From the NCBI GenBank assembly GCA_016932815.1, contig JAFGCC010000013.1:1-64000 (forward strand): a DNA stretch of 64,000 nt, given 5' to 3'. Shown here piece by piece: positions 1 to 64,000 of this stretch. The position numbers and the translations under genes are program-made. The DNA is from Microcaldota archaeon (lineage in GTDB: Archaea > Micrarchaeota > Micrarchaeia > Anstonellales > Bilamarchaeaceae). Positions within the stretch are counted from its first letter, which is position 1. Each line of letters starts with the position of its first letter. Below the pieces are notes generated by a model. The model did no database searches. It was not told the DNA's origin and saw nothing but the letters and a program-made list of their open reading frames with translations.

Positions 1-952
1 TCCACCCCGCTCTTCCCAATCAGTGCTCTACCTCAGTATCCTCCTCGGGAGACGCTGTACTCAGATACATCTCAGAGGGAACCCGCTATTGCCGGGCTCG
101 ACTGGCCTATCACCCCTACACGCGAGTCACCTAAGTGGAATATACCAACACTAGTTGCGGGCCTCCACCAACGATCAAGCTGGCTTCACCCTGCTCGCGC
201 GTAGATCGCGCCGGCTTCGGGTCTGATCCGTGTGACTGATCCCCCTTTCAGAGGACGCCCCTTGTTTCCTGCGGGCTCTTGCTTTCGCTTCGACTCTCAT
301 CTCGCCACACGAATAAACTCCCTGGCTCTTGCTTCAAGAAGAATGACACGACACTGGTTAAACTGCCTCGATCCAACCCTTTCGGGAATTCACTTCGGCA
401 ATCCTAAAGCCCTTTAATGCCATGCCTTCCTGTCCCCATTTAATTTCAGGCTCTATATTCACACCCCTTCCGGGGTCCTTTTCAACATTCGCTCACGCTA
501 CTCATTCGCTATCGGTCTGGTACCTAATATTTAGGCTTGGAGGTTGATACCCCCACATTCCCGCCTCCTATCCGGCAGACGGTACTCTTCTTGGATCGCT
601 CCACTCTCCTTCGCATACGGGGCTATCACCCGCTATGGCGCTCCTTTCCAGAAGACTTCTGCTCAAAGAATGGATGCTCCCCGCCACATCTCACCTGCAT
701 TGCTGCAGATAATTCAGCTTGGCCTATTCGGAGTTCAGTCACCCTTACTAACCGAATCCCAATTGGTTTCTCTTCCGCCCGGTACTAAGATGTTTCAATT
801 CCCGGGGTAACTATGCGCTTCAGTTTCCCAAAGAGCATACACCCAGATCCTGGGGTCAAAGGTTGCGTGCACCTCACCCAGGCATATCGCAGCTTACCAC
901 GTGGGTTTGCTGATACCAGCCTAGTCATCCACTAAATGGGTTGAACATATCC
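1..952 (-). rRNA. 23S ribosomal RNA, 5' portion (3' part lies beyond the left edge)
   Basis: The reverse complement reads as an archaeal large-subunit rRNA: near the 5' end it has GTGGATGACTAGGCTGG, then GTAAGCTGCGATATGCC, and at the window edge GAGGTAGAGCACTGATTGGG of domain II. Only about the first 900-950 bases are present. The mature 5' end is estimated from the position of the GTGGATGAC motif and is uncertain by some tens of bases. Just outside it a hairpin (ATATCCA/TGGATAT, about 946-966) may belong to the processing stem. The next gene upstream on the same strand is protein-coding, so this 23S is not preceded by a 16S gene. The small ORFs listed across this interval are shadows. Confidence 0.95.
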
Positions 953-1097
953 AAACTCTATGGATATCACTTCACACTCATACGGACTTTGCAGTCCAGC
1001 CTCACCCCAAGCGGAGTGAAGGCGAAAGCTCATAGAGCTAATAATTCAGTCATCACGCCATACATTCAGAGGGCGCTCTTACTCACCGCACAAGGCG
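953..1097 (-). other. 23S rRNA leader, no gene
   Basis: This stretch lies between the likely transcription start and the mature 23S 5' end. On the minus strand it contains short stem-loops: CACCGC/GCGGTG (about 1083-1102), GGACT-GCAA-AGTCC (about 985-1000) and an enclosing CTTCACTC/GAGTGTGAAG pairing. I read it as the pre-rRNA leader. No tRNA or protein gene is visible in it. Confidence 0.6.
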
Positions 1098-1121
1098 GTG
1101 GAACGTATATATGAATACATG

Positions 1122-1133
1122 GGTTTAAAAGGG
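1122..1133 (-). promoter_or_regulatory. Core promoter (TATA/BRE-like) of the 23S gene
   Basis: The plus strand reads GGTTTAAAAGGG, so the minus strand has CCCTTTTAAACC. The 5S gene has an almost identical box (GGGTTTAAAAAGG on the plus strand, 41207-41219) about 28 bases before its 5' end. Transcription would start near 1097. Confidence 0.65.
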
Positions 1134-1163
1134 TTTGGGGCAACCGACGGTCGGAATTTGCCC

Positions 1164-1981
1164 TTAGCGCTTCCTTGGAGCCCTCTGCACCCTTCCGCGC
1201 AGGGGCGCTCCGTCTGCGGCCCTTTGGGAAGCGCCACTTGGAGGGTGCATCCTGCGCCCCCTCTCCCCCTTAGCGTCCCGCATCTCTAGGAGAGACCTGC
1301 TTTTTATTGCTTTCCTGGCCCTGGCAGCTTCAGAGAGCACCCTCCTGCCATTGCCCCTTTTTCCCTTGAGCGATTCCAGGGGCTCAAGCCATCCTTTTTC
1401 CCTGCACAGGTTTATTGCCGCAAGCTTCGCCGATTCGGGTGCCGCAGGATGCAGGAGCAGAGCCCCCACACTATCCTTGTCCCCTGTTATCTTAAAGACG
1501 TATAGCGCGCCCTCCAATGCGGCTTCGGCCTTTTCCCTCGCCCCCTCCGAAAAGCTGCCGTTGTTATATATCCTTATTAAGGGCTCCACCCTGGCATTGA
1601 CGCCCAGGTGCACTATTATGTGCTCAAGCGTGCGAAGCGCCCGCTCCCTCTCGAATTCCCGGAGGCCTTCCCTCTTAAGGTAATCTAGTATCGGGTACGG
1701 ATTGCCGCACTCGGAGCATACTATTACAATCAGGTCTGCGGCACTCTTGGGGATTTCGAGCTTGAGCAAATCCCAGAGCACAGAGGGGTTTCCCTCCTGC
1801 AAACCTGTATCGCACTCAATAAGGCATTTTCTATTGGGACTTTTATCACATCGGGAGCGCTTTTGCCCATTCTTATATACATCGAAGAAAGAGCGCCAAC
1901 ATCCCCATCGTAGGCTTTCGCAGAAAGGAGCTGGTCGGAGAGTTCGTCTGCGCAGCTGCGCGGAGCCCCGGAATTCCCCAT
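1164..1981 (-). pseudogene. Helical-repeat-like protein of unknown function, apparently frameshifted
   Basis: Two minus-strand frames read as one protein. Frame A, starting at ATG 1981, gives about 57 plausible residues ending near ENALLSAIQ, then becomes implausible. The adjacent frame, open from 1802 leftwards (212 aa with a TTG start in the ORF track), continues with helical protein-like sequence such as LEIPKSAADLIVIVCSECG. Moving from one to the other needs a -1 (or +2) shift around 1800-1815. The second part is rich in Leu/Ala helices reminiscent of HEAT-type repeats, followed by a basic tail. No typical slippery heptamer is visible at the junction. It could be a decayed gene, a sequencing error or, least likely, programmed frameshifting. 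No function is assigned. Confidence 0.5.
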
Positions 1982-2057
1982 ATGAAACTTATTGGGAGAA
2001 GGCAGTTAAAAAGGAATATGGGAATATGCAAAATATTTGCATTGTCTGATTTCCCGA

Positions 2058-2582
2058 TTAAGCAGGACGGATTGCCCTTTTGTGGCGGAAACTCCGCTTG
2101 ATTGGGGCGGGCTTGTGCTTCACCGGGGCATCCCTAGCGGATGCGGCATGCATGCTGGAAGCCCGCTTGCGCGGGAGGGACTTTGCAGGGGATTTAGGAG
2201 TTGAATGGCGCATAAGGTAGTTATGAACTTCGCGCCTGTAATATGAACGCTCTTCCCGCGAAAGCTCTCTCCTGGGAAGGCTGTCATCATAATATAGCAC
2301 AGACAGGGCATCCCCTAATGAATTATCTATCTTCTCATGCAGTTCCGGGCAGTGCCTCCTGGCAATTGCCTCTAGGACATCAAGTTCATCTAATGCCATA
2401 TCAGCGGTTAATGCCTCAAGGGCAAAAAGAAAACGTTTTTCCTCGTAGCTGGGCTCCGGGTTCATTTGCTTTTTTAGTGCGGCATTTTGCGCAGCCTCCC
2501 CTGCATGGTGAATATCCGCTTTCCTTTGCATCCCAAGCGCATAATCTTCCTTGTGCTTCCCAGTCCGAACCAAATTTACCAA
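2058..2582 (-). CDS. Hypothetical protein with basic C-terminal tail
   Basis: 174 aa, not recognised. The middle (about residues 45-100) is predicted helical and acidic (e.g. FALEALTADMALDELDVLEA). The last 50 residues are rich in Lys, Arg, Ser and Pro, suggesting a disordered, possibly nucleic-acid-binding tail. No signal peptide or membrane segment is seen. It has few alternatives on the other strand with protein-like composition. It stands alone between the broken gene at 1.2-2 kb and the convergently spaced permease. Confidence 0.55.
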   Translation of the reverse strand: MVNLVRTGKHKEDYALGMQRKADIHHAGEAAQNAALKKQMNPEPSYEEKRFLFALEALTADMALDELDVLEAIARRHCPELHEKIDNSLGDALSVLYYDDSLPRRELSREERSYYRREVHNYLMRHSTPKSPAKSLPRKRASSMHAASARDAPVKHKPAPIKRSFRHKRAIRPA

Positions 2583-2644
2583 CCAAACGATTTTAGGGTG
2601 GGCATATGAATAAAAACTTTGGTTTGGGCAAAGCGTTGGGATTT

Positions 2645-3961
2645 TCAGAAATCCGGCCTGTGCGCCTTCTTGTGCTCCTTGAAGCCTTCGGGCGTGGGCA
2701 AAACCTTCCCCTGCACGAAATACACGAGCACCCCAAGTGCTACAAGCCCCAGCCCGTATGCAACAGCATTTATCGAGAGCTGGGTTATGAAGAATACTAC
2801 CGTGAGCGCGCCAAGGACTGCGGAAACCGGGACATTTGCAACCGAGAGGGGAATCCTGAATGCCCTCTCCAGCTTCGGCTCGCGCAGCCTGAGCACTATT
2901 ACGCTGATGTTGACCAGCAGGAAGGCGGTTAGTGCCGCGAAATTTGTCACTTCCGCTATTATTACCATATCAGATAAGAGTAGGAAGGCGCTTGCTACAA
3001 CGAATGAGAATAACGCTGCAAAATGCGGAGTCTGGAACTTCTCGTTCACATTTGAGATGAATCCCGGAAGCGCATTCTCGTTTGCCATCCCATATGAAAG
3101 CCTTGAAGCCGTAATCAGGCAAATCATTACCGTATTCGCAGTCGATGCGAGCGCTATTATCGCGAAAATAAATGCATATTCGCCCAAAAGCGGAATCACG
3201 ACATCCTTGACCGGTGCGGTGGAGGCTCCGAGAATCTCCGGGCCCACAAGGAGCAGGGAAGCAACTGCGAATAGCGCATAGAGGATTGTGCATATTGCTA
3301 TTGAGAGCACTATTGCATAGGGGATTGTGCGCGTTGCATCCTTTGCCTCCTCGCTCTCGCTTGCGAGCATTTCAAAGCCGAGCATCGCAAAGAACACCAG
3401 GGCGGCTCCCGCAAATACCTGCGCAAGCTCGAAATCCATAAGGTCCGGGTTTGCGCTCCCAAAGAGGAAGCCCGCGACGATTACGATTAGCAGCCCGCCT
3501 ATCTCCATTGCGAACATCACGTTGTTGAGCCGTATCGATTCTTTTATGCCGATTATGTTCACGACTGAGAAGAACAGGATTACGCCGAATGCGGCAAGGC
3601 TTACAGGGAAGGAGATAATCGATGCCAGGTAGCTCCCAAACGCCATGGAGATTGCAGCTGCGCCCACCATGGTTTCGAAGAGGACGAGCCAGCCGGTCGT
3701 GAAACCCAGGAGTTTGCTCTTTAGCCCCTTTAGGACGTACAAGAATGAGGAGCCGGCTTTTGGGAACACCGATGCCATCTCGGCATAGCTTAGCCCGGTT
3801 AGGAGGGCCACTAATGCTGCGAGTATGAATGATAACCAAACCCCGCTTCCCGCAATCGCGGTAGCAGAGCCTATGATTGCATAAATCCCCGCGCCCACTA
3901 TTACCGATATTCCGAAAATCGTGGCTGTTGTGAGCCCGAATTCCCTCTTTAGTTCGGCCAT
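2645..3961 (-). CDS. APC-superfamily amino acid permease
   Basis: 438 aa with about twelve hydrophobic segments and the start typical of APC transporters: a short cytosolic N-terminus followed by GISVIVGAGIYAIIGS in TM1, where the unwound glycine-rich stretch binds the substrate amino-acid backbone. GLSYAEMASVFPKAGSSF is the conserved TM2/TM3 loop. Length matches the family. It would import an amino acid or exchange it across the membrane; the substrate cannot be read from the sequence. The ATG at 3961 has a TATA-like CTTTTATAAG about 27 bases upstream, consistent with a leaderless transcript. Confidence 0.9.
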   Translation of the reverse strand: MAELKREFGLTTATIFGISVIVGAGIYAIIGSATAIAGSGVWLSFILAALVALLTGLSYAEMASVFPKAGSSFLYVLKGLKSKLLGFTTGWLVLFETMVGAAAISMAFGSYLASIISFPVSLAAFGVILFFSVVNIIGIKESIRLNNVMFAMEIGGLLIVIVAGFLFGSANPDLMDFELAQVFAGAALVFFAMLGFEMLASESEEAKDATRTIPYAIVLSIAICTILYALFAVASLLLVGPEILGASTAPVKDVVIPLLGEYAFIFAIIALASTANTVMICLITASRLSYGMANENALPGFISNVNEKFQTPHFAALFSFVVASAFLLLSDMVIIAEVTNFAALTAFLLVNISVIVLRLREPKLERAFRIPLSVANVPVSAVLGALTVVFFITQLSINAVAYGLGLVALGVLVYFVQGKVLPTPEGFKEHKKAHRPDF

Positions 3962-4223
3962 GGTTGCCCGTTCGCATATATTGCTTATAAAAGATTGTGT
4001 TTGGAAATCCCCGCATAGGGAGCAAGAGGGTGCTCATAAAAAAGGAGGGGCCAAGCAGGCTGCACGGGAGGGAGGAATTACCTGGTTACGGACGGCCTCG
4101 AAACCGGAGGGAACAAAATCCCGATGTTCCTGTTCGGGTTCCTGGAGCAGGAATGGGAATATGCCCGGCAGGCTGGCGCCAGCCCAACTCATTAATAAAA
4201 TATAAGGGGGCTAAACCTCCCTT
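3962..4223. other. Intergenic region between the permease and trpS
   Basis: About 260 bases hold the divergent promoters of the permease (box near 3984-3993) and trpS. One plus-strand frame from about 4043 to 4193 is open and somewhat protein-like but has no good start, so I do not call it. The region also contains a perfect 14-base palindrome, listed separately. Confidence 0.5.
4171..4184. promoter_or_regulatory. Perfect palindrome upstream of the trpS TATA box
   Basis: GGCTGGCGCCAGCC is a perfect 14-base inverted repeat ending roughly ten bases before the AT-rich box (AAAATATAAG) that precedes trpS. It could be an operator or simply a stable hairpin; no regulator is identified. Confidence 0.35.
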
Positions 4224-5354
4224 ATGGCAAAAGTTACCCCATGGGAAGTCGAGGGAAATATAGACTACGGCAAGCTCATAGAGGAATTCGGCACAAAGAA
4301 AATAGATGCATCCTTGCACCATAAGATTGCGGAAATCGCAGGGGAAGAGCACGTGATGCTGCGCAGGGATTTCTTTTACTCGCACAGGGATTTGGGCCTC
4401 GTTTTGAAGGATTATGAAGCGGGAAAGGGCTTCTTCCTATACACCGGCAGGGGCCCTTCGGGCGACATGCACCTTGGGCACTTAATCCCCCTCATATTCA
4501 CAAAGTGGCTGCAGGAAAAATTCAAGGTTAATTTGTACATCAGCCTAAGCGACGACGAAAAGTTCCTGCACAAGCGCAACCTCAGCTGGGATGATGTTGA
4601 CAAATATTCCGCGCGCAACGCGCTGGATATTGCCGCTGTGGGCTTTGACCCGGAGAGGACTTTCATATTCCGCAACAGCGAGTACGCAAAAAACGCGTAT
4701 CCACTCCTGATGCAGGTTGCAAAGAAGATTACGTTTTCAACTGCGAAAGCGGTATTCGGCTTCACAAACGAAACGAACGTTGGGATGATGAACTACCCCT
4801 CATACCAGATTGTCCCAAGCTTCTTTGAGAAAAAGAGGTGCTTAATCCCCTGCGCAATCGACCAGGACCCCTACTGGAGAATCCAGCGCGACATCGCAGG
4901 GCCCCTCGGTTTCGAGAAGGCGGCTGCGGTGCACTCCAAATTCTTCCCGCCTCTCCAGGGAATCGAGGGGAAGATGAGTGCAAGCAACACCGAGAGCGCA
5001 ATCTGGCTTGACGATTCGGAGAAGGTTGTGCGCAAGAAAATCATGAAATACGCATTTTCAGGCGGGCGCGAAACGGTTGAAGAGCACCGGGAAAAGGGAG
5101 GGGACGTTTCCGTTGATGTTAGCTTCCAATGGCTAAAGATGCTCTTTGAGCAGGACGATAAGCACTTAAAGGACATTGAATCCGAATATAGTTCCGGGCG
5201 GATGCTCAGCGGGGAGCTAAAGCAGCTCCTAGTAGACAAGGTAAATGCATTCCTGGAAGGGCACCGCGCGCGCCGCGATAAGATAAACATAGACGAGTTC
5301 ATGTACAGCGGCAAACTATCAAAGAAGATGTGGGAAACCACGCACAAAGCCTAA
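4224..5354 (+). CDS. trpS: Tryptophanyl-tRNA synthetase, archaeal type
   Basis: 376 aa class I aminoacyl-tRNA synthetase that charges tRNA-Trp. The HIGH-type ATP motif is GDMHLGH (about residue 80), preceded by the TrpRS signature YTGRGPSG, and the second signature is KMSAS (about residue 250). IDQDPYWRIQRDIA is characteristic of the archaeal/eukaryotic TrpRS branch. Length is normal for archaeal enzymes. The TATA-like AAAATATAAG about 24 bases before ATG suggests a very short leader. A small inverted repeat (AAGGGGG/CCTCCCTT) abuts the start codon. Confidence 0.96.
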   Translation: MAKVTPWEVEGNIDYGKLIEEFGTKKIDASLHHKIAEIAGEEHVMLRRDFFYSHRDLGLVLKDYEAGKGFFLYTGRGPSGDMHLGHLIPLIFTKWLQEKFKVNLYISLSDDEKFLHKRNLSWDDVDKYSARNALDIAAVGFDPERTFIFRNSEYAKNAYPLLMQVAKKITFSTAKAVFGFTNETNVGMMNYPSYQIVPSFFEKKRCLIPCAIDQDPYWRIQRDIAGPLGFEKAAAVHSKFFPPLQGIEGKMSASNTESAIWLDDSEKVVRKKIMKYAFSGGRETVEEHREKGGDVSVDVSFQWLKMLFEQDDKHLKDIESEYSSGRMLSGELKQLLVDKVNAFLEGHRARRDKINIDEFMYSGKLSKKMWETTHKA

Positions 5355-5367
5355 AAAGGTGGAAAAA

Positions 5368-6798
5368 ATGGGACGGCAAAAAGACAACAAAAAAGGAAGG
5401 TACTCCGGAGAGAGAAGGAGTGGCGGCAGGAATTATTCTGATTCGGAAGGCGGAAGGCGTTCTGAGCGCGGGGGATATTCGCGCGAAGGCGGCAGGAGCT
5501 ATGGGGGAAGAAGCTCCGGAAGGAGTTATTCGCGTGAAGGCGAAGGGGGCGGAAGGAGGTATTCCGGTGATAGCGGGGAGAGAAGGGGATACTCCGGGAG
5601 AAGCGGCGGCAGGGACAGCTACCGCGGAGAGCGCGGAGGAGGCGAAGGTTCAAGCCGCGGCGGATACTCCGGGGAAGGCGGAAGATACTCCCGCGAAGGG
5701 GGAAGAAGTGATTACCGCGGAGACCGCCGCGAAGGAGGCAGGAGCTATGGGGGAAGGAGCCCAAACAGGAGATATTCCGATGATAGCGGGCGCGAAGATA
5801 GGGGAGGATATTCTTCAAGGGAAGGGGGCAGGAAACGCTACGATAAGAGGGAAGGCGGAAGCCGGGGCAGGCGCCCAGAAGGGGGGGGCGGATTTGAGAA
5901 GCGCGGATTCGGAAACAAGCGCAGCTTCGGCAGGGAGCGCGAAGAAGGCTCTTTTGGGAGCGGCTTCGGAGCCGGCTTCGACCGCGACAAATTCATGAAA
6001 AAAGCAAGGGAGCAGACCACGGAAGTCCTTCGCAGCAGGGACATGTACCTTGCCTATTTGTCCAACGCGATTGAGGAGGAAGAGCGCGTTGCAAACCAGC
6101 TCGTTGAGAGGCTAGAAGAGCTCTACGGATTGTATTTCCCGGAACTCAAAGTAGAAGACAGGCGCAACTACGCCCTCATAATTTCGAAGATAACAAGGGA
6201 CAAGGTGGACATAAACGCAATCAAGGCGTACGTTGGCGAAGGCAAGGCCATCCAGATTTCCGAAGCCGGAAAGAAAAGCATCGGCGGGGATTTCGAGGAA
6301 AAGGACGTTGAGAACATGCAGAAGATGGCGCTTGAAATCGAGAGCATCTATGCCCTGATGAACCGCCACGAGAAGTACCTTGATGACGTTTCGCAGCAGG
6401 TGTGCCCGAACCTCCGCTACCTAATAGGCGCCAAGGTTGCCTGCAAGCTCATTTCCGCCGCGGGAGGGCTCAAGAAGCTCGCGGTCATGCCCGCAAGCAC
6501 GGTCCAGGTAATCGGTGCGGAGAAGGCACTATTCAAGCACCTAAGAAACAGGAACATAGCGCCCCCCAAGCACGGGATAATCTTCCAGCACAACTCCATT
6601 TCCACTTCCCCAAAGTCGGTAAGGGGAAAGATTGCGCGCGCACTTGCAACCAAGATTGCGCTTGCAGTGAAGGCGGACGTATATACGAAAAGGTTCATAG
6701 GGCCCCTGATAAAGGATAAATTCGAAAAGAGGCTAAAGGACATACTCGCAAAGGCGCCAAGGAGGCCCAGGGAAACCGAGGATGAGGGTGCCTATTAG
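5368..6798 (+). CDS. Nop5/Nop56-type box C/D RNP protein with RGG-like N-terminal extension
   Basis: 476 aa from ATG 5368, which has a Shine-Dalgarno GGTGG five bases upstream; the ORF-track start is a GTG nine bases earlier. Residues 1 to about 195 are low complexity, built from Gly, Arg, Ser, Tyr and Glu (SYGGRS, GGYSREG, RRYSG repeats). Residues about 205-465 are the Nop coiled-coil plus Nop domain, including KVACKLISAAGGLKKLAVMP and a GAEKALFKHL stretch that in the family contacts L7Ae and the guide RNA. The usual N-terminal domain that binds fibrillarin is not visible; the disordered tract takes its place. No fibrillarin gene is adjacent. The expected role is assembly of box C/D methylation-guide RNPs. 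Confidence 0.88.
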   Translation: MGRQKDNKKGRYSGERRSGGRNYSDSEGGRRSERGGYSREGGRSYGGRSSGRSYSREGEGGGRRYSGDSGERRGYSGRSGGRDSYRGERGGGEGSSRGGYSGEGGRYSREGGRSDYRGDRREGGRSYGGRSPNRRYSDDSGREDRGGYSSREGGRKRYDKREGGSRGRRPEGGGGFEKRGFGNKRSFGREREEGSFGSGFGAGFDRDKFMKKAREQTTEVLRSRDMYLAYLSNAIEEEERVANQLVERLEELYGLYFPELKVEDRRNYALIISKITRDKVDINAIKAYVGEGKAIQISEAGKKSIGGDFEEKDVENMQKMALEIESIYALMNRHEKYLDDVSQQVCPNLRYLIGAKVACKLISAAGGLKKLAVMPASTVQVIGAEKALFKHLRNRNIAPPKHGIIFQHNSISTSPKSVRGKIARALATKIALAVKADVYTKRFIGPLIKDKFEKRLKDILAKAPRRPRETEDEGAY

Positions 6799-7416
6799 AT
6801 GAGGATACTCCTGATTGCGGATTTGCATTCGGAAGAAGAGGTCCTAGACCGGCTCCGCGCCGTGCACGGCAGGTACGACTCAATCGTGGTGGCAGGAGAT
6901 ATCGAAGGGCACGATTATTCGCGGCGGCTCCTCTCGATTTCGGATTCCATAAAGTGGATACCCGGGAACATGGACGATAAGGGCTCTTGCGAACGCAACC
7001 CCGGAACCTGCCTGCACAAGAAGGAATTGGAGCTAGATGGCGGGCTAAAGCTGGTCGGTTTCGGGTTCAGTTCCCCCACCCCCTTTGGGACGCCCGGGGA
7101 ACTTGGCGAAGACGAGATTTATTCCGGGCTGTGCCCGCTGGAGATAGACGGGAACACCATACTAATTACCCACGTGCCCCCCTATGGCGTATTAGACGAG
7201 GTCGCCGAGGGAATCCACGCGGGAAGCAGGTCGCTGCGCAGGATAATGGAGGAAAAGAAGCCCCGCATAATAGCGTGCGGGCACGTCCACGAGGCAGAGG
7301 GCAAGGAGAAGTGCGGGGAAACCACGGTCGTGCAGATTCCGGCTGCAAGCACCCTGCGCGGAATCCTCCTTACTATCGAGAACGGGCAGGCTAGTATAGA
7401 GATGGAGAGTCTATGA
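6799..7416 (+). CDS. Calcineurin-like metallophosphoesterase
   Basis: 205 aa. The metal-binding motifs appear in order: ADLHS (DxH, residues 8-10), GDIEGHD, GNMDD, THVPP and CGHVHE. This is the compact YfcE/MJ0936-like type that hydrolyses phosphodiester or phosphomonoester bonds with two metal ions. The substrate is unknown. The ATG follows the Nop5 stop codon directly and its own stop overlaps the next gene (ATGA), so the three genes look like one transcription unit. Confidence 0.9.
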   Translation: MRILLIADLHSEEEVLDRLRAVHGRYDSIVVAGDIEGHDYSRRLLSISDSIKWIPGNMDDKGSCERNPGTCLHKKELELDGGLKLVGFGFSSPTPFGTPGELGEDEIYSGLCPLEIDGNTILITHVPPYGVLDEVAEGIHAGSRSLRRIMEEKKPRIIACGHVHEAEGKEKCGETTVVQIPAASTLRGILLTIENGQASIEMESL

Positions 7417-7805
7417 AGGCGCTTTCTATTGCAAGGTGCAGGAGCGAGAAGAAACTCCTCGCGCTAATCAACGAGATTTTCCCTTCCGCAACTCCCGGCT
7501 TTGGGGAAAACGACGTTTATTTCCTTGCAACCTTGGATGGGGAGGATGCGGGCTTTTTGCACCTGATACTGCATTCTAAGGGAGTCCTGCTGCAGGGAAT
7601 CGGGGTGCGCGAGAAGTTCCGCAAAAAGGGCATTGGGGGAGGCCTCATGGATACGGCACTGGAATTCGCGCAAAAGGAGAATGCAGACATCCTGCTCAAG
7701 GTAAAACCCTCCAATACGGACGCGCTTAACCTGTATGCGAAAAAAGGCTTCAGCATCCGCAAGGTCACAGATGCATACGTACTGCACAGGAAAAGGTGCA
7801 ATTAA
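7413..7805 (+). CDS. GNAT-family N-acetyltransferase
   Basis: 130 aa with the acetyl-CoA pyrophosphate-binding loop RKKGIGGGL (Q/RxxGxG/A type, about residues 70-78) following GIGVREKF, and the C-terminal motif NTDALNLYAKKGF typical of RimI-like acetyltransferases. It probably acetylates an amine such as a protein N-terminus or a small metabolite; the substrate is not inferable. The start overlaps the phosphoesterase stop by four bases, indicating translational coupling. Confidence 0.85.
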   Translation: MKALSIARCRSEKKLLALINEIFPSATPGFGENDVYFLATLDGEDAGFLHLILHSKGVLLQGIGVREKFRKKGIGGGLMDTALEFAQKENADILLKVKPSNTDALNLYAKKGFSIRKVTDAYVLHRKRCN

Positions 7806-7852
7806 CCCGGATGGAGGAAAATATATAAACCCCCATATTGCCAATATAAACC

Positions 7853-8374
7853 ATGGATAATCGGCGCTTGTTTGCGATGCTCATATTAGTGTTCCTGGCC
7901 GAGGCGGCTTTTGCGAAAATGGCGGCAGACTCGTACAACGGCGTATTTGGCGGATGCGATGGGCTTGGGGCGGAGCCGCCCTTTGGCTTCATCTGGCTGC
8001 CAGAGAGCGTATCCAGCCTCTTCCTAGGGGACAGGGTGCTCCTGCATTTCATGAGTTCGCTGGGTTCCGGGGAACTCGTGATAAGCGGCGTTGTCAGCAA
8101 AGGGGAGATAGGGGACCTCTCATGCGGGGCAGCTTATGATTACGATTTCGAAGTTTGGATGAGCGATGCAAACGCGCTGGAGCTTGCAACAAGCCAAAAA
8201 CCCGTGACCACGTTCCTAAACCTCTGGAAGAAGGGGGAGATACGCCTCATTCCCAACGGGGAGGAAAACGGGCGGAAACTGCTCGATGCGCTGGAGGATG
8301 AATCCGTGAATTCGGACAGCGAAGCCGTTCCCAGGTGGATAAGGGAACTCTTTGCGGATGGCGCTCAGCAGTGA
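7853..8374 (+). CDS. Small exported hypothetical protein
   Basis: 173 aa. Residues 1-21 look like a signal peptide (short positive N-terminus, LFAMLILVFLAEAAFA, cleavage after AFA). The remainder is soluble and contains a beta-rich stretch with a few cysteines. No known domain is recognised. A TATA-like AAAATATATAAACC about 27-30 bases upstream of ATG supports leaderless transcription and this start. Confidence 0.65.
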   Translation: MDNRRLFAMLILVFLAEAAFAKMAADSYNGVFGGCDGLGAEPPFGFIWLPESVSSLFLGDRVLLHFMSSLGSGELVISGVVSKGEIGDLSCGAAYDYDFEVWMSDANALELATSQKPVTTFLNLWKKGEIRLIPNGEENGRKLLDALEDESVNSDSEAVPRWIRELFADGAQQ

Positions 8375-8425
8375 GCGTTTCGCAAACATATAAAAGGAGA
8401 ATGCGGCTTCACAAATACCCAATCC

Positions 8426-8498
8426 GGGGGATTGAGCCAACCTGGCAAGCTGCAAGCTTTGGGAGCTTGTAATCTGAGTTCAAATCTCAGATCCCCCA
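8426..8498 (+). tRNA. tRNA-Pro (TGG)
   Basis: Acceptor arms GGGGGAT/ATCCCCC, anticodon stem CAAGC/GCTTG enclosing loop TTTGGGA (anticodon TGG), T-arm CTGAG-TTCAAAT-CTCAG. No intron and no encoded CCA. A run of seven T (8508-8514) follows and may terminate transcription. Confidence 0.93.
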
Positions 8499-8507
8499 TT
8501 TCTCCCC

Positions 8508-8514
8508 TTTTTTT
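8508..8514 (+). terminator. Oligo-T terminator after tRNA-Pro
   Basis: Seven consecutive T ten bases after the tRNA 3' end, the usual archaeal intrinsic termination signal. It merges into the repeat that follows. Confidence 0.5.
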
Positions 8515-8576
8515 AAAAAATCTGAGAAATGTTGCGACATTTCTTCCCGTGAGCAAAGCTCACGGAGAAAGGTGCG
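8515..8576 (-). repeat. Hairpin repeat, copy E (type B hairpins, partial)
   Basis: On the minus strand this carries the same two inner hairpins as the copy at 59382: CCGTGAGC-TTT-GCTCACGG and AAATGT-CGCA-ACATTT, with the same linker. The outer CCTTTCTTTTT/AAAAAGAAAGG stem and flanks present in other copies are mostly missing. It lies directly after tRNA-Pro. Confidence 0.75.
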
Positions 8577-8578
8577 GT

Positions 8579-8728
8579 CATTGTGTGTAACTCGGTAAGC
8601 GGGCCACACAATCGGAATACTCTCCTTCTTACCAACTCATGCTGTGTGGCCCGGAAACTGTGTGTGGCTCAGATAAGTCGGGCCACCGGGCCCGGGAGCC
8701 ACACGCAGTTTGGGAGTTACGCACAATG
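8579..8728. ncRNA. Highly structured non-coding block, candidate RNA of unknown class
   Basis: Three long inverted repeats fit one three-way-junction fold. The outer stem pairs CATTGTGTGTAACTC (8579-8593) with GAGTTACGCACAATG (8714-8728). Inside, CGGGCCACACA (8600-8610) pairs perfectly with TGTGTGGCCCG (8643-8653), and AAACTGTGTGTGGCTC (8655-8670) pairs with GAGCCACACGCAGTTT (8696-8711). A further CGGGCC/GGCCCG helix caps the last arm. The non-Watson-Crick positions would be G-U pairs if transcribed from one strand. I do not recognise SRP RNA, RNase P RNA or a clear H/ACA signature. Strand is undetermined. Confidence 0.5.
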
Positions 8729-8750
8729 AGGTTCACCCAAAGAAAAACAT

Positions 8751-9539
8751 TTATGAGTATTGTCTCTTCCCTTTCCCGTCTTTAGGCGGTCTGTTTCCGC
8801 CTTTTTTGCGCTTGCGCCTCTTCAATTGGTCGATGTAGATTTGCATCCTCGCAATCTGCCCCGAGAGCCTCTGGACCTCCCTGTCCCTGCTCGCCTCAAT
8901 TGAGCGGGATGATGTTGCGCGCGCAAGCTTCTCCTCCAGGGTGGCATTCTTTGCCCGCTCCATCTCAAGCGCCTTGCGCAGGTTGGCGTTTTCCCCAAGC
9001 AGCAAAAGAAGCCTGGGCTCCTTCTGGGAAAGAGCGCTCCCGCCTGGGGCACCCTCCCCCTTCTTTGAGCCTCCCCCTAGACGCGTATCCTTTGGCTTCC
9101 CCCTTGCCTCCAGCATGAACTGCGCCTCGCTTACCTTGTGCCCCTGCAAGAACAGGTGCTTCAATTCATCCTTGTCCACAGGGGAATCCGCATTGGAAAT
9201 TCGGCGCAGGGTATTCTCATAATTCCGGTAGGCTTTTACCGATGCGGCGTAGGCGTCGCGGATGTGCGGGTCGGAAATATCCCTGCCGATTTTCTTTTTT
9301 TCCTCCACGCTCAGGCTGCGCGAAGGCGAGAAAACACGGACGTGGAAGCGCGAGGCAATCTTCAAAACGGACGAGGGGGCCGGGGAAACGTCGGTGGCGA
9401 TTATCGATGGCTTGCCGAATGAGGAGATTATGCGCACCAAATCCTCGTGCGATAATTCCTTTGCGCAACCCGTTTTCACGGCATTCCCGTTTAAGTCCAG
9501 AATTGAGTATGCGGTGTAAACTCCCGGGTCTATGCCCAC
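8751..9539 (-). CDS. RuvC/YqgF-like (RNase H fold) protein with C-terminal coiled coil, COG2433/DUF460-like
   Basis: 262 aa. The N-terminus (IVGIDPGVYTAYSILDL) is the first strand and acidic residue of an RNase H/RuvC-like fold. ATDVSPAPSSVLKIASRF and ISDPHIRDAYAASVKAY match the later acidic motifs of archaeal COG2433 proteins. Residues about 170-245 form a charged coiled coil ending in a Lys-rich tail. Typical family members are longer, so this is a short version. The gene overlaps the 3' end of the GlmU-like gene by a few bases. GTG at 9539 is the likely start; an in-frame stop lies twelve bases upstream. Probably a nucleic-acid-processing enzyme; function unproven. Confidence 0.7.
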   Translation of the reverse strand: MGIDPGVYTAYSILDLNGNAVKTGCAKELSHEDLVRIISSFGKPSIIATDVSPAPSSVLKIASRFHVRVFSPSRSLSVEEKKKIGRDISDPHIRDAYAASVKAYRNYENTLRRISNADSPVDKDELKHLFLQGHKVSEAQFMLEARGKPKDTRLGGGSKKGEGAPGGSALSQKEPRLLLLLGENANLRKALEMERAKNATLEEKLARATSSRSIEASRDREVQRLSGQIARMQIYIDQLKRRKRKKGGNRPPKDGKGKRQYS

Positions 9540-9551
9540 AATCAGGTGCAG

Positions 9552-10781
9552 TCACTCACCCTGCGCGTAAACGTATTCCTGCTTCGCAAAAACCTTGGTG
9601 TGCGGCTTCAGGTTGCGCGTAACATTCACGTTCGAGCCAACCCAGCAGCCGTTTCCTATCGTCTTTCCGGGCATCGTGCACGCTAGCACCCCGAATTTCA
9701 CGTCGTCCCCTATTATTGCGCCAAGCTTCTTCCTCCCCGAATTTACCCAGCCCTTCTCGGTTAGGACGTTCACGTTCTCGGAATCAAAGCGGTAGTTCGC
9801 AATCTGGGTGCCAGAGCCGAAATTCACGCCCGAACCGACCACGCTGTCCCCTATGTAGGAGAGGTGCTTTGCGTTAACGTTGTCAAAGAGTATGCTGCTT
9901 TTTATGGTGGTTGATTCTCCCACGTTGCAGTTTTCCCCTATGGAAACGTTTCCCTTTATGCAGGCGTGGGGGCCTATGACCGAGTTCCTGCCCACATACA
10001 GGTTCCCGTCTATGTGCGAATCTATTATCTTCGCCCCCTCTTCCATTATGAGCTTGCCCTTGATTGAGGAGTTCTCTATCGTTCCTATCTTCGCTCCGGC
10101 TTCAGAAAGGAGCCGCTCATTTAGCTCAAATAGGTTCCATGGGTACCCGGCATCCATCCAGAAGCCATCCACCTCTATTGCGTCCGCTCCAAGAAAAGCG
10201 TCCACTATTTCGTATTCGCCCCGCGGGGAAGTGCCCAGGGATTTTAGCTCCCTGAATATCTGCGGGCCAAATGCGTAAACGGAGATGTTAGCGAGGTCCG
10301 AAGGCGGGTTCTCGGGCTTCTCAAAGAATTCCTGTATCTTGCCGCCTTCCACTTTCGCAACCCCGAACCTTGAGGGGTTTGCCACCCTCTTTAGCGCAAT
10401 CGTCTTTCCCCCATTGACATGGGAATCCATCACTTTCTTGTAGATTGAGGAATCGCACACGTTGTCGGCTGCGACCATGAGGAAGTCTTCCTTTGCCGCA
10501 TATTCTTGTGCGCAAAGGAGTGCTGCGCCCGTGCCGTCTTTTTCCCCCTGCTCTATGAAGGTTAGTTTCATTCCGCAGTCGTTCTCGCTAAGGTAGTCGG
10601 TTACCATCTCCTTTTTGTATTTGACCACTATGGCGGCCTCGGAGATTCCCGCCTCCCTGAGCCTGCACAAAACGTGCGAAATGAGGGGCGCTCCGGCAAC
10701 GCACAGCATGGCCTTTGGCCGGGTATATGTGAGGGGGCGCATCCTTTTGCCTTCCCCTGCTGCAAGAACGACTGCTTTCAA
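9552..10781 (-). CDS. glmU: Bifunctional sugar-1-phosphate nucleotidylyltransferase / acetyltransferase (archaeal GlmU-like)
   Basis: 409 aa. The N-terminal nucleotidyltransferase domain starts AVVLAAGEGKRMRPLTYTRPK (activation-loop GxGxR and catalytic Lys) and includes AADNV for metal binding. From about residue 235 a left-handed beta-helix of hexapeptide repeats follows (e.g. IGPHACIKGNVSIGENCNVG), the acetyltransferase half. In archaea such enzymes make UDP-GlcNAc from glucosamine-1-P. The neighbouring GlmM-like mutase supplies that substrate, supporting the assignment. The start is TTG, shortly after an AGGTGGTGAG ribosome-binding site. Confidence 0.88.
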   Translation of the reverse strand: MKAVVLAAGEGKRMRPLTYTRPKAMLCVAGAPLISHVLCRLREAGISEAAIVVKYKKEMVTDYLSENDCGMKLTFIEQGEKDGTGAALLCAQEYAAKEDFLMVAADNVCDSSIYKKVMDSHVNGGKTIALKRVANPSRFGVAKVEGGKIQEFFEKPENPPSDLANISVYAFGPQIFRELKSLGTSPRGEYEIVDAFLGADAIEVDGFWMDAGYPWNLFELNERLLSEAGAKIGTIENSSIKGKLIMEEGAKIIDSHIDGNLYVGRNSVIGPHACIKGNVSIGENCNVGESTTIKSSILFDNVNAKHLSYIGDSVVGSGVNFGSGTQIANYRFDSENVNVLTEKGWVNSGRKKLGAIIGDDVKFGVLACTMPGKTIGNGCWVGSNVNVTRNLKPHTKVFAKQEYVYAQGE

Positions 10782-10898
10782 CTCACCACCTATGCACAGG
10801 ATAGGGGGGAATTAACTATTTAAATTAAATGGGGAATGCGCAACTTTGCCCATCTCCTAGGATAACAAGCCGGTGTGGGGGGCGGGGCATGGCGGAGG

Positions 10899-11204
10899 CT
10901 ATTTCCGGATGCCTTCTGTGAGGGGCTGCTGCTTACGGAAATTTTCCATGTCAAATGAGGGGTGGAACGGGTCAAGTGTGGAATTTGCCAGTGGCTCAAG
11001 GGGCAGTTCCCTGGGAAGCGCGCACATATCTATCCGGAATACGCGCAACTGCACTCCCGCGAAGCTTTCAACACATTTTACTGCAAAGCGGCTCTCGAGT
11101 TTTCCATCCGGCCGCCCCCTCTTTCTTGCGGCGTTCGCCCTCCCCACCAGCCGTTCCGCCTTTTGCATGTCCATGCGGGGCCTTGGCTGCGCCTTGTGCT
11201 CCAT
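10899..11204 (-). CDS. Small hypothetical protein
   Basis: 101 aa, unrecognised. It lies between glmM and the GlmU-like gene on the same strand. The N-terminal half is basic (KAERLVGRANAARKRGRP); the C-terminal half is mixed. An AT-rich CCTTTTTATTCG about 30 bases upstream may be its promoter. Competing plus-strand ORFs here are Pro/Arg/Ser-rich and look like antisense shadows. Coding status is moderately supported only. Confidence 0.45.
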   Translation of the reverse strand: MEHKAQPRPRMDMQKAERLVGRANAARKRGRPDGKLESRFAVKCVESFAGVQLRVFRIDMCALPRELPLEPLANSTLDPFHPSFDMENFRKQQPLTEGIRK

Positions 11205-11292
11205 GCAGCTAATTGGAATTGGGAAACGAATAAAAAGGGCCTGTCACAAAACGTGCCGGGCGAATTGATGCAACGGTTTTTTCCGGAACGCA

Positions 11293-12594
11293 TTAAACGG
11301 CGGATTCAATTAGCTTCCTTGCCTGCGCGTGCACCCTATCAAGCGTTTCCTTTTCCTTTGCCTCCATTGTGAGGCGGATTATGGGCTCGGTTCCGGATGG
11401 GCGTATTAGCACCCAGTAGTCTTCTGAGTCCACGCGGATTCCATCTATATTGCTCACTTTTCCTTCAATAGAGATGTTTTCCAAGATGCGCTCCATCGCC
11501 TTCTTCCTGTCATTTGTGGGATACTTCTCGCGCACCATTGGGTAAGGGGAGAATGAGGATGCAAGTTCGGATATTTTCCCTTTTTGCGCGAAAATCTCCA
11601 GGAATTTTGCGGCTCCGAGCACCCCATCGGGTACGTGCACGCCATCTGCGTAAACGAATTCCCCTGCCGGCTCTCCCCCGAATATCGCATTCTCCCTCTC
11701 AAGTGCATCCCCAACGTACGTACTGCCTACGGGGGTAATCACCAGTTCCCCACCCCCCTGCGCCACCGCATCCTTTATGATGAGGGAGGATTCAACCGTG
11801 CTTATGACCTTCCCCTTCTTCCCCCCAAGCTCATGCAGAATCATCATTGAGAGCTGCACATCCATGTTCACGAAGTTCCCCTTTTCATCTATTAGGGCAA
11901 TCCTGTCCCCGTCCCCATCGTGCGCAAGGCCCATGTCCGCTCCCTCTTTGATTACCTTCTTGCGCAAAGCCGAAAGATTCGCCTCCGATGGCTCGGATGG
12001 GCGCGCAAATCCCCTCTCCTGCATGTTCATGGGGATTACCTCGCAGCCTAGTTCACGCAGCACCCTGGGGGTTATGCCGCATGCTGCCCCGTTGCAGTCG
12101 AGGGCCACTTTCGGCTTCCTTTTGGAGATTGCATCCATATCCACCTGGGAAAGAACGAACTTTATGTATTCTTCTTCAAGCATCCCATCAGCCAAAATGC
12201 TGCCGGTTTTGTCCCAGGAGGATAATCTGGGCCCCGCATTGTATTTTGATATGCAGGCGTTCTCGCCCTCTTTGTTTATCTCTTTCCCTTCTGCAATGAG
12301 TTTGAGCCCGTTGTATTGGGGGGGATTGTGGGAAGCGGTAATCATGAGCCCGTTGCACTTATGCTTTAGTGTTGCATAAGCAAGAGCGGGGGTGGGGACT
12401 AGCCCCAGGGAAATCGCATTTGCGCCTGCGCACGTTGCGCCTGCCATTGCCGCTTTCTCCAGTATCGGGCTAGTCTCCCGCGTATCCCTGCCTATTGCGA
12501 GGGCGGAGCCTGCAAACGCATTTGCAATCCGCATGGACAGTTCTGGGGTTATTTCTCCCCCGTACAAACCTCGGATTCCGGAAGTCCCAAACAT
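11293..12594 (-). CDS. glmM: Phosphoglucosamine mutase / phosphohexomutase
   Basis: 433 aa alpha-D-phosphohexomutase. The catalytic serine loop is TASHNPPQYNG, the magnesium loop DGDGDRIAL, the sugar-specificity loop GGEPAGEF, and the phosphate-binding loop RPSGTEPIIR near the C-terminus. It interconverts hexosamine-6-P and hexosamine-1-P (or Man/Glc-P). The GEPAGE loop and the adjacent GlmU-like gene favour the glucosamine role in UDP-GlcNAc synthesis. ATG 12594 follows an in-frame TTG used in the ORF track. Confidence 0.9.
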   Translation of the reverse strand: MFGTSGIRGLYGGEITPELSMRIANAFAGSALAIGRDTRETSPILEKAAMAGATCAGANAISLGLVPTPALAYATLKHKCNGLMITASHNPPQYNGLKLIAEGKEINKEGENACISKYNAGPRLSSWDKTGSILADGMLEEEYIKFVLSQVDMDAISKRKPKVALDCNGAACGITPRVLRELGCEVIPMNMQERGFARPSEPSEANLSALRKKVIKEGADMGLAHDGDGDRIALIDEKGNFVNMDVQLSMMILHELGGKKGKVISTVESSLIIKDAVAQGGGELVITPVGSTYVGDALERENAIFGGEPAGEFVYADGVHVPDGVLGAAKFLEIFAQKGKISELASSFSPYPMVREKYPTNDRKKAMERILENISIEGKVSNIDGIRVDSEDYWVLIRPSGTEPIIRLTMEAKEKETLDRVHAQARKLIESAV

Positions 12595-12649
12595 CAAAGG
12601 GAAAATGGGCGGGAAGGAAATATAATGGTTGCTGTATCCATCGGCTTCC

Positions 12650-15649
12650 TCACTCTTCTGCCTTGCGCGAGCCTGGGAGGAAATTCTTCATCGCCAGGTA
12701 CAGGATTGCCCCTCCGATTGCCAGCGCAAAGAGCCAGCCTGCCGCAGAGAGGCTAAGCCGGGTTTCCCCTTCCTCCCCCGCATCCGCCCGCCCGGATTCT
12801 GCGCTAAAGAGGAGGTTGTAAATCTGGTCTGGGATTGAAGAAGCGGGAAGAACCCCCTGGCCTTCCCTCTCGCCAGCGCCATCCCCGCCTTCACCGCCTT
12901 CGGAGCCTGGAACTTCCTGGGCCCCTTCGGGCTTGTTGCTTCCGCCTAGTGTCCCACCCTCTGGGGCCTGCGGCGGGGACTGCCCTTCTTCTACGCTCAC
13001 GCAAATATAAGAGCTGCATTCCTCATCCTCCTGGCAGTCGGAATCGTAAACGCACTCGGGAGGCACGCATTCGCAGGAAACGCAGGTTTCGCCAGCCCCG
13101 GTGCACCCGGAATCCGAAAGGCACGCGTCTCCCGGAAGCACGCACCCTCCATCAAGGCATTCCTCGCATTCTCCGCAGCCGGAAGCGCTAGTGCACCCAG
13201 GCTCATAGTAAACTTCAACGCATTCGTAATCCTTGCAAACATGCCCATCCCCGCAGTCCGAATCCCGGGTGCACTCTGGAGCGATGCATTCGCAGGAAAC
13301 GCAGGTGTAGCCTGCTTCGCAGTCCGAATCGGAGAGGCACGCGCCGCCTGGGAGGGCGCACTCATGGGAGCGGCAGGCTTCGCAGTCCCCGCAATCCGAA
13401 GAAGTGAAGCACTCGTAATCTCCCGCGTCGCTCCCCCCATCTTCATCTGGGGAGGGGCTAAGCGCCTGCACCAGGGGCAAATAATCGGTCATCCCAAACG
13501 CGAAGAAATTAGTTTCCCCGATTCCATCATCGTCTTCATCCGTTCCCGTGTAGTTGGAATACCAGTTCCCCCCGGAGCAGTTGCCGCCTACTATGGAGTG
13601 GTTGCCTTCCCCGCAGGAGAGGGAGGTGTTGAGGTAATTGTCCGAACTATCACAATATATGGGGATGCCGGAATCAGTTGCATTGAGTATGTTGTCGTAA
13701 ACCAGGGTCCCCGTGCTATAAGGCAGGGAGAGCTGGTAGAGGAGGTTGTTGTAGAACTTGTTGTGGGCCATCGTAGCGCCCGTGGTATAATAAAGCTTGA
13801 AGCCGCTCCCGTTGTAAGCAGGGTACCCAATCCACGTACTGTCCCATGGGTCGATACTGGAAGGCTGGCTGAAGCCGTAGCCGTTGTTGTATGCCGTATT
13901 GTTCTCCACTATATTGTAATCGGCCCAGTACATCTCGAATCCGTCTCCCTTGTTGTTGTATGCGGTGTTGTTTGCGAATACCGAATTCCAGGCGCAGATG
14001 TAGACGCCCTGGAAATCGTTGTTGTAGGCGGTATTGCCGAAATATAGGTTATCGTTGTACCAGACGTTGATGGAGAAGCCCATGAGGGAACTGTGCCCGG
14101 TATTGTTCTCAAAATTGTCGTACTCCGAGGAAGCTGCCACGAATGAATAGCACTCGTTGTCGTAGGCGAGGTTCCCTGAAACGTTGGTGTGGTTGGAGTA
14201 CTCTCCCACGAAGAATCCGTACCTGGTCCCGTGCGCGGTTGAGGAGCTTACGGTTGCGTAATTGGTGTGCTCAAGATAAAGCCCGTTGTTTGGAATCGTG
14301 GATGAGGGAACCAGGGTGACGTTGGTTATGTTGGAGTAGTGGGCTGCGCAAAGGAAAATCTCCGATGCGGTAATGCCGCTTAGCTCAACCGGCTCATTGT
14401 AGAAATATATCGGGTACCCCTCCGAACCGGTAAGGTTCTCGATTACGTGGTTGCAATGGTTGGGGTCGGTGTCCCAGGCGATTGAGTGCCCGACATCGAA
14501 ATCCATGAGCTTGTTGCCAGCGGCAGTGCTGTTTGCGATTGTGACGTTCTCGGACTGGTGCAGGAGGAACCCGTACGCATTTCCGGAAGACTCGGAGTCC
14601 GTGATTGTCACGTTTTCAGAATAATAGACGATTATGCCATTGCTGTATTCGCTCCCGCTGTCCACGGTTACGTTGGTGAGGGTCGAATCGTCAGCATTGC
14701 AAAGGAAGACCATGGACGCTTCCAGGTTGCTCCAGGAAACAGATTCGTTTGAATAATATATGGGGAGCCCGCCGCTCCCGATGTTGTCTACGAAGAGGTT
14801 GTTGCAGGAGCCCACCTTGTCCCCATACATCCAAATGTCCCGCCCCCACTGCCAGTAGGAAAGCGAGCCGCACCCGTGGCGGGAAATCGTGGAAATCGTG
14901 TTGTTGAAAAAGACGTTCCCAGTCGGCGAGCCCGAGTCCACATTAAGCACCGTGAGCCCATCTGGGACGTTGTATATCGTGTTGTTTAGGATGCTGTTGT
15001 TCTGGCTTGGGACATTCACCCCGCTGTGGAAGTCTATTGCGGACTCAACGCAGTCGTGGAGGATGTTGTACGATATTGAATTGCGATGCGAGCCGCCGAT
15101 TTCTATGCACTGCTGGGCAGTTTCGTAGATGGTGTTGTTTTCAATGTAGCTGTCGGTGGAGTAATCAAAGGTTATCCCCTCATGGGAGTTGTTGTACACG
15201 GTATTGTTTGAGAAGGTGCTGTTTGCAAAATAGTAGAGGTGCACCCCGTCATAGGTCGTGTTGAAGATTGTGAAGTTGGAAATTAGGCAGTTGCTTGTGG
15301 TCCTAAAGCGGACTCCGTCGCGGAATCCGTTAATGCCGCAATTGAGCGCGGTCACGTTTCCCCTGGAGCTAGCATACACCCCATATCCAGTAGTGCCCCC
15401 GTATATCCAGTTGCCCTGGCAGTCAAAAACCTTGTTGCTAAAGCTTGTGGGGTTGTTTATGCAGCTCCCGCTCGCAGATGATAGCGAGGAGTTGAGGTAA
15501 ACCGTGCTATAGCTCCCGTTGTTTAGTGCGGAAATGCAGTCTGCGCACGTGGTGTTGCAGTAGAGCGCGCCATTGTATTCATGGTACGCGAAAGACACTC
15601 CGAGAGCTAAGAATAATACTGAGGCCAGGAAAACTGCGGATTTTTTCAT
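12650..15649 (-). CDS. Large surface protein: signal peptide, parallel beta-helix, Cys-rich repeats, C-terminal membrane anchor
   Basis: About 999 aa from ATG 15649 (MKKSAVFLASVLFLALGVSF, a clear signal peptide, with an AT-rich TATA box about 25 bases upstream). The track ORF adds 31 upstream residues that I reject. Residues about 70-720 are NosD/PbH1-type right-handed beta-helix repeats dense in Asn, Thr and Tyr (ENNTIYE, NNTAYNN patterns) and many N-glycosylation sequons. Residues about 750-900 contain repeated CxxDxDC and CVSCEC Cys-rich modules resembling Dickkopf/EGF-like knots. A Glu/Gly/Pro linker leads to one TM helix (FALAIGGAILYLAM) and a basic tail. Probably an outer-surface adhesin or glycan-binding protein. 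Confidence 0.8.
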   Translation of the reverse strand: MKKSAVFLASVLFLALGVSFAYHEYNGALYCNTTCADCISALNNGSYSTVYLNSSLSSASGSCINNPTSFSNKVFDCQGNWIYGGTTGYGVYASSRGNVTALNCGINGFRDGVRFRTTSNCLISNFTIFNTTYDGVHLYYFANSTFSNNTVYNNSHEGITFDYSTDSYIENNTIYETAQQCIEIGGSHRNSISYNILHDCVESAIDFHSGVNVPSQNNSILNNTIYNVPDGLTVLNVDSGSPTGNVFFNNTISTISRHGCGSLSYWQWGRDIWMYGDKVGSCNNLFVDNIGSGGLPIYYSNESVSWSNLEASMVFLCNADDSTLTNVTVDSGSEYSNGIIVYYSENVTITDSESSGNAYGFLLHQSENVTIANSTAAGNKLMDFDVGHSIAWDTDPNHCNHVIENLTGSEGYPIYFYNEPVELSGITASEIFLCAAHYSNITNVTLVPSSTIPNNGLYLEHTNYATVSSSTAHGTRYGFFVGEYSNHTNVSGNLAYDNECYSFVAASSEYDNFENNTGHSSLMGFSINVWYNDNLYFGNTAYNNDFQGVYICAWNSVFANNTAYNNKGDGFEMYWADYNIVENNTAYNNGYGFSQPSSIDPWDSTWIGYPAYNGSGFKLYYTTGATMAHNKFYNNLLYQLSLPYSTGTLVYDNILNATDSGIPIYCDSSDNYLNTSLSCGEGNHSIVGGNCSGGNWYSNYTGTDEDDDGIGETNFFAFGMTDYLPLVQALSPSPDEDGGSDAGDYECFTSSDCGDCEACRSHECALPGGACLSDSDCEAGYTCVSCECIAPECTRDSDCGDGHVCKDYECVEVYYEPGCTSASGCGECEECLDGGCVLPGDACLSDSGCTGAGETCVSCECVPPECVYDSDCQEDEECSSYICVSVEEGQSPPQAPEGGTLGGSNKPEGAQEVPGSEGGEGGDGAGEREGQGVLPASSIPDQIYNLLFSAESGRADAGEEGETRLSLSAAGWLFALAIGGAILYLAMKNFLPGSRKAEE

Positions 15650-15824
15650 GTTCTTGGAAACTGCGATATAAAATAAAAATCTATTGCTTGGAGCCCCCTG
15701 CCTCCAAGGGATTCTGCGCTTGCCATGCGGGGAATTGGGCAATAAGGCGCGCAGGGGCGTGCGCCTATGGGAGTTCTGCGACTTTTATAAGTGTATGCCA
15801 ATAGAGTATATGACGGTGTGAACG

Positions 15825-18182
15825 ATGAAGGAACTAATAATCCACGCAGAACGCGTTTCATACGAAGTTACAAAGGAAACAAGGCTCGCAGAGAAAATCT
15901 CCGAGGAAGAAAAAAAGGGGGAGATGGAGAACGCGCTCTGGGTTAGAGTTTCCATGGAGAAGGGGGATGAGAACAGCATCGATTCCCTCGTGCAAAAAGC
16001 GGTTGCGGACATTGAGGGGGTTTCGGAGCAGGTGAAAACCCGGAACGTGCTGCTCTATCCGTATGCGCACCTTTTGATGGGCTCAAAGCCCGCCCCGGCG
16101 GATGCGGCAATAAAGATATTGGATAAAATGGCGCAGGAGTTGCGCGAGAAGGGCTTCAACGTAGTCAAGGCTCCCTTTGGGTGGTACAAGAAATTCTCGG
16201 TTTCCTGCAAGGGGCATCCCCTTAGCGAGCTCTCGCGCGTATTCAGCGGGAATGACGCGGGAACGGCTGCCGGAGTTGGGGAATTGGGGATTGAAGAATC
16301 AAAAGAAGCTGCCCTGGAAACCGCAGCCCACGTGATTTATGAGAGCGAGAGGCAGCTCCTAAACAAGGAATTCATAAGCGTATCCAAAAAAGAAGATGGG
16401 CTAGGGACAGTGCTATGGCGCGGGATGAAAGATATCAGCGATGAAGACATCAAAAAAGCCATAGATAATGCGAACGAGTTGGCGGCAAGGGGAGAGCCTG
16501 TGCGCGTGGAATTCATGAGCAGGGATGAGGCATTCAAAAAATGCGGGGACTTTTTCAAAAACGCAGTGCCCCAGAATGCGGAGAGCATCCGCGTCGTTTC
16601 CATAGGCAATCTTCCCCCAGAACCATGCAAGAACAAGCACATCCCTGACATCAACCTAATCAAGGAGATAAAGCTGGAGAAGGTAAAACGGGACGGTGAA
16701 GACGTCAAGGTTTGGTTTTCGGTGGACTTATCCTCCCAAATCAAAACCGATGAGAAAGTTTCCGAGAGCCTGAAACAGGAGAGCCAATTGAGGAGTGTTT
16801 TCTACGTGCTTACCCCGGAAGGGGAACTCGTGGAATCGGACAAGTTCGACTATTCGGGGCACGCCAACCTGCAAAAGTTCGTAACATACGAAACCAAGAA
16901 GACGCGCGCATACGAAAAGGAGCCTCCCCACATAAGGATAATGAAGGAGCAGGAGCTAGTAGACTACGAGCCGGGAACGGATGCGGGAAACTTCCGCTGG
17001 TACCCAAAAGGCAGGCTCATAAAGAAGCTCCTTGAGAGGTCGGTAACCGATTTCTGCATAGACTATGGGGCAATGGAAGTGGAAACGCCCCTCATGTATG
17101 ATTACGAGCACCCTTCCCTCAAAAAATACCTCAACCGCTTCCCCGCAAGGCAGTACGTTGTAAAGAGCGAGAACAAGGAATTCTTCCTCCGCTTTGCAGC
17201 CTGCTTCGGGCAGTTTTTGATGAGCCACGACATGGTCGTAAGCTACAAGCAGCTTCCTTTGCGCATGTTCGAACTAACCCGCTACTCTTTTAGGAGGGAG
17301 CAGACCGGGGAGCTTGCAGGCCTAAAGAGGCTGCGCGGATTCACCATGCCGGATATGCACGGGGTGCTGGCTGATATGAACCAGGCGAAAGCCGAATTCG
17401 AGTCCCAGCTTGAAGCGGGAATGGAATGGCTGGGTTTCGTGAAGCTCCTTGATGGGTGCGAAGTGGGCTTTAGGGTACTCCGCGAATTCTACGAGGAGAA
17501 CAGGGAATGGTACACTTCGCTCGTAAAGAAAATCGGCAAGCCCATCCTGGTGGAACTCTACGACGAGAGATACGCGTATTTCGTTACCAAGTTTGAGTTC
17601 AACTTCGTGGATGCGATGGACAAGGCAAGTGCCTTAACCACCGTGCAGATAGACGTTGAAAACTCCGAAACCTACGACCTCAACTTCGTGGATGAAAAAG
17701 GCGAGAAAAAAAGGCCGCTCCTAACCCATGCTTCCATCTCGGGAAGCGTGGAGAGGGTTGTTTATGCGCTCCTGGAAAAAGAGGCGATGCGCATGGAAAA
17801 AGGGGAGAAGGCCCAGCTTCCGCTCTGGCTCTGCCCCACGCAGGTGCGCATAATACCGATTTCGGAGAAGCACATTGAGTTTGCAGGGGAGGTGCTCAGC
17901 CAGATTGGAGAAGGGGTGAGGGCGGACCTGGATGATACCCCCGAATCCCTTGGAAAGAAGATACGCAACGCACAGAAGGAATGGGTGCCCTACATTGCAG
18001 TAATCGGGGACAACGAAATAGAATCCGGCAAGGTTTCTGTTACAATCCGCGAAACCGGCGAGAAAGTGGAGATGGGGGCGATGGAGCTTGCAAGCATGGT
18101 GCAGGAAAAAACCCAGGGGATGCCATTTGAGAAGCTCTCGCTGCCAATCCTGCTCTCAAAAAGGCCGATATTCAGGGGTTAG
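15825..18182 (+). CDS. thrS: Threonyl-tRNA synthetase, archaeal type, with an extra AlaX-like SAD domain
   Basis: 785 aa, roughly 160 residues longer than usual archaeal ThrRS. Residues 1-145 are the archaeal DTD-like editing domain (FSVSCKGHPLSELSR). Residues about 150-310 resemble the second additional domain of AlaX/AlaRS/bacterial ThrRS: ETAAH aligns with HxxxH, then PVRVEFMSRDEA, RVVSIG and CKNKH in place of CGGTH, so C and H are kept and one H is E. From about residue 330 the normal class II core follows (KEPPHIRIMKEQELVDYEPG, motif 2 FELTRYSFRREQTG, motif 3 HASISGSVERVVYALL), then the anticodon-binding domain. It charges tRNA-Thr; the second editing-like domain is the oddity. Confidence 0.93.
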   Translation: MKELIIHAERVSYEVTKETRLAEKISEEEKKGEMENALWVRVSMEKGDENSIDSLVQKAVADIEGVSEQVKTRNVLLYPYAHLLMGSKPAPADAAIKILDKMAQELREKGFNVVKAPFGWYKKFSVSCKGHPLSELSRVFSGNDAGTAAGVGELGIEESKEAALETAAHVIYESERQLLNKEFISVSKKEDGLGTVLWRGMKDISDEDIKKAIDNANELAARGEPVRVEFMSRDEAFKKCGDFFKNAVPQNAESIRVVSIGNLPPEPCKNKHIPDINLIKEIKLEKVKRDGEDVKVWFSVDLSSQIKTDEKVSESLKQESQLRSVFYVLTPEGELVESDKFDYSGHANLQKFVTYETKKTRAYEKEPPHIRIMKEQELVDYEPGTDAGNFRWYPKGRLIKKLLERSVTDFCIDYGAMEVETPLMYDYEHPSLKKYLNRFPARQYVVKSENKEFFLRFAACFGQFLMSHDMVVSYKQLPLRMFELTRYSFRREQTGELAGLKRLRGFTMPDMHGVLADMNQAKAEFESQLEAGMEWLGFVKLLDGCEVGFRVLREFYEENREWYTSLVKKIGKPILVELYDERYAYFVTKFEFNFVDAMDKASALTTVQIDVENSETYDLNFVDEKGEKKRPLLTHASISGSVERVVYALLEKEAMRMEKGEKAQLPLWLCPTQVRIIPISEKHIEFAGEVLSQIGEGVRADLDDTPESLGKKIRNAQKEWVPYIAVIGDNEIESGKVSVTIRETGEKVEMGAMELASMVQEKTQGMPFEKLSLPILLSKRPIFRG

Positions 18183-18268
18183 ATGGCCAGTAAGATAGAG
18201 AAAGGGGAACGGCTAGCCTAAGGGAAATCCGGAAAAACGGCCGGGAAAAGGGAAGTTCCATACAAGGT

Positions 18269-18928
18269 TCAGATGAACTTCTCAAAAGGCTTCGCAAGCT
18301 CCTGCAGGAACCTGGTCGGCTCTTTTGCCCTTACGAATGCGGATGCAAGCAGCACCCCGGATGCGCCAAGGGCTAGTGCCCTCTCCACGTCCTTTTCGTT
18401 GCTAACTCCCGCTCCGCACAGAAGCGGAATCGTGGTCGCAACGCTGTGGACCGCATCCAATGAATCCGAAATAATCTTGGGCTTTGCCTTGGAGACGCTT
18501 TTTCCAGAGCCTATTAGCTCGGGAGGCTCTATTGCGATAAAAGAGGGGCGGAACCTTGCGAACTTCTTGCATTCTTCCGGGGTTTCCGCGCAAACTAGCG
18601 TTTCCAAATTGAGCTTCTTCATCCTCTTGACCGTATCCCCCACCATGTCCGGGCGCCTGCATTCAGAATGGTTTATGAGCGAGCCCTTGAGCCTCAGGTT
18701 CACAAGCGCCTCCGGAAGGATTGCCCCCGTGTGCGAGCCGAAGGCCACATGGTCAACGCTCTGTGCATAAACTTCCTTGTTCGCGTAGCGCCCCCGATGC
18801 AGGTGCGTGTTGGGCGGGCAGATTACAATCCTGACGCCCGTCGCCTGCATTGCATTCCTTGCAGCGTCGACTAAGAGGTCCAGCCTCTTGTAGGTCTCTT
18901 CGTATGTCTTGAAGTTTAGTACAATCAT
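18269..18928 (-). CDS. tpiA: Triosephosphate isomerase, archaeal short form
   Basis: 219 aa from ATG 18928 (MIVLNFKTYEET). NHSECRR contains the catalytic His region, AIEPPELIG the catalytic Glu, and CGAGVSNEKD the phosphate-binding loop. Archaeal TIMs are about 220-230 aa, shorter than the bacterial enzyme, which fits. It interconverts DHAP and glyceraldehyde-3-P in glycolysis/gluconeogenesis. The 389-aa ORF in the track is a false N-terminal extension through the divergent translin-like gene. A TATA-like CCTTTTATAAG lies about 26 bases upstream. Confidence 0.94.
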   Translation of the reverse strand: MIVLNFKTYEETYKRLDLLVDAARNAMQATGVRIVICPPNTHLHRGRYANKEVYAQSVDHVAFGSHTGAILPEALVNLRLKGSLINHSECRRPDMVGDTVKRMKKLNLETLVCAETPEECKKFARFRPSFIAIEPPELIGSGKSVSKAKPKIISDSLDAVHSVATTIPLLCGAGVSNEKDVERALALGASGVLLASAFVRAKEPTRFLQELAKPFEKFI

Positions 18929-18949
18929 GGAGGGGGTATCCACGCTAAG

Positions 18950-18960
18950 CTTATAAAAGG
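18950..18960. promoter_or_regulatory. Shared bidirectional TATA box for tpiA and the translin-like gene
   Basis: CTTATAAAAGG reads as a TATA box on both strands. Its centre is about 26 bases from the tpiA ATG (18928, minus) and about 28 bases from the translin-like ATG (18982, plus), each the distance expected for leaderless mRNAs. No second AT-rich box exists in the 53-base gap. Confidence 0.55.
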
Positions 18961-18981
18961 CTGTGGCGGCAAGAAGTGTGC

Positions 18982-19512
18982 ATGGACGTGCAAAGGGCGG
19001 AAAAAACCCTGCTAGAAGAAGAGGGCAAGCTAGATGAATACCTGCGTGAGGAGCGCGGAGTAGTGCGCCTTTGCGCGCGCTCCATAAAGGAGGTGCACCG
19101 CGGGGACCTTGGGGAGGCGCTAAAGCTCGCAGAAGAGGCAAAAGGGCGCATGGACACTCTTCCCAGAATCGAGGGGCGGGGAAAGCACGTTGAGCAGGAA
19201 TATGCCGAAGCGCTTGCCCTAATTGCGGTGGCAAAGGGTGAGGAAATCCCGGACTATGGGGAGATGGGCGTTTCCGCACAGGGCTACCTCCTTGGCCTCT
19301 CAGACGCGATAGGGGAGATAAAAAGGCTCGTGATAGAGGAACTGCGCAAAGGAGAAAAAGATTTGGCGCAGGGGCATTTTGCCCGCATGGAGGAAATTTA
19401 CGCTGAGATAGGCCACCTGCATTTTTCCTCTGCAGCACTTCCCGAATTCCGCAGGAAGCAGGACGTTGCCAGGATGCAGGTTGAGGATGCGCGGGGCAAG
19501 CTCGTAAGGTAG
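18982..19512 (+). CDS. Translin-family RNA/DNA-binding protein (COG2178-like)
   Basis: 176 aa, all-helical. The second half matches archaeal translin-family proteins: a conserved EYAEALALI helix, YLLGLSDAIGEIKRLVIEEL, then PEFRRKQDVARMQVEDARG, the family's C-terminal basic signature. Eukaryotic translin/TRAX form octamers that bind and cut RNA; archaeal members are thought to be RNA binding. ATG 18982 is preferred to GTG 18976 because it fits leaderless spacing. Divergent from tpiA. Confidence 0.8.
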   Translation: MDVQRAEKTLLEEEGKLDEYLREERGVVRLCARSIKEVHRGDLGEALKLAEEAKGRMDTLPRIEGRGKHVEQEYAEALALIAVAKGEEIPDYGEMGVSAQGYLLGLSDAIGEIKRLVIEELRKGEKDLAQGHFARMEEIYAEIGHLHFSSAALPEFRRKQDVARMQVEDARGKLVR

Positions 19513-19593
19513 CGCGCCCCCAAAGGCGGAATAACCTATATAATATCTTGGATTTAGATAAGTATCCATAATTGGATTATTGAGGTGCGATTC

Positions 19594-20580
19594 ATGATTA
19601 AGAAGGCGTTTGCGCTTTTTGCGGTGCTGCTGCTCCTAGCAGGGTGCCCTGGAAACGACGATGGGTTGCTTGACGAAGGCACTGGCGGGGGAAGCACGGG
19701 CGGAACCGGGAGCCAGGAGCACATATCAATTGAAAATGGCACCAGCTCCCAGATTTCGGCAGGCGAATACGAGGAAGGCGAGTTTATTCCCGCAAGCGAA
19801 TACGCAGAAAACGTGAACTCAAGCCTGTTTATTTACTTTATTTCCGTGGGCTACGGAGACACCCAGGGAGACGCCATACTAGTCAAGAAAGGCGACTTCG
19901 ACATGGTAATTGACGGCGGGCCCGTGGCCAAAAAATACGACGTAGTGAACTTCCTCCTCGCAAAAGGCGTAGATGACATTGAAGTCCTGGTTTCCACCCA
20001 CGAAGACGCGGAGCACTACGGGGGGCTCTCCTACATAGGCGAGCAGTTCCGGGTTGCGGAGGTTTGGAGGCCGGCAGAAGGCTCCGAATCATACTCAAGC
20101 ATGCTTGAGGAAATAGGCGCAGAAGACGGCGTGAAATACGTCGGGCTGGGGGACTCCTACGAATTCAACGGCATGAGTGTTAGCGTGCTAAACCCCATAA
20201 AAGGAGAAGGGCGCTTCTTCGATTCGGACAACGACGGGGTGGTCCTCCGGATTGAAGACCGCGGATTCTGCATCCTCCTGGATGCGGACATAGACAGCAG
20301 CGCGCAAACCAAGGTGCTAACCGGAACCGGAACCTGCGACGTTGTGCAGATGCCCTGGCACGGGATGAGCGAAGGGCTCTACAACCTGGATTTCTTCTTT
20401 GACGTCCTAGAGCCGCAAGCCGCGATAATAAGCGGGAGCGCATCCGACTGGACCAAGACCCGCCAGACGCTCTTCAACAAGGCGGCGCTCCGGGGAATAG
20501 GGATATACCCCAACTACAACGGCACCGGCGCAAAGGTGACTTTTGACGGATACGATTTCGCAATCACGATAGAGGAATGA
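19594..20580 (+). CDS. Lipoprotein with ComEC-like metallo-beta-lactamase domain
   Basis: 328 aa from ATG 19594, which has a GAGGTG ribosome-binding site. Residues 1-18 form a signal peptide with lipobox LLAGC (Cys18). A Gly/Ser/Thr-rich linker follows. Residues about 75-325 are an MBL fold of the ComEC C-terminal type: VGYGDTQGDAILV, DGG, STHEDAEHYGG (metal-binding HxDxxH, here HEDAEH), SDNDGVVLRIE and MPWHG. Extracellular ComEC-like MBL domains are nucleases or phosphodiesterases, so a secreted, membrane-tethered nuclease is plausible. Confidence 0.8.
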   Translation: MIKKAFALFAVLLLLAGCPGNDDGLLDEGTGGGSTGGTGSQEHISIENGTSSQISAGEYEEGEFIPASEYAENVNSSLFIYFISVGYGDTQGDAILVKKGDFDMVIDGGPVAKKYDVVNFLLAKGVDDIEVLVSTHEDAEHYGGLSYIGEQFRVAEVWRPAEGSESYSSMLEEIGAEDGVKYVGLGDSYEFNGMSVSVLNPIKGEGRFFDSDNDGVVLRIEDRGFCILLDADIDSSAQTKVLTGTGTCDVVQMPWHGMSEGLYNLDFFFDVLEPQAAIISGSASDWTKTRQTLFNKAALRGIGIYPNYNGTGAKVTFDGYDFAITIEE

Positions 20581-20641
20581 TGGTTGCAATGGATTGCGCA
20601 GGAAGGCACTTGGAAACCGTGCAGGAGGGCAGGGAAGGCCC

Positions 20642-21793
20642 ATGAAAATAGTGCAGGCCGTCCACTCATTTCCCCCCAGGATTGGGGGCGTGGAGAGGCA
20701 CGCATACGAGCTTTGCAAGAACCTCGCTTCCATGGGAAACAGCGTAACCGTGCACACTTCCGGAGGCGGAAAGGGGAGCGGGGCGGCGAACCCCTCACAA
20801 AAACCCGCACCCGCAAAAGAGGGTGCCGGAAGGTTCCTAATAAAACGGCACTGGGGGCTTAGGTTCCCCTTTTTTTCTTCGGTGGTGGTAGTCCCGTTCC
20901 TGGCACTGAGGCTGATTGCGGAGGATGCGGACATCTATGTTTCGCACGGCTATGGCTCTCTGATGCCCTTTTGCACGGCCGTTGCCGCCATCCTCAAGCG
21001 GAAGCCGTTCGTATTCACCGTGCACGGCTACCCAAGGCTAAGCGGAATGGGGAGGATTGCCCTATGGATTTACCGCAATACCATAGCAAGGGTGGTCCTG
21101 GGAGCCGCATCCAAAATAATCGTGGTCTCGCGCGAATCCAAGAAGTACCTAGTTGGCGAAACTAACATGGGAAAAGTCATCTACATCCCAAACGGGGTGG
21201 ACACCAAGGCGTTTTCCTGCCCCTCATTTAGGGAAGGAGAATACATCTCCTATGTGGGGCGGCTGGACAAGGACAAGCAGGTCGGGATGCTAATAAACGC
21301 AGTATCCCGCATGAAGCAGAAGGCAAGGGTGCTGATTGCCGGAAACGACGAGGGGCAGAGGCCCGGGCTAATCGAGCACGCAAAGAACCGGAGGGTGGAT
21401 GCCGAATTCACGGAAGTGGAGCCCGAAGAGGCCCCAAGCATCTACTGCTACTCAAAAGCCATCGTTCTCCCTAGCAGGTACGAGGGATTTTCCCTTGTGT
21501 GGCTTGAGGCTATGTCTTGCGGGCGCCCGATTTTCTCCACGCCCGTCGGGCAGGCGCCCGAACTATTCAGGGAAGCCTACGGGGAGCACGCGGAGAAGTT
21601 CCTATTCCCGGATGAGAGGGGGCTCACAGAGCGCCTTGACTATTTCGTGGAAAACGAAAAGGAGTTCGTGCCAATAGTGAAGAAGGCGCGGGAACTAGTT
21701 GAGAAGGAATATTCCTGGGTTAGGATGAGCGAGAAAACCCTTGCCGTTTACGAGTCTGCCCTGGGGATTGGGAAAGAGGATAAAAAGGAATAA
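20642..21793 (+). CDS. Glycosyltransferase, GT4/GT1-like
   Basis: 383 aa from ATG 20642 (MKIVQAVHSFPPRIGGVERH, the typical N-terminal GT4 signature). The C-terminal nucleotide-sugar domain begins at YIPNGVD and contains ISYVGRLDKDKQ and the EX7E region PSRYEGFSLVWLEAMSCGRP. Two Rossmann domains of normal length. It would transfer a sugar onto a lipid or glycan carrier; donor and acceptor are unknown. The track start 16 residues upstream lacks family similarity. Confidence 0.88.
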   Translation: MKIVQAVHSFPPRIGGVERHAYELCKNLASMGNSVTVHTSGGGKGSGAANPSQKPAPAKEGAGRFLIKRHWGLRFPFFSSVVVVPFLALRLIAEDADIYVSHGYGSLMPFCTAVAAILKRKPFVFTVHGYPRLSGMGRIALWIYRNTIARVVLGAASKIIVVSRESKKYLVGETNMGKVIYIPNGVDTKAFSCPSFREGEYISYVGRLDKDKQVGMLINAVSRMKQKARVLIAGNDEGQRPGLIEHAKNRRVDAEFTEVEPEEAPSIYCYSKAIVLPSRYEGFSLVWLEAMSCGRPIFSTPVGQAPELFREAYGEHAEKFLFPDERGLTERLDYFVENEKEFVPIVKKARELVEKEYSWVRMSEKTLAVYESALGIGKEDKKE

Positions 21794-21850
21794 TCCGGGG
21801 AACCCCCGGAAATAAAGAATAAAGGGAAAAGAGATTCCCGCTTTTTCTGC

Positions 21851-23509
21851 TTACTGCTCTGCAATGTCTTCAACAAGCGCAGCGTATGCGGGCCTTGATA
21901 TTAGGAGCCCAAGGAGCGAACCCATTATCGTGGAAACCGCGAAACCGATGATTTCAACCATTCCCGAAAACAGGAGGGGAAGCATCGCAAATATTGCAAC
22001 GGTCACGTTGGTGGTAATTATCGCAAACGCGTTATCAAGCCGATCCTGCGGGGTCCCCTGGGACTTCTTTAAGAGTTCATCCGTAATTACAATCTGCGCA
22101 TCCACTCCCACGCCGATTGCCGCGATTATTCCCGCCATCGCCGCAAGGTCTATTGTGAAAGAGCCTAAGATTGCAAGCAGGATTATTAGCTCCGAAATGC
22201 TGATTGCGACTATCGGGAGCAGTATGTTCCTCCTCCTATACCTAAATGAAACCAGCAGCGAAATCGCCAATAGGGCGAGGAATATCCCCACGATGCTAAG
22301 GCGCAGGAACTCTTCACCCAGGGGGGCGGGTATCGTGGTCTTGCTCCCAAGCGAAATCTGGATTGGGAGGGCGCCCCCTTTGAGGATGGACTCTATGCTC
22401 TTTGCCTTGCTGTATGCATCAAGCTGCCTTGACTGCCCGGTTCCTTCGGCGCTCCCGCTTATTATGTAGCCGTAGTTGGGAGTGCCTACTGTCACAGACG
22501 GGCTTAGGACCGGAGAGGAGAGAAGCCCTACCCCGCTCCATTTTTCCACTATGAATTCCCCGCTTCCCAATTGCGAGATGTGGGGGGAAACGTCCTCGTC
22601 ATCTATTACCTGGAGAGTAAAGCCCTTTGCCTCAAGCTCTGAGCCTATCAGGGCTTCCATGTCCGCTGAGAGAAGCGCCTTGGTCTCGTTTGTTGCAGGG
22701 TGCAGGGAACTCATGTTCAATTCATCGTAGATATAGACCGAGATGTTCCCGTCTTCGGAAGTTAGCGCCCTCCTGAATGCGGAGCGGGCCACTTCGCGGT
22801 CTTTTACCTCCAAATTAGCGCTTGCCTCATCCCAATTTAGGACGACTATCGCGTCTTTTGGGCGGTCTAGGAACATGTATAGGGGATAATTGGCCTTCCC
22901 GTTTACCGTTTGCGCAAAATGCTCCGCGCCTTCCCGGGTAACCGAGAACTGGACTCCCCAGTCCGCGCCGCTAAGGTAAGCCGATGAAACGCTTTGTATC
23001 GTGCCGGGAAGTATCGCGTCTCCGGAGAGGGCGGTCTTTCCGTCTACTACTCCCGCGAACACCCCCTGGTGGGAGAGGAGGTCCTCAACCGAGGCTACCA
23101 GCTCCGGGTCTCCGCTTGGGACTTCCACGTTGATTTCGCTTTCCCCTACCGCGCGCACCTTGACTTCGGTAAGGCCGAACGTGGACGCCCTTTTCTTGAT
23201 AATATCAACCATTTCGCTCATGGTTGACTGGCTTGCAGGCGACTCCAGGATTACCGGAATCCTGGTTCCCCCGCTAAAATCTATTCCGAATTTCATCCCG
23301 TTGAACCCTATGCATAATAATGCAAGCAGGACGATTGCCCCTAGCGACATGAGCTTTAGTTCCCTCTCTTTCCAATAGGTGGAGAGCGCCCCGAAGATTA
23401 CCAGCGAGAATATTAGTATCAGGCCGGAGAAGGCAGAGTATAAAAGTACCCCCAATGCGAAGAGGGCAAAGAGTATTCCGATAACGTGTTTGTGCGAAAT
23501 CATTTTCAT
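21851..23509 (-). CDS. secD: Protein-export membrane protein SecD
   Basis: 552 aa. TM1 is followed by GIDFSGGTRIPV, the SecD N-terminal signature, a large extracytoplasmic P1-like domain (about residues 75-380) and five more TM helices including GVDAQIVITDELLK (D-E of TM4, needed for proton-coupled function in homologues). SecDF assists late steps of Sec translocation. The start overlaps the secF stop (ATGA), so the two are co-translated. Confidence 0.92.
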   Translation of the reverse strand: MKMISHKHVIGILFALFALGVLLYSAFSGLILIFSLVIFGALSTYWKERELKLMSLGAIVLLALLCIGFNGMKFGIDFSGGTRIPVILESPASQSTMSEMVDIIKKRASTFGLTEVKVRAVGESEINVEVPSGDPELVASVEDLLSHQGVFAGVVDGKTALSGDAILPGTIQSVSSAYLSGADWGVQFSVTREGAEHFAQTVNGKANYPLYMFLDRPKDAIVVLNWDEASANLEVKDREVARSAFRRALTSEDGNISVYIYDELNMSSLHPATNETKALLSADMEALIGSELEAKGFTLQVIDDEDVSPHISQLGSGEFIVEKWSGVGLLSSPVLSPSVTVGTPNYGYIISGSAEGTGQSRQLDAYSKAKSIESILKGGALPIQISLGSKTTIPAPLGEEFLRLSIVGIFLALLAISLLVSFRYRRRNILLPIVAISISELIILLAILGSFTIDLAAMAGIIAAIGVGVDAQIVITDELLKKSQGTPQDRLDNAFAIITTNVTVAIFAMLPLLFSGMVEIIGFAVSTIMGSLLGLLISRPAYAALVEDIAEQ

Positions 23510-24588
23510 CCCCTCTTTTCCTTGTAGTAGAGCACCATCACCGCGTTTATGCCCCAGGTCGCAAACAGGTCTCCAATTAGCCCTGCAAGCGCCACCGCGG
23601 AAATCTCATAATAGGTTGAGATGTGCGTTAGCATTGCGAGAACGAAAAGCGCGAAGAATGCTACCATGGCCGTAATGCTCATAGTCATCCCGGTCTTCAT
23701 CGCATCGAATGCGTTTTCCCTCGGGTCCCCCCTCCGTTTCAGAATCCTCATAGTAAGGAGGATGTCCGTATCCAGGGAGAACCCCACTAGCATCAAGAGC
23801 GCCGCAAATGAGGGCAAGGAAAGCGGTATCCCAAATAGGCTCATCGCCCCAAGCGCTATTACTATGTCGCTGAATGCCCCAACTAGCACCGCCGCGCTGG
23901 GGACTGGCGCCCTAAAGAAGAAAAATACCAGCAACACGCTGACTATCGCGGAATACAAAACGACCGTGCCCGCCTGGTCTATGAAGTGGAGGCTTAGTGC
24001 GGGGCTCACCGTTTCGGTTGAGTAGCTCGTATATTGCGCGTGCTCGCTTATTGCATCCATTATCTTCTTGGTGTGCAGGCTGTAGACTTCCAAATATGCT
24101 TCGGAGAACCTCTTTTTTAGCTGGTTTAGGTTCGTATATGTTTCCGCTTTTTCGTTGATGGAAGCTATTTCGAAGAGCCTGTTTGCATTGGAGTCAAGTT
24201 CGGCGCGCTTTGACTCGTATTCCGCCATGGAGGAGGCGTCCTCATTTGAGTTGGCCTCCAGAATTGCGACTTCCTCTAAGAGGGAATTGAAGCCTTCCTT
24301 TAAGCTGTCGGCCTCAAACATGTCGTCTGTCTGCGAGATTTCGACCTCGGCCATCTTTCCCATCGAGCCCTCGTATGCGCGCACCTGCGCGTCAAATCCC
24401 TGCTCCGCCAGGGATTCTTCCAGGGCGGACGCATCCAGGTCTTCTGTGAGCTGGAGCGTGACAAGCGTTCCTCCCCTAAAATCAACCCCGAAATGGACAT
24501 TCGGGAGGAGAAAGAGCGAAACCAGAATCATCGCCAGGGGGAATATCGCAAGAAGGCGGTAGTCTCCCTTGTATATATTCGGAATCAT
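23506..24588 (-). CDS. secF: Protein-export membrane protein SecF
   Basis: 360 aa from ATG 24588 (MIPNIYKGDYRLLAI); the track start 21 residues upstream is less typical. FGVDFRGGTLVTLQL is the SecD/F family signature after TM1. A helical extracytoplasmic domain follows, then five TM helices with LVGFSLDTDILLTMRILKRR. Partner of SecD in the same operon. An AT-rich TTTTTAAATATTCC about 50 bases upstream could be the promoter. Confidence 0.9.
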   Translation of the reverse strand: MIPNIYKGDYRLLAIFPLAMILVSLFLLPNVHFGVDFRGGTLVTLQLTEDLDASALEESLAEQGFDAQVRAYEGSMGKMAEVEISQTDDMFEADSLKEGFNSLLEEVAILEANSNEDASSMAEYESKRAELDSNANRLFEIASINEKAETYTNLNQLKKRFSEAYLEVYSLHTKKIMDAISEHAQYTSYSTETVSPALSLHFIDQAGTVVLYSAIVSVLLVFFFFRAPVPSAAVLVGAFSDIVIALGAMSLFGIPLSLPSFAALLMLVGFSLDTDILLTMRILKRRGDPRENAFDAMKTGMTMSITAMVAFFALFVLAMLTHISTYYEISAVALAGLIGDLFATWGINAVMVLYYKEKRG

Positions 24589-24670
24589 TTCAAAACCCGT
24601 AGAAAATGTATGGGAGGGTATTATTATGGAATATTTAAAAATAGAACCCAATTATGAATTAAACCCTCAC

Positions 24671-24741
24671 GCGACCGTAGTCTAGCGGTAGGATCTTGGC
24701 CTTCCAAGCCAATGACCCGGGTTCGAACCCCGGCGGTCGCA
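24671..24741 (+). tRNA. tRNA-Gly (TCC)
   Basis: Acceptor GCGACCG/CGGTCGC, anticodon stem TTGGC/GCCAA with loop CTTCCAA (anticodon TCC), T-arm CCGGG-TTCGAAC-CCCGG. No intron, no encoded CCA. A hairpin repeat follows immediately. Confidence 0.95.
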
Positions 24742-24829
24742 TCGTCCCTTTCTTTTTGCAAATCTGTGCAACCTCCGGTTGCATCTCTTGAAGCGAGCTT
24801 CAAGAAAGAAAGGTTCGGTTCTCCAAAAG
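24742..24829 (-). repeat. Hairpin repeat, copy A (type A hairpins)
   Basis: Read on the minus strand: GGAGAACCGAACCTTTCT, hairpin TTGAAGC-TC-GCTTCAA, linker GAGA, hairpin TGCAACC-GGA-GGTTGCA, then CAGATTTGCAAAAAGAAAGG. It matches copy B at 30483 nearly base for base through the inner hairpins. It sits directly after tRNA-Gly(TCC). Confidence 0.85.
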
Positions 24830-25015
24830 ATGCTGGAAAATTTTGGTATAGATACCTGCTGGTACGAATATGAGCGGAAAAACCCCAATCATAAGAGGAA
24901 CTATCATCTAATAATCTGCAACAAAAAAAGTAGATACAATTTTTTAAATAGAATAGGTCTTAATCACACGGAGAAGCTAAGAAAATTAGTTGCTCAATTT
25001 GCCGACGTCGCATAA
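24830..25015 (+). pseudogene. Remnant of a LAGLIDADG-type homing endonuclease
   Basis: A 61-aa open frame squeezed between a repeat and tRNA-Ser, with a much higher A+T content than neighbouring genes. The sequence resembles the last part of LAGLIDADG endonucleases: FGIDTCWYEYE, then YHLIICNKKSRYNFLNRIG and HTEKLRKL. No LAGLIDADG motif itself remains. It overlaps the tRNA-Ser 5' end by 15 bases. Probably a decayed fragment of an intron- or intein-type element. Confidence 0.5.
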
Positions 25016-25083
25016 CCCGGTAGTGCGTCGGATTCGAAACCCGATTCCGCAAGGAATTGCAGGTTCAAATCCTGCCGTCGGCG
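25001..25083 (+). tRNA. tRNA-Ser (CGA)
   Basis: Type II tRNA: acceptor GCCGACG/CGTCGGC, loop TTCGAAA (anticodon CGA), long variable arm TTCC-GCAA-GGAA, T-arm GCAGG-TTCAAAT-CCTGC. The closing anticodon-stem position appears as an A-C mismatch. Confidence 0.92.
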
Positions 25084-25088
25084 AAAAT

Positions 25089-25161
25089 GCCTCCGTAGCT
25101 CAACGGTAGTAGCGATCGCTTCGTAAGCGATAGGTTGAGGGTTCAAATCCCTCCGGGGGCT
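25089..25161 (+). tRNA. tRNA-Thr (CGT)
   Basis: Acceptor GCCTCCG/CGGGGGC (one T-G pair), anticodon stem ATCGC/GCGAT with loop TTCGTAA (anticodon CGT), T-arm GAGGG-TTCAAAT-CCCTC. Five bases after tRNA-Ser, so likely co-transcribed. Its last base touches the stop codon of the convergent hydrolase. Confidence 0.94.
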
Positions 25162-25721
25162 CACAATTCCGCAACCAGCTCCGAGAGTTCTGGAAAACTG
25201 GTGTAGCCCGCTTTTTCGTTGAAGTGCCCAGCATCCTTTACTAGGATTAATTCTGCCCCCAGTCTCCGGGCAAGTTCTTTTTCCAGTTCTAGGGGGACGT
25301 ACGGGTCGTTTTCCGAAGCATACATGTAGAAGGCTCCGCAGTTTTCGCGTATTTTTTCCCAGTTGAACCCCTTTTCCATAAAGCTAGCATTTATGGAATC
25401 AAATTCCGGGATTCCCAGCTTCCCGATGAATCCCGCAACGAAAACGCACGCTTTCACCCTCACTTCCAGGATTTCAAGGAGGGAGAGCACAAACGCAGGG
25501 CCCATGCTATGGGCAACGAAAACCGTATCAGAATCAATTTCACCAAGATAGGGGCGCATAACCTCCATCCAGGAATCAAGGGAATGTCTTTTGGGCGTGG
25601 GGAATGCGGGGACTAAAACACTGTGCCCAAGCTTCTCGAGTTCCAGCTTCAGCCATGGAAACCAGTTTTCCTGCGGATGCCCGCAAGCCCCATGGATGAT
25701 GAAGATGTTCACTGCCCTCAC
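25161..25721 (-). CDS. RBBP9/YdeN-type serine hydrolase
   Basis: 186 aa alpha/beta hydrolase. IIHGACGHPQENWFPWL is the family's N-terminal HG loop, VAHSMG carries the nucleophile Ser, ASENDPYVP the Asp and KDAGHFN the His. Small size matches RBBP9/YdeN. Substrate unknown. The GTG start overlaps the stop of the upstream gene (GTGA), indicating an operon with the hypothetical protein at 25718-26209. Confidence 0.85.
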   Translation of the reverse strand: MRAVNIFIIHGACGHPQENWFPWLKLELEKLGHSVLVPAFPTPKRHSLDSWMEVMRPYLGEIDSDTVFVAHSMGPAFVLSLLEILEVRVKACVFVAGFIGKLGIPEFDSINASFMEKGFNWEKIRENCGAFYMYASENDPYVPLELEKELARRLGAELILVKDAGHFNEKAGYTSFPELSELVAEL

Positions 25722-26209
25722 TTTTCCATGTTCTCAAAAAAGCGGCGTATGGTATCCCGGTTGTTTCCCGCGTATTTTACATAGAGCATGAGCCTTGAAA
25801 ATACCTTCTTGGGCAGGAAATTCATGAGGTCTTCTGCCTTCACTTTGGGATTTCCCTCTAGGACTTCCATGATTTCGTTTATCTTCTTGCTGTTTGAGCG
25901 CTTTACCCTGTTGGTGTATTTCCTGCGGGTTTTCACCTTCTCAATTTCATCCCAGAGGCAGGTGGCTTTTCCCAGCATGAACAATTCGTAGAGCTGGAAG
26001 CGCTCTTCCTGGGGAAGCGCATCGAAGTCTTCTTTTTCCCCATTGAACTTCCTGCGCAGGTGCGGGATATAAGTATAGACCGTCTGCTCGCGGTGCTTGG
26101 CCTCAAGCTCGTAATAGTGGTCTTCGTGGAAAGGGGGCACGGTTTCCCTGGCATTCGGGAAAGATGAAAGATTCTGTGCCGATTCTTCCTTGGTTTTTTG
26201 AGCGAGCAT
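25718..26209 (-). CDS. Hypothetical helical protein
   Basis: 163 aa from ATG 26209; the track start at 26248 adds 13 residues. Not recognised. It is largely helical and basic in the middle (KVKTRRKYTNRVKRSNSKK), and the C-terminus resembles a small helical DNA/RNA-binding domain (LMNFLPKKVFSRLMLYVKY). No signal peptide or TM segment. It is translationally coupled to the serine hydrolase. No function assigned. Confidence 0.6.
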   Translation of the reverse strand: MLAQKTKEESAQNLSSFPNARETVPPFHEDHYYELEAKHREQTVYTYIPHLRRKFNGEKEDFDALPQEERFQLYELFMLGKATCLWDEIEKVKTRRKYTNRVKRSNSKKINEIMEVLEGNPKVKAEDLMNFLPKKVFSRLMLYVKYAGNNRDTIRRFFENMEK

Positions 26210-26263
26210 CCACACACCAATTTGGGGTAAGCATAAAGATACAAACAAAACCTTTTTAATGGA

Positions 26264-27334
26264 CTATTTCGGCACGAGGGTGCGGATAGGATGCAGGAGC
26301 AATCCCGGCCAAATCATGCGCATGGGGCTGTCCATGTTTCCCTCTTTTTCTAGGAATTCCTCCACCCTGAAAGCGGAAGCAATTGAGCCTATTGCGCGCA
26401 GCGAGGAGTCGCTAAGCCTCCCAAGCGCCCTGTGCATCTGGTAGTGCGCATCCAGGTCGTGCCCATATAGCGCCTTCCACGCATTCTCGTAATCTTTTGG
26501 GGAAGTGGCGTATTTTCCCGCGAGCTTTGCGCATTTGGTCCCGAATACCACCCCGCCCCCGGTAGTGGATTTCACCTGCCCTGCGGCATCGCCCACCAGG
26601 AGAATGTTCCTGCGGGAAGCTGATAGGGCGGTTTTCCTCCTCCTCTCAAGGGGTATTACCGAATACCTCCTCTCTTTTGGGATGGAGGTTCCAATCAGCC
26701 TGGAGAGGCAATCAAGCGCCGCATCCGGATTGCTTGGGAGGACGCAGCCAACTCCTGCTTCCGCATATTCTTCGTTGTGCGGGATTACCCACCCAAAAAA
26801 GCCCGGGAACTTGTCGTTTGAGAGGAAAACCCGCACGTAATCCTTGAATTGGCCATCGTGCCGGATTGTCGCCTGGGCGGTGCCGGCAAACCTCCTTATT
26901 TTCGGGAATCCAAAATGCGAAGCGACCATGGAGCCTGGCCCGTCCGCGCCTATTATGCTGCCTTCGCCAAATGGGGGAAGAGCCCTTTTTCCGCAAAAGA
27001 GCTTCGCGCCTTCATCTTGTGCCTTCTGTGCCAGTGATGCATCAAAGCCTTCGCGGTCTATAACGTATGCTATGTCCCTTCCCGAATCCACTTTGAGCTT
27101 GTATCCTGCGCAGTCGAAGATTGCGCCGCGGATTTTATTTAACGCGTGCTTCTTGTAATTGGTAAATCCGCTCAATGATTCTAGGCCCTCCTTGGAAATC
27201 AGGCCTGAGCATCTAACATTCTCCCCGGGAGTTTCCTTCTGCTCGTAAATATGCACGCTGTGCCCGCACTCTAGGGCGGAGATTGCCGCAACAGAGCCGC
27301 ACGGGCCTGCGCCTATCACCCTCAGGGGGACCAT
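26264..27334 (-). CDS. Geranylgeranyl reductase family FAD-dependent oxidoreductase
   Basis: 356 aa. VIGAGPCGSVAAISA is the FAD dinucleotide-binding motif, ENVRCSGLIS the Cys-containing GGR signature, IGADGPGSMVA and LLVGDAAGQVKSTTGGG further FAD-contacting motifs. In archaea these enzymes saturate the isoprenoid chains of digeranylgeranylglycerophospholipids. The length is somewhat short compared with about 390-400 aa. A CTTTTATC box about 26 bases upstream of ATG suggests a leaderless mRNA. Confidence 0.86.
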   Translation of the reverse strand: MVPLRVIGAGPCGSVAAISALECGHSVHIYEQKETPGENVRCSGLISKEGLESLSGFTNYKKHALNKIRGAIFDCAGYKLKVDSGRDIAYVIDREGFDASLAQKAQDEGAKLFCGKRALPPFGEGSIIGADGPGSMVASHFGFPKIRRFAGTAQATIRHDGQFKDYVRVFLSNDKFPGFFGWVIPHNEEYAEAGVGCVLPSNPDAALDCLSRLIGTSIPKERRYSVIPLERRRKTALSASRRNILLVGDAAGQVKSTTGGGVVFGTKCAKLAGKYATSPKDYENAWKALYGHDLDAHYQMHRALGRLSDSSLRAIGSIASAFRVEEFLEKEGNMDSPMRMIWPGLLLHPIRTLVPK

Positions 27335-27367
27335 GGATTAGGATTGCAGCAAAAAGATAAAAGAGGA

Positions 27368-28036
27368 TTACCCTACCGCAGAAGGCGCCTGCTCTGGGGT
27401 TTCCTGCACTGGGGCGGCTGACCCGGAGGCCTGTGGGCGCTGCAGGAAGCTTATTTTGCCTGAGATAGCGGCTGTGTCCTGCAGTACTTTATTAAGAGCA
27501 CTGCCCTCTAAGTAATCAGATACCTGTTCAAGGAATTCCTTTAGCTTAATGAGGCCTGCTGCTTCCTTGGTAAGATTCTCCGCGCTGCCCGGGCGGAAGA
27601 TTGCCGCCTTTACTGCGCACCTTGCCGAGAAAGCGAGGATTGCCGCTTCAGCGCGGGAGATTATCCTTATTTTCTGCATGAGCGCTGGCGCATCCGCGGA
27701 ACTATCGGAACCCTTGGAGATATCCATGAGCCTCTTAAAATCGTTCATCCAGAGAACCAGGTCCATCCTCTGCGCTTTTGGAAGATCCGAGAAATAAACC
27801 GAAAGCCTCCTCTCAAGCACCCTGTTGGCTTCCTTGCCTGCCTCCCAGGAGCGCCTTAGCTCAAGCAAGTCCCTGCTTTGTATCTGGGCAGTACCCCTTG
27901 CAGGCTCGGCCTTGGGGCGCCTGGACTGGAACAATCTTGCAACCCTTGAGAACACGCCCTCCCGCCTGGTGGTGGGGGGCTCCGGCACTATTGCCTTCCT
28001 GCTCTGGAACGTGATTTGCTTCTGCGGTGAGTTCAT
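27368..28036 (-). CDS. Hypothetical protein, second gene of an unknown operon
   Basis: 222 aa, not recognised. The N-terminal 45 residues are basic and Pro/Ser rich, residues 50-190 are helical (e.g. RSWEAGKEANRVLERRLSVYFS), and the tail is Pro/Gln/Ala rich. No TM helix. It has a strong ribosome-binding site (AAGGAGG, eight bases before ATG) and follows the 28078-29697 gene after 41 bases, so both are probably co-expressed. Confidence 0.65.
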   Translation of the reverse strand: MNSPQKQITFQSRKAIVPEPPTTRREGVFSRVARLFQSRRPKAEPARGTAQIQSRDLLELRRSWEAGKEANRVLERRLSVYFSDLPKAQRMDLVLWMNDFKRLMDISKGSDSSADAPALMQKIRIISRAEAAILAFSARCAVKAAIFRPGSAENLTKEAAGLIKLKEFLEQVSDYLEGSALNKVLQDTAAISGKISFLQRPQASGSAAPVQETPEQAPSAVG

Positions 28037-28077
28037 TTTGATTCCTCCTTGTGTTAGTTTATGGTTGTTTCTTATAT

Positions 28078-29697
28078 TTAAATGTTTTGGCCCGTGTTGC
28101 CCTGCTGCGCTTCGGTTATTGTCCTTATGTAGCCGGGAATCTGCCCTATATTGGTTAGGATACCGCCTCCCAATCCCTGGTCATAGGTATCCAGCACAAT
28201 GTACATTTCCTCCATCAGGGAGACATTCATCTTCTCTATGGTGCCTTCTGGCAGCTGCCCGCTTACTGCCTTCTCAAGCGTGCCGGAGAGCGAAGCCGAA
28301 ACGCCATCTATGGCAAGAACCACCTTGTCATTCGACAGTATTCTGGATGCCTGCTCGTATGCATCCGTCCCATTCTTAGCGGATTCGAGAAGCCCCACGA
28401 AAACGGGCACCCATTTATTGGGATTCATGCTCATAGACACCTTGCCCATGAACTCTATTATCTTCTCCTCGGTGGCCTGGGGGGCCGCGTTTCCATCCAT
28501 CCACGCTTCTAGGGCATCGGACATATAACTTCCTATGCGCGATTTCGGCGCGTCGCTAATCCTGCGCCCGCAGTCCATGACCGAAGGGTATACGCTGGGC
28601 TTCTCCTGGGGCTTTCCGAACTTGCCTGCTACCTTGGCTGGGATGTACGCTAGCGCACTGGCAATCGCGCCCGCTACGCCATAAACCGCCGCCTGTATCC
28701 TGCCAGGCGCCTTCTGTGCAGCCTGCGCCGTAGCGGCCTGCTCCCTGGTTTCCAGCTGTGCCGGGGCCTGGGCGTTCCTGCGGTTTTTTACAAAGTTCTT
28801 TATCCTTCCCGCAAGCGGAATTCCGTCTGGAAGGAAGTAGGATATCAGCCTGATGGAAGCGAACCCTATTATCGCAAGCGAGCTTCCCGTGCCAAAGCAA
28901 TTGATTGCCCCTTCGGTTGTGCCCGGGGCAGAGGAATCCATGAAGCGGCTAACATCCGAAACGATGTTGGGAAGCCCCAGGAACAATGCCGAAGTCGAAA
29001 ACCTGTTCGCAATCTTTTTGAGCGAGCCCCTGTTGAATGCCGCAGAGAGCACGCAGGCTCCCGCGCACACATACGAGGCTACGGTCCCGAAACCGGCAAG
29101 CAGATCCATGCTTGCAAAGCTGCCGATTTTTTCTGCTGCAAAATTGTAAACGTCCCTGAGGTTGGACATGAACGCGCTTCCCACATTGCCAAGCGAGAGG
29201 TCCGGGGACTGCTGGTACGCTGAAGCCCCGCCGTTTACCGCTGCGCCCCCTGCTGCAATACGCAGGATTCCCCTCCAGTACCTCAAAGGCGCAGTTATGA
29301 GCCAGGTTACCGGGGAAACAGTTGACCTTACGGGGCTGCCAGTAATTGCGGAATGGAACTTTTCAAGCGCCTTCTGGAACCGGGACTTTTCCTCAAGTTC
29401 CGAGAAATCCGCGGAATCGGTGAGGGAAGGGTGGATTTCCGCAGGCTGGGCACATGAACCATCCATACGGCTTGCCATGCTAACATATTCCGAAGGCAAC
29501 GGGGAATTGCATCCCATGGGGCCTTCGGAGCTGTTCCTGCTCTGCAGCACACTCGTGAGCGTAGCTACCTGCTGTTCAAGTTCTGCGATTCTCCTCGCAT
29601 CATTAATATTAGTTGGGGGGGCGGAAACCCGCTTCTGCCCTCCGCCTGCACCGTCTCCTCCTCTGCCGTTATTATTTCCATTTTTAGACATAAACAT
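28078..29697 (-). CDS. Hypothetical protein with hydrophobic helices and Gly/Asn-rich N-terminus
   Basis: 539 aa from ATG 29697, which has GGAG six bases upstream. Residues 1-30 are Gly/Asn rich and a short coiled coil follows (RIAELEQQVATLTSVL). Residues about 140-300 contain several hydrophobic stretches (YVCAGACVLSAAF, LAIIGFASIRLISYFL) that may be membrane segments. The C-terminal 170 residues are helical and soluble. The helix-rich, Ala/Gly-rich make-up is seen in membrane-associated structural proteins, but no family is recognised. Confidence 0.65.
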   Translation of the reverse strand: MFMSKNGNNNGRGGDGAGGGQKRVSAPPTNINDARRIAELEQQVATLTSVLQSRNSSEGPMGCNSPLPSEYVSMASRMDGSCAQPAEIHPSLTDSADFSELEEKSRFQKALEKFHSAITGSPVRSTVSPVTWLITAPLRYWRGILRIAAGGAAVNGGASAYQQSPDLSLGNVGSAFMSNLRDVYNFAAEKIGSFASMDLLAGFGTVASYVCAGACVLSAAFNRGSLKKIANRFSTSALFLGLPNIVSDVSRFMDSSAPGTTEGAINCFGTGSSLAIIGFASIRLISYFLPDGIPLAGRIKNFVKNRRNAQAPAQLETREQAATAQAAQKAPGRIQAAVYGVAGAIASALAYIPAKVAGKFGKPQEKPSVYPSVMDCGRRISDAPKSRIGSYMSDALEAWMDGNAAPQATEEKIIEFMGKVSMSMNPNKWVPVFVGLLESAKNGTDAYEQASRILSNDKVVLAIDGVSASLSGTLEKAVSGQLPEGTIEKMNVSLMEEMYIVLDTYDQGLGGGILTNIGQIPGYIRTITEAQQGNTGQNI

Positions 29698-29700
29698 CAA

Positions 29701-29848
29701 CTACTCCTAGTGGTTATTATTGGGATAAGATGTGTTTAAAAAGGTATGCTTGTGTGTTATTCTCCCCAAGAGCACCCCATGAACGGATGTATGAGGTGGA
29801 TACACGATTTTAAAACGTTTTGCGCACAATAAGGGATACGCTTTTAGC
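29701..29848. other. Intergenic: promoters of the 28-29.7 kb operon and tRNA-Gly
   Basis: Contains a minus-strand CCTTTTTAAAC box near 29733-29743 for the hypothetical operon and an AT-rich GATTTTAAAACG near 29804-29815 that could serve tRNA-Gly(GCC). No gene is seen. Confidence 0.4.
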
Positions 29849-29920
29849 GCGGCCGTAGTCTAGTGGCTATGATTCGAGATTGCCAATTTCGAGGCCCGGG
29901 TTCAATTCCCGGCGGCCGCA
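29849..29920 (+). tRNA. tRNA-Gly (GCC)
   Basis: Acceptor GCGGCCG/CGGCCGC, anticodon stem CGAGA/TTTCG with loop TTGCCAA (anticodon GCC), T-arm CCGGG-TTCAATT-CCCGG, discriminator A. Confidence 0.93.
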
Positions 29921-30003
29921 CTTTTCCCGCTTAGCCTTCAGGCTAGGCTGGAATGGCTGCTGGGAAAAGTGTGGCGTATTCGCCGAAGGCGAATCTGAGC
30001 CGC
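29921..30003 (+). other. Two stem-loops downstream of tRNA-Gly(GCC)
   Basis: CTTTTCCC (29921-29928) pairs with GGGAAAAG (29962-29969) around an inner AGCC-TTCA-GGCT hairpin. Next comes TGTGGC...GCCGCA enclosing ATTCGCC-GAA-GGCGAAT (29978-29994). The plan (outer stem, inner short hairpin) recalls the hairpin repeats near other tRNAs but the sequence differs. Possibly a trailer or small RNA. Confidence 0.4.
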
Positions 30004-30089
30004 ATCCCCCCTTTCTTTATGGTAGCAATATTCCCGGAAACCGTTAGGGTTTTATAGGCAATCTGAGAAGCGCACAATCGGTTGTTCGC

Positions 30090-30413
30090 ATGGAAGAAAA
30101 CTCCGAGACGGATTTTGATGGCGAGGAGGAGCTCTTAAGCTTCGTGGAAATGCGCGTTAGGCAGGTAAACAGCGAGCTTGACGACCTTGAGCGCGTGCAG
30201 GCATCCGAGCAGCCAGAGGAGTTTGAGAGGCGCAGGCAGAAAATAGAAAAGGGCGTTTTGAGGCTCAGGGACATAATCCAGGCAAACTACGTGAAATTCG
30301 CAGGGGGAGAAGAAAAGATTGAAAATTGGGAGGAAATCGACATGTATTCTTCTACCGTAACCCTCCTAGAGCGCCTAACCGAAATCACGGACACCAATAC
30401 GGTGGGAGTTTAG
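30090..30413 (+). CDS. Small acidic hypothetical protein
   Basis: 107 aa, very acidic at the N-terminus (EENSETDFDGEEELL), then a predicted coiled coil or helical hairpin (QVNSELDDLERVQ ... RRRQKIEKGVLRLRDII). No recognised domain, signal peptide or TM segment. It lies between two tRNA genes. Confidence 0.6.
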   Translation: MEENSETDFDGEEELLSFVEMRVRQVNSELDDLERVQASEQPEEFERRRQKIEKGVLRLRDIIQANYVKFAGGEEKIENWEEIDMYSSTVTLLERLTEITDTNTVGV

Positions 30414-30482
30414 TTTATAAAGAAGAGCCATTCTATTTATTCCTCCCTTAATAGCACGAAAAAGATATGGGTGCTTACACCC

Positions 30483-30580
30483 CATAATGCTTTTTCTTTG
30501 GGGGAACCGGCCCTTTCTTTCTTGAAGCTCGCTTCAAGAGATGCAACCGGAGGTTGCACAGATTTGCAAAAAGAAAGGGC
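30483..30580 (+). repeat. Hairpin repeat, copy B (type A hairpins)
   Basis: CATAATGCTTTTTCTTTGGG, then CCCTTTCTTTC, hairpin TTGAAGC-TC-GCTTCAA, linker GAGA, hairpin TGCAACC-GGA-GGTTGCA, and GCAAAAAGAAAGGG closing the outer stem. It ends six bases before tRNA-Leu and shares its inner hairpins with copy A. Confidence 0.85.
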
Positions 30581-30586
30581 AGATAT

Positions 30587-30670
30587 GCAGGGGTTGCCGA
30601 GTGGCCAAAGGCGCCAGGTTCAGGGCCTGGTCGGTTAGTCCGTTCGAGGGTTCGAATCCCTTCCCCTGCA
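30587..30670 (+). tRNA. tRNA-Leu (CAG)
   Basis: Type II tRNA: acceptor GCAGGGG/CCCCTGC, anticodon stem CCAGG/CCTGG with loop TTCAGGG (anticodon CAG), extended variable arm, T-arm GAGGG-TTCGAAT-CCCTT with one G-T pair. Confidence 0.93.
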
Positions 30671-30705
30671 TAAAATCCTAATAAGATGTTTTGAGATGAG
30701 GCCAC

Positions 30706-31407
30706 ATGAAAATAAAGGATGCCATAATCAGGGTCGTTGACTGCGAAACCACGGGGCTAAATCCAAAAGAAGACAGGGTAATAGAAGTCGCCAGGGTGGA
30801 CATGAACTACGAGTCCGGCATCGTTGATTCCAGTTCTTCGCTAATAGACCCGGAAAGGGACATCCCGATAGGCTCCATGGTGGTGCACCACATAACCAAC
30901 AAGATGGTGGAGGGCGCTCCTAAGCTGGAGGAGGTGTGGCCAGGTTTCAGAGAAGGGAACTTCCATGCGATGGCGGCCCACAATGCGGAATTTGATTTTG
31001 CCTTCCTCAAAACGGATGCGCCTTATCTCTGCACCATGAGGCTGGCCCAGCACCTATGGCCGGGGCTAGAATCCTACAAGAACCAGTATCTCAGGTATTA
31101 CCTCGGGATTGAGGAAGTGGGGGCGGACGTGCCGATGCACAGGGCGATGGGGGATACCACCGTTACCGCCCTCATACTTCATAGGATGCTAAAAATCGTA
31201 GTGGAGGAGAAGGGCATTGGGGACCTTGAGCGGCTAATTGAATGGGCAAATGAACCGGTATTGCTTGATAAGTGCTGGTTTGGCAAGCATTATGGGCAGA
31301 AATGGAGCGAGGTTCCCAAGGACTACCTTAGGTGGATGAAAACGAACAACGTCCGGATGGACGATGCCAACATGGCCCACACGGTGGAGCATTACCTTAA
31401 TATATGA
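30706..31407 (+). CDS. DnaQ-like 3'-5' exonuclease with C-terminal DUF3820-like segment
   Basis: 233 aa. Exo I VDCETTG, Exo II AHNAEFD and Exo III HRAMGDT give the full DEDDh set for two-metal nuclease activity. Residues about 185-215 (FGKHYGQKWSEVPKDYLRWM) resemble the DUF3820/QSregVF_b motif often attached to such exonucleases. It could act in DNA repair, proofreading or RNA trimming; no polymerase gene is adjacent. Confidence 0.87.
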   Translation: MKIKDAIIRVVDCETTGLNPKEDRVIEVARVDMNYESGIVDSSSSLIDPERDIPIGSMVVHHITNKMVEGAPKLEEVWPGFREGNFHAMAAHNAEFDFAFLKTDAPYLCTMRLAQHLWPGLESYKNQYLRYYLGIEEVGADVPMHRAMGDTTVTALILHRMLKIVVEEKGIGDLERLIEWANEPVLLDKCWFGKHYGQKWSEVPKDYLRWMKTNNVRMDDANMAHTVEHYLNI

Positions 31408-31450
31408 GGCATGAAAAAGAGCATTGCCCAGCACGCACAGGGGAAGAAAA

Positions 31451-32434
31451 ATGGTTTCTATAAAAGTTGAAAAGCTCACAAAGAGCTTCGGGGATTTTAC
31501 CGCAGTAAATGACGTATCGTTTAGCATAGGCAAGGGCGAGGTCTTCGGGCTGCTGGGCCCAAACGGCGCGGGCAAGACCACCACCATCTCCATGCTCGCC
31601 ACGCTCCTCCCTGCTACTTCCGGAAAAGCGGAGATAGAGGGAAAAAGCATAACTTCAGACCAAGACGGAGTCCGCAAATCAATCGGGATAGTGTTCCAGG
31701 ACCAGAGCCTGGATGATGAACTTACCGCCTATGAAAACATGGACCTCCACGGCAGGCTATATAGGATGGAGGGAAAATTAAGGAAGGAGCGCGCACTTGA
31801 ATTGCTAAAATTAGTGGAGCTAGAAGGGAGGAAAGACGACCTGGTAAAAACCTTCTCCGGGGGAATGCGGAGGAGGCTGGAGATTGCGCGCGGGCTCCTG
31901 CACAGGCCGAAGGTCCTATTCCTGGATGAGCCTACGCTGGGGCTTGACCCGCAGACGAGGAACAAGCTCTGGGAATACATAGCGCAGCTAAATGAGGCGC
32001 AGAAGATAACCGTAATACTCACGACGCATTACATGGAGGAGGCGGACCGGCTCTGCAACCGCATTGCAATAATAGACCGGGGGAAGATAATAGCGGTGGG
32101 AACGCCATCCGAGCTAAAGGAGGGGATAGGAGGGGACGTGATAACGGTGAAATCCGAAAACCCCGAAGGGGTCTATGCGAGGCTCTCAAAGGAGAAGTGG
32201 GTAAAAAGAATCGAGAAGCACGATGGCTCTGTTACGGTAAACCTAGCGAATGCGGAAAAGCACATAGCGGGCATGGTGAAGATGCTAGACGGGCTTGAAA
32301 TTTCAACGTTATCCGTGCACAAGCCCACCCTAGAAGACGTCTTTTTGCACTTTACCGGAAGGACGATACGCGAAGAGGAAGCGGGCGCAAAAGAGGAGAT
32401 GCGCATGAGGCACCGGGTGTGGAGCAGGGGTTGA
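31451..32434 (+). CDS. ABC transporter ATP-binding protein, DrrA-like
   Basis: 327 aa from ATG 31451 (MVSIKVEKLTKSFGDF). Walker A GPNGAGKTTT, signature FSGGMRRRLEIARGL, Walker B VLFLDEPT and a downstream H-loop TTHYMEE. The roughly 90-residue C-terminal extension matches the DrrA/CcmA/NatA class of exporters. It pairs with the permease starting two bases after its stop. Cargo unknown: drug, lipid or glycan export. Confidence 0.93.
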   Translation: MVSIKVEKLTKSFGDFTAVNDVSFSIGKGEVFGLLGPNGAGKTTTISMLATLLPATSGKAEIEGKSITSDQDGVRKSIGIVFQDQSLDDELTAYENMDLHGRLYRMEGKLRKERALELLKLVELEGRKDDLVKTFSGGMRRRLEIARGLLHRPKVLFLDEPTLGLDPQTRNKLWEYIAQLNEAQKITVILTTHYMEEADRLCNRIAIIDRGKIIAVGTPSELKEGIGGDVITVKSENPEGVYARLSKEKWVKRIEKHDGSVTVNLANAEKHIAGMVKMLDGLEISTLSVHKPTLEDVFLHFTGRTIREEEAGAKEEMRMRHRVWSRG

Positions 32435-32435
32435 C

Positions 32436-33182
32436 ATGGACATAGTTTACACAATCTGGCTTCGAAGCATAAAGCGCTATTTGCGCTCAAAGAGCAGGAT
32501 AATAGGAAGCCTTGGGATGCCCCTTTTCTTCTTAGTAATAATGGGCTTTGGGCTAAATTCGGTCGTGGAGGTGCCAGAAGGCGGGGATTATGTGGGCTTC
32601 ATAATGCCGGGCATAATTGCCATGAGCATACTCTTTACCTCCATTTTCTCAGGCATACAAATCATCTGGGACAAGCAGTTCGGGTTCCTAAAGGAAACGC
32701 TGGTTGCGCCCGTTTCCAGGGTGGAAATAATGCTTGGGCAGACTGTGGGAGGGGCCACCACCTCATTGATACAAGGAGGGCTGATGCTGCTTCTTGCATT
32801 CGTTTTGGGGCTCAACCTAATCGGGCTAACCGGCCTGGGCATTGCGATAACTTTCATGGTGCTAATCGGGCTTGCCTTTACCGCGTTCGGGGTTGCAATC
32901 GCCTCCAAGATGGAGGACATGCACGGCTTCCAGTTGATAATGAATTTCGTGATTTTCCCCATCTTCGGGCTCTCCGGGGCGCTCTTCCCCCTAAGCGGGC
33001 TGCCGGAATGGGCAAGGCCCATAACGTATCTTGACCCATTGACCTACGGGGTTGAAGGAATAAGGTACGGGCTTAGCGGGGCTTCCCACATTGACCCCCT
33101 CCTGTGCTTCCTTGCACTAGGGGGATTCACGGTTGCCACGATATTGGTGGGAACGCACTTCTTTAGGAAAATAAAAATATGA
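32436..33182 (+). CDS. ABC-2 type permease, DrrB-like
   Basis: 248 aa with six TM helices, two before and four after the loop WDKQFGFLKETLVAPVSR, which is the ABC-2 signature contacting the ATPase. GALFPLSGLPEWARPITYLDPLTYG is also typical. Forms the exporter with the preceding ATPase. Confidence 0.92.
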   Translation: MDIVYTIWLRSIKRYLRSKSRIIGSLGMPLFFLVIMGFGLNSVVEVPEGGDYVGFIMPGIIAMSILFTSIFSGIQIIWDKQFGFLKETLVAPVSRVEIMLGQTVGGATTSLIQGGLMLLLAFVLGLNLIGLTGLGIAITFMVLIGLAFTAFGVAIASKMEDMHGFQLIMNFVIFPIFGLSGALFPLSGLPEWARPITYLDPLTYGVEGIRYGLSGASHIDPLLCFLALGGFTVATILVGTHFFRKIKI

Positions 33183-33189
33183 GGGCGGA

Positions 33190-33510
33190 TTAACCGCTCC
33201 TCTCGCTGAAATCGAGGTCTATTCCGCCTCCCACTCCGAGGATTACGTTATAGACCATTGCACTAACGAAGCCGAAGATGAACATCGCAACCGCGGCCCC
33301 GACTAGGCTGATTACCCCCATAAAAAGGAGGATTACCGCGCCTCCCAGAGTCTGCGCAACGTCGGTTCCGGCAGCCAAACCCAAAAGAGCCATTACCCCG
33401 GTTATCAGGGTGTAGAGCACCAGCGAGATTAGCCCCAAAACGAAAGTCCATATCGCAAGCAGTTTTCCAAGCGAGACCGCCCCGATGTACTTAAGCGTTA
33501 CTTTTTGCAT
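33190..33510 (-). CDS. Small membrane protein (DUF3566-like)
   Basis: 106 aa from ATG 33510, which has AGGTGG four bases upstream; the track start is six residues earlier. Two long hydrophobic segments (LLAIWTFVLGLISLVLYTLI and a Gly/Ala-rich LLFMGVISLVGAAVAMFIFGF) form a hairpin in the membrane. The arrangement with an N-terminal KVTLKYIGAVSLGKLLAI segment recalls small archaeal DUF3566-like proteins. Function unknown. Confidence 0.65.
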   Translation of the reverse strand: MQKVTLKYIGAVSLGKLLAIWTFVLGLISLVLYTLITGVMALLGLAAGTDVAQTLGGAVILLFMGVISLVGAAVAMFIFGFVSAMVYNVILGVGGGIDLDFSERSG

Positions 33511-33615
33511 TTTTCCACCTGCTTGCACTAATTGGATTAAACTATAAAAAGCCTGCGCATTTGCGCATGGGGGGAGGCGGGGGATTTTTAATTTTGGGCG
33601 AAGTAGATATTTCCA

Positions 33616-35121
33616 ATGGCCCAGAAGAAGGTAAGCAAAAACCCCGAGTACGGTTCGCTTGCGCAGATACCAGCAAAGCTTGAGTTCCTAGACAGGATTG
33701 AAGCGGAATTCACGCACGTGGGCTATGCGAAAGTGGGGCACCTTACCAAGGCGGACATATCCGGAACCTATGGGCCCTTAAAAATCGGGCTGGGAACCGG
33801 GGTGCTGGGCCTTGAATACCGCAAGTACCCGCTGTTGTTCGCAGCCCCGAAAATGGAAGTGCGCGGGATTCTGGGGGACTTTGAGCTTTATTCTTCTGTG
33901 AGTGCCCCTGTGACATTCAAAATCAAGGAAACCAAGAATTACGTAGACGGATACGCCACCCTGGGCGGCGTATGGGAATCCCCCTTTGGCAGGGGCAAGG
34001 AGGCTCCGAAGGTGAGGCTGGGCATGGAAGCAGAGGGGAGCGTGCAATGGGCGGATAGCAGGGCCGTGCAATACCTCGTCCTAGCGGGATTGGGGGGCGC
34101 AGTAGAATACGGGAGGATAACCGCATATGCAACCGAGCAGCTCGTATTTACCGAAGAGAGCCCGATTAGCTCTGGTATATTCATGGTAAAGCACCACAAG
34201 GCAAGGGGCGGGCTAATATTCACCAGGGGGGACGTGGGGGCCGGAGCCGAATTCTTCCAGACGCCTTTTGAGAAGGGAGGGGAGCTCTCATTTACCCTGA
34301 AGATGGATTCTGCAAGCGCAAAGCTCTATGCGCAGTATTCGCGGGGCTGGGGCATAATAGGGGACAAGGCAAACCTGGGCCTCAACGTTGAATTCGGAGG
34401 GGGGAAGCGCAGGGTTCGCTCAAATGTGGAAGGCGGGCTCGGAGTGGGCGGGATTTATTCAAGCGATGATGCGAAAGATTACCCGGTTGGCAGCGAACAC
34501 GACGAGTTTTTCAAGGAGGCAATGGCAGGCTCAGAGAGCCTCTCGGAATTCGCAGGCAAATATCGCGGAAAAGGCAAAGGGGCAATCCTCCACGCGCTAA
34601 GCCGCCTTGGAGGATATGGTATGGACAATTACGACCACAACCTGCGGCCCGCAAGGAAACACCGGGAGGAAATCGCGGAAATAGGGACCGGGGGGTCCTT
34701 TGCCGCCATGCGCAAGACCGTACTCGAAGAAACCGAAGAAGGCGGGGGAGGGACATGCGGGAACATCGGCTCGGTCCAGCAGGAATTCCTAAGGGGGGCG
34801 GGCTGGACGGCATACGGGCTGCTTGTTCCCGGCAAGGAGAGTTCGCACTACATCACCCTTGCACAGGCTCCTGGGGATAAGGCCGCATACCTTGCAAACT
34901 ATGAGCACATCCTGGTAAATCCCGATGGGAGGGTGTTGCCGCTTCTTAGGAAGTACGCGCAGGAGAAGGGGGCAATCCCGCACGGCTTCTACATCTTCGG
35001 GGAAGGCAACCGCATTATCGGGTATTACGAATCCGATGAGAAGGCGCTAAGCCGCGCAATGGCCGGAGACGAGGACACCCTAAAGGATGCGCTGCTGCAT
35101 TCACGGCCCAGTAAAAAATAG
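33616..35121 (+). CDS. Paralogue 1 of a transglutaminase-like family with beta-rich N-terminus
   Basis: 501 aa. No signal peptide or TM segment. Residues 1-280 are beta-rich with alternating hydrophobic residues; landmarks shared with the other three copies are EVRGILGDFELYS, HHKARGG and EFFQTPFEKGGELSF. A helical stretch (EFAGKYRGKGKGAI) follows. The C-terminal 125 residues contain Cys381 (GGGTCGNI), His411 (SHYITL) and Asn428 (LANYE), with the order and spacing of a transglutaminase/papain-like fold. The protein ends LLHSRPSKK, almost identical in all four copies. I do not recognise the family; enzymatic function is inference. An AT-rich box about 28 bases before ATG suggests leaderless transcription. 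Confidence 0.75.
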   Translation: MAQKKVSKNPEYGSLAQIPAKLEFLDRIEAEFTHVGYAKVGHLTKADISGTYGPLKIGLGTGVLGLEYRKYPLLFAAPKMEVRGILGDFELYSSVSAPVTFKIKETKNYVDGYATLGGVWESPFGRGKEAPKVRLGMEAEGSVQWADSRAVQYLVLAGLGGAVEYGRITAYATEQLVFTEESPISSGIFMVKHHKARGGLIFTRGDVGAGAEFFQTPFEKGGELSFTLKMDSASAKLYAQYSRGWGIIGDKANLGLNVEFGGGKRRVRSNVEGGLGVGGIYSSDDAKDYPVGSEHDEFFKEAMAGSESLSEFAGKYRGKGKGAILHALSRLGGYGMDNYDHNLRPARKHREEIAEIGTGGSFAAMRKTVLEETEEGGGGTCGNIGSVQQEFLRGAGWTAYGLLVPGKESSHYITLAQAPGDKAAYLANYEHILVNPDGRVLPLLRKYAQEKGAIPHGFYIFGEGNRIIGYYESDEKALSRAMAGDEDTLKDALLHSRPSKK

Positions 35122-35153
35122 CAGCAGGCGGAGCATCCTAAACGGTTTGGGGG

Positions 35154-36596
35154 CTATTCCGGGACTCTCCGCACTACTCCCAGTTCGCAATCTATTTCCA
35201 ATAGGTCGCCCGTCTTGAAAACCCTGGTCGCCATCCTGGTGCCCACTATGCAGGGAATCCCGAACTCCCTGGAAATTACGGCTGCATGCGAGAGGATTCC
35301 CCCCTCGTTTGTCACGATTGCGCCTGCCCGCTTGATTGCTACTACGAAGTCCGGGGTGGTCATGGAAGTGACCAGGATCTCCCCTTCCCTTATTGCTTTT
35401 GCATCCTGCGCGCTCATGGTCACCCTTGCCCTGCCTTTTGCATGGCCCTTGTTTGCTATTAGGCCGCGCAGTTCCACTATGTCTTCTTTGTGGGTGGAAC
35501 TTCCAAGGAGCTCCTCCTCCATATCCAGGCTCCATTCCCCAATCCCATGGAGTGACTCCCCGGTTTGGGAATCAAAATGGAAGAGGAAGCGCTTTTTGCG
35601 CTCTTCTATGAGCGCGTGGTCCGGCGGGGAGATAAATAAGGAGGGTATCTCTTCTGGAAGCAGGCACTTCACATCCTCTAGAGTGAGCCCCTTGCGCTTG
35701 CCTATTTCCCCCATTATCAAATCCAGATAATGGAGCATCCTCATTATGTATTCTTTCCTAAAATCCTGGTACCACGCGAATATGTCGAGCAGTTCCACCA
35801 GGGCCCTGCCCTGCCCATCGAGCCCAAGCCGCCCAAGCAGTACGCGCTTTCCCTCTTTTATTGATGCGGAATCTTCCTCCATCTTCCCAATCTGGGCTTT
35901 TGGGTCCGGAAAGTCGGAGAGCACGTTTTCCAATTGCGATTTGAAGAAATCCGCTCCCAGCGTTTCGGTGGAAAAGTAATTGTTGTGGAGCCAGTGGTAT
36001 TTTTCCGCATGCTCGCTTAGCATAGCGGAAACGTCCATGCCTTCGGATTTCGCTCCTGCAATCTTTAGCAGCTCGATGGATTCGCGCCTGCTAAATGATT
36101 CCCGCGTGGTGGTAGTGAGAAGGGAGAATGCCTCCTCCCGCTCTTTTTCTGGAAGCCTGGGGAGGAGTTCGCGCGCCATGCGCTCACCGGCATACCCAAC
36201 CGGCTCAACTAGCCCCCCTATCACGAACCAGTCCGTATAGGCATTGTGCAGTTCCGAATAGTATGACAATAATTCATCATTGGTTGCATCTTCTAATGAG
36301 AGGGAATTGAACCTGGAGAACAACTTATCCAGGCGCGAAGCCTGCGAGGCGATTTCGTTGCCCAATTCCCCCATTTTCCCCTCCTGCAGCAGACTCCCGA
36401 TTAGGTATTGCCCGTAATCTAGGAGTTCGCCCCAGAGGTTGTACCAGGAAACGATTTCGCCGTTGAATATGAGCGTGGAAGTGGGCCATGGCCTGCCGTA
36501 TTTTTCATCCATCGGGAGAATCCACGCCTCCATGCACATCATAATCGGGAGTATGGTGGCCTGCCTCTCCCAGTGGAACCATTTTTCGTCTTTCAT
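35154..36596 (-). CDS. Protein with C-terminal PEP-utilising (phosphohistidine swivelling) domain
   Basis: 480 aa. Residues about 395-478 are the mobile phosphohistidine domain of PEP synthase, PPDK and rifampicin phosphotransferase: GHAKGRARV and GGILSHAAVISREFGIPC, where His is the phosphorylated residue. The N-terminal 390 residues are helical, with no ATP-grasp or PEP-binding TIM barrel. It may therefore be a partial or accessory enzyme, or work with separate partners. Its start overlaps the stop of the HD-domain gene (ATGA), implying a joint role. Confidence 0.75.
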   Translation of the reverse strand: MKDEKWFHWERQATILPIMMCMEAWILPMDEKYGRPWPTSTLIFNGEIVSWYNLWGELLDYGQYLIGSLLQEGKMGELGNEIASQASRLDKLFSRFNSLSLEDATNDELLSYYSELHNAYTDWFVIGGLVEPVGYAGERMARELLPRLPEKEREEAFSLLTTTTRESFSRRESIELLKIAGAKSEGMDVSAMLSEHAEKYHWLHNNYFSTETLGADFFKSQLENVLSDFPDPKAQIGKMEEDSASIKEGKRVLLGRLGLDGQGRALVELLDIFAWYQDFRKEYIMRMLHYLDLIMGEIGKRKGLTLEDVKCLLPEEIPSLFISPPDHALIEERKKRFLFHFDSQTGESLHGIGEWSLDMEEELLGSSTHKEDIVELRGLIANKGHAKGRARVTMSAQDAKAIREGEILVTSMTTPDFVVAIKRAGAIVTNEGGILSHAAVISREFGIPCIVGTRMATRVFKTGDLLEIDCELGVVRRVPE

Positions 36597-37171
36597 AGGT
36601 ATTCCTCCAATTCATCGAGCCTCGCATTAAAATAGGGGATTGGGGGGAGGGAGAGCTCTTTTCGTATGCGGACAATCCGGTTGTAGTAGTGCGCAAGTTC
36701 CGCTTCCGGTTTGTAATCGTACACTTTCTCCCCGTACATGAAGCAGTCTAGGCAGTCCGCATCCTTTATGATCTCTGCTAGGGGAGTGTTTGAGTATTCC
36801 CATTTTTTGCTGTGCGAGGCGATTGCTTCGCAGATGCTAGAAATTTCAGAATCCGAAAAATCCCCGGAACCAGAAAGCATTTTGCGGGCCTCCTGGGCAC
36901 CGAGTTCCGCGTGGGAATCATATGTTCCTTCCAACACTACGTGGATGTCGTGGAGGGCTGCGGCTATTTCTGCAAGCTCGGTATCCACTCCCCTCTTTTG
37001 GGCGAAGAGGCGGGCGAACGCTATTACGCCTGAACTGTGCTTTAGCTCCCATTCCCTTGAGCTCTCCCCCTTTTCCGCAAGGGGGGAAGAGCCTAGTATG
37101 AGGCGCACTATTTTCGCCTGTATTTTTTCCGAGCGCGTAAGTGCGCTTCCCCTAAAATGGTGGTATCCCAT
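36593..37171 (-). CDS. HD-domain phosphohydrolase
   Basis: 192 aa. Metal-binding residues in order: H (ELKHSSGV), HD (AALHDIH), H (AIASHSKK) and D (IIKDADCLDC). This is the usual HD set for nucleotide or phosphodiester hydrolysis. Translationally coupled to the PEP-mobile-domain gene and divergent from the TrmB-type regulator. The N-terminal few residues before RSEKIQAKI may not be part of the protein; the exact start is uncertain. Confidence 0.82.
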   Translation of the reverse strand: MGYHHFRGSALTRSEKIQAKIVRLILGSSPLAEKGESSREWELKHSSGVIAFARLFAQKRGVDTELAEIAAALHDIHVVLEGTYDSHAELGAQEARKMLSGSGDFSDSEISSICEAIASHSKKWEYSNTPLAEIIKDADCLDCFMYGEKVYDYKPEAELAHYYNRIVRIRKELSLPPIPYFNARLDELEEYL

Positions 37172-37206
37172 ATGATGCTTGCGGGGCGCAAAAGATATAT
37201 TAATTT

Positions 37207-37228
37207 ACTACTCCCAAATAGGAGTAGT
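37207..37228. promoter_or_regulatory. Operator-like palindrome before the TrmB-type regulator
   Basis: ACTACTCC-CAAATA-GGAGTAGT: perfect 8-base arms, 6-base spacer. It lies just after an AT-rich TATA region (GATATATTAA, about 37193-37202), over the predicted transcription start, and just before ATG 37235. Position suggests autorepression. Confidence 0.6.
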
Positions 37229-37234
37229 GCGTAT

Positions 37235-38008
37235 ATGGGAAGGGAACTTTTGGAGCGGCTTGGCCTAACTAAGAAGGAAATCGCGGTATACCTCGCCCTA
37301 TTGGAAACCGGGCAGTCGCGGAGCGGGAGGATTGTGAAAAAGAGCGGGGTGCCCTCTTCCAAAATATACGGGGTGCTAGGCTCCCTCTCCGAAAAGGGGC
37401 TAGTTGGGGTAGTGCACAAGGGGGGAATAAAGGAATTCGGGGCGAACCACCCCTCCGTATTGAGGCACCTCCTGGAACTAAAAGAGAGGGAATTGGGGGA
37501 GATGGAGGAGGAGCTTGAGGGCGCCCTTCCCTCTCTGGAGCGGGAATACCGCTCCGAAAACGAGGAATACCACGTGGAAATATTAGAAGGGCTGCGGGGG
37601 ATAAAGAGCGTATATGACTTATCGCTTGGGCTATGCGGAAAGGGAGATGAGATGTGCACCATGGGATACCCGCTTCTTGCAAGCACCCTGCTCAATGCGT
37701 ATTTCAAGGAGTACCACAGGAAGCTGCGGGAGCTTGGGGTTAAGGCCCGGGTAATCTACGATTATGACACCTGGTTTGGAAAAGAGAGGGAAGATAGGCC
37801 CAATGCGAGGCAGAGGTACCTTCCCAAGGGGGTAAAAACCCCGGCATTCGTGCACGTATTCAAGGGCCACGTCGGGATAATGGTGGTAACGCAAAAGCAG
37901 AAACTGTGCATACTAATTAGGAACAGGGAGGTCTCAGAGAGCTACCTGCAATACTTCAATCTGCTCTGGAAAATTTCCAAAACTGGAACTCAAAAGAGGA
38001 TAAAGTGA
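37235..38008 (+). CDS. TrmB-family transcriptional regulator
   Basis: 257 aa from ATG 37235. The N-terminal winged helix (LGLTKKEIAVYLALLETGQS ... SSKIYGVLGSLSEKGLV) is the TrmB DNA-binding signature, followed by a coiled coil (about residues 75-105) and a C-terminal effector domain of the TrmB regulatory type. Sugar-responsive TrmB proteins are usually longer, so the effector is unknown. A perfect inverted repeat covers its promoter. The stop codon TGA is the first triplet of direct repeat R1. Confidence 0.85.
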   Translation: MGRELLERLGLTKKEIAVYLALLETGQSRSGRIVKKSGVPSSKIYGVLGSLSEKGLVGVVHKGGIKEFGANHPSVLRHLLELKERELGEMEEELEGALPSLEREYRSENEEYHVEILEGLRGIKSVYDLSLGLCGKGDEMCTMGYPLLASTLLNAYFKEYHRKLRELGVKARVIYDYDTWFGKEREDRPNARQRYLPKGVKTPAFVHVFKGHVGIMVVTQKQKLCILIRNREVSESYLQYFNLLWKISKTGTQKRIK

Positions 38009-38031
38009 AGATGAGTGCCAAGCGCATCCCA
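38006..38031 (-). repeat. Direct repeat R1: partial copy of the 5S rRNA 3' end
   Basis: TGAAGATGAGTGCCAAGCGCA is identical to R2 at 39264 over 21 bases and closely matches R3, the true 5S 3' end with its downstream flank, at 41061. Similarity fades after the following CCC. It begins inside the TrmB-type gene's stop codon and precedes the MNT/HEPN pair. Confidence 0.8.
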
Positions 38032-38050
38032 TTTTCAGATAGGTTTATAA

Positions 38051-38076
38051 AGTTGAACAATCAACTATATAGTTGA
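38051..38076. promoter_or_regulatory. Triple half-site operator of the MNT/HEPN genes
   Basis: AGTTGA-ACAA-TCAACT-ATAT-AGTTGA: three alternating half-sites make two overlapping inverted repeats (TCAACTATATAGTTGA is a perfect 16-base palindrome). The TATA box GGTTTATAAAG (38042-38052) touches it, so binding would block transcription. Typical of autoregulated two-gene modules. Confidence 0.65.
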
Positions 38077-38087
38077 GGAAACAACAG

Positions 38088-38672
38088 ATGTTAAAAGAAA
38101 CCGAACTGAGGATGCTTGCCGCATTCTTCCCCGAAGGCAAGGAAAGGACGACCAGGGAAATTGAAATGAGGTCGGGTTATTCCCATGAGCGTGTGTATTC
38201 CACGCTAAATGAATTAGAAAAAAGAGGCGTTCTCACAAAAAGGAGGGTGGGAAAAACGCTCGCCTATTCTGTTCCCGGCTTTAGTGACCAGCTGTATATG
38301 GCGTTCGCGCATTACTCGCTAAAGAGGAAAGAGAACTGGGCAGAAAAGCATCCAACCGCCCATAGGGCAATTGAAGAATTGGGGAGGGGGGCAAAACCGG
38401 ACTTGATGGTCGTTTTTGGAAGCTATGCGCGGGGGGAAGCAAAAGGGGCGAGCGACATTGACGTCCTGTGTGTAGGGGGAATTGGGGCCGAAAAAATTGC
38501 CCTCTCGTTGCGGCACAGATACAACTTAAGAATCAATCCCGTAGTGGTAAAAAAAAGTGATTTTGGAAACATTGCAACGGAAAACCCGGGATTCTGGGAA
38601 GATTTGGTAAATTTTGGAGTCGTAATCAACGGGTGGGAGATATTCTATAGGGTAGCTTATGCGGGGGAGTAG
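38088..38672 (+). CDS. Winged-helix protein with MNT-type nucleotidyltransferase domain
   Basis: 194 aa from ATG 38088. Residues about 15-65 are a wHTH (TTREIEMRSGYSHERVYSTLNELEKRG); residues about 105-150 hold the minimal nucleotidyltransferase motif FGSYARGEAKGASDIDVL (GSx10DxD). In HEPN/MNT modules the MNT protein is the antitoxin, sometimes AMPylating its partner, and here the HTH would allow binding to the operator just upstream. The next gene is a HEPN-like protein. The pair sits between direct repeats R1 and R2. Confidence 0.82.
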   Translation: MLKETELRMLAAFFPEGKERTTREIEMRSGYSHERVYSTLNELEKRGVLTKRRVGKTLAYSVPGFSDQLYMAFAHYSLKRKENWAEKHPTAHRAIEELGRGAKPDLMVVFGSYARGEAKGASDIDVLCVGGIGAEKIALSLRHRYNLRINPVVVKKSDFGNIATENPGFWEDLVNFGVVINGWEIFYRVAYAGE

Positions 38673-38744
38673 CCGCCAGGCAACGGAAACCTGCCCTCCC
38701 AGCCTTTTTATACGGAGCATTTCCAATAATCCCGAGGCGGTGGG

Positions 38745-39266
38745 ATGGAAAAAAAGATTGGGTGGTATATCGAGAAGGGATTGTTGGTTAGGACACCGTT
38801 CATACGAAAGTTAAGCCCAAAATTTCTTGAGAAAGCACGCAACAACCTGATTACGATGAATATCCTTTTTGAGATGCAGGATAAAAGGGAAATACGGGAA
38901 GCGCTGGATATCCCCAGAGAGTACGATTCTGCCGAGTGGGTGGTTGCGTGCGGGTATTATGCAATGTACATGGCTGCACTGGCTGCCCTTGCCCAAGTAG
39001 GGTACAGGAGCAGGAACCACAGCGGAACCATACTTGCCCTGGAGGCCTTCTTTGTGAAGAAAGAATTGCTTGAGCCTAAATATCTGGAAATGATTGGGGA
39101 AGCGCAGTTTGGGATGGAACACGTAGAACAGATAAGGTGGGCGCGGGAGAGGAGGGAAATTGCCCAATACAGCGTTACGAAACATACAACAAAGAGATTG
39201 GCATCTGAAAGCCGGGATGACGCATACGAATTTGTAGAGAGGATGGAAAAGTTATTGGAAAGATGA
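38745..39266 (+). CDS. HEPN-domain-like protein
   Basis: 173 aa, all-helical. ARNNLITMNILFEMQ and DSAEWVVACGYYAMYMAALAAL are characteristic HEPN helices and RSRNHSGT the usual His-containing loop. The HepT-type RNase motif RX4HXY is not intact: the corresponding place reads RERREIAQY, with Ala where His is expected. It may be a non-nuclease HEPN, or the partner may act differently. It has its own TATA-like TTTTTATACG about 40 bases upstream. Its stop codon lies in repeat R2. Confidence 0.75.
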   Translation: MEKKIGWYIEKGLLVRTPFIRKLSPKFLEKARNNLITMNILFEMQDKREIREALDIPREYDSAEWVVACGYYAMYMAALAALAQVGYRSRNHSGTILALEAFFVKKELLEPKYLEMIGEAQFGMEHVEQIRWARERREIAQYSVTKHTTKRLASESRDDAYEFVERMEKLLER

Positions 39267-39301
39267 AGATGAGTGCCAAGCGCAGCCCGTTTTTCCGCTC
39301 A
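39263..39301 (-). repeat. Direct repeat R2: copy of the 5S rRNA 3' end
   Basis: ATGAAGATGAGTGCCAAGCG followed by CAGCCCGTTTTTCCGCTCA. Compared with R3 at 41060-41098 only two of 39 positions differ (GCG against CAG in the acceptor-stem part). It overlaps the HEPN stop codon and lies about 45 bases before paralogue 2. Confidence 0.88.
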
Positions 39302-39346
39302 AGGAAAAAGAGTAACATAATTTAAGTTTCTTGGGTAAATGGCACT

Positions 39347-41059
39347 ATGGCCCAAAAGGAACTCCGTAAAAAGGCGGCAAAGGCAGATGACCTAGGGAGG
39401 GTCCCCAAGAAAGCGGGCTTCCTTGGGCAGATTGAAATGGAGCTCGTCCAGGCTGGCTATGAGAATGTGGGGAATGTGGTGGGGGGTTCCCTGAATATCA
39501 ACCGCGGACCGCTGAAAGTTGGGCTGGGTGCAGGCGGAGAGAAGCTGGAATATTTTGAGGATTCCCAATTTTACCTGGCTCCCAAACTGGAGGTTAGGGG
39601 GATTTTGGGGGATTTTGAGCTATATGCTGTGGGAAATGCGGCAATGACCCTAAAGGGGACGCATAAGAAAACCATGCTGGGTACCTATGCAGCTGTCGGG
39701 GCCGTATGGGAAGCCGTCCCTAAAACCAATGGAAACGGCTTCCATCTGAGGATTGGCTCCGAATTTGAGTACACGGGGCAATGGATCAGATCGGAAGGTC
39801 TTTCACCTGTCGACGGGGTGGATATCGCCAGGTTTGGGGGAGCAGTTGGCTATGATGCCATAACGGCTTATGCGATTGAGGACGTTGTATACGCGCCTAA
39901 AAAGGCATATGGGGGGATGACTTTAATAGAAAGTGCAGGTGCCCACCACCACAAGATGCGCGCGGGGATTGTCGTCAACAAATCAGGGATCAGCGTGGGG
40001 GGAGAATTCTTCCAGACGCCATTTGGGAAGGGAGGCGAACTTAGCTTTGAGAGCAGGCGCATATCACCGAAATTGAGCGCATGGTATTCCCAGGAAGGTG
40101 AAATGTGGGGAGGGGAAACCAAACTGGGGCTATTGCTGACTATGCCACTGCGGTTTGGGGATAAAAGGTACGGGCGGGAGCACCCGGTATGGCGCACCGG
40201 GAATCCGATGGCGAAAGATGCCAAAAAAGGATGGGCAACAATCACTAGCAACAGCGGGGAGGAAGCGGAGGTCTTTTTCAGGGAGGCGCTATCGGCTTCG
40301 GAGGATATCGCGGAGCTTGGATACAAATACCGGGGAAAGACGGGTACGGAGGTCCTATTTGCAGCGGCGCTGCTTGGGGAATATGGACTAGAGAATTATG
40401 AGAAGGTCGGCGATAAATCCCTTAAGAAACTGGGGGTGGAAGGCTCATACGATGCAGCCAGGGAATTCCTAAAAAGGAATGACATGAAAGAGAAAATAAA
40501 GGCATTTTTGGATACGAGTTCTCCGTATGTGCCATTGAAGGAGAATACAGCTGCGCTGGCCGCCTACTATGAACTGCCGGCCTACATAAGGCAAAACAGG
40601 AAACTGTGGAAAAAGAAGTACTGGGAAGTCATGGAATACATACGGTCGGAGTACATTCGATTGGATAACCTCCTGCCAGGGGGAGCGGGGGTTTGCCGCA
40701 ACATCAACCCGATGCAGGCCACGTTCCTGCGGGAAGCGGGTTGGGATGCGTTTTCAATTGGCTTGCTTACTGAAAAAGGGCCGCACATATTTACCCTGGG
40801 CAGAGACCCCAAAACGGGGGAAACAAGCCTGCTGAATTATGGGAATGTCCTAACGAGCAAACGCGGGCAGGTTTGGCCATTAATCAGGCAGTATGCAAAA
40901 AATAAGGGCATTGCCCTCAGTGGGGTAGAAATCTGGGGGGAGGGAAATGAATTCATCGGCTACTATGAACTGGAAGAGGGGAAGCTGAACCGGGCAAAAG
41001 CCGGGAAGGGGGAAACATTGAAGGGAGCGCTGCTGCATTCTCGGCCCAGAAAGAAATAG
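39347..41059 (+). CDS. Paralogue 2 of the transglutaminase-like family (longest copy)
   Basis: 570 aa. Same plan as the copy at 33.6 kb: beta-rich residues 1-290 with EVRGILGDFELYA, HHKMRAG and EFFQTPFGKGGELSF. An extra helical insertion of about 60 residues (390-445, Lys/Tyr rich) precedes the C-terminal domain with Cys450 (GAGVCRNI), His480 (GPHIFTL) and Asn497 (LLNYG). Ends LLHSRPRKK. The gene occupies the interval between direct repeats R2 and R3 next to the 5S gene. A TAATTTAAG box lies about 25 bases before ATG. The third catalytic-like residue is Asn rather than Asp. Confidence 0.75.
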   Translation: MAQKELRKKAAKADDLGRVPKKAGFLGQIEMELVQAGYENVGNVVGGSLNINRGPLKVGLGAGGEKLEYFEDSQFYLAPKLEVRGILGDFELYAVGNAAMTLKGTHKKTMLGTYAAVGAVWEAVPKTNGNGFHLRIGSEFEYTGQWIRSEGLSPVDGVDIARFGGAVGYDAITAYAIEDVVYAPKKAYGGMTLIESAGAHHHKMRAGIVVNKSGISVGGEFFQTPFGKGGELSFESRRISPKLSAWYSQEGEMWGGETKLGLLLTMPLRFGDKRYGREHPVWRTGNPMAKDAKKGWATITSNSGEEAEVFFREALSASEDIAELGYKYRGKTGTEVLFAAALLGEYGLENYEKVGDKSLKKLGVEGSYDAAREFLKRNDMKEKIKAFLDTSSPYVPLKENTAALAAYYELPAYIRQNRKLWKKKYWEVMEYIRSEYIRLDNLLPGGAGVCRNINPMQATFLREAGWDAFSIGLLTEKGPHIFTLGRDPKTGETSLLNYGNVLTSKRGQVWPLIRQYAKNKGIALSGVEIWGEGNEFIGYYELEEGKLNRAKAGKGETLKGALLHSRPRKK

Positions 41060-41098
41060 ATGAAGATGAGTGCCAACAGCAGCCCGTTTTTCCGCTCA
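41060..41098 (-). repeat. Direct repeat R3: genuine 5S rRNA 3' end plus flank
   Basis: ATGAAGATGAGTGCCAACAG followed by CAGCCCGTTTTTCCGCTCA. The right-hand part is the 3' end of the 5S gene on the minus strand (complement of GCTGTTGGC pairs with the 5S 5' end). The left twelve bases are downstream flank that is also duplicated in R1 and R2. Confidence 0.88.
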
Positions 41099-41185
41099 TA
41101 GAGCAGTACAGACAAGGCCGTGGAGCCGCTTAACTTCCGAGTTCGAAATGGGTTCGGGTGTTTCCAACCCCCTATGGCCGTTGGC
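41072..41185 (-). rRNA. 5S ribosomal RNA
   Basis: The minus strand reads GCCAACGGCCATAGGGGG at the 5' end, then AACACCCGAACCCATTTCGA and CTCGGAAGTTAAGC, the hallmark loop sequences of 5S rRNA, ending GCTGTTGGC, which pairs with the 5' GCCAACGGC. About 114 bases; ends may shift by a few. It is monocistronic and far from 23S. Confidence 0.93.
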
Positions 41186-41206
41186 GAGCTATTATAGAGT
41201 GGGGAA

Positions 41207-41219
41207 GGGTTTAAAAAGG
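41207..41219 (-). promoter_or_regulatory. Core promoter of the 5S gene
   Basis: Plus strand GGGTTTAAAAAGG (minus CCTTTTTAAACCC), centred about 28 bases from the 5S 5' end, so transcription would start at the mature 5' end. Nearly the same sequence precedes 23S. Confidence 0.65.
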
Positions 41220-41290
41220 TGCGTGAAGCTCCGCGCAAGGCCCCCAAATCCCCCAATAAGCTATAAAAAGAATGCACCTGAAATCCGGCT

Positions 41291-42037
41291 ATGGGCGCAG
41301 GCACACAGGATATGGGAATAATTGCAATGCAAATCTGGGAGAGGTTCCTAGAACTCCTATCGGCACCGGCAAACGAGCCGCAGATGCTCTGGTTCGCAAT
41401 CCCGCTGGTTTTCGCCACTATAATGATGACGCTCTACTTCGGGCGCTACCGCAAAGAAGAGCTGGGATGGAGCACGGCATTCGAGAACACGATGATTTTC
41501 CTCTTCGTTTCATTCGACCTAGTGCGCAAGATGTACAACTCGACTGTGCCCGGCTCCTGGGACAACATACTGGGAAGTTCCCTTTACCTCCCCATTACCG
41601 CGGGGCTCGCACTTGTTAGCATAGTCTCCATGTTATTCGTGTATTACCACCTGCTGCCCAAGAGGCTAGCCTACATCGCTTTCTCCAAGCTCCCAATAAA
41701 CATAGGGATTTACGTGGTGATGACTATTGTTTACGTTGGGGTTGCGGCAGACTGGATTACAGTCGGCGCGGGAATCCTGCTTTTTGCGGTTGTCTGGCTA
41801 TTCATCAAAGTGATACAGTTCCTCCAGAGAATGTCCGGCAAACGCCTCGAAGAGGAGGAAGATTCATGGGAGAACGCGGGCAAGAGGGAGTACGTGCGCG
41901 AGGAGGAAGACACCAAGCAGGCTTCAAAAGTCCTAAAGGCGGTCGAATCCGAAACTCCGGACGAGCCTGAGGCAAACGTGCTAAATGGCCACATTGAAAA
42001 AGAGAAAGGGGCCAAGAAGAAAGGGAAGAAGAAGTAA
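41291..42037 (+). CDS. Hypothetical multi-pass membrane protein with charged C-terminal tail
   Basis: 248 aa with about five hydrophobic segments between residues 30 and 180 (e.g. WFAIPLVFATIMMTLYF, GIYVVMTIVYVGVAADW, GILLFAVVWLFIKVI), then a 65-residue Glu/Lys-rich cytosolic tail ending in a Lys cluster. No family recognised. A CTATAAAAAG box 26 bases before ATG gives a leaderless mRNA and supports the start. It is followed by PINA after 41 bases and may share its transcript. Confidence 0.7.
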   Translation: MGAGTQDMGIIAMQIWERFLELLSAPANEPQMLWFAIPLVFATIMMTLYFGRYRKEELGWSTAFENTMIFLFVSFDLVRKMYNSTVPGSWDNILGSSLYLPITAGLALVSIVSMLFVYYHLLPKRLAYIAFSKLPINIGIYVVMTIVYVGVAADWITVGAGILLFAVVWLFIKVIQFLQRMSGKRLEEEEDSWENAGKREYVREEEDTKQASKVLKAVESETPDEPEANVLNGHIEKEKGAKKKGKKK

Positions 42038-42078
42038 TCTATTTATTGGGAAGGGGGGAATAGGGTGCAGGTGCTAAA

Positions 42079-43665
42079 GTGAACTACGTCTGCGACACGA
42101 GCGTCATAGTCGATGGGAGGATACTTGAGCTTATTTTGGAAAAAAAGCTTGAGGGGAAATTTTACATACACAAGGCGACCATTGCGGAACTAGAATACCA
42201 GTCTAACATGAACAAGGAAATCGGGTATGCGGGATTCTCGGTCATAGGGAAGCTGCGGGAGATGGAGAAAGAGGGGGCAATAGAAATCCTAATTGAGGGC
42301 GAGAGGCCCCGGGGCGAGCAGGTAAAATACGCAAAGTTGGAGGGCTCGCTGGATTTTGCCATACGGGAGCTTGCAAGGGGAATAGGCGGGACGCTCGTAA
42401 CAGGGGACAAGGTCCAGCACCAGGCCGCTCTTGCAGAGGGAATAGAAACGATTTACCTTAGGGCAAAAGAGGAAGCGCACAAGCTGGGATTCGAAAAATA
42501 CTTCGACAAGAACGACGTTATGAGCGTGCACTTCAAAGAAGACTGCCCCGTAGTGAGGAAAAGGGGGAAGCCCGGGGAAGTGCTGGTTGAGGAAGTGGGC
42601 AAGCCCATAGGGCTTAGCTACATACGGGCACTTGGGGAGGAAATCGTGGAGGCGACAACGCGCAACCGCAGCTACTACTTTGAGATAGACAAGGTGGGAG
42701 CCTCCGTAATACAGATGGGGATTTACCGCATAGTCATTGCGAAAACCCCATTTTCAGACGGGTTTGAGATAACGATTGTGCGCCCGATAAAGAAGCTCAA
42801 TTTCTCGGATTACGAGCTCTCCCCAAGGCTAAAAGACCGCATAGACAACAGCGCGGAGGGGATACTAATCTGCGGGCCTCCCGGCTCCGGCAAATCCACT
42901 TTCGCAGCTGCGCTCGCAGAATACTACCACGGGAAAAACAAGGTCGTAAAAACGATGGAGAGCCCGCGCGATATGCGCGTGAATGCCGCTATAACCCAAT
43001 ATACCGCACTTGACGGGGATTTTGACAACACCAAGGAAATCCTGTTGCTCGTGCGCCCCGACTACACCTTCTACGACGAGGTTCGGAAAATGAAGGACTT
43101 CCAGATTTTTGCCGACATGAGATTGTCTGGAATCGGGCTTGTGGGGGTTGTGCACGGGCACAGGGCGATTGACGCAATCCAGAGGCTAATAGGAAAGGTG
43201 GAACTGGGGGTAATCCCGCAGATAGTGGATACCGTAATCCTAATTGAGAAAGGGGGAATCGGGCAGGTGTATGAACTTGCGCAGGTCGTGAAAGTCCCAA
43301 GCGGGATGCGCGAGCAGGACCTTGCGCGCCCGGTAATAGAAGTTAGGGAATTTGAGAGCGGGGACCTTGAATACGAGATGTACAAGTTCGGGGAAGAAAC
43401 CGTAGTCTTGTCCATGGAAAAAGTGGGCTCCGGGGCATTTGGGGGGCGCAGCAGCAAAAGGGGATACGGGAGAGGGGGAGGCGCATCCAGGCTGGACAGC
43501 TCGCTCTCCAAGCTCCTAAGTTACGCATACAAGATTGAGAAGCAGGGGAAAGGGTATGTCCTCCATGCCCACCCCAACGACATGCACTACATCCTGGGCA
43601 AGGGAATCAAGAAATTCCGCAAAATAGAGAAGAGGTACGGGCCGATACAGGTTGAGGAGATTTAG
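42079..43665 (+). CDS. PIN-domain ATPase with C-terminal KH-like domain (PINA)
   Basis: 528 aa from GTG 42079. Residues 1-130 are a PIN domain with acidic metal ligands (CDTSVIVDGRI, GSLDFAIRELA, VTGDKVQH). Residues about 225-440 are a VirB11/PilT-type hexameric ATPase (Walker A GPPGSGKST, TYTFYDE-like VRPDYTFYDEVRKMKDF, HGHRAIDAIQR). The last part has a Gly/Arg-rich linker and a KH-like nucleic-acid-binding segment. Archaeal PINA proteins are Holliday-junction helicase/ATPases acting in recombination. Length and order match the family. Confidence 0.9.
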   Translation: MNYVCDTSVIVDGRILELILEKKLEGKFYIHKATIAELEYQSNMNKEIGYAGFSVIGKLREMEKEGAIEILIEGERPRGEQVKYAKLEGSLDFAIRELARGIGGTLVTGDKVQHQAALAEGIETIYLRAKEEAHKLGFEKYFDKNDVMSVHFKEDCPVVRKRGKPGEVLVEEVGKPIGLSYIRALGEEIVEATTRNRSYYFEIDKVGASVIQMGIYRIVIAKTPFSDGFEITIVRPIKKLNFSDYELSPRLKDRIDNSAEGILICGPPGSGKSTFAAALAEYYHGKNKVVKTMESPRDMRVNAAITQYTALDGDFDNTKEILLLVRPDYTFYDEVRKMKDFQIFADMRLSGIGLVGVVHGHRAIDAIQRLIGKVELGVIPQIVDTVILIEKGGIGQVYELAQVVKVPSGMREQDLARPVIEVREFESGDLEYEMYKFGEETVVLSMEKVGSGAFGGRSSKRGYGRGGGASRLDSSLSKLLSYAYKIEKQGKGYVLHAHPNDMHYILGKGIKKFRKIEKRYGPIQVEEI

Positions 43666-43702
43666 CCTGGGTGATTTGGGAGGCCTCATAAGGGGTAGAA
43701 AA

Positions 43703-44290
43703 ATGGGAGAAACAATCAGCCTTGAAAACGAATACGAGCGGGCGTTTGCAAGGGCAAAGGAGGTGCTCGAATCCGGAGGCGTAATCGTTTACCCGACCGA
43801 CACGGTCTATGGGATTGGGGGAGACGGGAGGCGGGGCGAAGTCGCAGAGAGGATACGCAAAATCAAGCAACGAGAGGACTGCCCGTTTTCGGTATTGCTG
43901 GGAAACATCCACATGGTCAGAGAATACGCGGATGCGCAGGGGGAAGACATGAAATACGTCCTTGAGGCATTCCCGGGTGCGACCACCCTCATTATGAAGG
44001 CGAAAAAAGACATTCCGGTAGTGCGGGAGGGCAAGATAGGCGTGAGGGTGCCAGAGCACTTATTCATGAGGAAATTGAGCATTGAACTGGACATGCCCAT
44101 AATCACAACCAGCGCGAACCTTCACGGGAAGGAAGCCCCGCGCAGCTTTGGCGAAGTGGAAAAAGAGATACTAGACTCCGTGGATTTGGCGCTAGATGGC
44201 GGGAGCACCTTATGTGGGATGCCCTCAACCATAATAGACGTTACGGAAAAGAAGGTAAAAAGAGTGGGGGCGGGAGAGGTTATCTTTTAG
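43703..44290 (+). CDS. Threonylcarbamoyl-AMP synthase (Sua5/YrdC/TsaC)
   Basis: 195 aa from ATG 43703 with the YrdC fold: GGVIVYPTDTVYGIGGD at the start, KQREDCPFSVLL (KxR...S nucleotide site), FPGATTLIMKAK, IGVRVPEH and ITTSANLHGKEAP. It makes L-threonylcarbamoyl-AMP from Thr, bicarbonate and ATP for t6A37 of ANN-decoding tRNAs. Only the YrdC domain is present (no Sua5 C-terminal domain). It follows PINA by 37 bases. Confidence 0.92.
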   Translation: MGETISLENEYERAFARAKEVLESGGVIVYPTDTVYGIGGDGRRGEVAERIRKIKQREDCPFSVLLGNIHMVREYADAQGEDMKYVLEAFPGATTLIMKAKKDIPVVREGKIGVRVPEHLFMRKLSIELDMPIITTSANLHGKEAPRSFGEVEKEILDSVDLALDGGSTLCGMPSTIIDVTEKKVKRVGAGEVIF

Positions 44291-44307
44291 GGAGGAGCAT
44301 CCCGCAC

Positions 44308-45123
44308 CTAGGAAGTTTTCTTTCCCGGCGCGTTGGGATTTTTCCCCTTTCCCCTCATAAACGCGGAGAAATCCATTCCCTCTATTGCGCGCAACACCTC
44401 TATGGGCGTTACGAACACTATGGTGTTGGACTGGTCCGCGCTCACATCCGCAAGGGTTTGCAGTGTCCGTAGATGCATGCCTCCTGAGGACCTGGATAGG
44501 TTCTCCGCGGCTTTTTTGAGGTTCTCGGATGCCTCCAGCTCCCCTCCTGAGAGGATGATTGTCGCGCGCTTCTCCCTCTCGGCTTCGGCCTGCCTCGCCA
44601 TTGCCCTTTTCATGTCAAGGGGAAGCTCGACATCCTGAATCTTGATTGCGGTAATATCCACGCCCCACTTGTCTGTCTCCCTGTCTACTAGCTCCTTGAT
44701 GTCTTTTGAGATGGATTCCCTCTCAACTAGCAAAGTGTCTAGGGAAATCCCCCCAATTACGTCACGGAGGGCGGTCTGCGCGTACTGCGCAACAGCATAA
44801 GTGTAGTTCTGGATTTCCAGGATTGCGTCCTTTGTTTTCTGCACCCTGAAATAGACAACCGCATTTACGGCTACCGGGACGTTGTCGCGCGTCATCACTT
44901 CCTGCTTGGGGATGTCCACGGTGGTAATCCGCTTGTCCACGGTAATTAGGGTGTGCATTATCGGAACTATTATGTTTAAGCCGGGCTTTATGTCCTTGGT
45001 GTATTTGCCGAAAGTGAGCAGGACGCCCTCCTTGTACTGGGGGACAATCTTTACTGCGGAAACCAGCACGAAAAACCCTAGGACCGCGGCGAACGGGAGC
45101 ACCCCGCATGCGAGTTCAAGCAT
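44308..45123 (-). CDS. Stomatin/prohibitin (SPFH) family membrane protein
   Basis: 271 aa from ATG 45123 (leaderless TATA about 28 bases upstream). One N-terminal TM helix (LPFAAVLGFFVLVSAV), then the SPFH domain with KPGLNIIVPIMHTLITVDKR, VTRDN-like MTRDNVPVAVNAVVYFRV and LRDVIGG. Next is the EREKRATIILSGGELEA coiled coil, and a C-terminal segment common to archaeal stomatins. It forms oligomeric membrane scaffolds. The usual partner NfeD protease gene is not adjacent. Confidence 0.92.
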   Translation of the reverse strand: MLELACGVLPFAAVLGFFVLVSAVKIVPQYKEGVLLTFGKYTKDIKPGLNIIVPIMHTLITVDKRITTVDIPKQEVMTRDNVPVAVNAVVYFRVQKTKDAILEIQNYTYAVAQYAQTALRDVIGGISLDTLLVERESISKDIKELVDRETDKWGVDITAIKIQDVELPLDMKRAMARQAEAEREKRATIILSGGELEASENLKKAAENLSRSSGGMHLRTLQTLADVSADQSNTIVFVTPIEVLRAIEGMDFSAFMRGKGKNPNAPGKKTS

Positions 45124-45207
45124 AAAACGGGGTTCTCGGATAAGCAATATAAATGCATGGGGAAATCCGGGAATAGGTTTTTATTTTGCTGTTAAGCAAA
45201 TATTAAT

Positions 45208-45603
45208 ATGGCATCGGCATCCGGGCAGATTTCAAAGGAGGAGCTTGTTTCAAGGCTGGGAAGCCTAATGCCTTCAAGGGTGGCAAAGAACGTCGCGGAA
45301 AACATGTTCAAGGCACCCCAGGCAAAGGCGAAGCGCGTTATGCTCTACGACATGAAACCTGCGGAGAGGAACCTCGTCTCCTTCCCCCTTGAGCAGTTGA
45401 GGGAGGCCGGAGTTGAAGTCCCCAAGATGGGAAAGGATGCCATTTTTGTCAGCACCGGGCCTGACAACGGCCAGCTGATAAACAAGGACAAGGAAACCGT
45501 TGCCTTCAGGTTCAGGGGCAACGACATCATATGTTCAATAAACGGCTCTGCGCCCATAAAGCTGGGAATGCAGGGCGGAAAACGGACCGCGGAATACATG
45601 TAA
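45208..45603 (+). CDS. Hypothetical small protein
   Basis: 131 aa, unrecognised. The N-terminal half is helical (KEELVSRLGSLMPSRVAKNVAENM); the C-terminal half is beta-rich (KMGKDAIFVSTGPDNGQL, AFRFRGNDIICSI). A TTTTTATTTTG box about 26 bases before ATG fits leaderless transcription. The next gene starts ten bases after its stop, so the two form an operon upstream of paralogue 3. Confidence 0.6.
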   Translation: MASASGQISKEELVSRLGSLMPSRVAKNVAENMFKAPQAKAKRVMLYDMKPAERNLVSFPLEQLREAGVEVPKMGKDAIFVSTGPDNGQLINKDKETVAFRFRGNDIICSINGSAPIKLGMQGGKRTAEYM

Positions 45604-45613
45604 GGTGGGAACG

Positions 45614-45982
45614 ATGGTGGGATTTGGAGAAAACATGCAGATTGAAGGGAGGATGGTGCAGCTGAATCCGCTGTCGCTTGTTCCGGAGAAAGTCATTAGC
45701 GCAAGGCAGGAATGCCTCGTTGCCTTCAAAGAGGCGCGCAGGGCGTTTGCCGACCACATAGGCCCGGAGTTTGAAAAGGCGCTTAGCAAAGTTGAAGGCT
45801 CGGATTTTGAGATAAGCACCGACAGCGGCGGGCACACGATCATTACCCGCCTATCCAGCGGGGAAATCCTTTCATTGAACGTGGATGAGACGGGAATTGT
45901 GCTCAGCCTTGCCAAAAAGGACGGCAAGGAAGACACCGTAATCTACCGCGAAGGAGAAATTAGCAGGAGAAGGAGGGTCTGA
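45614..45982 (+). CDS. Hypothetical small protein
   Basis: 122 aa from ATG 45614 with AGGTGG upstream. Helical centre (ISARQECLVAFKEARRAFADHI), beta-rich C-terminus (HTIITRLSSGEILSLNVDET). No family recognised. It probably acts with the preceding 131-aa protein, which has a similar size and helix-then-strand composition. Confidence 0.6.
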   Translation: MVGFGENMQIEGRMVQLNPLSLVPEKVISARQECLVAFKEARRAFADHIGPEFEKALSKVEGSDFEISTDSGGHTIITRLSSGEILSLNVDETGIVLSLAKKDGKEDTVIYREGEISRRRRV

Positions 45983-46048
45983 TTTTGGCTTGGGCAACCC
46001 GGGATAACGGGCAACTCTTTAAGTTGATTTCCGCACAGGAATAATATC

Positions 46049-47563
46049 ATGGCCCAGAAGGAGTTGGCGGAGAAACATCCCGATACCGTAGAAGGCCCTC
46101 CGGCGCTGGAGAGCGTTCCCTCCAGATTAGGCTTCCTAGACAGCATAGACATGGAATTGACGCATGTGGGCTACAAGGGAGTGGGCCACGTGACCGGGGG
46201 CTCGGTGAGCGCCACTTACGGGCCGGTTACTGCAGGGGTAGGCGCCGGTGCGCTCAAGCTCGAATACTTTGAGGACCCGCTATTCTACGTAACGCCCAAA
46301 CTTGAAGTGAGGGGAATCCTTGGGGATTTCGAGCTGTATGCGGTTGGGGGCATGCCGATTGTGCCCAAAACCGGCAAGACCGTGCGCTCTGTTAGCACCT
46401 ACGCAACCGCCGGGCTGGTTTCCGAAGTCATGTCCCCGGAAGAGTGGAAGGGGGTAACATTCAGGTTGGGAATGGAAGTTGAAGAGAGCGATGAATGGGA
46501 AGGGAACGTTTCCAAGCAATATCTCAGCAAGATGGGATTCGGGAGTTCGGTTGGATACGGGATTTTCAATGCTTACGTGGTGGAGGAAGTGGCCTTCCTA
46601 AACCAAACAGTCTATTCGGGCCGCCCGGATATTATGCACCACAAGATAAGGGCGGGGGTAAAGCTCGATTGGGACAAGGCGGGAGCGCAGGCGGAGTTCT
46701 TCCAGGCCCCCTTTGAGAAAGGGGGCGAAATGTCATTCACTTTCAAGACAAAGCACGTGGTGCCTACGCTGCACGGCTGGTATTCCAGGGAGGAAGGCTT
46801 CTTAGGAAGGGGGAATAGGGCGGGAATCGGGCTCGACATTGCATTCGGCGCAGGGGCGATAAACGCCAGAAGCCACGTCGAAGTGGGGGGCGGCTCCGGC
46901 AGCGCAGAAGGCGCTTCCGGAATAAAGCACCGGGAACTCAAACTCAAAGACGACGAAATGGGATTCTTCAAGGAGTCGATAAGGGACTCAAAAAGCATTT
47001 CCGAATTCGCGGCAAAATACAGGGGGAAGAGCACCAGGGAAATCCTCAATGCGGCCTCCCTCCTTGGGAACGCCGGATTCCTCAACAGGGATGCAGATGC
47101 CACAGACGAGGAGGTGGGGGATATAGGGGCGGAGGGCGCGTTCCTTGCCACGCGCAAATTCTTCATGGGTGGGGGGAAGGGGGGCGCGGGGGTGTGCACG
47201 AACATCAATGGGGCAATGCTGGGCACGTTCCTGAGGGAAGCGGGATGGGAGGCTGTTGCGGTCGATTTCACGCAAGAGGCCGAAGGGCACGCCATCACTC
47301 TGGGCAGGGACCCGGCTACCGGGAAGGCGTACCTTTTCGATTACAGGGGAATCAGGGTAAGCGAAAACGGCAAGGTCTGGCCGCTGCTTAGAGAATATGC
47401 AAAAAGCTATGGGGTAATCCCCATGGACATCGTGATATACGGGCGCGGCAACAAGGTCATAGGATATTACGAAGCAGAAGAGAAAAAGCTGAATCGCGCA
47501 ATGGCGGGCGACAGGGAAACGCTCAAGGAGGCCCTGTTGCATTCACGGCCCAGCAAAAAATAA
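46049..47563 (+). CDS. Paralogue 3 of the transglutaminase-like family
   Basis: 504 aa. Starts MAQKELAEKHPDTVEG, identical to paralogue 4. The beta-rich half contains EVRGILGDFELYA, MHHKIRAG and EFFQAPFEKGGEMSF; a helical linker has FAAKYRGKSTREIL. The C-terminal domain has Cys383 (GAGVCTNI), His414 (EGHAITLGRDPATG) and Asp431 (LFDYRG), a full Cys-His-Asp set. Ends LLHSRPSKK. No signal peptide. CTCTTTAAG lies about 28 bases before ATG. Confidence 0.77.
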   Translation: MAQKELAEKHPDTVEGPPALESVPSRLGFLDSIDMELTHVGYKGVGHVTGGSVSATYGPVTAGVGAGALKLEYFEDPLFYVTPKLEVRGILGDFELYAVGGMPIVPKTGKTVRSVSTYATAGLVSEVMSPEEWKGVTFRLGMEVEESDEWEGNVSKQYLSKMGFGSSVGYGIFNAYVVEEVAFLNQTVYSGRPDIMHHKIRAGVKLDWDKAGAQAEFFQAPFEKGGEMSFTFKTKHVVPTLHGWYSREEGFLGRGNRAGIGLDIAFGAGAINARSHVEVGGGSGSAEGASGIKHRELKLKDDEMGFFKESIRDSKSISEFAAKYRGKSTREILNAASLLGNAGFLNRDADATDEEVGDIGAEGAFLATRKFFMGGGKGGAGVCTNINGAMLGTFLREAGWEAVAVDFTQEAEGHAITLGRDPATGKAYLFDYRGIRVSENGKVWPLLREYAKSYGVIPMDIVIYGRGNKVIGYYEAEEKKLNRAMAGDRETLKEALLHSRPSKK

Positions 47564-47615
47564 GCCAGGACAGCCCTACCCTCTAAATTAGCATGGGAAG
47601 CGGGGCGGCATTACC

Positions 47616-48059
47616 TCATCCGGCCTTGGAGAGTCCGCAGCCTGTAAGCTCTGCAAGGGTTTCGAGCGACTGCGTCCCGAGATACTTCTCCCCGCCTATT
47701 ATCCAGGTGGGATAGGCGGTTATGCCCGCGCGGGTGCATGCATCCTCGCTTGCACCGCAGTCAATGAAATTGATTTTTTCTATACTGTTTCCAAAAAGGG
47801 CTTTCTGGTTCTGGCAGTGCGAGCACCAGAAAGCCCCATAGAAGATTGCGCCTGAATCGGTTATGCACTCTGCGAATTCTTCAGATGCCTGCGGGCCATC
47901 ATATGTTGCGTGGGCGAGCCCGGACTGCGAATACAAGAAGGCGGCAAGCAGGAATGCGCCTAGCACCACGAGTACGGTAAACGCCTTCGCCGATTGCGCC
48001 TTCTTCGCTTTTTTCTTTGATTTTTCGTATTCTTTTGCATCCAGCCATTCTTCTCCCAT
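47616..48059 (-). CDS. Membrane-anchored thioredoxin-fold protein
   Basis: 147 aa from ATG 48059 with GGGGTGG upstream. A Lys-rich cytosolic N-terminus precedes one TM helix (AFTVLVVLGAFLLAAFLY), then an outward-facing thioredoxin-like domain with active site FWCSHCQNQ (CxxC), a second Cys pair (IDCGASEDAC) and the cis-Pro AYPTWIIGG. It resembles the thioredoxin half of VKOR fusion proteins, so it may form or isomerise disulfides in Cys-rich surface proteins such as the one at 12.6-15.6 kb. No VKOR gene is in the window. Confidence 0.82.
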   Translation of the reverse strand: MGEEWLDAKEYEKSKKKAKKAQSAKAFTVLVVLGAFLLAAFLYSQSGLAHATYDGPQASEEFAECITDSGAIFYGAFWCSHCQNQKALFGNSIEKINFIDCGASEDACTRAGITAYPTWIIGGEKYLGTQSLETLAELTGCGLSKAG

Positions 48060-48132
48060 TGCTGATTCCACCCCTGGTGCATTATTTAGGGGGTGCTTCC
48101 CCTTTTAACTATTGCGAGGGAAACTTTTGGTT

Positions 48133-48405
48133 ATGGCGCTAATAGGTGAGATAGTAAAGGCTTCGGACAAGAAGAACGGGGGGGCAGATGGGGCAAACGC
48201 GTACACGCTAAAATCCATGGGGGAGCACGCAACGGAGATTAGGGAGTTATTTGAAAAAGGGGATTTGCACTGGAAAAAGGAATGCGCGGACATGATGATA
48301 CACTGCCTCTGCCTGTTCAAGCGGGCCGGGGTGGACGAGATGGAAGTCCTCAACATCATTGAGGAGAGAAAGGGGAGATTTTTAGAGCGCATTGGGGAAG
48401 GATGA
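48133..48405 (+). CDS. MazG-like small protein
   Basis: 90 aa from ATG 48133 (leaderless, CTTTTAAC box about 28 bases upstream). Two helices carry a MazG/all-alpha NTP pyrophosphohydrolase-like pattern: HWKKECADMMIHCLCLFKRAGVD with E..D positions, followed by IIEERKGRFLERIG. The first EExxE motif is weak (EIRELFEKGD). It may be a divergent NTP pyrophosphatase or only share the fold. Confidence 0.5.
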   Translation: MALIGEIVKASDKKNGGADGANAYTLKSMGEHATEIRELFEKGDLHWKKECADMMIHCLCLFKRAGVDEMEVLNIIEERKGRFLERIGEG

Positions 48406-48479
48406 GCGGGGCAGAGGATACGCGGGGACATGGGCAAGAATGCTACTGCTTTAATTGTATCCCCTCCAAATAACGACTC

Positions 48480-50009
48480 ATGGCCCAGAAGGAGTTGGCG
48501 GAGAAACATCCCGATACCGTAGAAGGGCCCCCTGCCTTGGGAAAGGTGCCGGCAAAGATTGGTTTCCTAGACAGCATTGATGTGGAATTGACCCACGTAG
48601 GGTACGCGAACGTGGGGCAGGTCACCAAGGGCGAAGTGAGCGCCGCGTGGGGGCCAATTGAGGTCGGGCTGGGTGCTGGGGCGGAGAGCCTTGACTATTA
48701 TCGGGACCCGTTATTTTTCGTAGCGCCCCGGCTGGAAGTGCGCGGAATCCTGGGGGATTTCGAGCTTTATTCTTGCGGGAGTATGGTCTTTGTCCCGAAA
48801 ACCGATGAAACGAGGAAGTCCACAACCGCCTACCTGACAGTCGGGGGGGTGGTGGAGCCCCTCTCGGAGGAAAAGGGGGACACGCTGACGCTCAGGGTGG
48901 GAGCGGAGTTCGAAGCCAGCGGGGAGAAAATGTACAAGGACGATACATGGGGGCAGTACTTGTACAAAGCCGGGTTCGGGAGTTCGGTGGGTTACAGGAA
49001 TTTCACCATTTATGCGGTTGAGGAGATTGTATCCTACAATGAGAAGGTATATACAGTGCGAGACCGCTTGATACATCACAAAATAAGGTCGGGAATCAGC
49101 GCCTCCACCAAGGAGGGGAAAGTGCAGGCGGAATTCTTCCAGACGCCATTTGAGAAGGGCGGGGAGCTCTCCTTCACCTTCAAAGCCGGGCGCCTGGTCC
49201 CGCAGTTGTACGGCTGGTATTCCAAGGAAGGGGACATCCTCGGGAGGGAACACAAGGCAGGCTCGGGGCTGAAAATTGCATTCGGGAGCGGGGCGCTCAA
49301 CGTCCGCTCCAGGGTGGAGAGGGGGTTCGAACTCGGGGAGGGCAAGTATGACAATACGGTCAAGAACTGGAAGAAGGACTACGCTGCCGAGAAGAGGCGC
49401 TACTTTTATAAAGCCGTGAGGGAATCGAAAAGCATTGCCGAATTCGCAAGCAAATACCTGGGGAAGAGCACCCAGGAAATCCTCTCCGCGGTATCCATGC
49501 TGGGGCTCAAGGGGGACGCAAGGACTTACGACAAAGATGCCACGAACAAGGATATCGAGGAAATCGGCGCGGAAGGTGCATTTCTTGCACTGCGCAAATA
49601 TATAATAACGAAAATTGAGGGGGGAGGCGGGCAATGCCCGAACATAAGCGGGGCGCTCCAGAGCACGTTCCTGCGGGAAGTGGGATGGGAAGCGTATTCG
49701 GGCCTCATTGCCGCTGCGGAGTCCGGCCACGTAATAACCGTTGCGAGAGACCCTAAAACCGGGGAAGCGTACCTCTTAGACTACGGGGACATTACGATGA
49801 ACGGGAGGGGAAGGATATGGCCGCTGATTAGGCAATACGCGCAAAAGGAGGGGGTGGTGCCCCTGGGCGTATACCTCTTTGGCGAGGGCAACAAGGTCAT
49901 AGGTTATTACGAAGCCGAGGAGAGGAAGCTAAACCGGGCAATGGCGGGCGACAGGGAAACGCTCAAGGAAGGGCTGTTGCATTCGCGCCCAAAGAAGAAG
50001 GATAATTGA
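48480..50009 (+). CDS. Paralogue 4 of the transglutaminase-like family
   Basis: 509 aa. N-terminal 16 residues, and 47 bases of DNA, are identical to paralogue 3. Landmarks: EVRGILGDFELYS, LIHHKIRSG, EFFQTPFEKGGELSF. The helical linker has FASKYLGKSTQEIL. The C-terminal domain has Cys386 (GGGQCPNI), His417 (SGHVITVARDPKTG) and Asp434 (LLDYGD). Ends LLHSRPKKKDN. No signal peptide or TM helix. Its TATA-like GCTTTAATTG is about 28 bases before ATG. Confidence 0.77.
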   Translation: MAQKELAEKHPDTVEGPPALGKVPAKIGFLDSIDVELTHVGYANVGQVTKGEVSAAWGPIEVGLGAGAESLDYYRDPLFFVAPRLEVRGILGDFELYSCGSMVFVPKTDETRKSTTAYLTVGGVVEPLSEEKGDTLTLRVGAEFEASGEKMYKDDTWGQYLYKAGFGSSVGYRNFTIYAVEEIVSYNEKVYTVRDRLIHHKIRSGISASTKEGKVQAEFFQTPFEKGGELSFTFKAGRLVPQLYGWYSKEGDILGREHKAGSGLKIAFGSGALNVRSRVERGFELGEGKYDNTVKNWKKDYAAEKRRYFYKAVRESKSIAEFASKYLGKSTQEILSAVSMLGLKGDARTYDKDATNKDIEEIGAEGAFLALRKYIITKIEGGGGQCPNISGALQSTFLREVGWEAYSGLIAAAESGHVITVARDPKTGEAYLLDYGDITMNGRGRIWPLIRQYAQKEGVVPLGVYLFGEGNKVIGYYEAEERKLNRAMAGDRETLKEGLLHSRPKKKDN

Positions 50010-50051
50010 TGGGGGCCGGACAAATGGGGTGCCGCGGGAAAACCGGCTATC

Positions 50052-51131
50052 CTAGCGCTTCTTCACGCTGAATTCTAGGAGCAGGTCTTCGCCCATTTTC
50101 CTCGTTTTCATGTTTCCCAGCTTTATCGCCTCGCCCATGGAGGATATTCCCGCGCCCCCGATTACGCCCTTTGCATCTTTTCCCCCTATTATCTTGGGCG
50201 CTATGAATAAGTAGAGTTTGTCCACTACCCCGGCTTCAAGCGCTGAGGCGTTCAGTTCGCTGCCCCCCTCAATTAGTATTTTTTTCATTCCCATGGCGCT
50301 AAGGGAGGAAACGAGCTTTTGCATGTCCACGCTTTCTTTTCCGCAGCAGAATACGGTGCAGTTTGCCCTGGTTTCAAGCTCAAGCATCCTGCCCCTTGGG
50401 GCTTTTTCCGTAGTGGCAATTATCGTTTTCCCATCCGTGTTCGCAAGGACCTTCGAATCCAATGGAATGCCCAGGCTCCCATCCACTATTATCCGGTATG
50501 GGTTTTTCCCGCCTCTTATGCGGGAAGTCAATTGGGGGTTGTCTGCCTTAATAGTGCCTGCGCCAACTACTACCGCATCGAAATCGCTCCGGAGCTTGTG
50601 AACGTATTCGCGGGATTCCTCTCCGCTAATCCAGTGTGAATCCCCATTTCTTGTTGCGGTCTTCCCGTCTGCACTCATCGCCATTTTTATTGCAACTAGC
50701 GGCTTCTGCATTATGTTTTTTAGGTATTCCCTGTTCAAGGCGACCCCCTCTTCTTTTGCGCAGGGCCCTTCTACTTCGATTCCGGCTTCCCTGAGTAGTT
50801 TTGCGCCCCCTACAAGCGGGTTAGGGTCTTCCATTGCGAAAACCACCTTCTTTATCCCCTTGGAGATAATCTCTTGGGCACAAGGAGGCGTACGCTTGCT
50901 TGTGTGCGAGCAGGGCTCCAGGGTTGCATACAATGTGGAACCAGAGAGGCTTTCTCCTGCGCGTTGTGCATCCTGCATTGCCTCGATTTCAGCGTGCGGC
51001 ATCCCGGGCTTCTTATGGTAGCCCCTGCCGATAACCCTTCCTTCTTTTGCGATTACTGCCCCCACCCGGGGGTTGGGGAATGGGTTGGATTTTCTTGCAA
51101 GCTCAAACGCCATTTCCATAAGAGTGTGCAT
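50052..51131 (-). CDS. ribD: Riboflavin biosynthesis deaminase/reductase RibD
   Basis: 359 aa. The deaminase domain (1-145) has zinc ligands PHAEIEAM and EPCSHTSKRTPPC. The reductase domain (150-355) has MAMSADGKTATRNGDSHWIS and ILIEGGSELNASAL. Together they convert the pyrimidine product of GTP cyclohydrolase II to the ribityl derivative. This fused bacterial-type enzyme, instead of the separate archaeal reductase (arfC), suggests acquisition of a bacterial-style pathway. Last gene of the rib operon; starts 9 bases after ribA. Confidence 0.93.
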   Translation of the reverse strand: MHTLMEMAFELARKSNPFPNPRVGAVIAKEGRVIGRGYHKKPGMPHAEIEAMQDAQRAGESLSGSTLYATLEPCSHTSKRTPPCAQEIISKGIKKVVFAMEDPNPLVGGAKLLREAGIEVEGPCAKEEGVALNREYLKNIMQKPLVAIKMAMSADGKTATRNGDSHWISGEESREYVHKLRSDFDAVVVGAGTIKADNPQLTSRIRGGKNPYRIIVDGSLGIPLDSKVLANTDGKTIIATTEKAPRGRMLELETRANCTVFCCGKESVDMQKLVSSLSAMGMKKILIEGGSELNASALEAGVVDKLYLFIAPKIIGGKDAKGVIGGAGISSMGEAIKLGNMKTRKMGEDLLLEFSVKKR

Positions 51132-51140
51132 GGGGCTCGC

Positions 51141-51725
51141 CTACAGCATGTGGTTTAGCTTCTCCTTTTTGGTATTCAGGTATTTCCCGTTGTGCTCATT
51201 CGGGCTGCATAGGAGGGGAATCCTCCCCGCAACCTTTATTCCGTGCTCTTTTAGCCCGCCGATTTTTGCGGGGTTGTTGGTTAGGAGCATGACGCTTTTT
51301 ACCCCGAAGTATTCGAGGATTTCGGCTGCAACTTCGTAATTGCGCAGGTCTTCTCCGAATCCCAGGTGCAGGTTGGCTTCCACCGTATCCATTCCAGAAT
51401 CCTGGAGCGAATACGCCTTTATCTTGTTTAGGAGGCCTATTCCGCGCCCCTCCTGGTCCAGGTAGAGGAGCATCCCTCTCCCCTCTTTTGCTATGTACTC
51501 TAGTGCCGCCTCCAGCTGGCTCCTGCAGTCGCAGCGCAGAGAACCCAGCGTATCCCCTGTCAGGCATTTGGAGTGTATGCGCACAGGGAGGTTTTCCTCC
51601 CCTTCAAGAGCACCCATTGCAAGGCATATGTGCTCCTTGCCTTCTGAGTCCGAAAACGAGTGTATCCTAAAATTCCCAAAGCGGGAAGGGAAATCTGCTT
51701 CATCCAAATGCCTTGCCAATTGCAT
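51141..51725 (-). CDS. ribA: GTP cyclohydrolase II
   Basis: 194 aa from ATG 51725, preceded by AAGGGGG, seven bases after the fusion gene's stop. Zinc site CLTGDTLGSLRCDCRSQL, catalytic DQEGRGIGLLNKIKAY and TNNPAKI, all typical of RibA. It opens GTP to start riboflavin synthesis. Many archaea use the unrelated GTP cyclohydrolase III, so this is the bacterial-type route. Stand-alone RibA, not fused to RibB. Confidence 0.93.
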   Translation of the reverse strand: MQLARHLDEADFPSRFGNFRIHSFSDSEGKEHICLAMGALEGEENLPVRIHSKCLTGDTLGSLRCDCRSQLEAALEYIAKEGRGMLLYLDQEGRGIGLLNKIKAYSLQDSGMDTVEANLHLGFGEDLRNYEVAAEILEYFGVKSVMLLTNNPAKIGGLKEHGIKVAGRIPLLCSPNEHNGKYLNTKKEKLNHML

Positions 51726-51732
51726 AACCCCC

Positions 51733-52605
51733 TTAGTTTCTGAGCGTATTGAGCAAATCCAGGGCGGCATCCGTTGCGCGCTCCCCGTACTCCTGCGCCC
51801 TCTTTTCCGCGTCCTCCCAGGTTGCGCCGTGGCCGATTATGCCCAGGGTCACGGGCTTGTTGAATTCCAGGGAGAGTTCCCCCAATCGCTTTGCGGTGTC
51901 CTTTGCGACTATTTCATCATGGGCGGTGTCCCCTTTTATCACCGCTCCCAAGACTACCACGGCATTCACCTTCTTGTCCAGGAGCATTTTCTTTGCAACA
52001 AGCGGGGAATCGTAAACCCCGGGGACTTCCACTACCTTTGCAACTGCCCCTGCGGCTTTTGCGCGCTCTAGGGCGGATAGTTTCATCCTTTCGGTTATGT
52101 CAGAGTTGAACCTGCATACTATTAGCGCAAGCCCCAGTTTCTCTTCGGTATTTATGGGGCCTTCATCCTCTTTTCCCTGCCTTGCGCCCGTTCCCGCGCG
52201 CTCAATTAGCTTCTGCGGGTCGGTTACTAGGAGCACCGCGTTGTGCGCGTGCTTTCTTATGCGGTTGTTGCAGATATCTATGAATTCCTGCGGGCTCCAG
52301 GCTTCGTTTTCGTGTATGAAAACCTCTATTATGTGCTTGCTGCATTTGAGCTTGGCTTCCTGCGTGCTAAGGGAGGCTTCGTGCGCGCATTGTGTGTCGA
52401 TTTTCGCTCCCCCCACCATTCCCAGCGCCATGCAGGAATCGCATCCCGAATCCAGGAGGCGCTTGCATTCGACTGGGAGGTCTTTTACCCCGGGAACCGT
52501 GCGCCGGGTTATTTCCACGTCCGGGTAATTCTTCTTTATTTCATCTATTGCGATTTCTCCCATGTTCACCCTTGAGAACATCGTGTCGACTATTCCAAGC
52601 TTCAT
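51733..52605 (-). CDS. Fusion: archaeal-type riboflavin synthase + 6,7-dimethyl-8-ribityllumazine synthase
   Basis: 290 aa from ATG 52605. Residues 1-150 match the archaeal (lumazine-synthase-like) riboflavin synthase: LGIVDTMFSRVNMGEIA, RRTVPGVKDLPVECKRLL, GCDSCMALGMVGGAKIDTQC, IDICNNRIRKHA. Residues about 155-290 match lumazine synthase: LALIVCRFNSDITERM, VVEVPGVYDSPLVAKKML, VVVLGAVIKGDTAHDEIV, with the catalytic His in DTAHDE, and KPVTLGIIGHGATWEDA. The two halves catalyse consecutive steps. Both belong to the same fold family, so this is also an internal tandem of homologues. It lies between ribB and ribA in the operon. Confidence 0.88.
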   Translation of the reverse strand: MKLGIVDTMFSRVNMGEIAIDEIKKNYPDVEITRRTVPGVKDLPVECKRLLDSGCDSCMALGMVGGAKIDTQCAHEASLSTQEAKLKCSKHIIEVFIHENEAWSPQEFIDICNNRIRKHAHNAVLLVTDPQKLIERAGTGARQGKEDEGPINTEEKLGLALIVCRFNSDITERMKLSALERAKAAGAVAKVVEVPGVYDSPLVAKKMLLDKKVNAVVVLGAVIKGDTAHDEIVAKDTAKRLGELSLEFNKPVTLGIIGHGATWEDAEKRAQEYGERATDAALDLLNTLRN

Positions 52606-52607
52606 TT

Positions 52608-53297
52608 TCAATCATCCTCCGGAATTCCGTTTTCATCTTTTTGCGCCATTATGCCCTCCCCTTCCCGCTTTAGCATGTCCTCCCCCTCCAGGAATGCAAA
52701 CCCGTTCTCTTCTGCGTACTTTCTCGCTTCTTCCTTTGGAAGCGCTTTACCTTCCCCCAGCATCTCGCAGAGGACCATTGCCCCCTTGTGCCTTGCAAGC
52801 CTCCCAAGCTCCAGGGCTAGCTCGGTGTGCCCCCTGCGGTTTTCTAGCCCGCTCCCAATTAGGAGGAACACGTGCCCCGGGGAGTAGAACTCCCGCTCGA
52901 AACTCAGGGCCCCATCCTGCACTACCTCATCAAGCCTGCTTAAAGTAAGGGCGCGGTCGTTGTCCGTAATCCCGGTAAACACGTTGCGGTGGTTTACCTG
53001 CAATGAAAATGCGGGCTTGTCACCGTAGGCGGTTTTCCTGCAGGACAAACCTTTCAGGGAGGGGTTTGCCTCCAGGAGGTCGGTTAGGAAGGGAAGATTC
53101 AGCCGGCTTGCCGATTCCCCGCTTATTGCGGCACAAATCAGTCCGCCGCCGTCTTTGCGCAGCCTCCGTACTTTCTGGGCATCTGCGAATTTTGCGCAGA
53201 AGACCATGTCCGCTTCGCCTTCGCGCTCATCCCCATCGTAAACGATTACGATTCCCCCTTTTGAGAGTTGGCGTGCAGCCTCGGCGACATTATTCAT
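52608..53297 (-). CDS. ribB: 3,4-dihydroxy-2-butanone-4-phosphate synthase
   Basis: 229 aa. VYDGDEREGEADMVF (metal and substrate loop), SCRKTAYGDKPAFSLQVNHR and the C-terminal signature RRGHTELALELGRLA are diagnostic. It converts ribulose-5-P to the four-carbon unit for lumazine. First gene of the riboflavin operon; its stop overlaps the region of the next gene's start. A TATA-like AATATATACC and a short palindrome (CATACGTATG) precede it. Confidence 0.92.
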   Translation of the reverse strand: MNNVAEAARQLSKGGIVIVYDGDEREGEADMVFCAKFADAQKVRRLRKDGGGLICAAISGESASRLNLPFLTDLLEANPSLKGLSCRKTAYGDKPAFSLQVNHRNVFTGITDNDRALTLSRLDEVVQDGALSFEREFYSPGHVFLLIGSGLENRRGHTELALELGRLARHKGAMVLCEMLGEGKALPKEEARKYAEENGFAFLEGEDMLKREGEGIMAQKDENGIPEDD

Positions 53298-53307
53298 TTA
53301 GGACACC

Positions 53308-53317
53308 CATACGTATG
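53308..53317. promoter_or_regulatory. Palindrome at the predicted rib operon start
   Basis: CATACGTATG is a perfect 10-base palindrome located between the AATATATACC box (about 53326-53335) and ribB ATG, close to the predicted transcription start. It could be an operator for a riboflavin-responsive regulator; no regulator gene is adjacent. Confidence 0.35.
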
Positions 53318-53420
53318 TTGGAATCTCAGGTATATATTCTTAGTTACAAATATTTTAGTAGGTTTCCCTGCGGAATGGGCTTTGGGGCAGTAATAAAAAC
53401 GTTTTATTGGAGGCATATGC

Positions 53421-55112
53421 ATGAGAAAAACCCTGCTTGCACTCTTGGCCCTTGGAGTGGTGCTCAATGCCTCTTTCGCATTTGCCCAGACCAGGGAAAC
53501 GTGTTATTCCTACTGCATGGGATGGAAAACCTACTGGAACAACGATTCAGTCTGGGATGGCATAAACGGGGAGTGCGGCCCGCAGGCCATAAGCGAGGCC
53601 CTAAAGGCATTCAAGGTAAGCAAGGCGGCGGTTTCTGAGGGGTTCGCAGCCGGGCGGGCCATAGAAAACCTTTATTGCAGCGAATACGTGCAAGCGGCCA
53701 TGGAATCCCATGCGGAGCTTTGCAATGCCTCATGCACGATAAACCCCTGGCTATACGGGCCGGACCTCAAGGTTTCATACGATAATGGGGAGCAGGGCCT
53801 TGACGCAGTGTGGTATGATGAAGCCACGGGCAGGGTGGGAATTACCATCCAGAATGCGGGAACGGGTTATGCAGAAGGCATCCTGGTGCAGGTTTTTGCA
53901 GGCTCCACCGAAGCTGCGGACTGCAACGTGAGCCAGTGGAAAAAGATTTCCGAATACATGATTGCGGAACTTGCCCCGAAAAAGGCGAAAAGGAATTCGG
54001 AGGGGATTCCGTATTACCACACCCGGGAAGTGGCATGGGAGCCAGAAGGGGGCAAATGCAACAAGGTGCGGGTGGTTGCAGACCCCAACAACGAAATACC
54101 CGAATTGGGGGAGCCGGGAATCGTTGGGGGAGACAACGAATACGTATTGATTGTTGACGAGATACTAGGCAGCCCGCGCTATGGGATAGAAGGGGAGCAC
54201 TATTCCTTAATGGGGAATAGTACCGACGACGTACACGTGGAGTTCGGCATTGCAAACTACAAAACCGAAAGCGCACAGCTGGAAGTGCAGGTAAAAAAAT
54301 GCACCGGTGGGGCGGTGCTCTTCTCAGAAACGCTGGAGCTTGGGGCGGGGGAGGCTTCGGTTGTGGAAACCGAACTCCCCAACATGTTCTGGCTTGACGA
54401 ATACACCCTGCAAAAAACGCGCTGCGTTGTGCTCGTTGCGGGGGACGGGGAGAGCTTTGCGCGCATTAGGATGTACCCTTCGATATATTCTGGAACCATA
54501 GAGGGGGCGGTATTCGACAGATTGGGGAACCCGGTTGAAGGCGCGATTGTAAGCCTTGGAAACGGCAGGGAAACGATTTCCGGTTCCGGCGGCATATACC
54601 TGTTTAGGGGAATAATGGAAACGGGCACTTACCACTTGTCCGCGCAAGCCCCAGGAGGCGGGGAAACGGGCGGTGCGGAAGTTGAACTTCGCCTGGGGGA
54701 GGGCGAATCGTACTGGGACGGCCTTGTGCATTACGGAGTTGACATCGTGCTCGTGGAGGAGACCGGGAGCGTGCGGATTGGGTGCCCGGTTGGCGAATAC
54801 GCATACGAACTCTCTTTTGGGAACTTTACCTATTCTGGGGCAAGCCAAGGGCAGGGCATTATCATAGAAAACATGGCCCCGGGAGAATACGGTGCGGTTT
54901 TCTCGAAAGAGGGGTATTCTGCGGAATCCTCCCTGGCCATAGTTGCCGGGGGGGCGGTTTCATCCCTCGATTGCGGGCTTGAGCCCCTGGGGGAAACGGG
55001 GAGGCATGAAGCCTTTGAGGGGGGAGCCGGAACCGCTGCCGCACCGAAGACGGGCATCCTGGAGGGAATAATCGATGCCATAATTTCCTTCTTTAGGGGG
55101 ATATTCGGGTAA
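53421..55112 (+). CDS. Exported multi-domain protein with Ig-like/carboxypeptidase-regulatory-like domains
   Basis: 563 aa; signal peptide MRKTLLALLALGVVLNASFAFAQ cleaved after FAQ. The N-terminal 100 residues are Cys-rich and helical. A CARDB-like beta domain follows (VGITIQNAGTGYAEGILVQV, ... VRVVADPNNEIPELGE). From about residue 355 comes a carboxypeptidase-regulatory-like domain (GTIEGAVFDRLGNPVEGAIV). The end is an amphipathic/hydrophobic helix (GIIDAIISFFRGIF) that may attach to the membrane. GGAGG-type site (TGGAGG) precedes ATG by seven bases. Likely cell-surface protein. Confidence 0.72.
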   Translation: MRKTLLALLALGVVLNASFAFAQTRETCYSYCMGWKTYWNNDSVWDGINGECGPQAISEALKAFKVSKAAVSEGFAAGRAIENLYCSEYVQAAMESHAELCNASCTINPWLYGPDLKVSYDNGEQGLDAVWYDEATGRVGITIQNAGTGYAEGILVQVFAGSTEAADCNVSQWKKISEYMIAELAPKKAKRNSEGIPYYHTREVAWEPEGGKCNKVRVVADPNNEIPELGEPGIVGGDNEYVLIVDEILGSPRYGIEGEHYSLMGNSTDDVHVEFGIANYKTESAQLEVQVKKCTGGAVLFSETLELGAGEASVVETELPNMFWLDEYTLQKTRCVVLVAGDGESFARIRMYPSIYSGTIEGAVFDRLGNPVEGAIVSLGNGRETISGSGGIYLFRGIMETGTYHLSAQAPGGGETGGAEVELRLGEGESYWDGLVHYGVDIVLVEETGSVRIGCPVGEYAYELSFGNFTYSGASQGQGIIIENMAPGEYGAVFSKEGYSAESSLAIVAGGAVSSLDCGLEPLGETGRHEAFEGGAGTAAAPKTGILEGIIDAIISFFRGIFG

Positions 55113-55234
55113 GCTGCCCATGCCATGGGCTATATGCGGACGCCTTTGCCATAAAAAGCACATTTTTATAGCTTGTCTGATAGGTTTTGGCTGGGCTCAT
55201 GGCAAATGGCCCCTTTTGATGCAGGCGGGATTGA
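55113..55234. other. Intergenic before the cation exchanger
   Basis: Contains an AT-rich ACATTTTTATAGC near 55160-55172 that could be the exchanger promoter, leaving a leader of roughly 45 bases. No recognisable riboswitch. Confidence 0.35.
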
Positions 55235-56212
55235 ATGATTGACCTGATTGTCGCCATCCTAACTATGTTCGTATCGCTTGTGCTGCTTGGGCGCGCATCC
55301 GGCATAACCGTGGAGAGCGCGATGAAGCTCTCGCGCTATTTTAGGATAAGCCAGCTTGCAATAGGGTTCCTGCTCCTCGCTTTTGCAACGAGCCTTCCGG
55401 AACTCTCGGTATCAGTTCTCTCTTCCGGGAGGGGCGAGGGGGCCATAGCCGCGGGAAACATATTCGGCTCGAACATAGCGAACATACTGCTAATAATCGG
55501 GTTATCCGCGTTCCTGCACGGGGTTAGGATAACCTGGAAGGGGCTGCGCGAGATAGGGGTCCTGCTCCTTCTAACTACGCTGATTTCGGCATACATAATA
55601 TTTAGCGGCTCGGTGCAGAACCAGGTGCTAGGATTCGCAGAGGGGGCGATACTCCTGCTAATTTTCGGGGCCTATTGCTATGATGAAATCCGCAAGGGGA
55701 GGAAATACGAGCACGCAAACCACGCAAAGCCCGTAAAAAAAGAAGCGGCGCTCAATGCATTCCTTCTGTTTTGCGGGAGCATAGTGGTGGTGCTTGCAAG
55801 CTCCGGGTTCGTGGTGGATTCTGCCGTGCAGATTGCCAAGATTGCAGGGGTCGCAGAAAGCTTCATAGGGGCAACCATCATAGCAATCGGGACTTCACTG
55901 CCGGAACTGAGCATAGGGCTCCAGGCAGTCAAAAAACGCAGGTACGCAATCTTCCTGGGAAACGCAATCGGGAGCAACATGATAAACCTGACTTTGATAC
56001 TGGGCATAGGCGCGCTCATAAACCCCATATACGTCCAGCTTCCCATATTCGTTGCTGCCCTGCTTTTCGCGATTGCCGCAAATACCATACTGCTGTATGT
56101 GGCTTCTGTGCACAGGGGGCTTGGGAAGGCGGGGGGAGCGCTTTTCCTTCTCGTTTATGCGGTATACATAGTTACCATATTCTTCCTGCAGCTGCGGGAG
56201 CTTGGGGGGTAG
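55235..56212 (+). CDS. Calcium/sodium antiporter (CaCA family, YrbG-like)
   Basis: 325 aa with ten or so TM helices in two inverted halves, each with the alpha-repeat: FATSLPELSVSV plus GNIFGSNIANILLI, and AIGTSLPELSIGLQAV plus GNAIGSNMINLTLI. These form the ion-binding core. Exchanges Na+ or H+ for Ca2+. The short central cytosolic loop is as in prokaryotic NCX proteins. Confidence 0.92.
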   Translation: MIDLIVAILTMFVSLVLLGRASGITVESAMKLSRYFRISQLAIGFLLLAFATSLPELSVSVLSSGRGEGAIAAGNIFGSNIANILLIIGLSAFLHGVRITWKGLREIGVLLLLTTLISAYIIFSGSVQNQVLGFAEGAILLLIFGAYCYDEIRKGRKYEHANHAKPVKKEAALNAFLLFCGSIVVVLASSGFVVDSAVQIAKIAGVAESFIGATIIAIGTSLPELSIGLQAVKKRRYAIFLGNAIGSNMINLTLILGIGALINPIYVQLPIFVAALLFAIAANTILLYVASVHRGLGKAGGALFLLVYAVYIVTIFFLQLRELGG

Positions 56213-56242
56213 AGGTATTATGGGCCCCTAGCTGACGCAGAA

Positions 56243-57817
56243 TTAGGGGTTAGCCCCCCTGCCGGGGCTTGCAACGCTGAAGATGCCGAGTTCGCAGGTT
56301 TTCTTTTCCCCCAGGCTTTCCAATACGTAATCCAGCAATATTTTCTTTATCCTGGCAAATTCTTGGGGACCGACTTCGGTGTTTCCCACCGCATACCTTT
56401 TGCCTTTGGTGTTGAAGCAGAAAATGCCGTTTTCCACGTTCTCGCAGTTGTGGCAGAAATAGCAGTTGGTGCTATTATACGAGCTGTCCGTTTCAAAGCA
56501 GTTGGCAACGTTTGCGCAATCGCAGCAGTTGAGGCAGAACTTGGAGTTCTGCATCTTCAAATGCGAGCCGAAGACGAATTCGCATTCGAAAACCATGCAG
56601 CCTAGGGCCGAGTTTTTGGATTCCACGGATTCCGCAATTTTGTAAACGTTCCTGCTCTTGTATGAGAGGGGGCAGGAGTATGCGGATTCGTTGCCCCCGG
56701 AATCGTATTCGAAAGTGTAGTAGGCGATTTCCGATGCCTTCTTCATTATTTCCCCAAGCGCCTCGTTTCCCTCTATGGAAATCTTCTTTTTGCCCATCTC
56801 CAGCGCTTCTTTCTGGGTTACGCAGCGGGAAACCGGGATTTTGGAATAAACGACCTTTCCCGTTGTGGCGAGGGTGGGGGTGCCGAGGGCTCCCTTTACG
56901 CTTACTATCCCAAAGGGGTATTTTTTCATCCATCCTTCGTAATCCTTCATCGGGCCGAGCTCGCTTCCCAAGACGATTTTGCTGAGGGTTCCGAATGCGG
57001 CTTCCACCCCCTCCCCCGGCTCCTGCTCTGCCCCGGATTCTTTTGGCTGGTCTTTTAGGCCCCCATAGATTAGCGGGAGTTCGCCTATTCCCACGAACTT
57101 CTTATCCTTTCTTAGCTTCTGGGCGATTTCTAAGAGGAGCTTTTCCCTTAGGGGGAGGTATTTTTCCCTGGGGAGCTCCAAATTCCCTATTGCGTGCCTC
57201 TTTCCCCTCAAATTGAAGGAGAACATCGCCTCGTGGGTGTCCATGCAATTAAAGCACATTACGCAGTCGCTGGACCAGCCGATTAGGACGGCCTCGAAGC
57301 ACCTTGAGGAGCAAAAGCCCATATAAGAGCGCATCACGAACTTGGACTTTGAATAGGAGCTGGTTCCAAAGCAATGGTCGTTCTCCCTTGTGTGGGAGAG
57401 GAAGGCCCCATCCTTGCACCCTGAAACGTTGTGGGAATTTGAGAGGTTGATGCAGTCTATTGCGTTGTCCACTCTTTCCACTTTTGCGGTGCTCCCGAAC
57501 ACCCTGTTCCCGCAATAGACTATGTTTTCGCCCACCGCTTCAAGCAGGGAATCTATGTCCTTTATCTTGTTGACGTCCACCTTCGTAAATTGCAGTTGCG
57601 GCATTTCTTGGTGGGAAACGATTTTAGCGCCTTCTGGGTACATGGCCCCAATCATCACTTCCCTTCCGGATACGCAGGACTTCCTAATTGCGTATGGGAA
57701 CATGTATTCTTTGAGGTAGTCTTCAAACGCGCTTAGCTCGCCGATTTCTTCCTTGAAGAGAATCCTGCAGGTTTCCTTGAATGCGCTGTTGGTTTTTTCA
57801 TCCACAGTACTCATCAT
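56243..57817 (-). CDS. Cys-rich hypothetical protein with internal duplication
   Basis: 524 aa, family not recognised. Two similar halves: the first ends CFNCMDTHEAMFSFNLRGKR-HAIGN with a following helix, the second CHNCENVENGIFCFNTKGKR-YAVGN with a similar helix. Between are many cysteines in short-spaced groups (CLNCCDCANVANCFE) that resemble a small-residue beta-solenoid or metal-cluster scaffold. No signal peptide, so cytosolic. Could bind metal or Fe-S, but this is a guess. Two adjacent ATGs (57817, 57814) are possible starts. Confidence 0.7.
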   Translation of the reverse strand: MMSTVDEKTNSAFKETCRILFKEEIGELSAFEDYLKEYMFPYAIRKSCVSGREVMIGAMYPEGAKIVSHQEMPQLQFTKVDVNKIKDIDSLLEAVGENIVYCGNRVFGSTAKVERVDNAIDCINLSNSHNVSGCKDGAFLSHTRENDHCFGTSSYSKSKFVMRSYMGFCSSRCFEAVLIGWSSDCVMCFNCMDTHEAMFSFNLRGKRHAIGNLELPREKYLPLREKLLLEIAQKLRKDKKFVGIGELPLIYGGLKDQPKESGAEQEPGEGVEAAFGTLSKIVLGSELGPMKDYEGWMKKYPFGIVSVKGALGTPTLATTGKVVYSKIPVSRCVTQKEALEMGKKKISIEGNEALGEIMKKASEIAYYTFEYDSGGNESAYSCPLSYKSRNVYKIAESVESKNSALGCMVFECEFVFGSHLKMQNSKFCLNCCDCANVANCFETDSSYNSTNCYFCHNCENVENGIFCFNTKGKRYAVGNTEVGPQEFARIKKILLDYVLESLGEKKTCELGIFSVASPGRGANP

Positions 57818-57872
57818 ATTGTCACTTGGAAACTGATGGGGCGGATTTTCTATATTAAGCTTCTTGAAGGAA

Positions 57873-57923
57873 AATTAGCCAAAAGGACAAAAGATTAAAT
57901 AGATATTGGGCTTATGGCTAATT
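57873..57923. promoter_or_regulatory. Widely spaced inverted repeat flanking the Lrp-type regulator promoter
   Basis: AATTAGCCA (57873-57881) and TGGCTAATT (57915-57923) are exact inverted copies, start-to-start distance 42 bases, about four helical turns. They bracket the TATA-like GATTAAATAG (about 57892-57901), and the second copy ends at the base before ATG. Fits autoregulation by a multimeric Lrp protein. Confidence 0.6.
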
Positions 57924-58919
57924 ATGGCTGTAAAGTTGGACGTCAAAGACCGCAGGCTCCTATATGAATTGGACATAGACAGCAGGCAGCCGGCCTCGGA
58001 GCTTGCGCGGAGGGTGGGGATTTCCAAGCAGGGATGCACGTTCAAGATAAACGCCCTAAAGAGGAAGGGGGTGATACGCTCGTTCCCGATGGTCGTGAAT
58101 ACCCCCCTGATCGGGTACCTCTCCTTCCGCCTGTATTTCAAGCTCAGCGACGCAACTCCCAAGGAAGAAGAGGAATTCCGGGACTACCTTGTGGGGCAGC
58201 CGAACATCCCCTGGGTAGTTGGGGCAGAAGGGGTTTGGGACTACATTGCGGTCGTTTTCCCTGCGGATTTCGAGGATTTCGAGAGATTCAGCGTGGAATT
58301 GAACAACAAATACGGAGAGTACATCGAGAAAAAAGACCTCGCGCTGGTAACGCGCGCATACCACTTCCATTCTGGATACCTGCTTGGGGAGAAAAAGGAC
58401 CTTTCCCCCCTTGTTTATGCGGGGCAGCCAAAGGAGGTGGTTGAGCTAGAGGGGGTGGAGCGGGAGATTCTTGCGCTGCTATCAGTTGATTCGAGGGTTT
58501 CTTTGGTTGAAATGTCCAAAAAGCTGGGGCTGCATCCTAAGAAGATTTCTTACCGGATAGAAAAGCTGCGCAAACTGAACGTGATTGAAGGCTTCATTAC
58601 TGCGCTGGATTTGGATGTGATTGGGTTTGAGAGGTACAAGGTTTTTGTGCGGACCAAAAACCTTTCTGAGAAGAAGGAGAGGAAGTTCATCCAATACGCG
58701 AGGATGCACCCGCACATAATCTATTATAGCAAATCCATTGGGGCAAATGACGTGGAAATTGAAATAGTCGTGGAAAACGGCATCCTTTTGCGCGAGATTA
58801 TAGCGGATATCCGGGAGAAGTTTGCGGATGTTATCAAGGGGTATGAGACGCTTAGAATTTACCGGGAATTCAAGATTAACTATTATCCCTGGGGAAAACC
58901 AAGCCAAGAATCCCAATAG
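57924..58919 (+). CDS. Lrp/AsnC-type transcriptional regulator with two HTH units
   Basis: 331 aa from ATG 57924. First HTH at residues about 5-55 (DRRLLYELDIDSRQPASELA ... RRVGISKQGC), then a ligand/dimerisation-like region. Second HTH from about residue 180 (LALLSVDSRVSLVEMSKKLG ... PKKISYRIEKLRKLNVIEGF), followed by a second RAM-like region. It is thus a tandem Lrp-like protein, about twice the usual size. The target is unknown; the inverted repeat at its own promoter suggests autoregulation. Confidence 0.83.
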   Translation: MAVKLDVKDRRLLYELDIDSRQPASELARRVGISKQGCTFKINALKRKGVIRSFPMVVNTPLIGYLSFRLYFKLSDATPKEEEEFRDYLVGQPNIPWVVGAEGVWDYIAVVFPADFEDFERFSVELNNKYGEYIEKKDLALVTRAYHFHSGYLLGEKKDLSPLVYAGQPKEVVELEGVEREILALLSVDSRVSLVEMSKKLGLHPKKISYRIEKLRKLNVIEGFITALDLDVIGFERYKVFVRTKNLSEKKERKFIQYARMHPHIIYYSKSIGANDVEIEIVVENGILLREIIADIREKFADVIKGYETLRIYREFKINYYPWGKPSQESQ

Positions 58920-58925
58920 CTCCCG

Positions 58926-59357
58926 CTATTTTTCATATAAAGGTATGTGGGGCAATTCATCAATCCGAACGTAGTTGAACATTTTATAGTTGGCTCTTCT
59001 GGCAGTAGAGGAAAGTTGCCGTTTCTTAAGATGAGCTTTGGGAACAAATGGGTAAAAGTCAATTCTCTGGTGGAGCGTACCTTTTTCATGCCACTTGAAA
59101 TTAGTAATCAGCGGTGGCACCATGAAACCGGATTTCAAGACCTTTTCAATTATATCCCATCCCGCTCCAAAAATCTCTTTTTTAGGCTTGGAATTGTTGG
59201 TTTTTATCTGGGCCCTAAAAGAACAAGCAGTACATTGGATATCGTATAACGGGTAGTTTTTAGGTAACCGCATAAGAGCCTTATTGCAATTGGGACACGT
59301 TACCAAAGCAACTACTTCATCTTCACCGGTCTCTCCTGCCGCCTTACTTTTGGACAT
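58926..59357 (-). CDS. Minimal DpnI/Dam-replacing-type restriction endonuclease
   Basis: 143 aa. After a Ser/Glu N-terminus come a zinc-ribbon Cys pair (CPNCNKAL), the PD-(D/E)XK-like core with D (LYDIQC) and QIK (FRAQIKT), the second Cys pair (CTAC), and STARRANYK, matching the TARRA motif of DpnI. DpnI uses D...ExK; here Q replaces E. The C-terminal winged-helix methyl-A reader of DpnI is missing, since the protein ends soon after the catalytic domain. DpnI cuts adenine-methylated GATC; specificity here is unknown. ATG 59357 is chosen; the longer frame to 59690 runs through a repeat and the Fic gene. No methyltransferase is adjacent. Confidence 0.72.
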   Translation of the reverse strand: MSKSKAAGETGEDEVVALVTCPNCNKALMRLPKNYPLYDIQCTACSFRAQIKTNNSKPKKEIFGAGWDIIEKVLKSGFMVPPLITNFKWHEKGTLHQRIDFYPFVPKAHLKKRQLSSTARRANYKMFNYVRIDELPHIPLYEK

Positions 59358-59381
59358 ATGGATAGTTAAGAAGTAATATTT

Positions 59382-59503
59382 CATAATGCTTTTTCTTTGG
59401 GAGAACCGAACCTTTCTCCGTGAGCTTTGCTCACGGGAAGAAATGTCGCAACATTTCTCAGATTTTTCGCAAAAAGAAAGGGACGAGCTCCAGTTTCTCA
59501 TCA
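59382..59503 (+). repeat. Hairpin repeat, copy C (type B hairpins, full length)
   Basis: CATAATGCTTTTTCTTTGGG, AGAACCGAACCTTTCT, hairpin CCGTGAGC-TTT-GCTCACGG, linker GAAG, hairpin AAATGT-CGCA-ACATTT, CTCAGATTTTTCGC, AAAAAGAAAGGG and GACGAGCTCCAGTTTCTCAT. Its end overlaps the Fic stop codon and it matches copy D on the other side of the Fic gene. Confidence 0.88.
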
Positions 59504-60415
59504 GTGGAATGATGGGTGCTTTTTCGCGTACTCTTCCAACGCTTCCTTTGTTATCATCCAGTTCCTCCCAAACTTCACAGCCCCTATTTTGCCCTCGCGC
59601 GCAAGCAGGCTGAGGTACTCCTGGCTGTATTTGCTGTGCTTCGCAGCTTCTGTAAGAGGCATATACTCCTGAGGTTTCGTACCAAGACAATCCAGGTAGA
59701 TGTCCAGTGACCGCTCGACAGCCTTGGCAATGAAATTTGTAAGATTGGAGACATCATCTTCTGCCCTCGCCTTCACGATAGTTCGTATGTACTTTTTCCT
59801 TTCTGCCCTCAGTACAATCACTGGCGGATAGCCCTTCCTCATAAGGTACAGATTAACCAGTAGCCTTGCCATCCTGCCGTTCCCATCAATAAATGGGTGA
59901 ATGTCTACAAATTTCATGTGTATCCTGGCTGCCTGCTCTATCGGTTCTGCATTTTCATTCAGCATCCGATATACTTCCTTCATCAAATCCGGCACTTTCG
60001 CTGGATTGGGCGGAGAATAATCGGTGCCAGAGATCCTTAGCCTGCAGTTTCTGTAAAAGCCTGCGTTCTGAGGATCGATCCTGTCCAGGATAAGGGCATG
60101 GAGATTAAGCACATCCATTTCTCCGATTTCCTTTTTGTGGACGAGGGACTCTACAAAATCAATTGCCTGTTTGTGGTTTGTAATCTCCAAGTGCTCCTTC
60201 ATTGTCTTGCCGCCTATTGTGATGCCCTCTTCAAGCACCAGGCGCGTTTCCCCAAGAGTAAGCGTGTTCCCCTCTATTGCATTAGAATTGTAAGTGAGTT
60301 CTACGTCAAATGCTTCCTTGAGCTTGGCCAGTGCACCCTTATTAAATGGCCTTAAGCCATCGAGCATTTTTTTCCTTTTGAGGATCCTTTCGTAGGTCTC
60401 TTTGTGTATGGGCAT
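59501..60415 (-). CDS. Fic/Doc-family AMPylase with N-terminal inhibitory motif and C-terminal HTH
   Basis: 304 aa from ATG 60415 (TATA 27 bases upstream). Residues about 40-50 hold the inhibitory (S/T)xxxE(G/N) motif as SNAIEGN, so this is a class II Fic protein. The catalytic motif is HPFIDGNGRMAR, complete. The C-terminal 55 residues are an excisionase/MerR-like HTH (MPLTEAAKHSKYSQEYLSLL ... FGRNWMITKEAL). It transfers AMP to target proteins; the HTH suggests it regulates its own promoter. The gene lies between hairpin repeats C and D. Confidence 0.92.
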   Translation of the reverse strand: MPIHKETYERILKRKKMLDGLRPFNKGALAKLKEAFDVELTYNSNAIEGNTLTLGETRLVLEEGITIGGKTMKEHLEITNHKQAIDFVESLVHKKEIGEMDVLNLHALILDRIDPQNAGFYRNCRLRISGTDYSPPNPAKVPDLMKEVYRMLNENAEPIEQAARIHMKFVDIHPFIDGNGRMARLLVNLYLMRKGYPPVIVLRAERKKYIRTIVKARAEDDVSNLTNFIAKAVERSLDIYLDCLGTKPQEYMPLTEAAKHSKYSQEYLSLLAREGKIGAVKFGRNWMITKEALEEYAKKHPSFH

Positions 60416-60427
60416 TAGTATATTATA

Positions 60428-60460
60428 TATCGGATAAATTATAAATCTTTCTATCCGATA
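60428..60460. promoter_or_regulatory. Proximal operator of the Fic gene
   Basis: TATCGGATA (60428-60436) and TATCCGATA (60452-60460) form an exact inverted pair separated by 15 bases. They flank the TATA box ATTTATAATTT (minus strand, about 60437-60447). Confidence 0.7.
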
Positions 60461-60492
60461 TGGAATACTGAGCAAATGATAGGAGATTGATG

Positions 60493-60525
60493 TATCGGTT
60501 AATTAAAAAAAGAATTTATCCGATA
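60493..60525. promoter_or_regulatory. Distal operator of the Fic gene
   Basis: TATCGGTTA (60493-60501) and TATCCGATA (60517-60525), again with 15 bases between, repeating the geometry of the proximal operator 65 bases away. One half-site has one mismatch. Confidence 0.6.
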
Positions 60526-60579
60526 CCATCAGAGCTCCAGTTTCCCATTCCTTGGGTGGTGAGTACCAAAATAATATCT

Positions 60580-60654
60580 CATAATGTTTTTCTTTGGGAG
60601 AACCGAACCTTTCTTTTTTCAAAAAGAAAGGGACGAGCTCCAGTTTCTCATCAT
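60580..60654 (+). repeat. Hairpin repeat, copy D (no inner hairpins)
   Basis: CATAATGTTTTTCTTTGGGA, GAACCGAA, then CCTTTCTTTTT-TC-AAAAAGAAAGG, a perfect 11-base stem, and GACGAGCTCCAGTTTCTCAT. Flanks are the same as copy C, but the two internal hairpins are absent. It shows that the outer stem is a unit into which hairpins are inserted or from which they are lost. Confidence 0.88.
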
Positions 60655-60726
60655 CGCCGATAGGGGGCTCAGGAAACGGTTCTCTTCATAAGCGGAAATC
60701 CTTTCCGCCTCAGAGTGTTTATGCAC
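60655..60726. other. Intergenic between repeat D and the YdjM-like gene
   Basis: About 70 bases with no gene; a GGGGGCTCAGGAAACGG stretch and a weak inverted pair GGCGGAAAGGATTTCCGC-like (60690-60712: GCGGAAATCCTTTCCGC) that would form a stable hairpin, possibly a terminator-like structure. Confidence 0.35.
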
Positions 60727-61191
60727 CTAGATAACTTTTATGTGTTTGTCCGCAAACAGGTGGGAGGCGTATCCCGCAAACCCTGCCAGTGCAAACGGGA
60801 ATCCTGAGAAAAGATACAGGACTAGCCCGAATACGGCTGCGGAAAATAACGTGTGGGTAATCCCGCGGTGCTTGGGGCGCAGGAAAGTCAGGACAATCAT
60901 GTAGAGCCCGGTAATGGCAAGCCCAAGGATGAGGATTTCATTGAAATGCGGAAATATGCAGAACAGGTCGTTTGAGCAGGTGGAGGCAATTGAGAATGCG
61001 AATGCAGAGATTGGGACCACGATGTCTGCCGTTTTTCGTATCTTGGATGAATCGTGGTCGATATCCGGCACCAATGAGGAGAGGGAGGCAACGCCCACTA
61101 TGAAGAAGGCATCCACCATTGCCGCGTTTAGGGCTACTGCTGCGGCAATCCCGAATAGCGCGCCTATGAACATGTGTTCTGGCCAGTTCAT
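60727..61191 (-). CDS. YdjM/DUF457-type membrane-bound metal-dependent hydrolase
   Basis: 154 aa, four TM helices. Conserved polar motifs HMFIGALFG, SLVPDIDHDSSK, KHRGITHTLFSA and GYASHLFADK give the His/Asp metal-binding pattern of the COG1988 family. Function in archaea is unknown; probably lipid or membrane-associated hydrolysis. The length matches the family. Confidence 0.85.
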   Translation of the reverse strand: MNWPEHMFIGALFGIAAAVALNAAMVDAFFIVGVASLSSLVPDIDHDSSKIRKTADIVVPISAFAFSIASTCSNDLFCIFPHFNEILILGLAITGLYMIVLTFLRPKHRGITHTLFSAAVFGLVLYLFSGFPFALAGFAGYASHLFADKHIKVI

Positions 61192-61254
61192 GTGAGAATA
61201 AAACAGAAGTAAAATTTAAAGATGGAAGCGGGGGGCGCTATTCCGCAGGGGGAT

Positions 61255-62070
61255 TCAAACGTTATTGTCATCCTCAGCCGAAATCTCCACCCAAACTAAA
61301 TAATGGTCGCTAACCCCGGGAACGATTCCCGCAGTATAAATCCCATATTGCACGAATTCGGAAGCCGCATTGGAGTTCATTATTATGCGGTCGTAGGCGC
61401 AGTCGGTTGCGGAAACGGTCGTGTCCGCATCATCCCAGATAACCCACGTCCAGCTCAAAAAGTGCGTATGGTTTGCAGCGGGATAATACGAGCAGTCAGC
61501 ATTCAGGTCCCCCATTATTATTACGTTTCCCGCATTAACAACAACCGATTCCAGGGCCGCCATTTCGGCTGGGACTTCCGAGGGCTTGGTGTGTATGTTA
61601 TAGACCGAAAAGAGGTGTCCATCCACCCCAAAGGTTGCCTTTATGGGAGGGCGCTCCCACCTATCCAAGGAATCCGGGTTGAAGTCTTCTAGGGAAAGGA
61701 GCGAGATATCGCTCCGATAAGCAATCCCCACCTGCTCCTTGCTTGAACTCCTCCCTGCACGGCTTGAAATGCTGCAGTTGTAGCCTGAGAGCCTCGAGCA
61801 CAAAGAAGGGAACGCGCTCCCGTCAGAATCCCGGATTTCCTGTATGAAGATTATGTCGTATTTTTCCATAGTAGAAGCGTAGAAGTCCATTAGAGTGTCG
61901 TTTGCTTCCTTGGAATCCCCAAGGATTTGCACATTCCAGTTTGCAACAGTAAGAGTGCGCGCGGGGGGAGGGCAGTCGGATTCATCCAAAACGATTGTTC
62001 CATCATCGCAAGTGCATCCTGCAAAGAGCAGGAGGGAAAAAAGCAGGGAGAATTTTAGCAGCGAGTCCAT
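61255..62070 (-). CDS. Lipoprotein of the endonuclease/exonuclease/phosphatase (DNase I-like) family
   Basis: 271 aa from ATG 62070 with TATA CCTTTTATTTTC 27 bases upstream. Signal peptide with lipobox LLFAGC. EEP catalytic motifs in order: NWNVQ, IQEIRD (Glu metal ligand), YNIHTKP, MGDLNADCSY (D-N), SDHYLV (catalytic His with Asp). Likely a secreted, membrane-tethered nuclease, possibly for scavenging DNA with the ComEC-like MBL lipoprotein at 19.6 kb. Confidence 0.85.
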   Translation of the reverse strand: MDSLLKFSLLFSLLLFAGCTCDDGTIVLDESDCPPPARTLTVANWNVQILGDSKEANDTLMDFYASTMEKYDIIFIQEIRDSDGSAFPSLCSRLSGYNCSISSRAGRSSSKEQVGIAYRSDISLLSLEDFNPDSLDRWERPPIKATFGVDGHLFSVYNIHTKPSEVPAEMAALESVVVNAGNVIIMGDLNADCSYYPAANHTHFLSWTWVIWDDADTTVSATDCAYDRIIMNSNAASEFVQYGIYTAGIVPGVSDHYLVWVEISAEDDNNV

Positions 62071-62131
62071 GGAAGGGAAAAAGAAGCGAGAAAATAAAAG
62101 GCTATTCTTCGGCACGGGAACGGGGGTGGGG

Positions 62132-64000
62132 CTAAACGTCCGGGTGCTCGGCATCCCGCAGGAAGAAGTGGTAGACTGCAAGGACGCTAATTATACTTAC
62201 CACAAGGAAGCCAAGGAGGACTTCCCACGCTTCGATTCCCAGGGGAACGGTCCCAAAGAACGCGGAGATGGGAGTATAGAGAACCAAGAGCTGGAGGGCG
62301 AGGGAGGCGATTATCGCAACGAGCAGCCAGCGGTTGGAGAAGAAGGAAAGCTTGTCTTTCATGCGGATTACAATCAGCCTGCTCGCTTCAGAGAGCACGA
62401 ATCCGGTAAAGACCATCGTGCGCGCGTATTCCGCCCCAAGGGGCAGGCAATAGAAAAACAGCCCGATTATCAGGAGGGTGTCCACAATCCCGATGCTGAG
62501 AACCGCCTTTAGCACCCACTTGTTGATTATCCCTTCGGAACGCGGCCGCGGCTTCTGCTTCATCACGTGGGCACGGGGCGGGTCTGCACCCAGAACCAGG
62601 GCGGGCGCGCCGTCTGTTAAGAGGTTAATCCAGAGAAGCTGGGTTGCCCTTATGGGAACTAAGCCCATTAAGGAGGTGAGGAAAACTACGAACACCTCGG
62701 AGAAGTTGCTCATCAATAGATACGTTACGAAATTGCGGATGTTGCTGAATATCGTGCGGCCTTCTTTTACCGCTTCGGCAATGGATGCGAAATTGTCATC
62801 GAGAAGAACCATGTCGGATGCCTGCTTTGCGATGTCGGTGCCCCTAATCCCCATAGAAATTCCTACGTGAGAATTGCGGAGTGCGGGGGCATCGTTTACC
62901 CCGTCCCCGGTCATCGCCACGTTGTGCCCGTTTGCCTGCAGCGCCTGGAGGATACGCTGCTTGTCCAGGGGCGAAACACGGGCGAAAACGCCTGCTTTCT
63001 CCACCTGTATGCGAAGCTCGCTGTCAGACATCTTCTCAAGGTCTTTTCCCTCTATTGCGGCTCCCCCTATGCCCACTTCCTTTGCTATTGCCCCGGCGGT
63101 TGCGATGTTGTCGCCTGTAATCATGATTACGCGTATTCCCGCCCTCTTGCAGGCCCCTATTGCATCGGGAACTTCGGAGCGGGGCGGGTCCACCATTCCC
63201 TGGAGGCCTATGAATGTGTGGCCGGATTCGGCTTCCCCTTCGGAAACCTCTGCCTTGGGCAATTCCTTGTAGGAGAATGCGAGAACCCTAAGGGCGCTCT
63301 CGCCCATTGAGAGGTTTTTTTCTAGTATCTTCCGTATCTTGGCGTTTGTGAGCTTGGAAACCTTCCCGTTTTCTAGGATGTGCGTGCAGTGCTCAAGCAC
63401 CACTTCCGGCGCACCCTTCATGCAAGCAACGCATTCCCCATTCCTTGTGTGTATCGTGGTCATCCTCTTGCGGTCGGAGGAGAAGGCGAACTCTTCTACT
63501 TTGGAATACTTGTCTGCGGAAACCCCCGCCTTTTTTGCGGCAATAAAGAGGGCTGCTTCGGTTGGGTCGCCCAGGTATGTCCTCTTCCCGTTCTCCTTTC
63601 CCACAACCACGTTGTTGCAGAGGAGGCCGCACCAGAGGAGCTTCCTGTACTGCTCAATGGGGGCAGGTTGCCCGCCAAGGAGGAATTCGCCCTTTGTGGA
63701 GTGGCCCCTGCCAGTAACTTCTATCTCCTCAGAGCCCGCATAGAGCATGCGGACTGTGAGGGCGTTTTCCGTGAGGGTTCCGGTCTTGTCGGTGCATATT
63801 ACGTCCACGCTGCTTAGGCCCTCAATTACAGAAAGCCTGCGCACAAGAGAATTCTTTTTCACCATGCGCATGGTACCCAAGGCAAGGGCTAGGGTAACTA
63901 CTGCGGGGAGCCCTTCTGGTATTGCGGCTACTGCGAGCGCTATTGCAGTTAGGAAAACGGTGACAGGGTCCATTGAGCTTAGGAAGAACTGGACTAGCGC
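62132..64000 (-). CDS. Cation-transporting P-type ATPase, Ca2+-type (5' end beyond the right edge)
   Basis: At least 622 aa; the frame stays open to base 64000, so the N-terminus is missing and the ATG at 63973 is internal. AIPEGLPAVVTLAL (PEGLP, typical of Ca2+/Na+ pumps) is M4, ICTDKTGTLTENALT the phosphorylation site, RKRMTTIH and CMKGAPEVVL nucleotide-binding, GDGVNDAPAL the hinge, and the C-terminal membrane domain includes WINLLTDGAPALVLG. It pumps Ca2+ or another cation using ATP. Confidence 0.93.
   Translation of the reverse strand, partial: ALVQFFLSSMDPVTVFLTAIALAVAAIPEGLPAVVTLALALGTMRMVKKNSLVRRLSVIEGLSSVDVICTDKTGTLTENALTVRMLYAGSEEIEVTGRGHSTKGEFLLGGQPAPIEQYRKLLWCGLLCNNVVVGKENGKRTYLGDPTEAALFIAAKKAGVSADKYSKVEEFAFSSDRKRMTTIHTRNGECVACMKGAPEVVLEHCTHILENGKVSKLTNAKIRKILEKNLSMGESALRVLAFSYKELPKAEVSEGEAESGHTFIGLQGMVDPPRSEVPDAIGACKRAGIRVIMITGDNIATAGAIAKEVGIGGAAIEGKDLEKMSDSELRIQVEKAGVFARVSPLDKQRILQALQANGHNVAMTGDGVNDAPALRNSHVGISMGIRGTDIAKQASDMVLLDDNFASIAEAVKEGRTIFSNIRNFVTYLLMSNFSEVFVVFLTSLMGLVPIRATQLLWINLLTDGAPALVLGADPPRAHVMKQKPRPRSEGIINKWVLKAVLSIGIVDTLLIIGLFFYCLPLGAEYARTMVFTGFVLSEASRLIVIRMKDKLSFFSNRWLLVAIIASLALQLLVLYTPISAFFGTVPLGIEAWEVLLGFLVVSIISVLAVYHFFLRDAEHPDV

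Follow-up and report, generated by a model that had tools for sequence, protein, structure and literature searches.

The window analysed here, a stretch of 64,000 nucleotides from a 1.25-Mb genome in 25 contigs, carries thrS, a gene for a threonyl-tRNA synthetase (ThrRS) in which two editing-type domains precede the catalytic core. The open reading frame is complete, without interruption, and its ends lie exactly at 15825 and 18182. The domains and motifs of the protein are collected in Table 1 together with the gene for the tRNA that is its likely substrate. Directly upstream of thrS, on the opposite strand (12650-15742, -), a 1030-aa protein is encoded which is predicted to be secreted or located at the surface; it contains NNT-rich repeats resembling a parallel beta-helix and, towards its C terminus, repeats rich in Cys.

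Table 1. Features of thrS and of the tRNA-Thr gene in the window
Feature	Position	Strand	Basis
thrS, 785-aa ThrRS: DTD + SAD + archaeal core + anticodon domain	15825..18182	+	ORF, Pfam/NCBIfam
Archaeal DTD-like editing domain (tRNA-Thr_ED), residues 1-138	15825..16238	+	PF08915 1.1e-42, DTD tree
Lys122, counterpart of P. abyssi K121	16188..16190	+	invariant in alignments A4, A5
Inserted SAD module, residues ~141-308 (~165 residues)	16245..16748	+	gap in relatives; linkers predicted to be disordered
ETAAH (165-169), first metal-site motif; Glu165 for first His, His169 kept	16317..16331	+
CKNKH (268-272), second metal-site motif; cf. CNKEH of AlaX-S	16626..16640	+
Archaeal linker + class II catalytic core	16761..17840	+	PF00587; invariant A4 columns
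Anticodon-binding domain, residues 673-762	17841..18110	+	PF03129 2.7e-22
tRNA-Thr(CGU), likely substrate; U73, U4-G69 wobble pair	25089..25161	+

Domain organization of the ThrRS

The protein matched the archaeal kind of threonine--tRNA ligase in NCBIfam (NF003068, PRK03991) with 815 bits. It showed the features of an archaeal-type ThrRS, namely an N-terminal tRNA-Thr_ED, an archaeal core with a Cys/His/His zinc site and an anticodon domain. The class II core was assigned by Pfam to residues 444-652; its zinc ligands Cys460, His512 and His635 are kept and were invariant in alignment A4. The DTD-like domain named in the original prediction is intact, with the motif CKGHPLSELSR at residues 128-138, and in a DTD tree it grouped with its own genus. 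In P. abyssi ThrRS, exchange of K121 for Met severely compromises editing (PMC4491819). Conservation of the corresponding Lys122 suggests that the DTD domain of the window enzyme deacylates Ser-tRNA(Thr); judged by their sequences, both the DTD domain and the core look functional.

A whole-protein search of 59 near relatives returned only two matches over the full length, with 58% (G034) and 47% (G006) identity. These two genomes were assembled independently and encode the same architecture, thus an assembly chimera is very unlikely for thrS. Among named records, the closest that have this DTD+SAD fusion are Candidatus Micrarchaeota MAGs.

Fold and pocket of the inserted domain

The extra region behind the DTD domain had been proposed to be a SAD domain. 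Pfam tRNA_SAD matched residues 255-292 below its cut-off of 24 bits in the protein scan (E 4.5e-4, 20.6 bits) and slightly above it in the genome scan (25.3 bits), and the homologous insert of L016, another carrier of the fusion, scored clearly above it (29.6 bits). Residues 165-322 partially matched AlaX-M and archaeal AlaRS in NCBIfam. AlphaFold, run on residues 138-312 with an alignment of 17 sequences, returned a confident SAD fold (pLDDT 89.4, pTM 0.85). A Foldseek search of the PDB with this model ranked AlaX-S, the short, free-standing form of AlaX, from P. horikoshii first (1v7o, E 5.5e-10, TM 0.85 by target length), followed by AlaRS editing domains and, lower, by the N2 domain of ThrRS (1tje, E 2.7e-5); a profile built from the SADs of the three fusions had its top match again in AlaX-S (1v4p, 3.8e-8). 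Model and profile assign to the insert a SAD fold of AlaX-S type rather than of ThrRS N2 type. The proposed likeness to AlaX is thereby sharpened to AlaX-S. Segments with pLDDT <50 that are predicted to be disordered (144-154 and 305-317) border the insert on both sides in the full-length model, as expected for a module held by flexible linkers.

The metal-site motifs of SAD domains comprise H73, H77, C182 and H186 in E. coli ThrRS N2 (PMC4041444) and the ligands His9, His13, Cys116 and His120 in AlaX-S (PMC3680381). The motifs ETAAH and CKNKH of the window enzyme were found at the residues listed in Table 1, the latter being closer to CNKEH of AlaX-S than to CGGTH of AlaRS. In all three fusions HxxxH is absent and ExxxH stands instead, with CxxxH present. 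The first ligand His is thus replaced, as had been noted, but this is not random loss, the substitute being Glu in three of three proteins. Glu165, His169, Cys268 and His272 are invariant in all of them, and the domains are merely 37-55% identical. Of 145 ungapped columns, 40 are invariant; if these were spread at random, the chance that four chosen positions all fall among them would be about 0.005. This figure makes the case look too strong, since residues of a pocket are conserved above average. Wherever the aligned AlaX and AlaRS rows of the phylum cover the first ligand His, it is kept. In the free AlaX proteins of the phylum, the Cys ligand is mostly exchanged for Asp; this local parallel suggests that a carboxylate in this site need not abolish function. 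In E. coli N2, the equivalent of the replaced His is H73, the one most damaging to mutate, and H73A lowers kcat 7000-fold (PMC4041444).

Distribution of the fusion and other modules beside the DTD domain

Of 301 Micrarchaeota genomes, three have a fused SAD. No further DTD+SAD fusion turned up in 395 genomes sampled across the archaea, about 94 of them from other phyla. DTD-bearing ThrRS frames in 80 genomes of other phyla measured 567-671 aa with one exception, an N-terminal open-frame extension. SAD-positive frames of 740-792 aa in distant archaea proved to be AlaRS and not ThrRS. Three further long candidates (G355, 753 aa; G035, 810; G221, 712) owed their length to N-terminal frame extensions or long linkers and contained no second editing domain. 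The assumption that archaeal ThrRS normally carries a DTD domain only was too simple, as several genomes of the same order possess an ordinary bacterial-type ThrRS with TGS and N2.

Five congeneric genomes encode a ThrRS without the insert, its DTD domain and core being 64-80% identical to those of the window enzyme; the SAD is therefore dispensable. On the core tree the three SAD carriers were scattered among relatives without SAD, which corresponds to a single gain with about 14 losses or to three gains. The SADs of two carriers (L001 and L002) are 55% identical and the AlaRS SADs from these genomes 61%, so this pair may plausibly have diverged since the ancestor of the family. The SAD of the third carrier, L016, is more diverged (37-39%, the AlaRS SADs from the genomes concerned being 58-67% identical). 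The core of L016 is 55-56% identical to ThrRS of other phyla and 51-53% to its own family, and its DTD domain is nearest to that of a genus-mate (64%); L016 therefore looks like a mosaic. The best outside matches to the SAD overall were free AlaX proteins of 235-241 aa, and no closer outside source of the SAD was found in 29 genomes of a phylum with a ThrRS core near that of L016. One old fusion followed by many losses and transfer of a cassette are both candidate histories.

Two correlates of the fusion were examined and rejected. The window genome gave no match to a free AlaX or to an INS protein; however, a missing free AlaX does not explain the fusion, as G006 has a fused SAD together with a free AlaX and the SAD-less congeners gave no free AlaX match either. 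The acceptor stem of tRNA-Thr was rejected because its U4-G69 pair is common to three of the four SAD-less congeners examined.

The position behind the DTD domain is occupied by other modules elsewhere. An 804-aa ThrRS from one genome (L035, G018:C57:500-5500) combines DTD, INS and archaeal core, with INS at the insertion point of the SAD. This genome belongs to the genus of G006, and the AlaRS SADs of both are 90% identical. The INS domain (PF04073, 1.4e-14) is YeaK/ProXp-ST1-like and 39% identical to E. coli YeaK; its invariant catalytic Lys is changed to His, and this Lys was kept in 12 of 12 free INS proteins aligned. Five genomes (G028, G030, G049, G042 and G073; loci L031, L032, L033, L034 and L139) encode a ThrRS in which DTD and N2 precede a bacterial-type core, the archaeal DTD standing in place of TGS. 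All four motif residues of N2 (HxxxH, CxxxH) are replaced in 5/5 of these proteins, whereas the motifs are intact in 8/8 TGS+N2 enzymes of the same order that lack DTD. At least one hallmark catalytic residue is thus gone in every DTD-adjacent second module found, in three types and nine proteins, which do not represent nine independent events.

DTD-like sequences were also seen outside complete synthetases. A 368-aa frame (L141, G032:C36:147500-149500) joins a degenerate DTD-like domain to a part that resembles a SAM-dependent methyltransferase by sequence, and a weak match similar to it lies at G075:C42:18355-18672. Genomes of family f21 carry, besides a full ThrRS, additional free-standing DTD-like (tRNA-Thr-ED) frames of about 140-220 aa (for example G262:C1:135615-136025, G264:C38:37157-37567 and G267:C6:65491-65901); several of the profile matches cross one in-frame stop (TGA or TAA).

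Function of the fused SAD and comparison with known enzymes

The original prediction had left two options, a two-site editing enzyme and a SAD that has become structural, and the evidence tilts to loss of canonical hydrolysis. The reading we prefer, with confidence about evenly balanced, is that the DTD domain proofreads Ser-tRNA(Thr) and that the SAD, a module captured from AlaX-S, serves mainly to bind the tRNA end in its pocket and does not hydrolyse canonically. The DTD-like domain would be the working site that strips Ser from tRNA(Thr), and an AlaX-S-type SAD would have entered the flexible linker behind it. This SAD would retain its fold and its pocket (Glu165/His169/Cys268/His272), with Glu at the position where canonical hydrolysis depends most on His, and would serve as an auxiliary module that grips the CCA end or the acceptor stem and may contain a structural metal, rather than as a canonical hydrolase. 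The intact hallmarks of the DTD domain and the confident, AlaX-S-like fold of the SAD argue for this reading. A captured, non-canonical module is favored by the residue loss in all DTD-adjacent modules, by the effect of H73A and by a precedent in Plasmodium: the AlaX-S-like domain of TrpRS, its motifs lost, was reported to be required for the binding of tRNA and for aminoacylation, not for editing (PMC3680381). Against it stands the invariance of the four pocket residues, as decay would not preserve His, Cys and His. Furthermore, H73A differs from H73E, and zinc can be bound by Glu.

An alternative is a true two-site editing synthetase, in which mischarged tRNA(Thr) would be hydrolysed by the DTD domain and also by the SAD, the latter by means of a non-canonical Glu/His/Cys/His metal centre that clears Ser-tRNA or an error missed by the DTD domain. 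We regard this as a serious but less probable explanation. The four pocket positions are the same in three diverged proteins, the free AlaX of the phylum tolerates a carboxylate ligand, and the window genome matched neither a free AlaX nor an INS protein. Deacylation of Ser-tRNA(Thr) by AlaX-S was reportedly found by Novoa in 2015. AlaX-S is the AlaX form described as being without tRNA specificity (review PMC11295145), and so would fit beside a ThrRS as a natural partner if the second site works. However, the lost His is the one whose mutation damages E. coli N2 most, hallmark residues are changed in every class of second module next to DTD, congeners that share the tRNA-Thr acceptor stem manage without SAD, and an intact DTD domain leaves the selection for a second site unexplained. 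The more specific proposal that one synthetase has two evolutionarily unrelated editing domains, both active in cis, of which the second acts through a Glu/His/Cys/His centre on a different mischarged tRNA(Thr), appears slightly less probable still; we know of no SAD enzyme with such a centre. The SAD might also be an evolutionary passenger without important function, captured in the linker and repeatedly lost. Its very patchy occurrence, with the many losses or repeated gains counted on the core tree, and the strong divergence of the L016 copy would agree with this, but the identity of the L001 and L002 SADs, near the AlaRS yardstick, argues for purifying selection, the pocket is invariant and the frame is open in three genomes, which renders a passenger improbable. 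A misreading, in which a bacterial-type enzyme with an ordinary N2 domain or a chimeric assembly has been taken for the fusion, is hardly credible: N2 likewise has a SAD fold and gave a structural match, albeit a weaker one, but the core is archaeal, AlaX-S came first in both the fold and the profile search, and the fusion recurs in the two independent assemblies.

ThrRS is a textbook case of unrelated domains that solve the same proofreading problem in different lineages. One archaeal order combines DTD with an AlaX-type SAD, with a YeaK-type INS and with a dead N2. These combinations are natural experiments on the coexistence of two editing sites, and they also probe whether a captured editing domain stays for hydrolysis or for tRNA binding. 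The fusion is neither common nor, in the papers that could be searched, already described: open-licence full texts, whose silence is weak evidence, gave no description of it under two-editing-domain ThrRS, under ThrRS of Micrarchaeota or DPANN, or under AlaX- or YbaK-ThrRS fusions. The parts all belong to known families; their combination appears to be new.

The window enzyme shares with ThrRS of the Pyrococcus abyssi type the DTD domain with its catalytic Lys, the linker, the archaeal core with its zinc ligands and the anticodon domain, and differs from it by the SAD of ~165 residues between DTD and core. With AlaX-S of P. horikoshii (1v7o/1v4p/1wnu) it has in common the fold (TM 0.85), a profile match of 4e-8 and a CxxxH motif with charged residues; in contrast to AlaX-S, its SAD is fused inside a ThrRS, has Glu for the first ligand His and is only about 22% identical. 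The N2 domain of bacterial and eukaryotic ThrRS belongs to the same SAD superfamily, with the first motif in register, but it is the weaker structural match, retains HxxxH, is preceded by TGS and is joined to a different core; Pfam found no TGS in the window ThrRS, where DTD precedes the insert and the archaeal core follows. Plasmodium falciparum TrpRS (PMC3680381) likewise carries an AlaX-S-like domain on a synthetase that does not need one, and there, too, the first ligand His has become an acidic residue. Its domain is N-terminal, has lost all four ligands and has no second editing domain beside it, whereas the SAD of the window enzyme keeps three ligands plus Glu in the presence of DTD. 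Finally, SepRS with an N-terminal tRNA-Thr-ED (PMC8762117) is a further case in which a DTD-like editing domain was shuffled onto another synthetase arrangement; the newcomer in SepRS is the DTD domain, whereas in the window ThrRS it is the SAD.
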